In this document: positions 1 to 48,048 of the stretch, one piece after another
Layout of the letters: every line of letters starts with the position of its first letter
How positions within the stretch are numbered: position 1 is the stretch's first letter
Made by a program: the position numbers and the translations under genes
The notes under the pieces: generated by a model
The model's input: the letters and a program-made list of their open reading frames with translations, nothing else
Told to the model about the DNA's origin: nothing
Database searches by the model: none
NCBI GenBank assembly: GCA_937928595.1
Contig: CALGJV010000028.1
Coordinates: 1-48,048 of the forward strand
Source: an uncultured Phycisphaerae bacterium
GTDB taxonomy: Bacteria > Planctomycetota > Phycisphaerae > UBA1845 > Fen-1342
Reading direction: 5' to 3'
DNA: 48,048 nucleotides

Positions 1-1
1 G

Positions 2-133
2 CTGATGAGCGTCTACCGCACCCTCCAACTCCGCGGCCACGACCCGCTGCGGGCCATCTCCCAGGCGCTGCGAACCTACCTGCAAACCGGTCAACTCCCA
101 CCGCTACCCGCGCCAATCCCTGCAGACGGCTGA
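2..133 (+). CDS. Transposase C-terminal end, IS66-like (partial)
   Basis: Reading frame open from the window edge, ending at TGA 131-133; only the last 43 residues are present. They read LMSVYRTLQLRGHDPLR and end in TGQLPPLP, which resembles the C-terminal tail of IS66-type transposases common in planctomycetes. The family call rests on memory of that tail and not on a catalytic motif, since the DDE domain lies outside the window. The next gene begins 28 bp after the stop, so the element has either lost its right end or the end lies in this gap; I could not find a terminal inverted repeat without the other end. The window probably starts here because the assembly broke inside a repeated element. 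Confidence 0.5.
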   Translation: MMSVYRTLQLRGHDPLRAISQALRTYLQTGQLPPLPAPIPADG

Positions 134-160
134 AATCTTACAGATCGAAGGAGGACAGAG

Positions 161-736
161 ATGAAGGTATTTGGGCTCATTGCCGCCGCGCTCGCGCTGA
201 GTTCCGTGGCCCTGGCGGCGGACGCGTTCTTCAGTGGTGATCTCGATCCGGCGTCGCCGACGTTCAATCGTCCGCTGGAGAACGGGTCGGGACTGAGCGC
301 CGTCGGCACCGCGGTGCGGTACGATGTGCAGCCGTTCTGGGTGGACGTCTCGGGTACGTACGTGATGGAGCTCGGCCAGCCGCTGGCCTCGCCGACGCCG
401 TACGACCCGTTCATCCTGATCTACAGCACGGCGTTCGACCCGAACTCGCCACTGACGAACTTCGTTGCCGGCGATGATGATTACAGCGGCGTTTTCGCAC
501 TGCTGACCGATGCGAACTACCTCACGGGCAGCCTGCGACGTTCGAAGATCGAGTCGGTCACGCTGACCGCGCTGACGCAGTACTTCGCGATCTCGACGAC
601 GTTCGGCAACAACACGGGCGGCCCGTACGACGCGGCGATCGGCGGCGGCCAGGGCAACGTGTACCTCGGGTTCGTGCCCGAGCCGGCCTCGCTGCTGCTG
701 GTTGCGCTCGGCGGCCTCGCGCTGCGACGCCGCTAG
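161..736 (+). CDS. PEP-CTERM sorting-domain secreted protein
   Basis: 191-residue exported protein. Residues 1-19 form a signal peptide ending ALA-ADA, and the tail has the full PEP-CTERM layout: VPEPASLLLVALGG followed by ALRRR, that is a PEP motif, a hydrophobic stretch and a basic end. Proteins with this tail are, from family knowledge, processed and surface-anchored or released by an exosortase/archaeosortase-type enzyme, none of which is in the window. The body (about residues 20-170) has the low-complexity beta-rich look of planctomycete surface proteins and no domain I recognise. The start is set by a good Shine-Dalgarno (GGAGGA) 7-8 bases before ATG. A very strong hairpin follows the stop, so it is transcribed alone. 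The role of the body is unknown. Confidence 0.85.
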   Translation: MKVFGLIAAALALSSVALAADAFFSGDLDPASPTFNRPLENGSGLSAVGTAVRYDVQPFWVDVSGTYVMELGQPLASPTPYDPFILIYSTAFDPNSPLTNFVAGDDDYSGVFALLTDANYLTGSLRRSKIESVTLTALTQYFAISTTFGNNTGGPYDAAIGGGQGNVYLGFVPEPASLLLVALGGLALRRR

Positions 737-773
737 TCGGCCTCTGCGGGGACGTCACCCGCAAACCTCTCAC

Positions 774-816
774 CCGGGCCGGGCGTGCCAAGGCACGCCC
801 GGCCCGGACGCGTTTT
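774..816 (+). terminator. Rho-independent terminator after the PEP-CTERM gene
   Basis: Perfect 16-bp inverted repeat, 774-789 against 792-807, separated by only AA, followed within 6 bases by TTTT (813-816). It lies 38 bp after the PEP-CTERM stop and upstream of the next promoter. Confidence 0.85.
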
Positions 817-841
817 CCATCCGGCCGGTGCCCGCCCGGCT

Positions 842-871
842 TTGCCGCCCCGCCCCTTCGCCCGGTATACT
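842..871 (+). promoter_or_regulatory. Sigma-70-type promoter for the citD-citE fusion gene
   Basis: TTGCCG at 842-847 and TATACT at 866-871, 18 bases apart, about 70 bp before the likely ATG. It matches the TTGC-type -35 and TAnnnT -10 pairs seen upstream of five other genes in this window. Confidence 0.5.
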
Positions 872-942
872 CACCATCCGCATTCAGATAACGATTCCGC
901 CACGACGCCGTGGCACGACCACCGATCCTGGACGAAGATCCA

Positions 943-2199
943 ATGAGCACGCCCGTCACCCCGGCCGCCGCCGAAGCCGGCCGCCGCGGCCCCGACGTCC
1001 GCTCCGACTGCTGGGTTCGCATCACCCCCACCGCGCAGGGCGGGATCGAGCTGGCGGTGAAAACCAAGGTCGAAGTGATGTACGGCGAGGCCGTGCGGGA
1101 CCTGATGCGGCGCGCGGTGGCCGCGCTCGGCATCGCGCACGCCCGGGTCGAGTGCGAGGACGCCGGCGCTCTGCCCTTTGTGCAGCTCGCGCGGCTCGAA
1201 GCGGCCGCGCGGCGGCTGCGCGGGCCGGCGGGTGAAGCGGTCGCGGCGGTGCCGGAGCAGTTGCCGGAGTTCATTGCGGCCGCCCGCGGGCCGACCGAGC
1301 GCGAGCGTTTCCGGCGCTCGCGGCTGTACCTCCCGGGCAACGAGCCGAAGTTCATGCTCAACGCCGGGCTGCACGGTCCGGACGGCGTGATCCTGGACCT
1401 CGAGGACAGCGTGGCCCCCTCCGCGAAGGACGAGGCCCGGCTGCTGGTGCGCAACGCGTTGCGCAGCATCGACTTCGGCGGGTCGGAGCGCATGGTGCGC
1501 ATCAACCAGGGCGAGCGCGGCCTGGTAGACCTCGACTACATCGTGCCCCAGAACGTGCACGTCGTGCTCATTCCCAAGGTGGAGGATCCGGAGCAGGTGC
1601 GGGCCGTTGACCGTCGGATCGACGCGATCCTGGCGCGCAGCGGACAGAAGCACCGACCGCTGCTCATGCCGATCATCGAGAGTGCGCTGGGGGCGATCCA
1701 GGCCTATCCGATCGCGACGGCCTCGCCCCACATTGTCGCGCTGACGATCGGGCTGGAGGACTACACCGCCGACCTCGGGACGCAGCGCACCGCCGAAGGG
1801 CGCGAGAGCTTCTGGGCGCGCTGCCAGGTGGTGAACGCGGCGCGCGCGGCCGGCGTGCAGCCGATCGACACCGTGTTTTCCGATATCGCCGACGAGGCCG
1901 GGCTGCGGGCCAGCGTGGCCGAGGCCAAGAGCCTGGGCTTCGAGGGCAAGGGCTGCATCCACCCGCGGCAGATTCGCCCGATTCACGAGGCCTTCGCCCC
2001 GGCGCCGGCCGAGCTGGAGAAGGCCCGGAAGATCGTGGCGGCCTTCCGCGACGCCGAAGCCCGCGGTCTGGGCGTGGTGGCCCTCGGCAGCAAGATGATC
2101 GACCCCCCGGTCGTCAAACGCGCCCTGCGGGTCGTGCAGCTCGCGGAAGCGCTGGGGGCGGAGAGCGGCCCCGCCGCGGCGCCGGCGGCCGGCGGCTGA
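943..2199 (+). CDS. Fused CitD-like carrier and CitE-like lyase (HpcH/HpaI aldolase family)
   Basis: 418-residue protein with two domains. Residues about 18-92 align with citrate lyase gamma chain CitD (SDCWVRI, GGIEL, DAGAL, ARLEAA); residues about 122-400 are CitE/HpcH-type: RLYLPGNEPKFM, ILDLEDSVAP, VRIN, IESALGAI, and GKGCIHPRQI. CitE lyases split citryl-, malyl- or citramalyl-type CoA/carrier thioesters with Mg2+, and the acidic metal ligands (E in IESA, D in DLED) are present. In CitD the prosthetic group sits on the first serine of a Ser-Ser-Asp motif; here the aligned residues are R20-S21-D22, so the first serine is replaced. No citF, citC, citG or citX is in the window, so a complete citrate lyase is not supported. 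A GTG at 910 would add 11 residues. It neighbours isocitrate dehydrogenase and aconitase, which suggests a tricarboxylate or C4-C5 acid role. Confidence 0.8.
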   Translation: MSTPVTPAAAEAGRRGPDVRSDCWVRITPTAQGGIELAVKTKVEVMYGEAVRDLMRRAVAALGIAHARVECEDAGALPFVQLARLEAAARRLRGPAGEAVAAVPEQLPEFIAAARGPTERERFRRSRLYLPGNEPKFMLNAGLHGPDGVILDLEDSVAPSAKDEARLLVRNALRSIDFGGSERMVRINQGERGLVDLDYIVPQNVHVVLIPKVEDPEQVRAVDRRIDAILARSGQKHRPLLMPIIESALGAIQAYPIATASPHIVALTIGLEDYTADLGTQRTAEGRESFWARCQVVNAARAAGVQPIDTVFSDIADEAGLRASVAEAKSLGFEGKGCIHPRQIRPIHEAFAPAPAELEKARKIVAAFRDAEARGLGVVALGSKMIDPPVVKRALRVVQLAEALGAESGPAAAPAAGG

Positions 2200-2206
2200 C
2201 GCGGCC

Positions 2207-2569
2207 TCAGGCCTTCGGCTTGTAGTACCGGCCGCGGAATTCCGCGACGGGGTACTTGGCGGCGTTCTTGGCGAGCTTGGCGTCGAGCGCCGCGGCCAGG
2301 TCGATCTCGGCGACGTTGGCCAGCGCGAGCACGTAGCAGAGGATGTCGGCGACTTCGTCGACGATCTCGGCCCGCCGGGGGGCGTCCGCGAGCACCGCGG
2401 CGAGCTCGTCGCTGCGGGTCCACTGGAAATGCTCCATCAGCTCGGCCGCCTCGATCGCGATCGACATCGAGAGGTTCTTCGGGTCGTGATAGGGCTGCCA
2501 CTGGCGCTCGGCCACGAACGCGGCCACGCGGGCCCGCAAGTCGGCGACGGTGGTCTGGGCGTCGGACAT
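2207..2569 (-). CDS. MazG-like nucleoside triphosphate pyrophosphohydrolase
   Basis: 120 residues, the usual size of the single-domain MazG-like/RS21-C6 group that hydrolyses (d)NTPs, often dCTP or modified nucleotides, to the monophosphate and pyrophosphate. The all-alpha metal-binding signature is complete: E40-x-x-E43 in IEAAELMEHFQW and E72-x-x-D75 in EIVDEVADILCY. PYHDPKNLS near residue 27 is also typical of the group. The gene follows folE on the same strand with a 42-bp gap, so they probably share a transcript; both act on nucleotides, but the substrate cannot be read from the sequence. The stop is 7 bp from the convergent end of the citD-citE fusion gene, with little room for separate terminators. 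Confidence 0.9.
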   Translation of the reverse strand: MSDAQTTVADLRARVAAFVAERQWQPYHDPKNLSMSIAIEAAELMEHFQWTRSDELAAVLADAPRRAEIVDEVADILCYVLALANVAEIDLAAALDAKLAKNAAKYPVAEFRGRYYKPKA

Positions 2570-2611
2570 CGGGAGTCTCCAGCGCGGCGCACCGGCCGCG
2601 GGCGCGGCGGT

Positions 2612-3196
2612 CTAGCCGTGCTTGTTGTGCAGCAGGGCGAGGACCTCGGAGCGGGTGGCCTGGTTCGTGTGCATGATGCCGCGCAGCGCGGAGGTGACCA
2701 TCACGCTGCCCGACTTCTTCACGCCGCGGCAGGTCATGCAGGTGTGGACGGCCTCGAGCACGACGGCGCAGCCTTTGACGTTCAGCTTCTGCGCGAGGAC
2801 GTCGGCGATCTGCGAGGTCAGACGTTCCTGCACCTGCGGCCGCAGGGCGAAGACGTCGACCAGGCGGGCGAGCTTGGACAGGCCGAGGACCTTGCCGCCG
2901 GGGATGTAGGCGATGTGGGCCTTGCCTTCGAAGGGCATGAGGTGGTGCTCGCACATGCTGTTGAAGGCGATGTCGCGGAGCACGACCATTTCGTGGTGGT
3001 CCTCGTCGAACAGGGCGCGCAGGTGGCGCTCGGGGTCCTCGTGCAGTCCGGAGAACAGCTCGGCGTACATGCGGGCGACGCGGGCGGGGGTTTCGCGCAG
3101 GCCCTCGCGGTCGGGGTTTTCGCCGATCGCGACCAGAATTTCGCGGACGGCCCGCTCGATGCGGGGTTTGTCGACGGATGGCGCGGGGGAAGGCAT
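2612..3196 (-). CDS. folE: GTP cyclohydrolase I, type IA
   Basis: 194 residues. Converts GTP to 7,8-dihydroneopterin triphosphate, the first step of tetrahydrofolate (and of some queuosine/biopterin) synthesis, in the cytoplasm as a homodecamer. Family hallmarks are all present: [19 protein letters not shown] near residue 26, the zinc/active-site block MCEHHLMPF with C82 and H85, [15 protein letters not shown] and HTCMTCRG with zinc ligand C153. The open frame continues upstream to 3394, but that stretch is Arg/Ala/Pro-rich and not family-like; ATG at 3196 is preceded by GGAG 11 bases upstream. It is first in a two-gene unit with the MazG-like gene and divergent from the dehydrogenase gene, with which it shares a 209-bp control region holding a possible minus-strand -10 (TATCAT, 3242-3247). 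Confidence 0.96.
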
Positions 3197-3405
3197 CGGG
3201 GCTCTCGCTCCAGTGCTGTGGCGGTGCGCGTTTGCGGCGCGATGATACCGCGCGGCGCTGCCGAGGGGCGAGGGGGGCGGCGCGCTGGACGGCGCGGGGG
3301 CCGTCGGCGTAAACTGGAGCTTCGCATCCCGTACGCGGGGCCGGGCGGCGGCGCCGCGCCCCGCGGCGGGAAGGCTGGCACCTCGCCTCTGCATAGGAGA
3401 CTCAC

Positions 3406-4590
3406 GTGGCCCGGCGTACCATCGTCACGATGCCCGGCGACGGCATCGGCAAGGTCGTGCTGCCCGAGGCGATCCGTGTCCTGCAGGCTGTCGGTTTCGA
3501 CGCCGACTACGTCCACGGCGACATCGGGTGGGATTTCTGGATCCACGAGGGCAACGCCCTGCCGCAGCGCACGATCGACCTGCTCACGCAGCACAAGATC
3601 GGCCTGTTCGGGGCGATCACCTCGAAGAGCAAGGACAAGGCGGATGCGGAGCTGTCGCCCGCGCTGCGGGGCAAGGGCTACAGCTACTTCAGCCCGATCG
3701 TCACGATGCGGCAGCACTTCAACCTCGACGTATGCGTCCGGCCGTGCCTCTCGTTCCCGGGCAACCCGTTGAACTTCATCCGGCGCAAGCCGGACGGCGG
3801 CTTCGAGGAGCCGAAGGTCAACGCGGTCGTGTTCCGCCAGAACACGGAAGGGCTGTACGCGGGCGTCGAGTGGACCAACCCGCCGGAGCACGTGCGAAAG
3901 GCGTTCGAGAGCCACAAGAAGTGGGGGGCGTTCAAAAGCGTGCCGCCGGAGGAGCTGGCCGTGTCGCTGCGGATCATTACGCGGTCGGCCAGCCGGCGGA
4001 TCTGCCACGCGGCGTTCGAGTACGCCCGCAGGTTCGGCTACAAGTCGGTCACGATCTGCGAGAAACCGAACGTGCTGCGCGAGACTAGCGGGATGTTCAC
4101 CGAGGAGGCCAAGCGCGTGGCGCGCGACTTCCCCGGCATCGCGCTGTGGGAAACGAACATCGACGCGCAGATGATGTGGCTGACGAAGAACCCCGAGGAC
4201 TACGGCGTCATCGTGTGCAGCAACATGTTCGGCGACATCGTGTCGGACGCGTTCGCCGGACTGGTGGGCGGGCTGGGCTTCGCCTGCAGCGCGAACCTCG
4301 GCGAGGAGGTCGCGGTGTTCGAGCCCACCCACGGCAGCGCGCCCAAGTACGAGAAGCTCAGCCCGTCGATCGTCAATCCGATCGCGATGATCCTGAGCGC
4401 GTGCCTGATGCTCGACCACCTGGGCGAGACGGCCCGGTCCGAGCGCATCAAGCGGGCGATCGCGGCCGTGGTGGCCGAGGGTCGCGTGCGGACATACGAC
4501 ATGCTGCGCCTGGCCGGCGGCCCGGACGTGCTGCGGCAGGGCGCCGCCAGCACGACGCAGATGACGGACGCGATCATCGCGAAACTGTAG
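3406..4590 (+). CDS. Isocitrate/isopropylmalate dehydrogenase family, probable isocitrate dehydrogenase
   Basis: 394-residue beta-decarboxylating dehydrogenase that oxidises a (2R,3S)-2-hydroxy tri- or dicarboxylate with NAD(P)+ and Mg2+. Visible motifs: [10 protein letters not shown] at the N-terminus, [13 protein letters not shown] with the two substrate arginines, [13 protein letters not shown] with the conserved Asn-Thr-Glu-Gly and Tyr, the metal/nucleotide block [20 protein letters not shown] (catalytic Asps) and [11 protein letters not shown]. Isocitrate is favoured over isopropylmalate because an aconitase-type hydratase lies 660 bp downstream and no leuA or leuB partner is present, but the substrate loop does not match classical E. 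coli Icd, so homoisocitrate or isopropylmalate cannot be excluded. Start is GTG with AGGAG 8 bases upstream. The HD gene follows on the same strand 46 bp later. Confidence 0.85.
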
Positions 4591-4636
4591 CGGTGGTCGG
4601 GCCGACGGGCCCGCCCCGCGTCTTCCGGGAGAAGCC

Positions 4637-5218
4637 ATGATCAGCGACCAGGACATCCGCGGCCTGTTCGGCTCCGTGCTGGAGCGGATCGGCGCCGCCC
4701 CGCTGCGCGAGCAGGTCGTGAAGGCCTGGGTTCTCGGCTGCGAGCGCGGCGGCTGGACGACGGTGGACCAGCTCCGCAACATGCCCTTCACCCTGCTGAC
4801 GAAGACGCACGGCATCGGCTTCGTGCAGCACACGCTGGCCGTGACGGAGGGGGCGTACGGCCTGGCGAAGGCGCAGGAGGCGGCGTACGGCGGGAAGCTG
4901 CCGTACCCGGTGAACTACGACCGGCTGCTGGCCGGCGGGCTGCTGCACGACGTCGGCAAACTGCTGGAGACCGAGCCGGACGGCGCGGGCGGCTACCGCA
5001 AGAGCCGGCGCGGGGCGTGCCTGCGGCACCCGATCTCGGGTACGGCGCTGGCGGTCGAGGCCGGCATCCGCGACGAGACGGTGCTGAACACGATCGCCTG
5101 TCATGCGAAAGAGGGCGAGGGCGCCCCCAAGTGCCTCGAGACCGTGCTGATTCATCAGGCCGATTTCGCCACGTTCGATCCGCTGGTGCTCCTGGAGAGG
5201 GGCCAGCTCATCACGTAG
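4637..5218 (+). CDS. HD/HDIG domain metal-dependent phosphohydrolase
   Basis: 193 residues, cytoplasmic. The HD superfamily ligands are in order: a histidine in GFVQHTLAV, the HD pair in GGLLHDVGK, a later histidine in CLRHPISG or in ACHAKEG, and an Asp in HQADFAT. HD proteins of this kind hydrolyse phosphoester bonds in nucleotides or small signalling molecules; the substrate is not deducible here. SD GGGAGAAG precedes ATG by a few bases. It sits between isocitrate dehydrogenase (46 bp before) and aconitase (32 bp after) in one apparent operon, an unusual place for an HD hydrolase and the only hint to its role. It has no sensor or GYP motif. Confidence 0.85.
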   Translation: MISDQDIRGLFGSVLERIGAAPLREQVVKAWVLGCERGGWTTVDQLRNMPFTLLTKTHGIGFVQHTLAVTEGAYGLAKAQEAAYGGKLPYPVNYDRLLAGGLLHDVGKLLETEPDGAGGYRKSRRGACLRHPISGTALAVEAGIRDETVLNTIACHAKEGEGAPKCLETVLIHQADFATFDPLVLLERGQLIT

Positions 5219-5250
5219 CGTCCGCCGCGGACCGGACGGAGGAGGCCGCC

Positions 5251-7056
5251 ATGCCCCAGACGCTCATCGAGAAGATCATCGCCGCCCATGCGGGTTGCGA
5301 CGTGCGGCCCGGTGACATGGTGGACATCGCCATCGACGCCCGCATCGCCCGCGACTTCGGCGGCGCGAACGTCGTCAAGAACCTGGTCGACAACGGCCTC
5401 GGCGTCGCCGACCCGGCGCGCACGTTCTTCACGTTCGATTGCAACCCCGGCGGCTCGGACCAGAGCTACGCGGCCAACCAGCAGAAATGCCGCCAGTTCG
5501 CGCGCCAGCACGGCATCCGCGTGTTCGACATCGACAGCGGCGTCGGCACGCACGTCGCGATCGACGAGGGCCTCGTCGGCCCCGGCGGCACGCTGGTCTC
5601 GACCGACTCGCACGCCAACATCCTCGGCGCGATCGGCGCGTTCGGGCAGGGTATGGGCGACCAGGACATCGCCCACGCCTTCGCCTACGGCACCACCTGG
5701 TTCGTCGTGCCGCCGACCGTCAAAGTGACGCTCCGGGGCCTGCCGGACGCCACGGCCACGCCCAAGGACGTGACGCTCGCGCTCAATCGGCACTTCGGCG
5801 CCAACGGCCTGCTGGGATACGCGGCCGAGCTGTACGGCCCGTACGTCGACCGGCTCGATCTCGCCGGCCGCGTCACGCTCGCGTCGATGGGTACGGAGAT
5901 GGGCGCGATCATCCTGCTGTTCCCGCCCAACGCGGCCGTGCTTGACTACTGCCGGAAGGCCGGGGCGCCAGACGTGCGGCCGGTGCTGGCCGACGCCGAC
6001 GCCCGCTACGAGCGCGAGGAGATCATCGACATCACGGGCCTGACGCCCCTGATCTCCCGGCCGGGTCACCCCGAGGACGTCGTGCCCGTGTCCGAGGTGC
6101 GCGGCACGAAAGTCGACTCGGTGTTCATCGGCTCGTGCACGAACGGCCGGTACGAGGACCTGGTGGCGGCCGCGCGCGTGCTGGCGGGACGGAAGGTCGC
6201 GCCGGGCGTCGTGCTCAAGATCGTGCCGTCCACCGACCGGGTCTGGCGGCGGTTGCTCGACGAGGGCGTGCTCAAGACGTTCAAGGACGCCGGAGCGCTG
6301 GTCGGCAACGCCGGCTGCGGCGGCTGCGCGGCCGGGCAGATCGGCCAGAACGGCCCGGGCGAGGTCACGGTGAGCACGGGCAACCGCAACTTCGAGGGCA
6401 AGCAGGGCAAGGGCAAAATGTACCTGGCCTCGCCCGAGACGGCGGCGGCCACCGCGGTGGCCGGCGTGATCACGACCGTCGACGCGATTCCAGCCGAGCC
6501 GGCCGTGTTCAGGCCCGGCCCGCCCGTGGCGGCGCCCGCGGCCGCCCGCACCGGAGCCGCCGCCGACGGCAAGCCGACGAAGGTCCGCGGCCGCGTGTGG
6601 GTGATCGCGAAGGACAACATCGACACCGACATGATCTTCCACAACCGCTACCTGACGATCACCGACATCAGGGCGATGGGGCCGTACACGTTCGACAACC
6701 TGAAGGGCTGGGAGGACTTTGCGAAGAAGGCGCGGCCCGGCGACATCGTGGTGACGGGCAAGAACTTCGGCTGCGGCAGTTCGCGGCAGCAGGCGGTGGA
6801 CTGCTTCCTTTCACTGGGCATTGCGGCCGTCGTGGCCGAATCGTTCGGCGCGATCTACGAGCGGAACGCGATCAACGCGGGCCTGGCGATTCTGCGCGCT
6901 CCGGCCGTGGGGCGGCTGCGCGACGGTGAGGAGGTCGAGATCGACTTCACGACGGGGATCATCCGCCGCGGGGAGGGCGGTGAAATCCGCGGGCGGCCGT
7001 TTAGCGACGCCCAGCTCAAGATCTACCAGCGGGGCGGACTGCTCGTGAGGTCCTGA
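5251..7056 (+). CDS. Aconitase / 3-isopropylmalate dehydratase family, fused large and small subunits
   Basis: 601 residues. Residues about 1-420 are the LeuC-type iron-sulfur dehydratase domain with the three cluster cysteines C296 (GSCTNGR), C356 and C359 (GCGGC); residues about 443-601 are the LeuD-type swivelling domain with DNIDTDMIF and GKNFGCGSSRQQA. It should interconvert tertiary and secondary hydroxy acids such as citrate/isocitrate through a [4Fe-4S] cluster. The specificity loop, YLRT in isopropylmalate isomerases and YLRM in homoaconitases, reads Y467-L-T-I here, so neither is supported; with isocitrate dehydrogenase upstream, aconitase is the best guess. The frame is open upstream to 5017 but ATG 5251 has a strong GGAGGAGG ribosome site. 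Fusion of the two subunits in one chain and the operon with IDH and an HD protein are notable. Confidence 0.88.
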   Translation: MPQTLIEKIIAAHAGCDVRPGDMVDIAIDARIARDFGGANVVKNLVDNGLGVADPARTFFTFDCNPGGSDQSYAANQQKCRQFARQHGIRVFDIDSGVGTHVAIDEGLVGPGGTLVSTDSHANILGAIGAFGQGMGDQDIAHAFAYGTTWFVVPPTVKVTLRGLPDATATPKDVTLALNRHFGANGLLGYAAELYGPYVDRLDLAGRVTLASMGTEMGAIILLFPPNAAVLDYCRKAGAPDVRPVLADADARYEREEIIDITGLTPLISRPGHPEDVVPVSEVRGTKVDSVFIGSCTNGRYEDLVAAARVLAGRKVAPGVVLKIVPSTDRVWRRLLDEGVLKTFKDAGALVGNAGCGGCAAGQIGQNGPGEVTVSTGNRNFEGKQGKGKMYLASPETAAATAVAGVITTVDAIPAEPAVFRPGPPVAAPAAARTGAAADGKPTKVRGRVWVIAKDNIDTDMIFHNRYLTITDIRAMGPYTFDNLKGWEDFAKKARPGDIVVTGKNFGCGSSRQQAVDCFLSLGIAAVVAESFGAIYERNAINAGLAILRAPAVGRLRDGEEVEIDFTTGIIRRGEGGEIRGRPFSDAQLKIYQRGGLLVRS

Positions 7057-7057
7057 A

Positions 7058-7088
7058 CGGCACGCGCGTGGCGTCGGCCGGCGTGCCG
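7058..7088. terminator. Bidirectional hairpin between convergent genes
   Basis: Inverted repeat of 8 bp, 7058-7065 against 7081-7088, with a 15-base loop, starting right after the aconitase stop and ending 4 bp from the stop of the convergent peptidase gene. There is no U-run, so its strength as a terminator is uncertain. Confidence 0.5.
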
Positions 7089-7092
7089 CTGA

Positions 7093-9177
7093 TTACCCCA
7101 CGCTCTCCAGCCGCGCGGCGGCCCGTCGCAGTTGCTGCGCCAGCAATTCAAGCTCGTACGCCAGCCGACCAGCGTCCGCCCGTACGATCGCGCCCGTGAC
7201 ACCCGGCAGCGTCCAGCCCGCGTAGCCCGAGAGCGGGTTCACGCCGAACACGAGGTTGCGGTGGAACGGATCCGCCAGCGGATCCGGCCGCGCGTCCGGA
7301 GGCCGGGTCAGCAACGGCTCGACGCTCCGCAGGGCGGCGTGCGCGCGGCGCCGCGCGTCCTCCGGCGCTGCGTCCCAGTTCGTGGCCCGAACCCGCTCGG
7401 TCGCCGACTCCGCCGCCGCCGTGAACCCCGCGACCGCGGCTGCGAGCTCGTCGAACGGTGCGCCGGCCAGTGCCTCGACCTTCCCGGCCTGCTCACGGGC
7501 CGCCTGGACGGCAGTGGCGACGACCCGCGCGTACTCGGCGTAATCCAAGGGGGCGACCCACGCGTTGCCCAGCCGCAGGGCCAGCGCCGCCGTCACGGTT
7601 GCGGCGGCCCGCTGGCGGTGGGCCCCCGGATCGGCCTGTGCTTCGAGGAAGTGCAGCGTGTCGTACGCCGAGTGGTAGTTGCCCCAGCGGCCGTAGAACC
7701 CGCAGTCGATGGCGGGGAGACCGAGGTGCAACAGGAAGCCCTCGTGGTCGGAGCCGCCGCCCGGCACGCCCACGACCGGCTCGTCGGACGCAGCGGCGGG
7801 GGCAGAGCTCGGGCCCGCGCCTTCGCCCGGCCGCCGCGGCGGGCCGCCGGAGGCCCGAGCGCGCCAGGCGTCGTAGATGGAAGTGCCCACGGGCCCGCCG
7901 GGCTCGGCCACGCCGCGGGTCACGTCGCGCACCACGCCGGCCAGCGACGGGCTGGCACTGGCGCCGAACTCGGGTCCGCAGACCGCGATGTCCTGGTTGA
8001 TGTACGCGACGACCCGGGCACCAAGCTCGGCCGCGTGCTCCTCGATCCACTCCGTTGAGCCGATGAGGCCCCATTCCTCGGCATCCCAGGTGGCGAACAC
8101 GAGACTGCGGCGCGGCGGCTGCCCGGCCCGGGCCAGCTCCGCACACACGCGGGCGGCCTCGAGCACGCTGGCCACGCCCGACACGTTGTCCACCGCGCCG
8201 CAGCACCACGCGTCGCGGTGTCCGCCGATCACGATCCACTCGTCCGGGTCCGTGCGGCCGGGGAACCGTCCAAACGTGTTGACGATCGTGCGCAACGCCC
8301 CGTCGTGCGCGACCCGCAGCCGCACCTCGACCGGCCCGGGCCCGACGTGGTAGCGCCACGGCAGCGCCCCCTGCCACTCCTGCGGCACCTCCGGCCCGCG
8401 CAGGTCGCGGAGCAGCTCCGCTGCCTCCGCGGCCGCCAGCGGCAGGCTCGGAATGCGCGGCAGTGCGGGCGACTCGGCGGGCGGGATGCGCGCGACACCC
8501 GGGCGCGAGACGCGGCCCGGCGCGGTCGGGTCGCCGGTGCGCGTGTTGAGGCTGCCGCGCTGAAGTCCGCCCGCCGGGCGCATCGGGCCGGTCGGGAACG
8601 GGTCGCCGCGGAAATAGCCGTCGTCCTGGGGGTCGCTGTACAGCAGGCAACCGATTGCCCCGCGTCGCTGTACGTTCTGCACCTTGAGCCCGCGGAACAG
8701 CTCGCCGTAGCGCGCCAGGGCGATGCGGCCGGCCAGGTCGACGCCCAGTTCCGCCAACCGGTCGAGGTCCTCCTCGCGCGCGTAGTTCACGTACACGAGC
8801 GGACCGCGCACGTCGCCCGCCGCGGCGTAGCCGTGCCAGGCCGGCCACTGCGTCGTGTCGCCGCTCTCGGGGGCCTCCGGTAGCACCGGCTCGCGCAGCG
8901 CCAGCGGCCGCGCCGGCGGCGTGAGGCGCTCGACGACCGCCTCGACGGGATGCGGCAGGTACACTTCGTATTCCGCCGTTTCGACGGCGAGCCCCCAGTC
9001 CCGCATCTGCGCGAGCACGTATTCGGCGGTGGCGGCCTGGGCCGGGGTGCCGGCGACGTGCGGCCGGGCCGCGAGCGCCCGCGTCAGCGCCCCCACGGAC
9101 TCGCCGCGGACGAGTTCGGTCAGACGCTGTTCCAGTGCCCGTTGGGCGGCGGCGGAACGGGGGCCGTATCCGAGCAT
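7093..9177 (-). CDS. M28 family zinc aminopeptidase/carboxypeptidase, glutamate carboxypeptidase II type
   Basis: 694 residues with the three-part layout of the M28B group (PSMA/NAALADase, transferrin-receptor-like): a PA domain around residues 100-260, the zinc peptidase domain from about 295 with ligands H320 (GGHRDAW), D330 (AVDN), E367-E368 (DAEEWG, general base and zinc), D396 (INQD) and a later His in NYHSAYDT, and a helical dimerisation domain at the C-terminal end. It should trim peptides or acyl-amino acids. Human relatives are type II membrane proteins, but here ATG 9177 starts directly at the mature-like sequence with no signal or anchor, suggesting a cytoplasmic enzyme unless the true start is further upstream. 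The ribosome site is weak. A Pro/Ala/Gly-rich insert lies near residues 430-460. Confidence 0.9.
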   Translation of the reverse strand: MLGYGPRSAAAQRALEQRLTELVRGESVGALTRALAARPHVAGTPAQAATAEYVLAQMRDWGLAVETAEYEVYLPHPVEAVVERLTPPARPLALREPVLPEAPESGDTTQWPAWHGYAAAGDVRGPLVYVNYAREEDLDRLAELGVDLAGRIALARYGELFRGLKVQNVQRRGAIGCLLYSDPQDDGYFRGDPFPTGPMRPAGGLQRGSLNTRTGDPTAPGRVSRPGVARIPPAESPALPRIPSLPLAAAEAAELLRDLRGPEVPQEWQGALPWRYHVGPGPVEVRLRVAHDGALRTIVNTFGRFPGRTDPDEWIVIGGHRDAWCCGAVDNVSGVASVLEAARVCAELARAGQPPRRSLVFATWDAEEWGLIGSTEWIEEHAAELGARVVAYINQDIAVCGPEFGASASPSLAGVVRDVTRGVAEPGGPVGTSIYDAWRARASGGPPRRPGEGAGPSSAPAAASDEPVVGVPGGGSDHEGFLLHLGLPAIDCGFYGRWGNYHSAYDTLHFLEAQADPGAHRQRAAATVTAALALRLGNAWVAPLDYAEYARVVATAVQAAREQAGKVEALAGAPFDELAAAVAGFTAAAESATERVRATNWDAAPEDARRRAHAALRSVEPLLTRPPDARPDPLADPFHRNLVFGVNPLSGYAGWTLPGVTGAIVRADAGRLAYELELLAQQLRRAAARLESVG

Positions 9178-9328
9178 GGTGGTCTCGCGCGAGGTCTTGG
9201 GCGCGGCGGCGCCGCGTGCGGAGCATAGCGGGCCGGCCTCGCCCCGCAAACGACGGCGGACGTGCCCGCGAAGGAGCACGCCCGCGTCGTGGTGAGCGTA
9301 CAACGTGGTTTCGTGGCCGGCGCGGCCG

Positions 9329-11170
9329 CTAGCGCACGATCGGAACCGTCGGCATGAAGCAGCCGACGCGCTCCTCCTGCAGCAGCGTGAGCTGGGTCAG
9401 CGCCCGACGGAGCTCCCGCAGTTGCGCGGGCGCGAGGCGACCAAGCACCGGCAGCGCCGCGCGGAGCAGCGGATCACGTGCCACGGCGGTCCGCACCTCG
9501 AACTCGTCCTCGCCGTCCCTCTTGGCCAGCTTGCCGAGGACTTGGAGCAACTGCCCGAGATCCGAGGGCTTGGGCAGGACGTAGACCTCGTAGGTCTTGC
9601 CGAGATTGGCTTTCGCGGCGGCCAGGTCGAGCGCTTCGCCCAGACCGCCGAGCTGGTCGACGAGCCCGAGCTCGAGGGCCTGCTGTCCGGTGTAGACGCG
9701 GCCGCCGGCGATCTGCTCGAGGTCCTTCTGGATGCGGTCGCCGCGCGATTGGATTACGCGACTCTTGAACTGCACGTACACATCGTCGAGGGACTTCGTC
9801 ATCGCGGCGCGCTCCTCGTCGGTCCAGCGCCGCGTCGAGGACATCAGGCCGGCCCGCGCCCCGCGCGCGAACGTCGTGGTGCTGATGCCAAGCTTGTCTT
9901 CGAACAGGCCCTTCAGCACGAGCTTGCCACCGATCACGCCGATCGAGCCGGTGATGGTGGAAGGTTCGGCGAAGATCGTCTGACCGGGGACGGCCACGTA
10001 GTAGCCGCCGCTGCCGGCGACGCCGCCCATGCTGACGATCAGCGGCTTGACCGCGGCGCAGCGCGTGGCCGCTTCCCAGATGATGTCGCTGGCGAGGGCC
10101 GAGCCGCCGGGCGAGTCGACCCGCACGACCACGGCCTTGATCTTGTCGTCTTCGCGGGCCTTCTCGAAGGCGGCCCGCAGCGTGGTGCTGCCGGCGCTGG
10201 GCTCGCCGCTCATATTGAACGGGTTGTCCTCGCTCGGGCCGGTGACGATGGCGCCCTCGATGTAGATCAGGCCGAGGCCGGGCGCGGTGGGCTCCGCCAC
10301 ACCCTCGAGCAGCTTCGAGAAGATCTCGAAGAACGCGAACGGGTTGCTCGTGTCGAGCCTCTCTTCCGGCTCACGCTCGTATTTCTTTACCACCTTGACG
10401 TCGGCGCCGAACTCCCGACGAACCCGCTCGGTGAAGCTCGCAAACGAGCCCACGGCATCCACGAGCTTGCCCTCGAGCGCGTCGGCGGCGGAGAGCGGCG
10501 CGCGATCCACCAGCCGGCGCACCTCGTCCGCGGGCAGCTTGCGCCCTTGCGCGATCAGGCGGATCCAACGGTCGTACAGACCGTCGAGCAGCCAGTTGAT
10601 GTTCTCGGCGGCTTCCGGGCTGGGGGCCGTGCGCGTAAATGGCTCCAGCGCGCTCTTGTAGGCCCCGCAGTGGAGCATGTCCATCTCGATGCCCAGCTTG
10701 TCCATCAGCCCCTTGAAATACATCAGCTCGGCCTGGAGCCCGATGATCCCGAGCTCGCTGTTCTCGGCCAGCGTGATGTGGTCGGCGGCGCACGCCAGCG
10801 CGTAGGTGCCGTTGCCGGCCTCGTCGAGGTAGCAGAACACCGGCTTGCCCTTGGCTCGGAAGGTTTGCAGCGCGCGGATCATCTCCTCGATCTGGGCGAG
10901 GTTCGCCTCCGGGTTCTCAATGATCAGCAATAAGCCCGCGATCTCGCGGTCGGCCGCCGCGCGCCGCACGGTCGTCACCCACTCGCGCAGATTGGAAACC
11001 TGCTGGTTCTCGAACATGGCCATCAGGCCCGCCGCGCCGGCCGGGCTCTCGGTCAGGCTGCCGTCCACACGCAGCCGCAGGACCGTCTTGGCCGCCAGCG
11101 TCTCCTGCGCCAGCAGCAGCCCGAGCAGCAGCAGCCCACCACCCGTCAGTACCCGCCTCGTCTTCCACAT
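9329..11170 (-). CDS. sppA: Signal peptide peptidase SppA, long (67K) type
   Basis: 613 residues, the length of the duplicated Gram-negative form. A membrane anchor spans about residues 8-27; two ClpP/crotonase-like halves follow. The Ser/Lys dyad is split between them as in E. coli: K172 in GAYKSALEPF in the first half and S387 in GVAGSGGYY in the second. The enzyme degrades signal peptides left in the membrane after cleavage and sits at the outer face of the inner membrane as a tetramer. AGGAG lies 9 bases before the ATG. A minus-strand -10 like TATACT occurs at 11235-11240 but I see no matching -35. The gene is flanked by the M28 peptidase and a glycosyltransferase on the same strand with gaps of 151 and 132 bp, so it may be its own unit. 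Confidence 0.95.
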   Translation of the reverse strand: MWKTRRVLTGGGLLLLGLLLAQETLAAKTVLRLRVDGSLTESPAGAAGLMAMFENQQVSNLREWVTTVRRAAADREIAGLLLIIENPEANLAQIEEMIRALQTFRAKGKPVFCYLDEAGNGTYALACAADHITLAENSELGIIGLQAELMYFKGLMDKLGIEMDMLHCGAYKSALEPFTRTAPSPEAAENINWLLDGLYDRWIRLIAQGRKLPADEVRRLVDRAPLSAADALEGKLVDAVGSFASFTERVRREFGADVKVVKKYEREPEERLDTSNPFAFFEIFSKLLEGVAEPTAPGLGLIYIEGAIVTGPSEDNPFNMSGEPSAGSTTLRAAFEKAREDDKIKAVVVRVDSPGGSALASDIIWEAATRCAAVKPLIVSMGGVAGSGGYYVAVPGQTIFAEPSTITGSIGVIGGKLVLKGLFEDKLGISTTTFARGARAGLMSSTRRWTDEERAAMTKSLDDVYVQFKSRVIQSRGDRIQKDLEQIAGGRVYTGQQALELGLVDQLGGLGEALDLAAAKANLGKTYEVYVLPKPSDLGQLLQVLGKLAKRDGEDEFEVRTAVARDPLLRAALPVLGRLAPAQLRELRRALTQLTLLQEERVGCFMPTVPIVR

Positions 11171-11302
11171 GCGTTCGTCTCCTGGAGGCGCGGCCCGGCG
11201 CGCCCGTGTGCGCTGCGAACCGCACTTCTCCCGAAGTATAAAACGCGGGCACCTCCGTGGGTGTCGGGCTTTGTCGAAAGTTGTCTCAGGCGGGCCGCGG
11301 CG

Positions 11303-12457
11303 TCAGTCCGCGCGGCCCAGGGCCTGTGCCAGTAGGCCCCGCATGTCGCGCAGGAAGCGCCGTCGTCCGAACGCCTCCGCGTGCTCCCGCATGACCGCGG
11401 GGTTCCAGTCGCGCGCCAGAACGCTTTGCAGAGCGGAGACGAACGCATCGACGGTCTGCGCGGGGACCAGCGCGCCGGTGACGTCGGGCACGACCGTCTC
11501 CGTCGCGCCGCCGACGCCGTAGGCCACGACCGGGCAGCCCTGGGCCATGGCCTCGACCGGCACGAGGCCGAAGTCCTCCTCCCCCGGGAACAGCAGCGCC
11601 GCCGCGCGGCGATAGCAGTTCAGGATCGTTTCATCCGGTTGCCACCCCAGCCACGTCACGTCGCCCGGAGCGCCCGCCCGCAGCCGCGCGACGTCGGGAC
11701 CCTCCCCGATCACCACCAGCGGCCGCCGCAGCGCCGCCGCCGCCGCGACCGCCAGATCCAGCCGTTTGTACGGCACGTGGTATCCCACGCACAGCAGGAA
11801 ATCCTCGCGGCGCCGCGGACGCACGCCGCGGGCGTCCGGCAGATCCACCGGCGGATGCACCACCCGCGCATCGCGCCCGTAGTGCCGGCGCACGCGCTCC
11901 GCGACATGTCGCGAGTTCGCCACGAACACATCCACCCGCTGCGCGGCGGCGCGGTCGGCTGCGCGCAGCCGCGCGCAGACCGCGGGCCAAAGCGGCCGCA
12001 GCGGCGCGGGCAACGTCCGTCCGTACTCGTCGGCGAGGTCCCAGACGTAACGCATTGGGGAGTGGCAGTAACAGACCACCCGGCTGCGGGCGTCCGGCGT
12101 CATTGCCTTGGCCAGGGCGGCGTCCGAGCAGACGACCAGGTCAACCGGCGGCAGTCGCAGGCGCCGCGCCGCGACGGGCATCAGCGGCAGCAGCTTCGGA
12201 TAGTGCCGGCGCGCGCCGGGCAGGCGCTGCAGCCAAGAGGTGTGAACCGGACGGCGCGCGAGCGGCCAGTCGCCCAGCCCGGCCGGATCGTGCACGAGGG
12301 TGAAAATGGGGCCGTCCCGCACCAGCTCGCCCAGCGCCTCCAGCACCCGCTCTCCGCCGCGGCGCCGCACGAGCCAGTGGTGCGTCAGCACGGCCGAACA
12401 GGGCAGCGGCGCCAGCTCCTCGTCCGGGGGAGGCGGGGGCTCGGTCCGGCGCATCAT
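11303..12457 (-). CDS. Glycosyltransferase family 4 (GT-B fold)
   Basis: 384 residues. The C-terminal half carries the GT1/GT4 hallmarks: VGYHVPYKRLDLAVAAAAAL, VIGEGPDVARL, WLGWQPDE, and the donor-binding E-x7-E block FPGEEDFGLVPVEAMAQG. The N-terminal half has HHWLVRRRGGERVLEAL, typical of GTs that act on polyprenyl-linked or cell-surface glycans. It is a cytoplasmic or inner-face enzyme transferring an activated sugar with retention of configuration; donor and acceptor cannot be read. The CYCHSPMRYVWDL segment is frequent in mannosyltransferase-like family members, which fits with manA elsewhere in the window but proves nothing. Two adjacent ATGs exist (12457, 12454) with no clear SD. A secreted protein gene lies 36 bp upstream on the same strand, so the two are probably co-transcribed. 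Confidence 0.9.
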   Translation of the reverse strand: MMRRTEPPPPPDEELAPLPCSAVLTHHWLVRRRGGERVLEALGELVRDGPIFTLVHDPAGLGDWPLARRPVHTSWLQRLPGARRHYPKLLPLMPVAARRLRLPPVDLVVCSDAALAKAMTPDARSRVVCYCHSPMRYVWDLADEYGRTLPAPLRPLWPAVCARLRAADRAAAQRVDVFVANSRHVAERVRRHYGRDARVVHPPVDLPDARGVRPRRREDFLLCVGYHVPYKRLDLAVAAAAALRRPLVVIGEGPDVARLRAGAPGDVTWLGWQPDETILNCYRRAAALLFPGEEDFGLVPVEAMAQGCPVVAYGVGGATETVVPDVTGALVPAQTVDAFVSALQSVLARDWNPAVMREHAEAFGRRRFLRDMRGLLAQALGRAD

Positions 12458-12493
12458 GGGCGGTGGGTGCCGCGCGGTTCGCGGGCCCGGCGA

Positions 12494-13063
12494 CTACTCC
12501 AGCGGGTCCTTGTCGCGGATGACCTCGAAGTCGACGCGGAAGCCGCCGGGCGCATCCGGGTCCTCCACGAACTTGAAGATGAGCTGATCGCCGCAACTGA
12601 AGTCGATTCCCAACAGCACTTCGCGCCCGAGCGCGGTGCCCGCCGTCGGTAGCGACGCGGCCGGCTCGTCTCCGGACGGCGCGCTCGAGAAATGCACGAC
12701 TTCATCAAACAGGTTGGGGTCGAACGTCGCGAGGTTCTCGTCAGCGCGGGCGTCGATGACCCGCTTCACGAAATCCGCCCCCGCCACCGCGATGTTGCGG
12801 CGGCAGAGGATGGAAACGGGCGCGTTGGTCGTGAACGCATCGACCCGCGCCTGCTGGAGCGTGACGGGCCCCGGCGAACGGTCCCAGGCGTCGTACGAGC
12901 CGAACGAGAACGCCGCTCGCGCGTTGGTCGTGTTGATGAACACCACCGAGACGTTTCCGGTTTTCTCCTTGGTCAGGTTGCGAAACGTCACCCCCGAACA
13001 GCTCAGCGGTCCCAGCACCACGAGGCCGCTTGCCAGCACCAAGACAATCGCCGCTCGCTTCAT
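12494..13063 (-). CDS. Secreted or lipid-anchored protein of unknown function
   Basis: 189 residues. An N-terminal signal (MKRAAIVLVLASGL) ends at LGPLSCSGV; the cysteine could be lipidated, though Pro at -3 is not standard for a lipobox. The mature part contains SVVFINTTNARAAFSFG, then a beta-rich body with DEVVHFSS and a C-terminal FSCGDQLIFKFVEDPD. I do not recognise a domain. Start chosen by AGGAG about 12 bases before ATG 13063; the longer frame that continues to 14854 is only the antisense of the divergent gene. It is divergent from the Ig-repeat protein (285-bp shared control region) and precedes a glycosyltransferase, suggesting an envelope role, which is inference. Confidence 0.75.
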   Translation of the reverse strand: MKRAAIVLVLASGLVVLGPLSCSGVTFRNLTKEKTGNVSVVFINTTNARAAFSFGSYDAWDRSPGPVTLQQARVDAFTTNAPVSILCRRNIAVAGADFVKRVIDARADENLATFDPNLFDEVVHFSSAPSGDEPAASLPTAGTALGREVLLGIDFSCGDQLIFKFVEDPDAPGGFRVDFEVIRDKDPLE

Positions 13064-13348
13064 GTGGACACCTGACTCCTGGCGCACCGCGTGACCGGCG
13101 GCCGCGACCGGCTCCGCCCACCGGCCGGACCGCAACCCCGTCGCTCGGCGAATCTTACCGGCCGCCCGGGTGCCCGGCCATATCGTCGGCCCCGGCGGCT
13201 TGACCGGCCCGGCCGCCGGCGAATAATGCTCCCGGGCGATTCCGGCCGAACTGCCGGCCGCCTGCTGGACCGGACGGAAGCACCGGGCCGATAAGGTTAT
13301 CGGCGACCTGGGCGCCAGAATCTCAGTGGGCACGTGAGGTTCACCGCG

Positions 13349-14827
13349 ATGCGAACCGCTGCACTCATTCTGCTTGGACTGGGTCTCGCGCTGGCGGGGG
13401 GCACCTGCTTGCCGCTGGTGGATAACACCGCCCGGGAACCTCGCCAGGGGACCAAACTGATCGTGGCGCTGACTTCGCCGGACGCGGCGCGCACGGTGCG
13501 GCAGGGGGACACGGTCGCGATCGCCTGGACGTTTTCGAATCTTACGGGCGGCAGCGGGAACGTGACGGTCGTGGCGGAATCGCGCACGAACCTGTCGCGG
13601 ACGACGCTGACGTCCGGGGCGGCGTCCACGACGAGTGGCCGCGGTGCGTACACCTGGGACACCGCCGGCTTCGAGGGGCCCTATGCGATCATCGCGACGA
13701 TCAGCGGAGGCGGGCTGGAGTACTCGACGACGAGCGTGGGCCTGGTGACGGTCGACGCACCGCCGAAGTTCGCGTTCGAGGCGCCGACGGAAGACGTCGA
13801 GTTCACGCCGAGCGAAAGCGACGAGCTCGCGATCCGGTACACCGGCAGCGACAACGAGAGCGGGAAGGTCAAGCTCGGGCTCGACGTCGATACGAACCAC
13901 CGCAACGAGAACGAGATCATCATCAACGAGGCAGACCTGCCGACGAAACCCGAGCAGAAGACGTTCTACTGGAACGGCAAGTCGAAGTCCGGCGAGATCG
14001 TCGCGGCCGAAACGTACTACTTGTTCGCGCGGCTCGAGGACGCCCGCAACGATCCGACGTTCGTGGACGCCGTGGCCCGCATCAAGGTGCTGGAGGCGCC
14101 GGCCACCGGGGCGGCCGTGACCAAGCCGGATGAGGACGCCAACTTCCTGACGACCGATGCGACGTTCCGGATCGAGTATCGCATCGACGACGAAGACAAC
14201 GACGTGCTCGTCGACGTGAAAATCGACACGGACGACAACCACACGAACGGAAACGAGATCACGATCCTGTCGCAGCAGTTCGTGGCGAAGGACACCGAAC
14301 CGCCGCCGTTCGACTGGGACGGCAACGACACGCACGATCCGCCGGCCGCCGTGCCGACCGGTATTTACCGGCCGTTCATCGTGATCAGCCGGGAAACGGG
14401 CAATCCGCAGACGATCCGGGCCGACGGGCTGATCTTCCGCCGCGACACGGAGAACCAGCCGCTGATCGGTTTGATCGAACCCACCTCGGTTCGCACGCTT
14501 AACCCGGGTGAGTATCTGCTGATCAAGTGGCGGGACGACGACCCGGACGGCGATGCCGACGAGGCCCAGTCCGCGAAGATCAAGGTCGTCATCGATGAGG
14601 ACGGCGACCCGGCGACCACGGGCGACCAGAAAGTCATCCTCACGGATCGCAATGCCGCCGGTGACGGCGTGCGGGACACGTTCCAATGGTCCGTGAACGC
14701 GACCGGATTGGACCTCGGCAAGATCTACTACATCATCGCGTACATCGACAAAGACGGCGTGGACCCGCCGGATTCTTGGTCGGTGGCCGGTGGTCGCCTG
14801 ATCATCCGCGATCCGACGAATCCGTAA
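13349..14827 (+). CDS. Secreted protein with four Ig-like repeats and calcium-like Asp motifs
   Basis: 492 residues. A signal peptide covers about residues 1-22 (ALILLGLGLALAGGTC). The rest is four repeats of roughly 100 residues, each ending in an F/Y-x-W strand and a Y-x-x-x-A-x-I strand (AYTWDTAG, FYWNGKS, FDWDGND, FQWSVNA). The last three share an acidic loop such as LDVDTNHRNENEI, KIDTDDNHTNGNEI and IDEDGDPATTGDQ, which looks like a Ca2+-binding site. Overall it resembles bacterial Ig-like surface or filament proteins; there is no PEP-CTERM tail or anchor, so it may be released. ATG 13349 has GAGG 10 bases upstream; GTG 13334 lacks an SD. A strong terminator follows. Function unknown. 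Confidence 0.82.
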   Translation: MRTAALILLGLGLALAGGTCLPLVDNTAREPRQGTKLIVALTSPDAARTVRQGDTVAIAWTFSNLTGGSGNVTVVAESRTNLSRTTLTSGAASTTSGRGAYTWDTAGFEGPYAIIATISGGGLEYSTTSVGLVTVDAPPKFAFEAPTEDVEFTPSESDELAIRYTGSDNESGKVKLGLDVDTNHRNENEIIINEADLPTKPEQKTFYWNGKSKSGEIVAAETYYLFARLEDARNDPTFVDAVARIKVLEAPATGAAVTKPDEDANFLTTDATFRIEYRIDDEDNDVLVDVKIDTDDNHTNGNEITILSQQFVAKDTEPPPFDWDGNDTHDPPAAVPTGIYRPFIVISRETGNPQTIRADGLIFRRDTENQPLIGLIEPTSVRTLNPGEYLLIKWRDDDPDGDADEAQSAKIKVVIDEDGDPATTGDQKVILTDRNAAGDGVRDTFQWSVNATGLDLGKIYYIIAYIDKDGVDPPDSWSVAGGRLIIRDPTNP

Positions 14828-14858
14828 GATCCGTTTAGAAATAAGTTTATGCACTCGG

Positions 14859-14894
14859 ACCGCCCGCAGGCCCCGCTGCTGCGGGCGGTTCTTT
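14859..14894 (+). terminator. Rho-independent terminator after the Ig-repeat gene
   Basis: Perfect 11-bp stem, 14859-14869 against 14879-14889, 9-base loop, then TTCTTT. It lies 32 bp after the stop and before the feo promoter. Confidence 0.9.
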
Positions 14895-14921
14895 ATCGGG
14901 AGAGTTCCGGGGTCGGAGCAT

Positions 14922-14950
14922 TTGCACGCCGATGTGAACCGATGTATTAT
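14922..14950 (+). promoter_or_regulatory. Promoter of feoAB
   Basis: TTGCAC (14922-14927), 17-base spacer, TATTAT (14945-14950). The -10 lies in an AT-rich island that stands out in this GC-rich region. About 70 bp separate it from the feoA start. Confidence 0.65.
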
Positions 14951-14960
14951 ATATCAAACA
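14943..14960. promoter_or_regulatory. Imperfect 18-bp palindrome overlapping the feo -10 box
   Basis: TGTATTATATATCAAACA: 7 of 9 base pairs are symmetric (mismatches at positions 4/15 and 6/13). It covers the -10 box and probable start site, the usual place for a repressor operator. It does not match the classical Fur or DtxR consensus closely, so the regulator is unknown. Confidence 0.4.
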
Positions 14961-15018
14961 AGTGAGGTCACGGTCGGAATGTCCGACACCTCGCGCATCC
15001 GTTTCCGGAGCCTGCTCG

Positions 15019-15243
15019 ATGTCGTTGGCGCGTGTACCCTCGGCCACTCGCTGTCGGATCGTCGCCGTTCGGGGAGGGCACCGCATCCCGTACCGGCTGA
15101 TGGAGATGGGATTGGTGGAGGGAGCGGAGGTCGAGGTCGTGCGCCGGGCACCGCTCGGCGACCCGCTGCAAGTTCGCCTTGGCGACTATGAGCTCGCCTT
15201 GCGTGAAAGTGACGCCGAGCTCATCGATGTCACCGAGATCTGA
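15019..15243 (+). CDS. feoA: Ferrous iron transport protein A
   Basis: 74 residues with an SH3-like fold; the FeoA signature YRLMEMGLVEGAEVEVVRR and the closing LRESDAELIDV are clear. FeoA is a small cytoplasmic protein thought to regulate or support FeoB-driven Fe2+ import. The frame extends upstream to 14962 but ATG 15019 has GGAG 9 bases before it and starts at the family-typical position. feoB begins 38 bp later, so the two form an operon behind the promoter and palindrome at 14922-14960; no feoC is present. Confidence 0.93.
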   Translation: MSLARVPSATRCRIVAVRGGHRIPYRLMEMGLVEGAEVEVVRRAPLGDPLQVRLGDYELALRESDAELIDVTEI

Positions 15244-15281
15244 CGCCGACCTCGGCCTCCCACCCCGGAGACTCTCCCGCT

Positions 15282-17474
15282 GTGGACACCGCTGCGCAGC
15301 CACCACCGGCGAGGGCACGATCGGCGGCCACCCCCGGCGCGCCGCCCGCCTCCGTGGTTGTCGCTCTGGTTGGCAATCCGAACACCGGCAAGACGGCGCT
15401 GTTCAACGCCCTGACGGGCTTCCACCGCCACGTGGCCAACTACCCCGGCGTGACGGTCGAGCTCGCGCGCGGGCCCATTCGTGACGCCAACGCCCCGATC
15501 GAGCTGCTGGACCTGCCCGGAACGTACAGCCTCGCGGCCCAATCGCCGGATGAGGCGATCGTCTGCCACACGCTCTGCGGGCACGCGGCGGACACGGCTC
15601 CGGCGGCCATCATCGCCACGATCGACGCATCGAATCCGGCTCGCAATCTGTATCTTGTCAGTCAGCTGCTCGAGCTCGGCCTGCCGGTCGTGATCGCGCT
15701 CAACATGATCGACATCGCGCGGCGACGTGGCCTCGAGGTGGATGCCGCGCGGCTTTCCGCGCGGCTCGGCGTACCGGTCGTGCCGGTGGTTGCGGTGGAG
15801 CCGGCGACCGTGACGCCGCTGGTCCGCGCGCTCGAGCAGACGCTGGCCGCTCCGACGCCGCCGACGGTGCGCGTACCACTGCCGCCACCGCTCGCGGAGG
15901 CGACCCGCGCCCTGACGGCCGCGGTTCCGGACCTGCGGCCGGGCGAGGCGGTGCGGCTGCTCGTGGATCGGGCCGGCTGGCTGCGGCGGGCCTTCGGTCC
16001 GCGGGACACGCTGGACGCGGCGCTGGCGGCCGCGCGGCAGCGGCTGGATCGGGACGGCATCGACGCGGCGACGGCGGAGGTGCGGGCGCGGTATGCCTGG
16101 GTGGACGGCGTGCTGGACGGCGTCGTGCGGCGGACGCCGCCGGTCGGCGATACGTGGACGGCACGGATCGACCGCGTGGTCACGCATCCGGTGGGCGGCG
16201 GCGTCACGCTGCTTTGCGTGCTGTACGCGGTGTTCTACGCGATTTACCAGGGGGCGGCGCCCCTCATGGCCGGTCTCGAGCAGCTCTTCGGGTGGGCCGG
16301 GGCCGGGGTGGCGGCCGTCGTGCCGCCCGGACCGCTGCAAAGCCTGCTGGTGGACGGCGTGATCGCCGGGGTGGGGGCCGTCGTCGGGTTTCTGCCGCAG
16401 ATCCTGATCCTGTTCCTGGCGCTGGCGCTGCTGGAAGACTGCGGCTACATGGCGCGGGCGGCGTTCATGGTGGATCGCCTGATGCGGCCGCTCGGCCTGA
16501 GCGGGCGGGCGTTCATTCCGCTGCTGTCGTCCTTCGCGTGCGCCGTGCCGGCGATTCTCGGCACGCGCGCCATCGCCGACCGGCGCGAGCGCTTCATCAC
16601 GATCCTGATCGCGCCGTTCATGAGCTGCTCCGCGCGTCTGCCGGTGTACGTGCTGCTGATCGGCGCGTTCGTGCCGCCGACGGCGTACCTGGGCGGCTGG
16701 CTGCGGCTCGACGCGCTCGTGATGATCGCGATGTACCTGGTGGGCGTGATCGTCGCGATCCCGGTGGCGTTTCTGCTGCGGCACAGCGCCTTCCGCGGCC
16801 CGCCGGCGGGCTTCCTGCTCGAGATGCCGACGTACAAGCGGCCGCGGGCGCGGGCCGTCGCACAGCGCGTGCTGCACGCGGGCCGCAGTTTCCTCGTGCG
16901 GGCCGGCACGATCATCCTGCTGGTCAACGTTGTCGTCTGGGCGCTGGGGTACTTTCCGCGGAGCGCGGCTACTCAGGCGGCCGTCGATGCGCAGCGCCTC
17001 GCCCAGGGCTGGGACGACGCGACGTATGAAGCGGAGCTGGCGGGGGCGTATCTACGCGACAGCTACCTGGGCCGGCTGGGCCGCGGGCTGGAGCCGGTGC
17101 TGGCGCCGCTGCACTGGGACTGGCGCATCGGTATTGGCGTGCTGGCGTCGTTTCCGGCGCGCGAGGTGATCGTCGCGACGCTCAGCACGATCTGCAACCT
17201 CGGCCCCGAGGACGACGCACAGAGCGCCTCGCTGCGGGCCCGTCTGGCGGAACTCAAATGGGACGGCACCGACCGGCCGCTCTTCACGCTCCCTGTGGCG
17301 CTCTCGCTGATGGTCTTCTTCGCGCTGTGCGCGCAGTGCGTCAGCACGCTGGTGGTGATCGGGCGGGAAACGGGCTCGTGGGCGTGGCCGGTCGTCTCAT
17401 TCGTCGGGATGACGACGATCGCGTACGCCGGCGCCTGGGCCACCGGCGCCGCGGCGCGGGCCGCGGGCGGGTGA
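15282..17474 (+). CDS. feoB: Ferrous iron transporter B
   Basis: 730 residues. Residues about 25-190 are the G domain: GNPNTGKTALFN (G1, with Thr where most FeoB have Ser or Cys), VANYPGVTVE (G2), DLPGTYSLA (G3) and NMID (G4). About 190-280 is the helical NFeoB guanine-nucleotide regulation region; from about 300 the membrane domain includes the two gate segments, SSFACAVPAILGTR and SFPAREVIVATLSTI, with the conserved cysteine. It imports Fe2+ across the inner membrane. The start is GTG with CGGAG about 12 bases upstream. Co-transcribed with feoA; convergent with lpdA 37 bp downstream, across a short GC-palindromic spacer. Confidence 0.97.
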   Translation: MDTAAQPPPARARSAATPGAPPASVVVALVGNPNTGKTALFNALTGFHRHVANYPGVTVELARGPIRDANAPIELLDLPGTYSLAAQSPDEAIVCHTLCGHAADTAPAAIIATIDASNPARNLYLVSQLLELGLPVVIALNMIDIARRRGLEVDAARLSARLGVPVVPVVAVEPATVTPLVRALEQTLAAPTPPTVRVPLPPPLAEATRALTAAVPDLRPGEAVRLLVDRAGWLRRAFGPRDTLDAALAAARQRLDRDGIDAATAEVRARYAWVDGVLDGVVRRTPPVGDTWTARIDRVVTHPVGGGVTLLCVLYAVFYAIYQGAAPLMAGLEQLFGWAGAGVAAVVPPGPLQSLLVDGVIAGVGAVVGFLPQILILFLALALLEDCGYMARAAFMVDRLMRPLGLSGRAFIPLLSSFACAVPAILGTRAIADRRERFITILIAPFMSCSARLPVYVLLIGAFVPPTAYLGGWLRLDALVMIAMYLVGVIVAIPVAFLLRHSAFRGPPAGFLLEMPTYKRPRARAVAQRVLHAGRSFLVRAGTIILLVNVVVWALGYFPRSAATQAAVDAQRLAQGWDDATYEAELAGAYLRDSYLGRLGRGLEPVLAPLHWDWRIGIGVLASFPAREVIVATLSTICNLGPEDDAQSASLRARLAELKWDGTDRPLFTLPVALSLMVFFALCAQCVSTLVVIGRETGSWAWPVVSFVGMTTIAYAGAWATGAAARAAGG

Positions 17475-17511
17475 GCGGGCCGCGGGCCCGCGCGCGGGTT
17501 GCGCACGGCCG

Positions 17512-18900
<1,389 letters not shown>

Positions 18901-19171
18901 GGAGTCTCCGGTCCAGTCCGAGCGGCCGGCCCCTTGGCGGGCGGACGCGAGCGGACCGCGGAGCGCGGATTATTCCCGATCGCGGGGGCGGTCGCCAGCG
19001 GGGCCTTCGGGGTTGGATCGGGCCGGCGGTCGGCGGCGCGGCGGGCGACGCCCGCTGTTCACCCGGCACCGGCGGTCCCGGTCGCGCCGGCGGCCGGAGC
19101 GGCGGGGGAGTCCGGGACCACCACGATACCGGGCGGAGGCGGGGGCCGCCTCGCGGCGATCTCGTGAGCCG

Positions 19172-19969
19172 TCACGGGCGGCCCGGACGCGGCCGCCGCT
19201 GCCAGCGGTGCAGGGTGGCGACGGCCAATCCGCTTGCGGCTACGAGCCAGATGGCCCCCGGTTCCGGGACGGAACGGGCGTACGCGACGTTGTCGAGAAG
19301 CAGCCCGTTGGCGAAGTCGGCGGTGGCGTCGTTGCGAATCTCGAGCCGCGCAATGTTGGCGTGGTCGGAGCGTACGGCGAAGAAGGACTCGTAGTTCTGG
19401 TGCGTCGGGTCCGATTCCCACAGCCAGGCCGGGAGTGAGAACGTGCCGAGTCGGGCTCCGGTGGTGTCGTACGCAGAAAGCGTCAGGGAGTGCACCGGGC
19501 CCTGCACGCCCATGCCCACGAAAGCCCCGACGCGACTGACCGGTTCGTCGAACAGGATCGTCAGCGGCGTGTCCGCCAGGTGATTATCGAACTTCACCAG
19601 CAGGCGGTCGCCATGCGGCATGTACGTACCGTCGTACCCGGTGACGTGCTCGACGATCGCGCCGCCTTCGGGCTGGACGCGGGAATAGCGGGCGTACCGG
19701 CCGACGGCCGTGTTGCGGAAACGAACGCCCAGCGCGGCGTACTGGTCGAGCACCGGGTCGCGGCTCGAAAGCTCGTTGAAGGTGATGACGGCGTCGAGCG
19801 GGCCCATGAACGCGTCGTAGGCGTCGCGCAGCGCCAGGAACGTTTCCGGAGCGCGCCCCTCCACGGCCGGGTCGAACCACGTCAGGCCCCCCGGTGCGGG
19901 CGCGACGAGCACGCCGAGCAGCAGCGCCAGTGCGGCAGGCCAACGGAACAGTCCAGGATTCTTGCGCAC
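19172..19969 (-). CDS. PEP-CTERM sorting-domain secreted protein
   Basis: 265 residues. Signal peptide over about residues 1-28 (WPAALALLLGVLVAPAPGG). The C-terminal end is VPEPGAIWLVAASGLA followed by a basic tail, a standard PEP-CTERM anchor. The body has FNELSSRDPVLDQYAALGVRF, a segment typical of planctomycete PEP-CTERM proteins with a lectin-like or discoidin-like beta sandwich, then FDNHLADTPLTILFDEPVSRVG and LEIRNDATADFANGLLLDNV, a pattern that often binds carbohydrate, though this is inference. The start is GTG with a perfect AGGAGG 7 bases before it. It is divergent from rpsA across 342 bp. Confidence 0.87.
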   Translation of the reverse strand: MRKNPGLFRWPAALALLLGVLVAPAPGGLTWFDPAVEGRAPETFLALRDAYDAFMGPLDAVITFNELSSRDPVLDQYAALGVRFRNTAVGRYARYSRVQPEGGAIVEHVTGYDGTYMPHGDRLLVKFDNHLADTPLTILFDEPVSRVGAFVGMGVQGPVHSLTLSAYDTTGARLGTFSLPAWLWESDPTHQNYESFFAVRSDHANIARLEIRNDATADFANGLLLDNVAYARSVPEPGAIWLVAASGLAVATLHRWQRRPRPGRP

Positions 19970-20311
19970 CTTGATACCTCCTGAGCGACTCGCCGATAAC
20001 GACTACACGGCCCGCGTCGGCCGAGCGACGGGCTTCGACAGAAAGGTTCAAAAACGCGACGGCTGAAGTCAAACGGAACCCGGGCGAACCGGCCTGGGGG
20101 CCGATTCGGACTTGCACGCCGCGGGTCCGGCGGGCTACACTCCGCGGTCCGGCTCTTACGCGGCCTCGGGAGGTCCGAGGCGAGGACCGGCAGGACCCTT
20201 ACCCCTCCTTTCCCCCCGCGCGAGACAGACACGCGTGTCCGGCCGGCGACGGCGGCGCGCGGCGGCCCCGGAAACACAGGCTGGGTCCCAACGGCAGGCG
20301 AAACGCGACAC
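19970..20311. other. Intergenic control region between PEP-CTERM gene and rpsA
   Basis: 342 bp, divergent genes. It holds the rpsA promoter pair described separately and, before the rpsA start, a pyrimidine-rich stretch (20200-20220). I find no tRNA, small gene or S1-autoregulatory structure that I can name. Confidence 0.5.
20112..20141 (+). promoter_or_regulatory. Probable rpsA promoter
   Basis: TTGCAC (20112-20117), 18-base spacer, TACACT (20136-20141). It leaves a leader of about 165 bases before the rpsA ATG, long enough for translational autocontrol as known for S1 in other bacteria, though no structure was confirmed. Confidence 0.55.
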
Positions 20312-22078
20312 ATGGCAGATCCGACACTACTCCGCGAGATTCAGGTCACCGACGACGAGATTGATGCGGCACTGCGCGACGCGCTGGGCGACAGCGGGGC
20401 CCAGGACGTGATGGCGCAGGCGGTCCAGGCCGAGATCGGCGGACCGAAGCTGGACTTCAACACGATCCTCAAGGCCCGGGTCGTGAAGATCGGCGCGACC
20501 GAGGTCGTGCTGGACGTGGGCCTCAAGAGCGAGGGGCTTGTCGCACTGGAGGAGTGGGACGACCCAACCCAGGTGAAGGTCGGCGACTCGGTGGACGTGC
20601 TGGTCGAGGACTTCGAGACCGAAAGCGGGATGATCATCGTCTCGAAGCGGCGGGCCGACCGCATTCTGAACTGGCAGCGGATCGTCGAAACGACCAACGA
20701 GGGCGATACCTGCCGGGGCCGCGTCCTGCGGAAGATTAAGGGCGGGCTGCTGGTGGACATCGGCGTGCCGGTGTTCCTGCCGGCGTCGCAGGTGGACATC
20801 CGCCGGCCGGCGGACGTGGGCGAGTACATCGGGCGGGACATCGAGGCCAAGATCCTCAAGATCGACAAGGAGCGGCGGAACATCGTGATCAGCCGCCGCA
20901 AGCTGGTCGAGGAGGAGCGGGCCAAGGCCAAGGCGAAGCTGCTCCAGGAGATCGAGATCGGGCAGCTCCGCAAGGGCGTGGTCAAGAACATCGCCGAGTT
21001 CGGCGCGTTCGTGGACCTGGGCGGGATCGACGGCCTGCTGCACATCACCGACATGTCGTGGGACCGCATCGAGCACCCGAGCCAGCTCCTGAAGGTCGAC
21101 CAGGAGGTCGAGGTCAAGATCCTGGCGATCGACAAGGAACGCGAGAAGATCGCCCTGGGGCTCAAGCAGAAGGAAGAGAACCCCTGGGAGAAGGTGGCGG
21201 ACCGCTATCCGGTTGGCGCGCGGGTGCGCGGCGAAGTGGTCAACATCATGAACTACGGCGCGTTCGTGAAGCTCGAGCCGGGCATCGAGGGTCTGGTCCA
21301 CATCTCGGAGATGAGCTGGACGCGGCGCATCAACCACCCGTCGGAGGTCGTCAACGTCGGCGACCAGATCGACGTGGTTGTGCTCGAGGTCGACAAGGAC
21401 AAGCAGGAGATCTCGCTGGGCATGAAGCAGACGGAGGTCAACCCCTGGACCACCGTCGCCCAGAAGTACCCGCCCGGCACCGTGGTCGAGGGCACCGTCC
21501 GCAACCTCACGAACTACGGCGCGTTCGTCGAGATCGAGGAAGGCATCGACGGCCTGCTGCACATCAGCGACATGAGCTGGACCAAGAAGGTCAGCCACCC
21601 GTCGGACGTCGTGAAGAAGGGCGACCGGCTGCGCTGCGTCGTGCTGACCGTGGACCAGGAGAAGATGCGGATCGGCCTGGGCCTCAAGCAGATGACCGAG
21701 GACCCGTGGCTGCGCGCCGTGCCGGAGCGCTACCAGCCCGGCATGGTCATCCGCGGCAAGGTCACCAAGGTCACCAACTTCGGCGTGTTCGTCGAGCTCG
21801 AGCCCGAGCTCGAGGGCCTGCTGCACGTCTCCGAGCTGGCCGACCACAAGGTCGAGGACCCGCAGAAGGAAGTGCAGATCGGCCAGGAGATCGACGTCAA
21901 GATCCTGCGCGTCGACACGCTCGAGCGGAAGATCGGCCTGTCCAAGAAGCGGGCCGAGTGGGCCAACGAGCCGGAGCTCGAGGGCGACGACCGCCGGCGC
22001 GAGCGCAAGCAGCGCCGCGGCGGCCTCGGCGACGAGTCCGGCGGCGGCTTCGGCAACGTCTTCCGCGAGCAGGACTAG
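20312..22078 (+). CDS. rpsA: 30S ribosomal protein S1
   Basis: 588 residues with six S1 (OB-fold) RNA-binding domains at roughly 50-112, 130-195, 215-285, 300-372, 387-459 and 476-546; the last four show the standard NIAEFGAFVDLGGIDGLLH, NYGAFVKLE, NYGAFVEIE and NFGVFVELE cores followed by HISDMSW-type motifs. S1 binds mRNA upstream of the start and delivers it to the 30S platform. The N-terminal ribosome-binding part and an Arg-rich, Gly-rich C-terminal tail (RRRERKQRRGG) flank the domains. ATG 20312 has no strong SD, common for rpsA. Transcribed alone behind its own promoter and convergent with the pseudopilin gene. Confidence 0.97.
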   Translation: MADPTLLREIQVTDDEIDAALRDALGDSGAQDVMAQAVQAEIGGPKLDFNTILKARVVKIGATEVVLDVGLKSEGLVALEEWDDPTQVKVGDSVDVLVEDFETESGMIIVSKRRADRILNWQRIVETTNEGDTCRGRVLRKIKGGLLVDIGVPVFLPASQVDIRRPADVGEYIGRDIEAKILKIDKERRNIVISRRKLVEEERAKAKAKLLQEIEIGQLRKGVVKNIAEFGAFVDLGGIDGLLHITDMSWDRIEHPSQLLKVDQEVEVKILAIDKEREKIALGLKQKEENPWEKVADRYPVGARVRGEVVNIMNYGAFVKLEPGIEGLVHISEMSWTRRINHPSEVVNVGDQIDVVVLEVDKDKQEISLGMKQTEVNPWTTVAQKYPPGTVVEGTVRNLTNYGAFVEIEEGIDGLLHISDMSWTKKVSHPSDVVKKGDRLRCVVLTVDQEKMRIGLGLKQMTEDPWLRAVPERYQPGMVIRGKVTKVTNFGVFVELEPELEGLLHVSELADHKVEDPQKEVQIGQEIDVKILRVDTLERKIGLSKKRAEWANEPELEGDDRRRERKQRRGGLGDESGGGFGNVFREQD

Positions 22079-22174
22079 CCGGCCGGCGTCAAGGCCGCAC
22101 TGCCGCTTCGACCCCCGGACGCCGTGCCGCCTCGCCCGGCGCCGGCATGAGCTGCGTCTCGGGCCGGTTTGGAC

Positions 22175-22708
22175 TCAGGGCGCGGCCCGCTCCCGGTCGT
22201 GGGGTGGGCGGCGCGCGGCCGGCCCCACGCCCGAAAAGATCCGCCCGGTCGCCGGGTCGTAGAGCCAAGCGGCCGGCGCCGCGTTCAGGTCCGCAACGTC
22301 GTCCTGCGCCAGCCGGATCAGATTGCGCGGCTGCGGTCGCGGCCCCGCTCCGCGCGGGACGAACGGGTTGTGAGGAATGCCGCGGCTCAAGTAGGGACCG
22401 AACGCGAAGCGCTCGTCGCCGTGCGGCGCGGTCCGCCCGGCGCGGTCGCTGTACTGCGTGAGCTGCATGATCAACCGCTCGACGCTCGGGGTCGGGTCAC
22501 CGACCGTGACGCCCGGATAGTTTCCGTGATCGCGGTAATACTGCTCAATCGCGACGCGGAGGATCCGCAGGTTGTTACGCAGCTCGACCTCGGCTGCGGT
22601 CGGCCCGGCCGCCCGACCCGCTTGCGGCACGGTCAGCAGGGCCACGATCGCGAGGATGCCGAGGACGACGATCATTTCGAAGAGGCTCAGCGCTCGGTGC
22701 CGGGTCAT
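22175..22708 (-). CDS. Type II secretion/type IV pilin-like pseudopilin
   Basis: 177 residues. The N-terminus RALSLFEMIVVLGILAIVA is a class III signal: a basic leader, cleavage after Ala (normally Gly), Glu at mature position 5 and a hydrophobic helix. The remainder includes IEQYYRDHGNYPG, as in GspG-type pseudopilins that assemble short periplasmic pseudopili in type II secretion. No other gsp or pil gene is nearby. ATG 22708 has GGGGAG 7 bases before it; a TTG at 22714 is also open. Its start lies 2 bases after the stop of the HD-GYP gene (TGA-CC-ATG), so the two are surely translated from one transcript. Function beyond pseudopilin is unknown. Confidence 0.8.
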   Translation of the reverse strand: MTRHRALSLFEMIVVLGILAIVALLTVPQAGRAAGPTAAEVELRNNLRILRVAIEQYYRDHGNYPGVTVGDPTPSVERLIMQLTQYSDRAGRTAPHGDERFAFGPYLSRGIPHNPFVPRGAGPRPQPRNLIRLAQDDVADLNAAPAAWLYDPATGRIFSGVGPAARRPPHDRERAAP

Positions 22709-22710
22709 GG

Positions 22711-23940
22711 TCAACTCCCCAGGCTCCGGCCGGCCGCCGCCGGTCCGGGCTCGAGCAGATGGGCGAAGCGCAGCACGAACGACTCGCGCTCGCGGGTGCG
22801 GTACCGCCGCAGCGCCAGCTCGAAGGCGGCGGTGACGGCCGGGTCGGTGATGCGGCCGGCATCCACCCGCAGCATCGCCAAGGCGGTTTCGCAGTCGTAG
22901 GCACGGCGGTAGGGGCGGTGGGTCGTGAGCGCGTCGAAGATGTCGGCGACGTGGATGATCCGGGCGCTCGGCGGGATCTCAGCGCGCCGTAGGCCGTGGG
23001 GGTAGCCCGAGCCGTCGTCGTTCTCGTGGTGGTACAGGACGGCGTCGAGCACCGGCGCGAACTGGGCCACGGGGCGCAGCATCTCGTGCCCGATCAGCGT
23101 ATGCCGCTGCATCGCGGCGGTCTCGGACCGCGTGAGCAGGCCGGGCTTGTTCAGGACCTGCTCGGGCACCCCGATCTTCCCGATGTCGTGCAGGAGCCCG
23201 GACCACTCGACGGCTTGCTGCTCGCGCGGCGGCAGGCCGAGCTCCCGGGCGGTGCGCCGGGCCAGCTCCGCGACGCGGGCCGAGTGGCTCGACGTGTAGT
23301 CGTCCTTCGCGTCGATGGCATTGACCAGTGCGCTGACCATCTGCACCGCGATGCGCTGCAAGCGGGCCGACATGGCGACCGTCCGCAGGGCGGGCGCGGC
23401 GTACCGCAGCAGGGCCGAGACGATGCGGACATCCTGGTCGTCGAAGGCCGGGGAGTCCGCCTGTCGCAGCACGACCAGCGTCCGCGGACTCCCGTCCGCC
23501 GTCGGCAGGGGGGCCAGCAGCGCACTGTGCCCGGCCAGCAACGCGCGCTCGGCGGGCGCTTGTACCGGCACCAGTACTCGGCGTTCACGCCGCGCCGCCG
23601 CACAATGTGCCGCCAGGGCTTTTCGCAGGTTTTCGAGCGGCACCCGGTTCGCGAAGGGCGCGTCGGGCCCGGTCCCCACCGGCCGCCAGGTGCCGCCCGA
23701 CTCGACGTAGAGCACATCCGCGGCCAGCACCCGCTGCACGTGCCGCACCAGGGCGACGTTCAACGTATCCGCGTCGCACTGGCGGGGGAGCTCCTCTGCC
23801 AGCCCGCAGACGGCCTCGAGCCGGGCGCGGTAGCGCGCCAGCTCGTCCGGCGCACACTCCGCCGGGGGCGCGAACCCGCCGGCGGCGGGCGGCGTTGGCG
23901 CAACGCGTGTCGCGTCAGGGAACGGATCGAGTCGGATCAC
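22711..23940 (-). CDS. HD-GYP domain cyclic-di-GMP phosphodiesterase-like protein with N-terminal GAF-like region
   Basis: 409 residues. Counting from the first residue of this start, a GAF-like sensor lies around residues 30-190. The HD-GYP domain follows: HSARVAELARRTAREL, then GLLHDIGKIGVPEQVLNKPG with the HD pair at about residues 251-252, IGHEMLRP and the full GYP block HHENDDGSGYPHGL. All expected metal and GYP residues are present, so an active c-di-GMP hydrolase is likely. Start chosen as GTG 23940 because GGAGG sits 5 bases upstream; a GTG at 23988 without SD would add 16 residues. It is transcribed together with the downstream pseudopilin (2-bp gap), linking c-di-GMP to secretion or surface structures. 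Between it and the epimerase gene upstream is 247 bp with a weak palindrome. Confidence 0.9.
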   Translation of the reverse strand: MIRLDPFPDATRVAPTPPAAGGFAPPAECAPDELARYRARLEAVCGLAEELPRQCDADTLNVALVRHVQRVLAADVLYVESGGTWRPVGTGPDAPFANRVPLENLRKALAAHCAAARRERRVLVPVQAPAERALLAGHSALLAPLPTADGSPRTLVVLRQADSPAFDDQDVRIVSALLRYAAPALRTVAMSARLQRIAVQMVSALVNAIDAKDDYTSSHSARVAELARRTARELGLPPREQQAVEWSGLLHDIGKIGVPEQVLNKPGLLTRSETAAMQRHTLIGHEMLRPVAQFAPVLDAVLYHHENDDGSGYPHGLRRAEIPPSARIIHVADIFDALTTHRPYRRAYDCETALAMLRVDAGRITDPAVTAAFELALRRYRTRERESFVLRFAHLLEPGPAAAGRSLGS

Positions 23941-24116
23941 CACGTCCTCCGGGACAGCGGCGGCGGCGCTGCGGATACTCGGACCCACGGCGCGGACCGC
24001 GCTGCGGCGATTCCGAGCGATTCATCGCCCGACTTGCACAGGTCCTTGCAGAGCGGGTGTGCGGGTGGGCTGAGCCCGGCTGCCTGGAGCGAATCTAGGA
24101 CGTGCCGGTATGAAAA

Positions 24117-24134
24117 TGTCACATAATGGCGACA
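24117..24134. promoter_or_regulatory. Weak palindrome upstream of the HD-GYP gene
   Basis: TGTCACATAATGGCGACA, with arms TGTCAC and GCGACA, matching at 5 of 6 positions as an inverted repeat. It lies in an AT-richer patch 180 bp upstream of the HD-GYP start. Possibly an operator; no consensus recognised. Confidence 0.2.
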
Positions 24135-24187
24135 CCGGACGACCGACTTGACGGTCCGGGCGGGGCGCGAGCGGCCGGGCGATACGT

Positions 24188-25117
24188 TCAACGGTGGTCG
24201 CGGAACCAGGCGATGGTGCGGGCGAACCCGTCGCGGCGTTCGATCCGCGGCTCCCAGCCGAGTCGGGTCCGCGCGCGGCTGATATCCGGACAACGGATGC
24301 GCGGGTCGTCGGCGGGGCGCGCGACGAACCGAATTTCGCTGCGGCTGCCGGTCAGCTCCAGCACCTCGCGGGCGGCCGCGAGGATCGTGATCTCGGCGGG
24401 GTTGCCGAGATTCACCGGCTCGGTGACGTCGCTCTCCATGAGCCGGACGAGGCCGTCGACCAGGTCGCTGACGTAGCAGAAGCTGCGGGTCTGCGAGCCG
24501 TCGCCGTGGACCGTGAGCGGCGCGCCGCGCAACGCCTGCGTGATGAAGGTCGGGAGCATGCGCCCGTCGTCGGCCCGCATCTGCGGCCCGTACGTGTTGA
24601 AGATGCGGGCGATGCGGACGGCCAGCCCGTGTTGCCGCGCACAGGCCGTGAGCAGGGCCTCGGCGAAGCGCTTGCCCTCGTCGTAGCACGAGCGCGGGCC
24701 GATCGGGTTCACGTGACCCCAGTACGTCTCGCGCTGGGGGTGCTCCAGCGGGTCCCCGTAGATCTCGCTGGTGCTGGCCTGGAGGAGGCGGGCCCCGGCG
24801 GCCCGCGCGGCCTCGGCGAGGTTCCAGACGCCCTGGGAGCAGACGGCGAGAATCTCGAGCGGACGCGGGCCGAAATCCGCCGGCGAGGCCGGACAGGCGA
24901 GGTTGTAGACCCGCTCACAGGGACCGAGCGGCGGCAAGGGGCGGGTGATGTCGTGCTCGATGAACGTGAATGCGGGGTGGCGGGCGGGCATGGCCAAGTT
25001 AACGCGGCTGCCGCTGGCGAAGTTATCGAGACCGACGACGGTGTGGCCCTCGCCGAGCAACCGCTCGACCAGGTGCGACCCGATGAACCCGGCCGCGCCG
25101 GCGACGACGATCCGCAT
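24188..25117 (-). CDS. NAD-dependent epimerase, UDP-glucuronate decarboxylase (UDP-xylose synthase) type
   Basis: 309-residue extended short-chain dehydrogenase. Rossmann motif AGAAGFIGSHL at 6-16, catalytic TSEIYGDP (T116-S117-E118), Y145 and K149 in SCYDEGKR, and the family-specific FIEHDI and IFNTYGPQMRADDGR segments. UDP-xylose synthases carry this GPRSCYDEGKR signature; the enzyme oxidises UDP-glucuronate at C4, decarboxylates and reduces it to UDP-xylose, a precursor for envelope polysaccharides. Other nucleotide-sugar epimerases or dehydratases remain possible. GGAG lies about 8 bases before ATG. Single gene: its neighbours are 247 and more than 470 bp away. Confidence 0.88.
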   Translation of the reverse strand: MRIVVAGAAGFIGSHLVERLLGEGHTVVGLDNFASGSRVNLAMPARHPAFTFIEHDITRPLPPLGPCERVYNLACPASPADFGPRPLEILAVCSQGVWNLAEAARAAGARLLQASTSEIYGDPLEHPQRETYWGHVNPIGPRSCYDEGKRFAEALLTACARQHGLAVRIARIFNTYGPQMRADDGRMLPTFITQALRGAPLTVHGDGSQTRSFCYVSDLVDGLVRLMESDVTEPVNLGNPAEITILAAAREVLELTGSRSEIRFVARPADDPRIRCPDISRARTRLGWEPRIERRDGFARTIAWFRDHR

Positions 25118-25594
25118 GCGGGTCTCCGGTGGCGGCGCGGGTGGCCGTCATCAAGCCCGCCGCGCCGCGGGCCCGCAGTATCCCCGCGGCTGGCGGGCGG
25201 GGGAAGTGGGTGGGAGAACGGGAGGCACGGAGGCACGGAGCGCGGAGGCACACAGGCGCCCCCGGGGGTCGTTCCGAAAGCCGCGAGGAATCTGGCCGCG
25301 AACACCAACAACACCGCACCGGCGCTAGCGCCGGGCACCGAACGCGAGGCGTTGGCGAGCGCTCTTGCGAGACCGGGCAATCTGCCGCGCGCACGCGAGC
25401 ACTGCGTAAGAGCAGTGGCACGCCCGCAACTCGCTACTTGCAACTTACCATTTGCAACTCGCTATTCGCTCTTGGTTATTCGCAACTCGCTGCTCTCGCC
25501 CGTTCGAACGCGAGTGCCGGCGGGCGGGCCCGGCGCGGGGACACGGCCCCGTGGAGCCGGCGAACAGCACCGAGTCGAAAGCCCCCGATCAGAC
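25118..25594. other. Gene-free spacer between epimerase start and tRNA-Tyr
   Basis: 477 bp. It contains a purine-rich stretch repeating GGCACGGAGGCACGGAG (about 25223-25250), a sequence style common between planctomycete genes, and the 14-bp tandem repeat described separately. No protein gene is supported: the open frames run through repeats and the tRNA. Confidence 0.6.
25426..25495. repeat. Five-unit 14-bp tandem repeat
   Basis: Units begin at 25426, 25440, 25454, 25468 and 25482. Units 1, 3 and 5 start with GCAACTCGCT, unit 2 with GCAACTTACC and unit 4 is diverged. It is AT-richer than its surroundings. Not a CRISPR: no spacers and a short period. Confidence 0.85.
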
Positions 25595-25677
25595 TGGGCG
25601 CGGCTGGATTCGAACCAGCGTAGGCATAAGCCAACGGGTTTACAGCCCGTCTCCTTTGGCCACTCGGACACACGCCC
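25595..25677 (-). tRNA. tRNA-Tyr (anticodon GUA)
   Basis: 83-base class II tRNA. Acceptor stem GGGCGTG pairs with CGCGCCC (one G-U) with discriminator A at 25595; anticodon stem-loop ACGGG-CTGTAAA-CCCGT gives anticodon GUA; a long variable arm (GGC-TTAT-GCC) is present, and the T arm GCTGG-TTCGAAT-CCAGC is standard. The 3' CCA is not encoded. It has its own promoter immediately upstream. Confidence 0.97.
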
Positions 25678-25689
25678 AAAGGACCCTTC

Positions 25690-25718
25690 AGCCTATCGGG
25701 CGGCGGCGGTCACTGCAA
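25690..25718 (-). promoter_or_regulatory. Promoter of tRNA-Tyr
   Basis: On the minus strand TTGCAG (25718-25713), 17-base spacer, TAGGCT (25695-25690). The -10 ends 12 bases before the mature 5' end of the tRNA, leaving a leader of about 6 bases. Confidence 0.65.
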
Positions 25719-25807
25719 GAGGTCGCCCGCCCTCCGGCGCGACGCCCGGCGCCGAGCGGCGCTGCCGCGTGGCGGGGAATCTTGCTTCGCAGCGGGCCCG
25801 GTCGCAC

Positions 25808-26449
25808 CTACACGTGCTGGCGTGGTCGGCGGCACACGTAGACGCCGCCGGGCGGCAGGTTGAGCCAGACCATGCGGTGCTCCACCGACTCGAACAGCCG
25901 CTCGTAGAACCCGCGATAGAAGAGGGGCACGATCGTGAGTTGCACGAACACGCCGTCGGGGGCCAAGCAGGTCCGCAGCCAACGGAGCAGCCGCAGCTTG
26001 GCCCGGTGCGGCAGATTGGGCGTCGGCAGGCCGCTGATCACCACGTCGACCTGGCGCACGCCCATGCCCTGGAGCGGTGCGGCGATGCGGGTCGCATCGG
26101 CCTCGAGCAACGTGAGTTCCGGGAAACGCCGCCGCAGGACGGTGCAGAAATCCGGGTCGTTTTCGACGGCCACGAACCGGTGATGCGGGCGGATGCGATC
26201 CAGCAGGGCCTCTGTTACCGGGCCCGTGCCGGCCCCCAACTCGATGATCGTGGCCGGGCGGCTGAAATCCACCTCCCGCAGCATGCCCGCGACGAGCGCC
26301 CGGCTCGACGGCGTGGCGGCAGAAATCCCGCGGCCCTTGGCGAGGAACTTCTTCAGGAACAAGCCGCGATCCGCGAGGCGCTCCGCGCGCTGTGCGAAGG
26401 CGGTTTCCGTGCGGGGTGCGGCTGCCACCTCGGCGTTGCGTTGTCTCAA
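25808..26449 (-). CDS. SAM-dependent methyltransferase, PmtA-like phospholipid N-methyltransferase type
   Basis: 213 residues. SAM-binding motif I IIELGAGTGPVTEALL near residue 70, an acidic residue after strand beta2 (FVAVENDPDF), and VISGLPTPNLPHRAKLRLL in the position of the substrate-binding motif. The upstream FLKKFLAKGRGISAATPSSRAL matches PmtA enzymes of the Rhodobacter type, which methylate phosphatidylethanolamine to phosphatidylcholine; the KsgA/rRNA dimethylase family is the other candidate. Start TTG 26449 has GGAG 7-8 bases upstream; a GTG at 26428 is an alternative. Alone, 180 bp downstream of the OPT transporter on the same strand. Confidence 0.8.
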   Translation of the reverse strand: MRQRNAEVAAAPRTETAFAQRAERLADRGLFLKKFLAKGRGISAATPSSRALVAGMLREVDFSRPATIIELGAGTGPVTEALLDRIRPHHRFVAVENDPDFCTVLRRRFPELTLLEADATRIAAPLQGMGVRQVDVVISGLPTPNLPHRAKLRLLRWLRTCLAPDGVFVQLTIVPLFYRGFYERLFESVEHRMVWLNLPPGGVYVCRRPRQHV

Positions 26450-26628
26450 CCTGCGTCTCCACTTGGTCGAGCTGCCAGCCCGTGCCCGGCGGCGGGGTGC
26501 CGTCGCGTCGGCGGCGTCGATCCCATATCGGCGGTGTTGACCGACCGCGCCGAGAGATCATAGCGACCGGCCGGGCGCTACAGAAGCCCATGCGGGCGCT
26601 GAGGCGCAAGATTTCGGCGATACACCGC

Positions 26629-28797
26629 TCAATCGGTCGCCCGGCGACGACCGATCTCGCCGCCGACGAGCAGGAGGACGGCGACGAGCAGGCCGAAGGG
26701 AACCAGCGCGAAACTGTCTTGCTCGGCCAGGTCCGGCAGCCAGCGCGGGCCGACGGCCAGGTTGTACCAGAGGCCCAAGACGGCCGCGGTGATGCCCGCG
26801 ATCGTGCCGCCGGCGATCAGGCCGGATGAGAACAGCACACCGGGGCTCGTGTCCTCGGCGCCGGCGCCGCGCCGCAGCCCCTTGTCCACGATCCAGCGGA
26901 CGAGGCCGCCGACGAAGATCGGCGTGGAGGCCGACAACGGCAGATAGACGCCGACCGCGAACGGGAGCGAGGGGATACCGGCCAGTTCCAGGACGACCGC
27001 AATGGCGACCCCGATGAGCACGAGCGTCCAGGGCATCTTCCGCGAGAGGATGCCGTCGATGATGAACGACATCAGCGCCGCCTTGGGCGCGTCGTACTTC
27101 TGCACCGGTGTGCCGTCGTCCTGCTTCGCCAGGCGGCCGTTGACGCCCGGATCGACGAGGTAGTGGATGCGGCCCCCGTCGTCCGTGAGGTACTTGCCGG
27201 GCTCCACGCCGGGGACGTCGCCGACCTTGACATGCACCACGCGGTAGGAGTTGGAGTCGACCGCGGCATACGGACCGCCGACGCGCTGCTGCTTCTCACG
27301 GCCCGTCAGCGGCAAGACGGTGTCGGGAACGTTCTTCGAGTAGACGGTGCCGCCGTTGTTGAGCACGAGCAGCGTGGCGCCGATCACGAGCGCCGAGGTC
27401 CATGCGCCGACGAGGATGGCGAGCTGCATGGCGCGCGGCGTGCCGCCGACGAGGAAGCCGGTCTTCAGGTCCTGCGAGGTCGTGCCGCCGTTGGAGGCGG
27501 CGATGCAGACAATCCCGGCGACGGACAGGGCCGCCAGTTTGTGCAGGTCGGTCGTCCAGCTCAGCGACAGGAAGATGAGCGTCGTGAGCAACAGCGTGGC
27601 CACCGTCATGCCGCTGATCGGGTTGGACGAGGAGCCGATCTCGCCCGTCAGGCGCGACGAGACCGTGACAAACAGGAAGCCGAACACGACGATGCACACG
27701 GCGCCCACGAAGTTCATGTGGAAGATCGGCCGCGCGAGCAGGACCACCGCGACGATCGCGAGGCTGCCGAGCAGCACGACGCCGAGCGACAGATCGCGCT
27801 CCGTGCGGGCCGCGCCGCCCCGTCCGCCCGGCTGTCCGCCCGCGAGGTCGCGCAGGCCGGACCGGAGCGAGGCCGCGATGAGCGGCAGCGACTGGAACAT
27901 GCTGAGGATGCCGCCCGCGGCGACCGCGCCGGCCCCGATGTACAGGACGTAACTGTTGCGAATCTCGCCGGGGCCCATGTCGCGGATGAGCGCCGTGCCG
28001 GGGTAGAGCGGGGTGTCCAGTCCGGACCCGAAAAACAGGATCGCCGGCGTCAGCACCCAGGCGGCCAGCATGCCGCCGCCCACCATGATGCAGGAGATGC
28101 GCGTGCCGATGATGTACCCGACACCGAGCAGGTGCGGCGCGATTTCCGCCGCAAGCGTCGCGCCGGGAAACCAGCCCAGCGCCCGCTCCGGAATCTCCTT
28201 GAACAGCCGCAGCCCGGTCGCGCAGAACCAGTAGACGAAGCCCAGCCCGAACCCGCCGAACACGGTCGCGGCCGACGTGCCGCCCTTCTCACCGACGATC
28301 AGCACCTCGGCGCAGGCCGTGCCTTCGGGGTAGGCGAGCCGGCCGTGCTGCTTCACGATGAACGCGCGCCGCAGCGGGATCATCATCAGGATGCCGAGCA
28401 GGCCGCCCAGCACGGCCACGAGCGTGACCCGCAGGTAGTCCAGATCGAAGCCGAGAATCAGCAGCGCCGGCATGGTGACACCGACGCCGAAGGCGATCGA
28501 CTCGCCGGCCGAGCCGGTCGTCTGCACGATGTTGTTCTCGAGGATCGTGGCGCGCCGTCCGAGCAGTGGCGTCGCCAGGCGAAAGAGCGTGATCGCCAGC
28601 ACGGCGATCGGGATCGACGCCGAGACCGTCATGCCGACCTTCAACACGAGGTACAGCGACGACGCCCCGAAGATGATCCCGAGCAGCGCGCCGACCAGCA
28701 CCGCCGGCCACGTCAGCTCCGGCAGCACGGTCTCGGCGGGGATGTAGGGTTGATGCTCGGGCGCTCGGTTCGAGGGGGCGGACGGGGCGTGGGCCAT
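26629..28797 (-). CDS. OPT family oligopeptide/metal-chelate transporter
   Basis: 722 residues with about 14-16 hydrophobic segments. Typical OPT features: LTWPAVLVGALLGIIFGAS at the N-terminus, VGMTVSASIPIAVLA, ILENNIVQTTGSAGES, the GRLAYPEGTACAEVL motif, SNPISGMTV and SNGGTTSQDLKTGFLVGG. OPT proteins import oligopeptides or metal-siderophore/nicotianamine complexes by proton symport. Residues about 540-610 form a hydrophilic extramembrane insert (SNSYRVVHVKVGDVPG) that many bacterial members lack. ATG 28797 has CCGGAG upstream; the frame extends to 28947 only in low-complexity Arg/Pro sequence. Divergent from the DUF4159 gene 148 bp away. Confidence 0.95.
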   Translation of the reverse strand: MAHAPSAPSNRAPEHQPYIPAETVLPELTWPAVLVGALLGIIFGASSLYLVLKVGMTVSASIPIAVLAITLFRLATPLLGRRATILENNIVQTTGSAGESIAFGVGVTMPALLILGFDLDYLRVTLVAVLGGLLGILMMIPLRRAFIVKQHGRLAYPEGTACAEVLIVGEKGGTSAATVFGGFGLGFVYWFCATGLRLFKEIPERALGWFPGATLAAEIAPHLLGVGYIIGTRISCIMVGGGMLAAWVLTPAILFFGSGLDTPLYPGTALIRDMGPGEIRNSYVLYIGAGAVAAGGILSMFQSLPLIAASLRSGLRDLAGGQPGGRGGAARTERDLSLGVVLLGSLAIVAVVLLARPIFHMNFVGAVCIVVFGFLFVTVSSRLTGEIGSSSNPISGMTVATLLLTTLIFLSLSWTTDLHKLAALSVAGIVCIAASNGGTTSQDLKTGFLVGGTPRAMQLAILVGAWTSALVIGATLLVLNNGGTVYSKNVPDTVLPLTGREKQQRVGGPYAAVDSNSYRVVHVKVGDVPGVEPGKYLTDDGGRIHYLVDPGVNGRLAKQDDGTPVQKYDAPKAALMSFIIDGILSRKMPWTLVLIGVAIAVVLELAGIPSLPFAVGVYLPLSASTPIFVGGLVRWIVDKGLRRGAGAEDTSPGVLFSSGLIAGGTIAGITAAVLGLWYNLAVGPRWLPDLAEQDSFALVPFGLLVAVLLLVGGEIGRRRATD

Positions 28798-28945
28798 CGC
28801 AGGGCTCCGGGGGCCGGACGGCGGCCGGCCGGGGGCCGCGCGGCGGCGCTGGCGGGCAGTGTGCCCGGGGTGCGGCCGGGGTGCAATGGCGCGGCGCGGG
28901 CCGGGCGCGCCGGTCGGCAAAGCCCGGTCCGCTATACTGCGCGGC

Positions 28946-31192
28946 ATGGTGCGCGGCGGGTTGAATCGCGGCGGATGGGGCGGCGCTGGCGTCGGGGGCG
29001 CTGCGGCGCTCGTGATGCTGGCCGTGGCGTGGCCGGCCGCGCGGGCGGAAGTGACCAGCGCGCAGGTGCGGGAGGCGATCCAGCGCGGCGTCCGGGCGAT
29101 CCGCGCGGCGCAGGAGAGCGATGGGTCCTGGGCCGAGCACGAGTACCCCGGGGGGCTGACGGCGCTCGCGACGTTGGCGCTGCTTCAGGCCGGCACTCCG
29201 CCGGACGCCGAGCCCGTCACGGCGGCCGTGCGGTACCTGCGCACGATCGCCGACCGGCAGACGTACGTCGTGAGCCTCAAGCTCATGGTGCTGGCGCGCG
29301 TGGATGCGCGGCAGTACCGAGCGGACATCCAGGCGGCCGCCGACTGGCTGATGAAGGCGCAGGGGCCGGGGGGGCTGTGGAATTACACGTCCCTCACGGA
29401 CCGGTTCGACCATTCGAACTCGCAGTTCGCGCTGCTGGGGCTGCACGCGGCGGCGCAGGCGGGCATCAAGATCCCGCCGCGCGTCTGGCAGGCGGCCCAG
29501 CAGGGCGTGCTGAGTACGCAGCAGCCGGACGGCGGCTGGACGTACCAGGCCCGTGGCACGAGTACGGGCAGCATGACCGCGGCCAATGTGGCGAACCTGT
29601 TCATCTTCGGCCTGCGCCTCCAGCAAGGTCGGGAGAAAGGCTTCGCCAACGGCGCCGCGCCGGGCTGCGGGCGGTACCGGGCGCATCGCGAGCTCGCCCG
29701 CGGGCTCACATGGCTCGGGCGCAACTTTCGGGCCGAGGTCAACCCGGGCGGCGGCGCGTTTACGCACTACTGGCTGTATGCGGCCGAGCGCTGCGGCGTG
29801 TTCTCGGGGCAGCGGTTGTTCGGCTCGCGCGACTGGTACCGCGCGGGCGCGGAGCACCTCGTGCGAACGCAGGGGCGCGACGGGCGGTGGGGCACGTACC
29901 TGCCGGATACGTGCTTCGCCGTGCTGTTTCTCGCCAAGGGCCGCCAGCCGCTGCTCGTGCAGAAGCTCCAGTGGTCGGCCGACGATGCCTGGACGCCGGA
30001 CCGGTACGACCTGGCGCACCTGACGGCCTACATCGACACGGCGCTCGGCGAGCCGGTGGCGTGGCAGACGGTCCCGTTCGACGCGCCGCTGGAGGACTGG
30101 CTCGCAGCGCCGCTGCTGTTCGTGCACGGTCACAGGTTTCCCGAGTGGAACTCCACGCAGCGGGCCAAGGTTCGCAGCTACGTGGAGCAGGGCGGAACGG
30201 TGCTGTTCGAAGCGTGCTGTAGCCAGGAAGCCTTTCGGCGCGGGTTCGAGCAGTTCGCGGCCGAGACGTTCCCGGAGGTGCCGTTGCGGACGCTCGGCGA
30301 CGACCACGCCGTGTACCGGGTGCTGCACGAGGTGGCGCCGTACGGACTGATGGGCATCGACTTCGCCTGCCGGACAAGCGTGCTGTTCGCCCCGCAAGAC
30401 CTGTCGTGCCTCTGGGAACAGGCCGATATTCCCCGGCTCAGCAAGCAGGCCTTCAAGATCGGCGCGAACATCGCGGCCTACGCCGTCGGCCGGCGACCGC
30501 TGCGGGACCGGCTCGACGCGATCGTCGTGCCGCCGCGGCCTCAAGCGGCCGTGCCCGCCCCCGCCGGTCCGGCCCCAGCGGGCGCGCTCGAGCTGGCGCA
30601 GCTCGTGTACGACGGAGATTGGCGACCGTTCCCCGGGGCGCTGGTGGGGCTGGCGGAGTTCCTCCGCGACCGCGCGCGCGTGGATGTGGTCACGCGTTAT
30701 CGAACGGTCCGGGCGGACGAACCGACGCTGTACCTGAGCCCGGTGCTGTACCTGGCGGGGCACTACTCCTTCGAACTGACGGAGTCTGAGCGCGCCGCGC
30801 TCCGCGATCACCTGCGCCGCGGCGGGTTTCTGATCGCCGACGCGTGTTGCGGGACGGAACCGTTCGACACGGCACTGCGCCGCCTGCTCGAGCAGATGTT
30901 CCCGGAGGCGAAGCTGGAGCGGCTGCTGCCGGATCACCCCATTTTCGCGGGCCGGCCGGGGTTCGCCGTGACGCCCGTGCGGTATACGCCGGATGTGGAG
31001 CGAGCGCGGCCGGGGCTGACGGTGCCGGAGCTGTGGGGGTTGCGCGTGGATGGACGGCTGGCGGTGGTGTACAGCCCGTACAGCCTGGGGTGCGGGCTGG
31101 CGGGGCCGGCGTTTGACGGGTGCTGGGGGCTGGTGCGGGAGGACGCGCAGCGCCTGGCGGCGAACATCGTGCTCTACGCCCTGTCGCACTGA
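28946..31192 (+). CDS. Secreted terpene-cyclase-like repeat protein with two DUF4159 domains
   Basis: 748 residues. Signal peptide about residues 1-31 (AALVMLAVAWPAARA). Residues about 38-345 are an alpha-alpha barrel of prenyltransferase/squalene-oxidase type with QESDGSW, QQPDGGW and QGRDGRW turns, the hallmark of squalene-hopene-cyclase-like repeats. Two DUF4159 copies follow at about 375-525 and 555-745; each has an H/W core (LFVHGHRFPEWN, LYLAGHYSFELT), a Gly-Gly-x-hydrophobic turn (RSYVEQGGTVLFEACC, LRRGGFLIADACC) and a -P-DH- segment (LGDDHAVYR, LLPDHPIFAG). This repeat-plus-DUF4159 design is frequent in planctomycetes but its function is unknown; the duplicated DUF4159 is notable. A TATACT -10 lies 8 bases before the ATG at 28933-28938 without a clear -35. 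Confidence 0.85.
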   Translation: MVRGGLNRGGWGGAGVGGAAALVMLAVAWPAARAEVTSAQVREAIQRGVRAIRAAQESDGSWAEHEYPGGLTALATLALLQAGTPPDAEPVTAAVRYLRTIADRQTYVVSLKLMVLARVDARQYRADIQAAADWLMKAQGPGGLWNYTSLTDRFDHSNSQFALLGLHAAAQAGIKIPPRVWQAAQQGVLSTQQPDGGWTYQARGTSTGSMTAANVANLFIFGLRLQQGREKGFANGAAPGCGRYRAHRELARGLTWLGRNFRAEVNPGGGAFTHYWLYAAERCGVFSGQRLFGSRDWYRAGAEHLVRTQGRDGRWGTYLPDTCFAVLFLAKGRQPLLVQKLQWSADDAWTPDRYDLAHLTAYIDTALGEPVAWQTVPFDAPLEDWLAAPLLFVHGHRFPEWNSTQRAKVRSYVEQGGTVLFEACCSQEAFRRGFEQFAAETFPEVPLRTLGDDHAVYRVLHEVAPYGLMGIDFACRTSVLFAPQDLSCLWEQADIPRLSKQAFKIGANIAAYAVGRRPLRDRLDAIVVPPRPQAAVPAPAGPAPAGALELAQLVYDGDWRPFPGALVGLAEFLRDRARVDVVTRYRTVRADEPTLYLSPVLYLAGHYSFELTESERAALRDHLRRGGFLIADACCGTEPFDTALRRLLEQMFPEAKLERLLPDHPIFAGRPGFAVTPVRYTPDVERARPGLTVPELWGLRVDGRLAVVYSPYSLGCGLAGPAFDGCWGLVREDAQRLAANIVLYALSH

Positions 31193-31205
31193 GACCGGAT
31201 GGGCC

Positions 31206-31235
31206 CCGGGCGGCCGGCTCCGCCGGCGGGCCCGG
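31206..31235. terminator. Bidirectional terminator hairpin
   Basis: 31206-31218 pairs with 31222-31235 (12 bp with one bulge) around a TCC loop. It lies between the DUF4159 stop and the convergent Mrp stop. No U-run on either side, so it may also only mark the transcript ends. Confidence 0.6.
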
Positions 31236-31255
31236 AGCGGCCGGTGACGCTCCGG

Positions 31256-32110
31256 CTACGTGATTTCTAGCGTCGGCAGCCGCGCGCCCTGCGCCGCCTG
31301 TTGCTGCACCTGCTCCGCGAGATGTCCGATAAACTCCTCGAGCGTGGCGAGGACAGAAGGTTCGACCTCGGTAAAGTTGGCCAGCGGCCGGCCCATGTCG
31401 CCGTGGCGGCGCAGCGCGATGTTCAGCGGTATGCTGCCCAAGAATGGGACGCCCAGCTCCTGGGCGGCCTTGTGCGCGCCGCCGTGGCTGAAGATCTCGT
31501 CCCGGTGGCCGCAGTGCGGGCAGACGTAGTAGCTCATGTTCTCGACGATGCCGAGCGGCTCGACGCCGAGCTTCTGGTACATCCGCAGCGCCCGGACCGC
31601 ATCCAGCAGGGCAACATCCTGCGGCGTGCACACAACGACCGCGCCGGTGAGCGGGATCGTCTGCGCGAGCGTCAGGGGAATGTCACCCGTGCCCGGCGGC
31701 AGGTCCACGATCAGGTAATCCAGCGGGGCCCACTGTCCGCGATCGAGGAACTCCTTCACGTACTTCTGCGCCATCGGTCCGCGCCACACGACCGCGTCGT
31801 TGGGCGACACGATGTGCCCCATGCTGATCAGCTTGATGCCGTGGAACTCGGGCGGAATGATCCGGCCGTCGGGGCCCAGATCGGGCTGGAGATCCTCCGT
31901 GCCGGTGAGTTTCGGCAGGGACGGCCCGTATACGTCGGCGTCGAGCAGCCCGACCTTGTGCCCGCGACGCATCAGTCCGACCGCGGCCAGCACGGCCACG
32001 GTGCTCTTGCCGACGCCGCCCTTGCCGGCGCCGACGGCGATGACGTGCTGCACCCCCGGCAGCGAGGTTGTCGCGAATGGGCTGCCACCCTGCGGTCCGG
32101 CCTCTGCCAT
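31256..32110 (-). CDS. Mrp/ApbC-type iron-sulfur cluster carrier ATPase
   Basis: 284 residues. P-loop with the deviant Walker A GKGGVGKST at about 29-37 and the Mrp-specific C197-x-x-C200 in YVCPHCGHRDEIF, which with a second subunit holds a [4Fe-4S] cluster. Other family blocks are DADVYGPSLPKL, VWRGPMAQK, VDLPPGTGD and IPLNIALRRHGD. It carries Fe-S clusters to target proteins in the cytoplasm and hydrolyses ATP. The N-terminal MIP18/DUF59 domain of many Mrp proteins is absent. ATG 32110 has GGAG 8 bases upstream; the frame upstream to 32152 is not family-like. Confidence 0.95.
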   Translation of the reverse strand: MAEAGPQGGSPFATTSLPGVQHVIAVGAGKGGVGKSTVAVLAAVGLMRRGHKVGLLDADVYGPSLPKLTGTEDLQPDLGPDGRIIPPEFHGIKLISMGHIVSPNDAVVWRGPMAQKYVKEFLDRGQWAPLDYLIVDLPPGTGDIPLTLAQTIPLTGAVVVCTPQDVALLDAVRALRMYQKLGVEPLGIVENMSYYVCPHCGHRDEIFSHGGAHKAAQELGVPFLGSIPLNIALRRHGDMGRPLANFTEVEPSVLATLEEFIGHLAEQVQQQAAQGARLPTLEIT

Positions 32111-32334
32111 GATTGCACTCCAGCCACCGCGCCCCGGCGACGGCCACAGCACGGTACGGGACGATAGCGGTGCGGCCCGCGCTTTGCCACCGTCGCGGGG
32201 CCGGGGTGGCCATTCCGCGGCTCCGGGGCCTCGGGCGGTGGTCGGGCGGGGCTTCGCGCGTGGCGGGGCTGCGGCCTATGCTACGACCTGCGAGCCGGTG
32301 TCCGGCGGGGGCGGCTTGGCGAAGGGCGGCGACG

Positions 32335-32811
32335 ATGTCCGATACGGCGGTGCAGGATCTCTATCCCGATGATCTGGCCCACTGCTACGGCTGCGGGCGG
32401 CTGAACGAGCACGGATTGCACATCCGCAGCCGCTGGGACGGCGACGAGACAGTGGCCGTGCTCACGCCGCGGCCGTGGCACACGGCGATCCCGGGGTACG
32501 TGTACGGCGGGCTGATCGCGTCGCTGGTGGACTGCCACGGCACGGGCTCGGCGGCGTTGGCCGCGTACCGCGCGGAGGGGCGCGAGCCGGGGACGGCGCC
32601 CCCCCTGCGGTTCGTCACGGCGGCGCTGCACGTGGACTACCTGCGGCCGACGCCGCTGGGGGCGCCGCTGGAGGCGCGGGGGCGCATCGCCGAGGTCAAG
32701 CCCCGGAAAGTGGTCGTGGAATTGACAGTGCGAGTGGACGGCGCGGAGTGTGCGCGGGGGACGGTCGTCGCGGTGCGCATGCCGGAAAGCATGGCGAGCA
32801 AGGCGGGCTAG
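32335..32811 (+). CDS. Hotdog-fold thioesterase, PaaI/THEM4-like
   Basis: 158 residues. The Zn-finger-like start AHCYGCGRLNEHGLHIRSRW and the hotdog core GYVYGGLIASLVDCHGTGSA, FVTAALHVDYLRPTPLGAPLEARGRI and VELTVRVDGAECARGTV are typical of PaaI/THEM4-type acyl-CoA thioesterases; the Asp in LVDCHG is the usual catalytic position. The substrate is not evident. Start ATG 32335 is weakly supported by AAGGGCGG; the open frame upstream to 32113 is low-complexity Arg/Gly. A TATGCT at 32277-32282 may be a -10. It is convergent with the GT4 gene of the sugar operon, 7 bp away. Confidence 0.85.
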   Translation: MSDTAVQDLYPDDLAHCYGCGRLNEHGLHIRSRWDGDETVAVLTPRPWHTAIPGYVYGGLIASLVDCHGTGSAALAAYRAEGREPGTAPPLRFVTAALHVDYLRPTPLGAPLEARGRIAEVKPRKVVVELTVRVDGAECARGTVVAVRMPESMASKAG

Positions 32812-32818
32812 CGCGCGG

Positions 32819-34012
32819 TCAGGGCGGGGGCCGGCCGGGGGCGCGGCGTTCCCGCCCGGAGTGCCGGGGGCTCAGCAGCTCCGCGTAGAGCGCCATTAGC
32901 TCGCGGGCGTGCCGTGCCATAGACAGCGTTTCGCGGAGCTGCGGCGCGGCTTCCGCGCACGTCCGGCGGAGCTCCGGGGCCAACGCCTCCGTGAGCGCTG
33001 CCGCCAGCGCGGCTGCGTCGTCCGGTTCGGCCACCACCCGTCCGCAACCGGTCGGCTGTACGACCTCGGCGGCCCCGTTGTAGCGGGTCGTGACTACCGG
33101 CAGCCCGGCGCCGAGCGCCTCGAGCACCACGCGGCTGCACGGGTCGTACCAGGTCGGATGCGCGAGCACGTCGGCGGCCGCGTACCATTCCCGCACCGGG
33201 GTGTCGACACCCACGAACCGCACACGCTCCGCGACGCCCAAACGGGCGGCGCGGGCCGCGTAGCGCTCGGAGCGGTCGCGGCCGGCCACCACCAGCAAGC
33301 CCGGCACGTGGGGCAGCGCCCGCAGCAGCTCCCGAAGCCCCTTCAGCGCGAAGTTGTGCGCGACGAACAGCAGCAGCGGGGACCCCGCGTGGAGCCCCAG
33401 GCGGGCCCGCAGCGCCGCTCGGGCGGCGGCGGCCTCGTCCGGCGGCAGCGGCGTGAAGTCCACCCCGTTGAAGACCACGCGGATGCGGTCCGCGGACAGG
33501 CCGTACTGCACCTCGACCTGCCGCCGCACATAGTGCGACAGCGCGGCGACGGTGACGCGCCCGGCGTGGCGCGTCAGGAGCCGGCGCTCGAGCCGAGCCA
33601 GGAACCGCTGACGCACGTTGAAGCGCCGCCCGAGCCGCTTCAGCTCACGCAGGATCGGCGAGCGGACGCGGGCCAGCGTCCGCGCGACCGTTTCCACGTA
33701 CGTCCCGCCGCGCGGCTGGTAGACCGTCGCCGCGAGGCTGGGCACGACGGCGTGCACAACGTCGTAGCGCCCCGCGTTGCGTAGCCGCTGCACGCGCTGA
33801 AGGTAGCGGTAGGTGCGCAGCGCCCGCGTCGCCCCCGGCGCGGGGATCGGGTGCCACGTCAGCTCCGGGGCGGCAGTCGGGTCGGCCCCCGCGGCACAGG
33901 CCAGATGCACGTCAAGCCCCAGCGCCGCGAGGTGGCGGGCCATTTCGAGCGTCGAGGTCTCTGCTCCGCCGCGGCCGGCGTCCACGTGCTCCTGCACAAT
34001 GAGGACCTTCAT
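32819..34012 (-). CDS. Glycosyltransferase family 4, last gene of the envelope-sugar operon
   Basis: 397 residues. MKVLIVQEHVDAGRGGAETSTL opens a GT-B enzyme, with GVDFTPLPPDE, LLLFVAHNFALKGLRELL, VVAGRDRSERY, and the C-terminal donor site YDPCSRVVLEALGAGLPVVTT, in which the E-x7-E of GT4 is partly replaced (P and V). Donor and acceptor are unknown; a LPS or lipooligosaccharide core sugar is likely from the context. SD GGAGGG lies 8 bases before ATG. The start overlaps the stop of the upstream kinase by 4 bases (ATGA), so translation is coupled. It ends 7 bp from the convergent thioesterase gene. Confidence 0.93.
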   Translation of the reverse strand: MKVLIVQEHVDAGRGGAETSTLEMARHLAALGLDVHLACAAGADPTAAPELTWHPIPAPGATRALRTYRYLQRVQRLRNAGRYDVVHAVVPSLAATVYQPRGGTYVETVARTLARVRSPILRELKRLGRRFNVRQRFLARLERRLLTRHAGRVTVAALSHYVRRQVEVQYGLSADRIRVVFNGVDFTPLPPDEAAAARAALRARLGLHAGSPLLLFVAHNFALKGLRELLRALPHVPGLLVVAGRDRSERYAARAARLGVAERVRFVGVDTPVREWYAAADVLAHPTWYDPCSRVVLEALGAGLPVVTTRYNGAAEVVQPTGCGRVVAEPDDAAALAAALTEALAPELRRTCAEAAPQLRETLSMARHARELMALYAELLSPRHSGRERRAPGRPPP

Positions 34013-34866
34013 CCGCGGGCCCTCCGCCGGGCGACCTGCCGCACGATCCGCGCGCTGCGTGCGGCGATCCGCCGGGCATACCAGCGCGTCCGCGGCGCAT
34101 CGGCCGGCAGTCCGAGATACGCCGCCAGGAAGCGCAGCCGATCGGTGCGGGTTACGCCAAGCGGCGGGGCCGACGAATCGAGCTGCGCGAGGTCTTTGAG
34201 GAGCCAGCGCGTCCGCCGCCAGCGGGGGCGGTGCGTACGGGCCAGGTCGATCAGCGTGAACCGCGGCGGGTTCGCCGCGGTCGGGTCGAGCACGGCGAAC
34301 ACGTGGCATAGGTACAGGTCGCGGTGACATGTGCCGGTCTGGTGGAACGCCGACACGAACCGGGCCAGACTGCGCGCCACTGCGTGCCGCGCCCGGCCGC
34401 GCGTCAGCGGCGCGCGGGCCGCGACCGCCGCCGCCCACGCGCGGTCCAGCGCGTCGCCCGCCACGGCCGGAAAGAGCACGGCGCTGCGGCATTCCCACCC
34501 CGCCCGCAGCTCCTCGGCCAGAGCGACCGCCCGCGCCGCCGGCACGCTGCGGCGCGCGAGGTCTTCACCCTGCCACCACTCCCACCAGGCCCGGCTGTGG
34601 CCGCGGACCTGACGCCAGCAGCGGTCCCATTGGGCGCGCCACGGCGTGCGCAGATAGCGTTTCAGGTACAGCACCGCGGCCGGCGAGCCCGGAAGCGTCC
34701 AGCGCCAGCGCTCGCGGCCGCCGAGCCCCGGCTTCGTCAGCGGCTCCCACTGCCCGGCGAGGTCCCCCGCATCGGGCGGACCCGCCAGCAGGCGTGCCGC
34801 GTCCGTGAGGCCCGCGGTGCCGAGCCGCTCCGTCCAGTCGGGCGCGATCCACGCAGTGCGCGTCAC
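34009..34866 (-). CDS. WaaP/InaA-type lipopolysaccharide core kinase
   Basis: 285 residues of the eukaryotic-like kinase fold. Visible residues: the ATP-lysine candidate in VLYLKRYLR near residue 68, the catalytic loop HRDLYLCHVFAV (matching E. coli WaaP HRDCYICH), and the DFG-equivalent LIDLART. WaaP phosphorylates a heptose of the LPS inner core at the inner membrane. The Trp-rich stretch SRAWWEWWQGEDL lies in the N-terminal half. Start is GTG with GGAGG about 10 bases upstream and a 4-base overlap (GTGA) with the previous gene. It is the canonical kinase of the pair; its neighbour has a changed catalytic residue. Confidence 0.88.
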   Translation of the reverse strand: MTRTAWIAPDWTERLGTAGLTDAARLLAGPPDAGDLAGQWEPLTKPGLGGRERWRWTLPGSPAAVLYLKRYLRTPWRAQWDRCWRQVRGHSRAWWEWWQGEDLARRSVPAARAVALAEELRAGWECRSAVLFPAVAGDALDRAWAAAVAARAPLTRGRARHAVARSLARFVSAFHQTGTCHRDLYLCHVFAVLDPTAANPPRFTLIDLARTHRPRWRRTRWLLKDLAQLDSSAPPLGVTRTDRLRFLAAYLGLPADAPRTRWYARRIAARSARIVRQVARRRARG

Positions 34867-35762
34867 GCGCGGGCGCCTCCGCTCGCGGCCGCGCGGGCCT
34901 CCTCATCCGCGAGCTGTCGATTCCATTCCTCGAACAGGCGGTTCATCCGGATCCGGCGTTCCTCGTGCCGCTGCCACTGCGCGGCACAGCGCGCGATCGC
35001 GGCCAGTTGCGCCCGGCGCTCGGGCGTGAGGCGCTCGCCGCCGAAGTACTGGCGATAGAACCGGAGCCGGTCGGTCCGGGTCGTGAACGGCTGAGCGGAC
35101 ACGAGCGTCTGCGCCAGCTCGTGCACCCACCACGGCGTACCGCGCATCCGCGTCCAGAGCTCCAGCGGCTTCACGTCGAGGAAGAAGAACTCCGGCCGGC
35201 CGTCCGGCCCGGCCCGCACCAGCACATTCCGCCAGAAGAGGTTGCCGTGCGACAGCCCGCAGCCGTGCATGCGGGCGAGTTCGGCCGCCAGCGCCCGGAT
35301 CAGCGTGTGCCGCATGCCCGGCACGAGCGACCGGCGGCCCGCAGCGACATCCTGCGCGAACGTCGTGAGGTTCTGGGCCTCCGGTACCTCCTCCGTGATC
35401 AGGAAACAGGCCTCCACGAAGTGCAGGAACCGGCGGCAGCCGTACGCCACCGGGCGCACGGTCGGCGCGCCGGCCGCCAGCAGTCCGCGTAACGCGAGGT
35501 ATTCGGCCTGACCGCGGTGCCTGCGGAAGAATGTGCCGCGCAGCATGCCTCGCAGGCGGGTGCGCCACGTCGGAAAGAAGTGCCGCTTCACGTAGAAGCC
35601 GGGCTCGCCGCCTTGCCCGGGCACGAAAAGCGTGTCCGTCGTGCGGCTCCAGGCCGCGATGCGGCCATCGACTCGGGCGAGCACGCGGTCCACCGTGTCG
35701 AGCCCGCACACCCGCAGGCGCTCGCGGTACGCCGGATCGATCCGCATCCGCTCGGTCCGCAT
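34863..35762 (-). CDS. Kinase-fold protein of the InaA/lipopolysaccharide kinase group with altered catalytic Asp
   Basis: 299 residues, same fold as its downstream neighbour but only distantly similar. K59 (FYVKRHFF) and E125 (ITEEVPE) fit the ATP-binding lobe; the catalytic loop reads SHGNLFWRNVLV, so the expected Asp is N174, while the metal residues N179 and D196 (FFLDVK) are kept. It may be a low-activity or pseudokinase, perhaps regulating or partnering the active kinase, or may use another catalytic residue. ATG 35762 has GGGAG 5 bases upstream and overlaps the stop of the heptosyltransferase gene by one base; GTG 35765 is an alternative. Second gene of the overlapping operon. Confidence 0.85.
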   Translation of the reverse strand: MRTERMRIDPAYRERLRVCGLDTVDRVLARVDGRIAAWSRTTDTLFVPGQGGEPGFYVKRHFFPTWRTRLRGMLRGTFFRRHRGQAEYLALRGLLAAGAPTVRPVAYGCRRFLHFVEACFLITEEVPEAQNLTTFAQDVAAGRRSLVPGMRHTLIRALAAELARMHGCGLSHGNLFWRNVLVRAGPDGRPEFFFLDVKPLELWTRMRGTPWWVHELAQTLVSAQPFTTRTDRLRFYRQYFGGERLTPERRAQLAAIARCAAQWQRHEERRIRMNRLFEEWNRQLADEEARAAASGGARA

Positions 35763-36874
35763 CACGTCTCCCGTTCATCCGTCGGCGGCGTCGAGCCGAC
35801 CTCCGCGACCGCCGGACGCGGCCGGGCCAGCACGTTCCGCACCGCGTGCAGCGCGTGGTCCACCGTCAAGGCCGTCAGGCACCGGTGTGCGAGTGGACAC
35901 GCCCGCAACTGACAGGGTCCGCAGGGGACCGGCACCTGCAACTTCAGCTCGCCGGCGTAACCGGTATCGGTCCACGCCTGATGCGTCGGGCCGAAGAGCG
36001 TCACTGTCGGCACGCCGAACGCCAGCGCGTAGTGCCGCGGCCCGGTGTCGTTGCAGACCATCAGCCGTGCGCCGCGCACGAGCACCTTCAGCGAGCCGAG
36101 CGTCGTGCCCGGCCGCTCGCACACCGCCACCGGCCCGCGGGACTGGGAGGCGATCCGCCGTAACAGCGGCAGCTCGCCGGGGGCGCCGAACAACACCGGC
36201 CACAGGCCGACCTGCTCGCGCAGTGCGTCGCACAACGCCGCGAAGCGGTCCGGCGGCCAGCACTTGGCCGCGCCGAACGCCGCGCCGGGGTTCAGCAGGG
36301 CGTAGGCCGTCTGGCGCAGGCCGTGTTGCCCCAGCAGCGCCTGCCCGGCCGCCTCCTGCTCCGACGTCACGCCAAGCCGCAGCCGCCGGTCGGCGACCGT
36401 GGCGCCCACATGCTCCGCGAGCGCGGCGTAGCTGTCCAGCACCGGGAACGGCCGAAACGCTCCGGACTCCCGCCGCGGCCGGAGCCGGTCTGTGAGAAGC
36501 GCACCGCGCCCATCGCGGGCGTAGCCCACGCGGCGGCGTGCGCCGCCGAGCCACGCGGCCAGCGCCGCGCGGAAGGAGTTCGTGAGCAGGAGTGCGAGGT
36601 CGAAGCGGGCGGTCCGCAGCCGCCGCACCAGGCCGAGCAGGCCCCATTCGTAGCGCAGGCCGCGACCCGGCGGCCAGTGCAACACATCGTCGTGCCAGCC
36701 GCCGCCCGCGACCACGTCCGCCACGTACGGCCGCAGGAGGTAGGTGATGCGGGCCGTCGCGAAGTGAGCGCGCAGCGTGGCGAGGACCGGGGTGGCCATG
36801 ACCACGTCGCCGACCCAGTTCGGGATTACGATTAGAATGCGGGGCCCCGTCGCAGGGGGGCCGGACGCCGCCAT
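35762..36874 (-). CDS. ADP-heptose--LPS heptosyltransferase-like (GT9)
   Basis: 370 residues. ILIVIPNWVGDVVMATPVLATLR at the N-terminus and the donor-site region VCNDTGPRHYALAFGVPTVTLFGPT are the GT9/heptosyltransferase II signatures; near the end a cluster of cysteines (PCGPCQLRACPLAHRC) is characteristic of WaaF-like members. It adds heptose to the LPS inner core. Start ATG 36874 begins at MAASGPP; there is no clear SD. It is the first gene of the overlapping four-gene unit; the lipoprotein gene upstream is 116 bp away, with a hairpin in between. Confidence 0.92.
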   Translation of the reverse strand: MAASGPPATGPRILIVIPNWVGDVVMATPVLATLRAHFATARITYLLRPYVADVVAGGGWHDDVLHWPPGRGLRYEWGLLGLVRRLRTARFDLALLLTNSFRAALAAWLGGARRRVGYARDGRGALLTDRLRPRRESGAFRPFPVLDSYAALAEHVGATVADRRLRLGVTSEQEAAGQALLGQHGLRQTAYALLNPGAAFGAAKCWPPDRFAALCDALREQVGLWPVLFGAPGELPLLRRIASQSRGPVAVCERPGTTLGSLKVLVRGARLMVCNDTGPRHYALAFGVPTVTLFGPTHQAWTDTGYAGELKLQVPVPCGPCQLRACPLAHRCLTALTVDHALHAVRNVLARPRPAVAEVGSTPPTDERET

Positions 36875-36895
36875 CGGTGCGCAGTGTAATCGCCG

Positions 36896-36916
36896 GCGGG
36901 CGGCATGACCGCCCGC
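36896..36916. terminator. Hairpin between the lipoprotein and GT9 genes
   Basis: 8-bp perfect stem, 36896-36903 against 36909-36916, loop CATGA. No U-run on the minus strand, so termination of the upstream lipoprotein transcript is only possible. Confidence 0.4.
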
Positions 36917-36990
36917 GTTGAGAGTCCGCCGCTGCCGCCCGTCCCGCGAGGGGTGGTGCCGGGGGGTGCGAGCCGCCGGCCGGTCGGCTG

Positions 36991-37914
36991 TCAGCGGCGC
37001 TCGGCCTGCTCGATGAGCGCGCGAATGCGCGGTTCCGGCGAGAAACGCAGGGCAAACCGCGCATTCTCCGCCACGACCGGTACGTCGCTGCCGACCAGCG
37101 TGACGAGCCGCTCCTGCACGCCCGGCGTGCCGCGCGAGCCGAGCCAGATGCACGCCGCCCGCACGAGGTTGTAATCGTACGTTCGCAGCCGCAGCAGCGC
37201 CGGGTCGTCGCGCGGGCCGAAGGCGCACGGCACCGCGCGGTTCTCCACCTCGTACACCCAGCGGGCCGCCGGCCGGCGCGCCAGCAGCGGCCAAAGCTGC
37301 TCGGCCTGCGGCGCCAGCGGCTGCGGCGTGACGAGCGACACGGCCCCGCCGCGGTGCGCCGCCCACCAGGCCCGCACCGCCTGTCGGTCGCCCTCCAGGT
37401 CGATCGCCGCAGCGCGGTCGTGGCGGAACTCGGCCGGGAACAGGTCCAGCCAAGTGGCCGGGGCGTCGCGGTCCGCCAGAACGACCGGCCCGAGCGGCTG
37501 CCCGTTGACCCGTACGTCGAAGTGCAGCAGGTCGTACGTCGTCGCCAGGCATGTCGCGGACAGTCGCGGGGGCTGCGTGCCCGGGTTGGCCAGCAGCCGC
37601 ACCAGCGACAGGTGCACGAAGACGCGGAGGTCGTCCGGGGCCGCCGTCCGCGTTAGACGCGGCGCCCGCATGAGCGCGTCGACGGCCGGGGAGCCGAGGG
37701 CGACCAGCCGGTTGAACTGGTCGGTCCAGACCGCATCGGGGTCCAGGTCGAGGATCGGGCGCGCGACCGCGAGGGCCTGACGCTCGGCCCGCGTGAGGGT
37801 GTCACCGGGCGTGACGCACCCACCCAGTGCGGCGAGCGCCAGTACGCAGACGACGGCGCACCGCCGTGGTCCGCGGGCCGTGTCGCGCCGGTCGGTCGAG
37901 CGCCTGCGTGCCAT
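36991..37914 (-). CDS. Predicted lipoprotein of unknown function
   Basis: 307 residues. Signal peptide with a clear lipobox, LALAALGGC (Cys at about residue 33), so it should be anchored in a membrane. The mature part has no domain I recognise; alpha-helical stretches such as LFVHLSLVRLLANPGT-like (DDLRVFVHLSLVRLLA) and AENARFALRFSPEPRIRALI near the C-terminus suggest HEAT-like helical repeats. ATG 37914 has AAGG just upstream. It is divergent from ndk over 68 bp, and lies upstream of the sugar operon on the same strand, separated by a hairpin. Confidence 0.78.
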   Translation of the reverse strand: MARRRSTDRRDTARGPRRCAVVCVLALAALGGCVTPGDTLTRAERQALAVARPILDLDPDAVWTDQFNRLVALGSPAVDALMRAPRLTRTAAPDDLRVFVHLSLVRLLANPGTQPPRLSATCLATTYDLLHFDVRVNGQPLGPVVLADRDAPATWLDLFPAEFRHDRAAAIDLEGDRQAVRAWWAAHRGGAVSLVTPQPLAPQAEQLWPLLARRPAARWVYEVENRAVPCAFGPRDDPALLRLRTYDYNLVRAACIWLGSRGTPGVQERLVTLVGSDVPVVAENARFALRFSPEPRIRALIEQAERR

Positions 37915-37918
37915 CGCC

Positions 37919-37947
37919 TTGGTCCGCCTCCCGCGGCCCGGTACAAT
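37919..37947 (+). promoter_or_regulatory. Promoter of the ndk-sod-GT39-acpS operon
   Basis: TTGGTC (37919-37924), 17-base spacer, TACAAT (37942-37947), 35 bases before the ndk ATG. The -35 overlaps the leader of the divergent lipoprotein gene. Confidence 0.5.
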
Positions 37948-37982
37948 CCCCGGCTCGGCAGAATAACTCTTCGGGAGTCCGC

Positions 37983-38438
37983 ATGGAACGCACGCTGATC
38001 ATCTTCAAGCCGGACGCGGTGCAACGGCACCTTGTCGGCCGGATCCTGGCCCGTTTCGAGGACAAGGGGCTGCGCATCGCCGCGCTGAAGTTGCAGCAGT
38101 CGCCCCGCGCCCAGGTGGAGCAGCACTACGCGGTGCACCGCGAGCGCCCCTTCTACCGCGATCTCGTCGAGTTCATGACGAGCGGGCCGGTGATCGTGGC
38201 CGTGCTCGAGGGGCCGGAGGCGATCACGGTCGTCCGCAACCTGCTCGGCGCCACGCACGGGCGGAAAGCCGCCCCCGGCACAATCCGCGGCGATTTCGGC
38301 CTCGACCAGCAGTACAACCTCGTGCACGCCAGCGACGGCCCCGAGACGGCGGCGAAGGAAATCGAGCTGTTCTTCCAGCCGCACGAGATCGTGAGCTACC
38401 AGCGCGTGACCGAGCGGTGGATCAACAGCGGAGGTTGA
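37983..38438 (+). CDS. ndk: Nucleoside diphosphate kinase
   Basis: 151 residues. Transfers the gamma phosphate of ATP to NDPs through a phosphohistidine. The family start ERTLIIFKPDAVQR, the GATHGRKAAPGTIRGDFG substrate loop and active H115 in NLVHASDG are all present; the C-terminus extends slightly beyond the usual WIY end to RWINSGG. Start ATG with GGGAG 6-7 bases upstream. First gene of a probable operon with sod 80 bp downstream. Confidence 0.97.
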   Translation: MERTLIIFKPDAVQRHLVGRILARFEDKGLRIAALKLQQSPRAQVEQHYAVHRERPFYRDLVEFMTSGPVIVAVLEGPEAITVVRNLLGATHGRKAAPGTIRGDFGLDQQYNLVHASDGPETAAKEIELFFQPHEIVSYQRVTERWINSGG

Positions 38439-38518
38439 CGGCGGCCGCGGGGCCGCCGGCCCGTACACAGCGCCCGCGTCGCCGGGCGGCGCGCGGGCCC
38501 CACACAGGAGGCACACCC

Positions 38519-39259
<741 letters not shown>

Positions 39260-39273
39260 ACCCGGCGAGGCTC

Positions 39274-40959
39274 ATGACCGCTGCGCCGCCGCCGCCGAGT
39301 CACGCCCGGGCGGGTTCCGCCCCGCCCGAGGCGGTCGGTACGTCGCTGCGGGTCCAGCTCGCGGTGCTCGTGGCGGTGATCGGGCCGCTGATCGTGCTGT
39401 GCCAGGTCATTTCGTACTGGCGCACCGACGTGGTCGATGACCAGATGTTCGGCTACTACGGCTGGCGCATCGCGCACGGCGCGGTCGTCTACCGCGACGT
39501 GTGGGACAACAAGCCGCCGGGGATCTACTGGATCAACGCCTTGGGCTTCCGGATCGGAGCCGACCACTACCTCGGCGTGGTCGTGCTGTGCGGCGTAGCC
39601 CTGGCCGTCGCGCATGCGGCATTCTTCGTCGCCGCGGCAAGCGTTTACCGCCGCGGCGCCGCCGCCGTCACCACGCTGCTGCTCGCGCTCTACCTGATGC
39701 ACGCCTACTTCACGGGCGGCAGCAACCGCACGGAGACGTTCCTCGTCGCGGCCGAGCTGACCGGCGTGGCGCTTTACCTGCGCGGCTGGGCGCGGGGCGG
39801 CGGCGGGTGGCGCTGGCTGTTGGCCGGTACGGCCTGTGGGACGGCCTTCCTGTTCAAGCAGGTCGGGCTGGCCGCCTGGGGTTGCATGGGGCTGCACCTG
39901 CTGATCTGCGCCGCGCGGCGGCAAGTGCCTTGGTCCGCGGCGCTCGGGCGCGGGCTGCTGCTGGCGGTCGGAGCGGCGCTCCCGGTTGGCGCGGCCGGCC
40001 TGGTCCTTTGGTCGCAGGGCGTCCTGGCGGACGCGCTGTTCGCGACGTTCGGGTTCAACCGGGCGTACTTCGCGGCCGGCGCGAGCCAGTTCCCCTTCAA
40101 CTACGCCAACTACATGCTTCTCCGCGAGCACATCTTCCCGACCCTCCAGCTGCCGATCCTCATGGCGCTCGTGTCGGCCATTCACGGCGGGCTGTGGTGG
40201 TGGCGGCCGCGGTACCGCCCGCCGGAGATCGAGACCCAGGTGCAGGTGACCGGCGGGCACTGCCCGGGGCACCTGCTGTTCTTCGGCCTGTGGCTGCTGG
40301 TGGCGACGTACGGCGCGCTGATGAGCCCGCACGCGTTCCGGCATTACATCGTGCCGGCGATTCCCCCGCTGCTGCTGGTGGCGGGGTATCTGGTCAACGT
40401 CCTGCGGGCGGAACTGAGCCTGCTCCGGCGCGTTCAGCAGCGCGCATGGGTCGCCTGTGCCTGCGTTGTCATGGCGTACTTCTCGGTCGAAGCGTTTCGC
40501 ACCCAGTTCAGCGAGATGGCGAAAGTCTGGTTGTACCGAATCGAGGGGCACGAACCGGCCGAGTGGGAGGTCGTCGGCGATGCCGTGGCGGCCCTGACCG
40601 GGCCGGCCGACCGCATGCAGGCGTGGGGCTACCTGCCGGGGGCGTACCTGCGGGCGCGGCGCGTCAACGCGTGCCGGTTCACGACGACGGAGAAGGTGGG
40701 GCAGGTGCACCGCGAGGCGCGGTTCGTTGTCGACGAGCTCGAGTCGACGCTGAGAGCGGCGCCGCCCGCGGTGCTCGTGCTGTCGCACAAAGACTATACC
40801 TGGATGACGGAGGCCGACGAGAGCGGACAGCCAAGCGACTTTCAGCTCGGTCCGTGGATCGACGCGCACTACCGCCGCGTGGTCGAGATCCCGAGGTTCG
40901 GCACGTACTACGTCTTCCTGCGCAACGACCTGGCGGCGGCCCGGGAGCCGCGCGGATGA
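39274..40959 (+). CDS. Membrane glycosyltransferase, GT39/ArnT-like
   Basis: 561 residues with about 10-12 membrane segments from residue 25. The first periplasmic loop holds WRTDVVDDQMFGYYGWRI and DVWDNKPPGIYWINALG, the Asp-rich and DNKPP motifs typical of dolichyl/undecaprenyl-phosphate sugar transferases (GT39, ArnT and the related DUF2029-type). It should move a lipid-linked sugar onto an envelope acceptor outside the inner membrane. A C-terminal soluble domain begins about residue 420 (EAFRTQFSEMAKVWLY). The start ATG lies 14 bp after the sod stop; the stop overlaps acpS. Confidence 0.88.
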   Translation: MTAAPPPPSHARAGSAPPEAVGTSLRVQLAVLVAVIGPLIVLCQVISYWRTDVVDDQMFGYYGWRIAHGAVVYRDVWDNKPPGIYWINALGFRIGADHYLGVVVLCGVALAVAHAAFFVAAASVYRRGAAAVTTLLLALYLMHAYFTGGSNRTETFLVAAELTGVALYLRGWARGGGGWRWLLAGTACGTAFLFKQVGLAAWGCMGLHLLICAARRQVPWSAALGRGLLLAVGAALPVGAAGLVLWSQGVLADALFATFGFNRAYFAAGASQFPFNYANYMLLREHIFPTLQLPILMALVSAIHGGLWWWRPRYRPPEIETQVQVTGGHCPGHLLFFGLWLLVATYGALMSPHAFRHYIVPAIPPLLLVAGYLVNVLRAELSLLRRVQQRAWVACACVVMAYFSVEAFRTQFSEMAKVWLYRIEGHEPAEWEVVGDAVAALTGPADRMQAWGYLPGAYLRARRVNACRFTTTEKVGQVHREARFVVDELESTLRAAPPAVLVLSHKDYTWMTEADESGQPSDFQLGPWIDAHYRRVVEIPRFGTYYVFLRNDLAAAREPRG

Positions 40960-41360
40960 CCACGGATTCCGGTCAGCGCATCGTCGGGCACGGCGTCGAC
41001 CTGGTGCACACCCCCCGCATCGCGCGGGCCTGGCAGACGCACGGCGACCGCTTTCTCGCCCGGGTCTTCACGCCCGCCGAGCAGCAGCACTGCCTGCGGC
41101 ACAAGACGCCGGAGATCCCGCTCAGCGGGCGCTTCGCGGCCAAGGAGGCCGTGATGAAAGCGCTCGGCACCGGCTGGAGCGGCGGGGTCGAATGGACCGA
41201 CATCGAGACGCTGCCGGATCCCCTCGGCCGGCCGCTCGTCACGCTGCACGGCCGGACGGCGGCGCTGGCGGCGAGCCTCGGGATCGCGCACCTGCTCGTG
41301 TCGATTTCGCACAGCGGGGAGTACGCGGTGGCCTCGGTGGTGGCGGTTGGTCCGGCCTGA
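40956..41360 (+). CDS. acpS: Holo-[acyl-carrier-protein] synthase
   Basis: 134 residues. GHGVDLVHTPRIARA with Mg ligand D15, and GRFAAKEAVMKALGTGW with E64, are the AcpS phosphopantetheinyl transferase signature; LVSISHSGEYAVASVVA closes the family. It activates ACP by transferring 4-phosphopantetheine from CoA. It overlaps the upstream glycosyltransferase gene by 4 bases (ATGA) with a GGGAG ribosome site inside that gene. Last gene of its operon, ending at a shared hairpin with the convergent gene. Confidence 0.95.
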   Translation: MTTDSGQRIVGHGVDLVHTPRIARAWQTHGDRFLARVFTPAEQQHCLRHKTPEIPLSGRFAAKEAVMKALGTGWSGGVEWTDIETLPDPLGRPLVTLHGRTAALAASLGIAHLLVSISHSGEYAVASVVAVGPA

Positions 41361-41368
41361 AAAAGAAG

Positions 41369-41399
41369 CGTGCGGGCCGCGCTGAGCGCGACCCGCACG
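41369..41399 (-). terminator. Rho-independent terminator for the minus-strand PEP-CTERM gene
   Basis: 41369-41376 pairs with 41392-41399 and an inner 5-bp stem 41378-41382 against 41386-41390. On the minus strand it is followed by CTTCTTTTT, a good U-run, so it ends the PEP-CTERM transcript; acpS transcripts from the other side may also stop here. Confidence 0.85.
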
Positions 41400-41448
41400 A
41401 CCCCGTGTCCACCCTCGAGCGCCCCCCTTTGATTCTTCGGCTGTCGCG

Positions 41449-42261
41449 CTACCGCCGCCGGGCCAGCGCGCCCGCCAGCAGCAGGAGCGCCGTCGCCGGC
41501 TCCGGGATCGCCAGTCCCGACAGGCGCACGATCGGGAACGTCGCCTCGGGCTTGATCAAGGTGCCGGTGTCGGGGTTGAGCTCGTACAGCCCGCGGCCGT
41601 TCTCGAGCCCGAACAGGCGGTTGCCGGTGAACTCGATGTCGTCCATCGCCGGCACGTCGGCGAAGTACGAGTACGAGGGCAGGTTGCGGCCGACCTTGTA
41701 GAGGCGTGCTCCACCCTTGGGGATGTTGTCGATGCTGAAGAGCTGCCCGTCGGCCCGCGTGCCCAGGCCTTCCATGTCGGCGGAGGGACTGAGCAGCGAG
41801 TAGTCGAACACGTTGGTCAGGAACCCGTTCGGCGGCCAGAGCTCGCCCAGGCCGTTGCACTTGAGCGGGTCGCCCTGGGTATCCGGCGTGTCGAAGCTCG
41901 CGACCAGCTTGCCGTTGTGGGCGGCGAGGCCCTTCGCGTTGGTGATGATGTCCACACCCAGACGGATGGGCACGTACGCGAACGCGGCGCCCGTCTCCGG
42001 ATTGATGGCGAACAGGTGCGCGGGGTGCCCGAAGTTGTTGTTGATGCCGTAGAGCACGCCGTTGAGATAGGCGAGATCGACATCGCGCATGTCGTATCCC
42101 GTCGGACCGACCACCTGCACCGCCCCGGTGTCGGTGTTCAGCAGCACCAGCTCGTCGGTGTCGACGTTGATGCTGTAAAGAAACGCCGCCTGGGCCGTCA
42201 GTGCGCCGACCACCCACAACGCGACCGCTGCGGCCCACCGTACCCGCCGTCCTCCGACCAT
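41449..42261 (-). CDS. PEP-CTERM protein with beta-propeller-like body
   Basis: 270 residues. Signal peptide about residues 1-24 (AAVALWVVGALTAQA), body of repeated strands such as FLYSINVDTDELVLLNTDTG, LAYLNGVLYGINN, LFAINPETGAAFAY and RLFGLENGRGLYELNPDTG, which look like blades of a beta-propeller, and a PEP-CTERM tail IPEPATALLLLAGALARRR. Exported and surface-attached in the usual PEP-CTERM way. Start ATG 42261 (frame open to 42351) is preceded by an AAGG. A U-rich terminator follows. The binding partner is unknown. Confidence 0.87.
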   Translation of the reverse strand: MVGGRRVRWAAAVALWVVGALTAQAAFLYSINVDTDELVLLNTDTGAVQVVGPTGYDMRDVDLAYLNGVLYGINNNFGHPAHLFAINPETGAAFAYVPIRLGVDIITNAKGLAAHNGKLVASFDTPDTQGDPLKCNGLGELWPPNGFLTNVFDYSLLSPSADMEGLGTRADGQLFSIDNIPKGGARLYKVGRNLPSYSYFADVPAMDDIEFTGNRLFGLENGRGLYELNPDTGTLIKPEATFPIVRLSGLAIPEPATALLLLAGALARRR

Positions 42262-42582
42262 GCGCCTGCCCTTCTTTCCCTGAAGCGAAGCTGCGTCTAC
42301 GTCCTCTGCAACCACCGTGGGCGCGCACCGTCTCCGGCAGCCGCGGCGCAATGCGCAGCACGGCCGGCACGGGCCGGTGGCCTCGACACGGAAACCCGGT
42401 GGAGATCTCAGCCGGCGGTTCCGACCACCCGGGCTCGCACGGGCGAGCGTGCCAATGGCACGGGAATCGCGGCTGTACGACGCTCCAGCGGGTTATAGGC
42501 CGGGCTTCTTCGCCAAGGCAAGCGCACCGGCGCACGGTTTTTCCGGAACCGCGCTGCTCGTCTGCCGGTTATCTAGACGGCC
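42262..42582. other. Gene-free spacer
   Basis: 321 bp between divergent genes. GC-rich throughout. Open frames here have no SD, family signature or compositional bias that sets them apart from noise. I see no promoter pair of the type noted elsewhere; the minus-strand leader of the PEP-CTERM gene must lie near 42262-42300. Confidence 0.4.
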
Positions 42583-42909
42583 ATGTCCCAGTCGGCACTG
42601 TCGGCCCCCGCGTTCGTCGTGGCCGCGTTGGAAGGCAACATCGTCGGCGGTACGCTGGTGGAGGACGAACTGCTCGTCATGGAACGCTGGACGGTCCGCG
42701 GCCCACCGTTGGCCGGTTGCACGGTCGGCGGAATCCTGGCCCGTTTCGGCATCAGCGTGCTGCGCCGCCGCACCCCGGGCGGCGACGAGCAGCGCATGCC
42801 GCCGCCCGACACGCCCCTGCAATCCGGCGACGTCGTGCTCCTTCAAGGTTCCTGCGAGGCACTCGCCGCGTTGCGGGCGGCCGAGTCCGCCACCCGCCCC
42901 AGGCCCTGA
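42583..42909 (+). CDS. Orphan RCK_C (TrkA-C) domain protein
   Basis: 108 residues, nearly all an RCK_C domain: ERWTVRGPPLAGCTVGG (the opening strand and helix), ILARFGISVLRRR, and PPDTPLQSGDVVLLQGS followed by EALAALR. In TrkA and channel proteins this domain binds small ligands or ions and gates potassium uptake; here no NAD-binding RCK_N or transport domain is attached or adjacent. Start ATG 42583 has little SD. It may be a separate regulator, a fragment of a lost TrkA-type gene, or a ligand sensor. The gene looks intact in frame with a normal stop and a hairpin after it. Confidence 0.7.
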   Translation: MSQSALSAPAFVVAALEGNIVGGTLVEDELLVMERWTVRGPPLAGCTVGGILARFGISVLRRRTPGGDEQRMPPPDTPLQSGDVVLLQGSCEALAALRAAESATRPRP

Positions 42910-42913
42910 CGGC

Positions 42914-42958
42914 CGCGGGCCGCCCGCCGGTCACTTGTCGACCCGCAGGCGGCCCGCG
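42914..42958 (+). terminator. Hairpin after the RCK_C gene
   Basis: Perfect 11-bp stem, 42914-42924 against 42948-42958, with a 23-base loop, starting 4 bases after the stop. No U-run follows, so it is a probable but not certain terminator. Confidence 0.55.
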
Positions 42959-43150
42959 ATTCCAGAGCGAGTGAGCGCCACCCGCCCACCAAGCCTTCCA
43001 CCTCCGGATGCTCGCGCGCCGGACAAACCGGCCCGCCGGACCCGGCCCGCCTCGCCGGCCGGTCCGCTTCGTCAACCCACAAGCACTCGTCTAGGCCGGC
43101 CGGCCGCGAGGCACAAGTCGCTTGAACAGCCGACGCCCCGCGGCTGCGTC

Positions 43151-43468
43151 TCAGGTCATCGCGCGGGGTTGACCGTCGAGGCAGACCCCGAACACGCGCA
43201 GCAGCGCACCCGTGCGACTTCCGACGCCGAGCTTCCGGTACAACCGCTCAAGGTGTGTATGCACGGTGTGCGGCGAGATGTCCAGCTCGTGCGCGACGCC
43301 CAGTTCGGTCTGGTCGTCAAACAGGCACTTGACGATGTCGAGCTCCCGGCCGGAGAGCTGCAACGCCCGCTGAACGGTCTCCCACTGGCAGTCGTTCAGA
43401 ATCTGCCGCCCGGGGTAGCGTTCCGGCGACCCGACGTCCGGCGCGTTCGGCCCTTCGGCACACATCAT
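43151..43468 (-). CDS. LuxR-type HTH transcriptional regulator without receiver
   Basis: 105 residues. Residues about 37-95 form a LuxR_C/GerE helix-turn-helix: LSGRELDIVKCLFDDQTE, AHELDISPHTVHTHLERLY and RKLGVGSRTGALLRVFG. The N-terminal 36 residues have no receiver or ligand domain. Planctomycetes carry many such small HTH proteins. Target is unknown; the adjacent genes on both sides are candidates. Start is one of two tandem ATGs (43468/43465); SD is weak. Confidence 0.9.
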   Translation of the reverse strand: MMCAEGPNAPDVGSPERYPGRQILNDCQWETVQRALQLSGRELDIVKCLFDDQTELGVAHELDISPHTVHTHLERLYRKLGVGSRTGALLRVFGVCLDGQPRAMT

Positions 43469-43638
43469 TCCACACCCCGCCTAGCCCCGCCCGACCAGGC
43501 CCTTGTTCGGACAGGCACCCTCGCCCGTCGCTCGACGGTCGGCCCGTACCTTCCAGTGTACCGCGCCGGGCTCCAGCGCCAAATGCCCGTGCGGATGCGA
43601 CGGGCGCGGCGAGCCGCACGGGTGCCGGGAGCCCGGCT

Positions 43639-43666
43639 TTGCGCACCGCGGGCCGGCGCGTAAGAT
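43639..43666 (+). promoter_or_regulatory. Promoter of the GH10-like operon
   Basis: TTGCGC (43639-43644), 16-base spacer, TAAGAT (43661-43666), 64 bases before the GTG start. Same -35 style as the other promoters in the window. Confidence 0.5.
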
Positions 43667-43729
43667 GCGGCTGCCGCCGCGCGCCGTGGAGCGCGGCTCC
43701 GCCCGTCACCGGCGGTTTTCCGGAGACCG

Positions 43730-45223
43730 GTGCCCGTGCACAAGTTCGCGTGCTACTCGCTCGACGGCCGGCCGTTGCCGCCCGATTTGCAGGGGGCTCA
43801 CTTGCTCGGCACCGACAACGTTCCGGTGCGGGGCGAGATCAGCCATTGCGAAAGTGAAATCCGCTGCGCAGCACGGACGAGCGACCCGGTCGCCCTCTCA
43901 TTGTTGTGGCCGGTTCCCGACTACGGGATGGTCCAGTTGCAGACGACGCGCCTGCCCCCCCGGGATCGCCCGTACAACCTCCATCTCGAACTGGCCCGGC
44001 ACCTGCTCATGCGGATCAGCGTGAAGCGCGAGGAGTGGGGCCTGTTCGACTTTCCGGGCATGGATCAGATCGCGGAACGGATCGACACCGCCCGCGACGC
44101 CTTCATCCGCGGGCTTCAGAACAGCGACGATCCGCCCGCGGCCGCACGCTGGGCCGATGAAGCGCTGACGGTCGGTCTGGACGCGGCGGAGAAGATGAGC
44201 GCGTTCCACGCGGGCGTCTTCCTCGGCCGGCGGCAGCAAACCGGCGGCTTCGCCCGGCCGTTCCTGGGCGCCGCGCTCCCGGCGGCCGGCTTCGACCAGC
44301 CCGCGGCGCTGAAGGCGGTGGCGGAGCTGGTGGATTTCGTCCGCGTGCCGATGGTTTGGCGCGAGATCCAGCCCACCGAACAGGGCCTCCAGTTCGACCG
44401 GATCGACGCGACGCTGAGAGCCGCGACCGCCGCGAAGCTCGGCCTGCGGGGCGGGCCGCTGCTGGTGTTCGGTGTCCGCTCCGTGCCGGACTGGATGTAC
44501 ATCTGGGAGAACGACTTCGAGGCGATCTACGACGCCGCGCGCGAGCACGTGCAGCGCATCGTGCAACGCTATGCCAAGACGATCACGTCGTGGGTCGTCG
44601 TGAGCGGCCTGCACGCGGAGAGCGTGTTCGGCTTCACGTTCGAGCAGATCATGGAGCTGACGCGGATGGCCGCGAGCGTGACCAAGCAGGTCGCGCCCCG
44701 CAGCCAGGTCCTGATCGAGCTCTGCCAGCCGTGGGGCGAGTACTACGCTCGCAACCAGCAGACCATTCCGCCGCTGCTGTACGCCGACATGATCGTCCAG
44801 AGCGGCGTGAGCTTCGACGGTTTCGGCCTCCAGCTCCTCTTCGGGGCCGGCGCCGAGGGCTACCAGCTCCGCGATCCGCTGCAGGTCAGCGCGCTGATCG
44901 ACAAGCTCGCCAACCTGGGCAAGCCGCTGCACGTCACGGCGCTCGGGGCTCCATCCGGCACCCGCGCCGGCAACCCCGCGGCCGCGGGCGGCCAGTGGCA
45001 CGCGCCCTGGTCCGACACGGTGCAGGCCGACTGGCTCGTCACGCTGGCCGAGATCGCCCTTTCCAAGCCGTACGTCGAGACGGTCTGTTTCCAGCCGTTG
45101 ACCGACGCCTCCGACGACGTGATCGCCGAGGGCGGGCTGCTTCGACCGAATCTCACGCCCAAGCCGGCGTTCACCCGCCTGCACGAATGGCGCCGCAGGC
45201 TCGTCGCGGGAGCCGCAAAATGA
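43730..45223 (+). CDS. Glycoside hydrolase family 10-like barrel protein apparently lacking catalytic glutamates
   Basis: 497 residues. Residues about 160-440 look like a GH10 (endo-xylanase) barrel: VRVPMVWREIQPTEQG, VFGVRSVPDWMYIW, and the conserved ITSWVVVSG and PLHVTALGA strands. In GH10 these last two read W-D-V-V-N-E and T-E-L-D and hold the acid/base and nucleophile Glu; here the positions are S292-G293 and A404. So it is likely a carbohydrate-binding or inactive relative unless my strand pairing is off (E297 is near). Residues 1-155 are an unknown N-terminal domain. No signal peptide. Start GTG with GGAG 5 bases before. It overlaps the next gene by 4 bases. Such proteins occur in planctomycetes; role unknown. 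Confidence 0.75.
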   Translation: MPVHKFACYSLDGRPLPPDLQGAHLLGTDNVPVRGEISHCESEIRCAARTSDPVALSLLWPVPDYGMVQLQTTRLPPRDRPYNLHLELARHLLMRISVKREEWGLFDFPGMDQIAERIDTARDAFIRGLQNSDDPPAAARWADEALTVGLDAAEKMSAFHAGVFLGRRQQTGGFARPFLGAALPAAGFDQPAALKAVAELVDFVRVPMVWREIQPTEQGLQFDRIDATLRAATAAKLGLRGGPLLVFGVRSVPDWMYIWENDFEAIYDAAREHVQRIVQRYAKTITSWVVVSGLHAESVFGFTFEQIMELTRMAASVTKQVAPRSQVLIELCQPWGEYYARNQQTIPPLLYADMIVQSGVSFDGFGLQLLFGAGAEGYQLRDPLQVSALIDKLANLGKPLHVTALGAPSGTRAGNPAAAGGQWHAPWSDTVQADWLVTLAEIALSKPYVETVCFQPLTDASDDVIAEGGLLRPNLTPKPAFTRLHEWRRRLVAGAAK

Positions 45224-45657
45224 GCCCGGACCCGCGCGCCGCCGCGGCACGCCCGGCCCGCGCCGCGGCGTCGGCGAGCACCGCGGTCGTACTCGCGGCG
45301 GTCACGGTCGGCCTGGTCGTGGCTGAGGTTCGCGTGCCGGAGGGCGTCGCGCTGGCCGCCGGGCAACTCGCCTACCGCCTCGATCCCAACACCGCGTCGC
45401 GCGACGAGGTTCTGCTTCTCCCGAACGTCGGCCCGCGTCTCGCCGACGAGATCGTCGCTTACCGGACGCAGGCGGCTCCCGCACCGGCCTTCCGCACGCC
45501 GGCCGATCTGGGCCGGGTCCGCGGGTTCGGGCCCGCGCGCATCGCGCAGGTCGTGCCGTTGCTTCGTTTCCCCGACAGTCGTGACGGGGCCGCGCCGCCC
45601 ACCGGTGCCGTTGAGCCCGCCGACGATCCGCCGGCGCCCGAGGAAGACGCGCCGTGA
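45220..45657 (+). CDS. ComEA-like helix-hairpin-helix protein
   Basis: 145 residues. Single membrane segment at about 18-37 (STAVVLAAVTVGLVVAEV), then a ComEA-type double helix-hairpin-helix DNA-binding domain: LDPNTASRDEVLLLPNVGPRLADEIVAYR and FRTPADLGRVRGFGPARIAQVVPLL. ComEA binds incoming DNA at the membrane in natural transformation, but no other com gene is in the window. A Pro/Glu-rich tail ends the protein. Start overlaps the GH10-like gene (ATGA) and its stop overlaps manA (GTGA). Confidence 0.85.
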   Translation: MSPDPRAAAARPARAAASASTAVVLAAVTVGLVVAEVRVPEGVALAAGQLAYRLDPNTASRDEVLLLPNVGPRLADEIVAYRTQAAPAPAFRTPADLGRVRGFGPARIAQVVPLLRFPDSRDGAAPPTGAVEPADDPPAPEEDAP

Positions 45658-46643
45658 ACGCGCCGCTTCCCGTCGTCTTCGCACCGCTGCTGCAACCGAA
45701 GCCGTGGGGCGGCACGCGGCTCGCGACGCTGCTCGGCAAGACGCTGCCGCCCGAGCCGATCGGTGAATCGTGGGAGCTCGTCAGCCTGCCGCACGCCGAG
45801 TCGCGGGTCGCCCGCGGCCCGCTGGTCGGCCGCACCCTGGCGGAGTTGGTCGCACACTGGCAGGCGCGCCTGCTCGGACGGGCGGCGCTCGCCGACGGCC
45901 GGTTTCCGTTGCTGATCAAGTTCCTCGACGCCGCCGAGAACCTCAGCATTCAGGTGCATCCGCGTCCGGCGGTGGGCGACCCGCTCGGCTGGCAGCCGGG
46001 CGTGAAGCACGAGGCGTGGTACGTCATCCACGCGGAGCCGGACGCGCGGGTGTACATCGGGCTGCGGTCGGGCGTCACCCCCAAGGAGGTCGCGGCCGCG
46101 GTCGGCTCGAGGCGCCTGGTCGAGCTGCTGCGGGCGTGGCCGGCGCGCGCCGGCGATTGCTTCTACGTTCCGAGCGGTACCCTGCACGCGTTGGGGGCCG
46201 GGCTGGTGGTCGCCGAGCCGCAGACACCGTCGGACGTGACGTTCCGTGCGTACGACTGGGACCGCGTTGATGCCTGCGGCCGCGGGCGCGCCCTGCACGT
46301 GGCGGACGCGCTCGCGAACGTGCGGTACGACGTGACGCCGGAGATGATCGTCCCCGCGCGGGCGGCCGCGCGCGGGAGCACGGGCCCCGGGGAACAGGTG
46401 GCCGCGTGCCCGCGCTTCCGCGTGGTGGCGCTGCACCATGCGGCCGGCCGGGCGACGGTCGACCTCGGCGGCGAGCCGGCGATCTGGATCGTGCTGAGCG
46501 GCGCGGGCCGGTTGCGCTCGGCGGGGGGGGATTGCGCGTTTCAGCGCGGGGATGTCGTGCTGCTGCCGGCCGAGGGGGTGACGGGGGCGGAGTTCGACGC
46601 GGAGGCCCGTTGGCTGGAGGTGACGATCCCGTGCGGGGAGTGA
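45654..46643 (+). CDS. manA: Mannose-6-phosphate isomerase, class I
   Basis: 329 residues. Cupin-type isomerase of mannose-6-phosphate and fructose-6-phosphate, feeding GDP-mannose and other mannosyl precursors. Zinc/active-site residues: Q100 and H102 (SIQVHPRP), E120 (KHEAWYV) and H178 (SGTLHALG). N-terminal LLQPKPWGGTRLA and IGESWELVS are typical. The C-terminal half has the second cupin barrel. Start GTG overlaps the stop of the HhH gene by 4 bases, so the three genes form one translationally coupled operon; the link of manA to a GH10-like barrel and a DNA-binding-type HhH protein is unexplained. Confidence 0.93.
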   Translation: MNAPLPVVFAPLLQPKPWGGTRLATLLGKTLPPEPIGESWELVSLPHAESRVARGPLVGRTLAELVAHWQARLLGRAALADGRFPLLIKFLDAAENLSIQVHPRPAVGDPLGWQPGVKHEAWYVIHAEPDARVYIGLRSGVTPKEVAAAVGSRRLVELLRAWPARAGDCFYVPSGTLHALGAGLVVAEPQTPSDVTFRAYDWDRVDACGRGRALHVADALANVRYDVTPEMIVPARAAARGSTGPGEQVAACPRFRVVALHHAAGRATVDLGGEPAIWIVLSGAGRLRSAGGDCAFQRGDVVLLPAEGVTGAEFDAEARWLEVTIPCGE

Positions 46644-47237
46644 GCAGACGCCGCGGGTGGGCTCGATCAGGGACAGGCTGACGGCGGCCGCCTTCCGACG
46701 GCGTGCGTCGGGCGCTCCCTCGATTCAAGAGCACGCGGGCGTTCGCGCCCCGGGCGGCCCACGACCGGTTCGCGCATGATGCAGTGGTTCCGTCGCGGGC
46801 CGCTCGAACGGCCGACTCCCGGTCGCGCGCCCGAGTACCGGGGCACGGCCGGTGGCGCTGGGGTGGTCGGTCGTTCGGGCCGGCTGGCGACCCGTTGGCG
46901 TGTCGCGGCTGCGGGCGTCGATGCGGACCTTGACTCTCCGGCCGTTTCTGGCGGCAAACTGCGGCGTGGGACGCTCGTGCGCGGAGTAGAACCCCGCGCG
47001 CAGTGTCGATCTTTGCCGGCCAACCGGAGCGCGATACACTGCTGGCGCTTTGGTCGAATCGGCCCGGGCGTCGGCATGAACAGTCGCAAGCACCCGGCGG
47101 GCGTGATGGGTCCAACGTGCCGCGTTCCCCCCCGGTGCGTCGCGTGCTTTCCAACGCGTGCCGTCGTGGCACCGTGTGGCAGGGCCCGGCCGGGTGCCAA
47201 GTGGCCGGCGACGCAGCAACCGTCGGTTGCGTTCATA
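46644..47237. other. Gene-free spacer between manA and tRNA-Thr
   Basis: 594 bp. The long open frames here run into the tRNA and are low-complexity Arg/Gly sequences without ribosome sites, so no protein gene is supported. A promoter-like pair at 47013-47040 may serve the tRNA. Confidence 0.5.
47013..47040 (+). promoter_or_regulatory. Possible promoter for tRNA-Thr
   Basis: TTGCCG (47013-47018), 16-base spacer, TACACT (47035-47040), about 200 bases before the tRNA. The long leader makes this less certain. Confidence 0.35.
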
Positions 47238-47310
47238 GCCACCGTAGCTCAACTGGCAGAGCAGCGGTTTTGTAAACCGCAGGTTGCGGGTTCGAGTCCC
47301 GCCGGTGGCT
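47238..47310 (+). tRNA. tRNA-Thr (anticodon UGU)
   Basis: 73 bases. Acceptor GCCACCG pairs with CGGTGGC, discriminator T at 47310; anticodon arm GCGGT-TTTGTAA-ACCGC gives UGU; T arm GCGGG-TTCGAGT-CCCGC. CCA not encoded. Its 3' end borders an integrase remnant, the usual position of an attachment site. Confidence 0.97.
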
Positions 47311-47374
47311 TTGAGACATGGCGTGACACCGAAGTACAACCGCTGCCCATCGCGTCACTTACAGCAGCCCCGCG

Positions 47375-47773
47375 CTAAAGCCGCTCATCGCCGCTTGTGC
47401 CAGGGAATGCCCCTTGCGTACACGTTTTGCCGGAAGTTGGTACAAGCATTGGTACAAGCTGTCGCGGCGCGCAAGTGCCGGTTCCCGCTGAAGCTGAATC
47501 CCGATTGCCCGCTTCGGCGGGTCGATTCTGGTACAAGCGGACGGATCGACGATCCGCGTTTTCTCCGGACAAAACCGGTCCCGGCAACCCGCAGGCATCA
47601 GCTTCGCGGTCGTCCGTGCCCGTCGCCTTCGCCCGCTGAGCGTCCGGCCGGTCAATCGGCGGGAGTGCCGGCAGCGCGTCGAGTGCCCCGGCCACGTCCA
47701 GTAGCCGCGGGTCGGTGTAGGTGCTCATCGGGACATCTGAACAACCTTCGCGTTCGTTTCCGGTCTGACTCAT
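47375..47773 (-). pseudogene. Tyrosine integrase C-terminal remnant
   Basis: A frame of 132 codons; from the ATG at 47728 it reads MSTYTDPRLLDVAGALDALPALPP, the stretch that follows the catalytic Tyr region (T-x-x-Y-T-D-P) in planctomycete tyrosine site-specific integrases, with a variable low-complexity tail to the stop. The catalytic domain is absent: a TGA lies just upstream of 47773 in frame and the next sequence belongs to the IS5-like element. So an integrative element at the tRNA-Thr locus has been truncated, perhaps by the IS insertion. Family assignment is from memory of that tail. Confidence 0.6.
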
Positions 47774-47900
47774 GGCGCGTTTTCACGGTCGTGTGCGTTT
47801 TCGCAAGCCGCCGCGGCGGCGGGTGGCGCTGCGGCGTGGCTCCTTGCGTGGCATTTGCGGGTCTTCCAGCGGCCGCCGTGGTCGGTTGCGTCCTGCCGTT

Positions 47901-48047
47901 TCACGCCCCGCGCAGGCTGAAGCTGCGTTTCAGGTTGTACGCCGCGGCCAGCAGGCCGAAATCGAGCGCGTTGCGCGCCAGGCCTCGATATCTCACCTTG
48001 CGATAGCCCATGTTCCGCAGCCACGCGAACGGATGCTCCACGATCGC
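47901..48047 (-). CDS. IS5-family-like transposase C-terminal end (partial)
   Basis: Frame open to the window edge; the last 48 residues read AIVEHPFAWLRNMGYRKVR, then YRGLARNALDFGLLAAAYNL, ending SLRGA. This V-E-H/x-x-R-x-R-G-L-A-x-N pattern is the C-terminal DDE/E-helix region of IS5-group transposases. The upstream part lies outside the window; 120 bp separate its stop from the integrase remnant and should hold the right inverted repeat, which I cannot identify without its partner. Confidence 0.8.
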   Translation of the reverse strand, partial: AIVEHPFAWLRNMGYRKVRYRGLARNALDFGLLAAAYNLKRSFSLRGA

Positions 48048-48048
48048 C

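Follow-up and report, generated by a model that had tools for sequence, protein, structure and literature searches.

What does a glycoside hydrolase barrel do in a bacterium that keeps the fold but not the residues that hydrolyse? The question is raised by a three-gene locus of an uncultured Phycisphaerae bacterium, found in the window, the whole stretch of 48,048 nucleotides analysed here. The sequence-only reading of this DNA had described a GH10-like barrel in which both catalytic glutamates appeared changed, followed by a membrane-anchored ComEA-like gene and by manA, and had suggested, as one option, a planctomycete-specific protein that senses or binds sugar in connection with mannose metabolism.

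The three genes and their products

The locus comprises three open reading frames, all on the plus strand, which overlap successively by 4 bases (ATGA and GTGA), as had been noted from the sequence. Its features are listed below, with residue numbers of the pseudo-GH10 protein running from GTG 43730.

43730-45223, plus strand: ORF 1, 497 aa, the pseudo-GH10 frame, opening at GTG 43730
43736-45223, plus strand: likelier extent of the pseudo-GH10 protein, 495 aa from GTG 43736
43736-44251, plus strand: N-terminal module, a small beta domain (model residues 2-69) and three helices (82-168)
43940-44044, plus strand: most conserved stretch, residues 71-105, with the motif T..L..R..PY.L..EL.R and then W103
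44267-45220, plus strand: GH10-like (beta/alpha)8 barrel, about residues 180-497, from Pfam and predicted structure
44603-44608, plus strand: codons of S292-G293, at the position of the Asn-Glu (acid/base) pair, by alignment
44939-44941, plus strand: codon of A404, at the position of the nucleophile Glu, by alignment
45220-45657, plus strand: ORF 2, 145 aa, ComEA-like helix-hairpin-helix (HhH) protein with a hydrophobic N-terminal segment
45654-46643, plus strand: ORF 3, 329 aa, manA, type I mannose-6-phosphate isomerase

GTG 43736 is the likelier start of the first gene because relatives open at the codon matching V3. Its product matches the Pfam family GH10 (PF00331) at 38.6 bits against a cut-off of 22.1, and by-eye inspection of its N-terminus reveals neither a signal peptide nor a transmembrane segment, so that the protein is probably cytoplasmic. 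The second product matches HHH_3 (42.2 bits, cut-off 27), and the third matches both PMI_typeI_cat (44.9 bits, cut-off 22) and NCBIfam TIGR00218 (ManA type I; 121.1, above the equivalog cut-off of 116.2), which confirms the gene as manA.

Elsewhere in the window, a gene for a PMT_2-type mannosyltransferase-like membrane protein (39274-40959) overlaps by 4 bases an acpS-like phosphopantetheinyl transferase gene (40956-41360), the pair lying about 2.4 kb upstream of the barrel gene. A LuxR-type (GerE) regulator gene (43151-43468, minus strand) is divergent from the barrel gene, and a tRNA-Thr gene with a TGT anticodon occupies 47237-47311 on the plus strand.

The GH10 fold, its catalytic positions and the N-terminal module

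The GH10-like character of the barrel, indicated by the Pfam score, is corroborated by structure prediction. AlphaFold, supplied with 19 homologues, modelled the protein at a pLDDT of 87.2 and a pTM of 0.89; the best 50 PDB chains returned by Foldseek for the full model are all GH10, and VIA gave a Z of 29.9 against 8b73, with GH1 chains next at about 27. With the GH10 xylanases 8b73, 7d88 and 1vbr the protein shares a (beta/alpha)8 barrel of about 300 residues (Z 28-30, rmsd 2.8-3.5, 17-18% identity), whereas it lacks both catalytic glutamates and most of the aligned xylose contacts, adds an N-terminal module and has no signal peptide that we could see.

In both phmmer and profile alignments, the xylanase motif WDVVNE pairs with WVVVSG (288-293) and HITEL pairs with HVTAL (401-405); S292-G293 therefore replaces the Asn-Glu pair and A404 the nucleophile Glu. 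Glu occurs in none of 63 aligned homologues at the acid/base column and in one, L067, at the nucleophile column; when further divergent rows are included, it is found at 293 in 0/68 inactive sequences and at 404 in 1/68, again L067, while both glutamates are kept in 13/13 active-type GH10 relatives from other planctomycetes. These sets of 68 and 13 rows contain a few near-identical pairs, and the catalytic columns were aligned for a subset of the 247 genomes with a match in the two group surveys described below. The inactive homologues otherwise carry Ala, Gly, Ser, Phe, Leu or a gap at the nucleophile column. The exceptional L067 (G167) has Lys-Gly at the acid/base pair and sits on a long branch within the inactive clade. 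E297, which had been named as a possible substitute acid/base residue, is ruled out, since its column is variable (D, G, N, E or W). The change of both catalytic positions proposed from the sequence is thus confirmed, and it is old and shared across the inactive homologues.

The sugar cleft is altered as well. At the positions aligned with the xylose contacts of the GH10 -1 subsite, which we take to be two His, a Trp and an Asn, the window protein has G242 for His, V246 for Trp, S292 for Asn and L370 for the second His, and the beta-8 Trp is replaced by Q455. By alignment, the acid/base Glu, the nucleophile Glu and most of the xylose contacts of active GH10 enzymes are absent, which weakens the proposal of a glycan-binding barrel. 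W255, Y338, D459 and an acidic residue at 337 are common to the inactive lineage and its active relatives, and sugar binding may therefore persist. Conserved charged residues of the barrel include D262, E305, D382 and D391.

Modelled alone, the N-terminal 172 residues reach an AlphaFold pLDDT of 92.8. The module matched no Pfam family and nothing significant in Foldseek (best E 0.15), and VIA found no convincing whole-domain match in the PDB, its Z of up to 10.5 covering three helices only and not exceeding the level quoted for widespread helical arrangements. Weighted conservation peaks at residues 71-105 (2.91 bits), compared with 2.30 for the barrel and 2.21 for the hand-assigned catalytic-face loops, alignment and secondary structure having served to place residues on the surface or in the cleft. 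All 68 inactive rows have E87 and R90, and W103 is nearly invariant; the conservation peak could stem from domain packing.

Distribution, ancestry and gene neighbourhood

The gene is present in all 24 high-quality relatives, in 148/150 genomes of the window's class (some of the listed matches, as in G427 and G382, being partial or weak) and in 99/100 genomes of a second group, the order of G278, which probably takes in Planctopirus limnophila. Most genomes hold one full-length copy. Within this sampling, the catalytic loss is conserved and the gene is near-universal, mostly single-copy and core in its distribution; because a near-universal gene shows the same loss, its occurrence in the window is not a matter of chance. 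In an even sample of the phylum, 61/294 genomes match, some of them solely through active GH10 proteins. All 20 loci recovered by an all-prokaryote scan, which reaches close relatives only, come from planctomycetes, consistent with the suggested restriction to this phylum.

For the barrel, a maximum-likelihood tree computed from 81 sequences (LG+G4), unrooted apart from a classical GH10 outgroup, separates active from inactive sequences on branches with support of 99-100. Adjoining the inactive clade are two intracellular planctomycete GH10-type proteins, L116 (G324) and L117 (G101), which share with it the PW..(E/D)..QA.W motif, the RD pair and the beta-8 Asp. Unlike the inactive lineage, both retain the catalytic NE and TE; in place of R90 and W103 they have T/I and Y/L, respectively. 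The helical part of the N-terminal module recurs in L116 (E 2.5e-7 at a Z setting of 100,000), while the match of L117 to it fell short of significance. Read by eye, the neighbours of the two genes include no sugar-degradation cluster. On the simplest reading of these sequences, catalysis would have been lost once, in an enzyme that was already intracellular. Pairwise dN/dS is about 0.22-0.45, with dS probably underestimated; together with full-length conservation and near-universal presence, this rules out a decaying pseudogene.

The HhH gene lies directly after the barrel gene in about 50 of 56 genomes of the class: 22/23 in the window's family (counting G020, where the gene is present though missed by the profile), 10/13 further ones in the order and 18/20 further ones in the class. 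The pairing is not obligatory, since the second group, family f7 and individual genomes lack it (0/11 in f38); the ComEA-like genes of the second group stand elsewhere, apart from the barrel gene. ManA follows in 19/23 genomes of the window's family; every other genome checked lacks this linkage. The linkage to HhH is therefore deep within the class and that to manA shallow, so that the loss of linkage in relatives, which the sequence-only reading had regarded as decisive against it, is seen for manA outside its own family and not for HhH within the class. This confinement was also our reason for rejecting manA as a functional partner.

The HHH_3 score, the hydrophobic N-terminus and the class-wide adjacency bear out the description of the second gene as a ComEA-like partner. 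In its own genome, G000, it encodes the only short HHH_3 protein, a second weak match lying in a 459-residue frame. It resembles ComEA in its domain and hydrophobic N-terminus and differs from it in scoring 27.7 bits against TIGR01259, far below the cut-off of 152.35. ComEC was found in 23/23 genomes tested (in G000 it is G000:C7, E 3.6e-48); because the same genomes also carry this gene, the membrane-anchored DNA-binding protein is likely a DNA-uptake receptor.

Other neighbours recur. Upstream of the barrel gene, loci of both groups (L081, L095, L151 and others) have purC, for the most part in divergent orientation. G000 and G013 carry purC at another place, and we discarded it as a partner, reading its proximity as old synteny. 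In the probable P. limnophila genome, the homologue occupies about 4,947,185-4,948,657 on the complement strand of the 5,423,075-base chromosome, and there too it is divergent from purC. In f13 and f14 (L086, L087, L090, L093) the barrel-HhH pair is followed by a protein of 165-196 residues beginning ADWEIKK or SDWEIKK and by a putative lipoprotein; neither gene, as checked in L087, had a Pfam match. The barrel gene of one f7 genome (L107) is preceded by genes that, on inspection by eye, encode a CdaA-like diadenylate cyclase and a YbbR-like protein.

A protein retained for another role

We consider it probable that the barrel gene product is a cytoplasmic pseudo-glycosidase, kept after a single catalytic loss as a binding or scaffold protein. 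The ancestor common to the window's class and the second group would have possessed an intracellular enzyme of family GH10 that carried the beta/helical module at its N-terminus; both catalytic glutamates would have been lost once in that ancestor and the protein then kept as a near-universal gene, its role most likely non-hydrolytic. The working surface may lie at the N-terminal motif (71-105; E87, R90, W103) and not at the old sugar cleft. In most of the class the HhH gene would be translationally coupled to the barrel gene, with manA a late, family-specific arrival in the operon.

Of the alternatives, a non-catalytic sensor that reports sugar or mannose status through a barrel still able to bind an oligosaccharide or a sugar phosphate inside the cell draws on the retained GH10 fold, on W255, Y338 and acidic position 337, which are shared with active relatives, and on the manA neighbour in the window's family. 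However, the positions aligned with xylose contacts are changed, the catalytic-face loops are conserved no better than the rest of the barrel, and the manA link vanishes outside the family, and we regard such a sensor as unlikely; its tie to mannose metabolism, as originally put forward, is unsupported because manA is linked in that family alone. The protein could also be an enzyme with a new active site, placed on another barrel loop or in the N-terminal module and built on the invariant charged E87 and R90 or the conserved D262, E305, D382 and D391, but no catalytic motif was recognised and the active cousins L116 and L117 have several of these residues too, which leaves this option quite improbable.

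That the barrel protein works with the ComEA-like protein in taking up or handling DNA seems to us slightly less probable still. The 4-base coupling, the position beside the one short ComEA-like gene throughout the class, the presence of ComEC in all genomes tested and an mfd-like gene downstream in some f9 loci speak for it, yet the second group has the barrel protein with no HhH neighbour, and the inner membrane is predicted to separate the two proteins, ComEA working outside it and the barrel protein inside. A broader version, in which a core planctomycete factor uses the GH10 barrel as a scaffold for a new N-terminal domain with an important cell function and is coupled at class level to a DNA-uptake receptor, we hold to be a long shot, about on a par with the sugar sensor.

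Glycosidase barrels kept without catalysis are known from the GH18 fold, as in narbonin, concanavalin B and YKL-40. These pseudo-glycosidases belong to another GH family and other organisms, whereas nearly all genomes of two large bacterial groups carry the gene seen here. The open-access literature yielded no account of a planctomycete GH10 pseudoenzyme, and we found no description of a barrel-comEA operon in the literature searched. A transposon essentiality map exists for P. limnophila (PMC10632474), and no such gene is named in the main text of that paper.

The pseudo-GH10 protein is a core pseudoenzyme and not a decaying gene. Automatic annotation would wrongly label it a xylanase in hundreds of planctomycete genomes, and counts of plant-polymer degradation would come out too high. 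In a phylum noted for unusual cell biology, a gene kept by almost every genome of two large groups stands out as core; with the catalytic residues apparently lost once and long ago, the protein probably does another job, perhaps through its distinctive N-terminal module.
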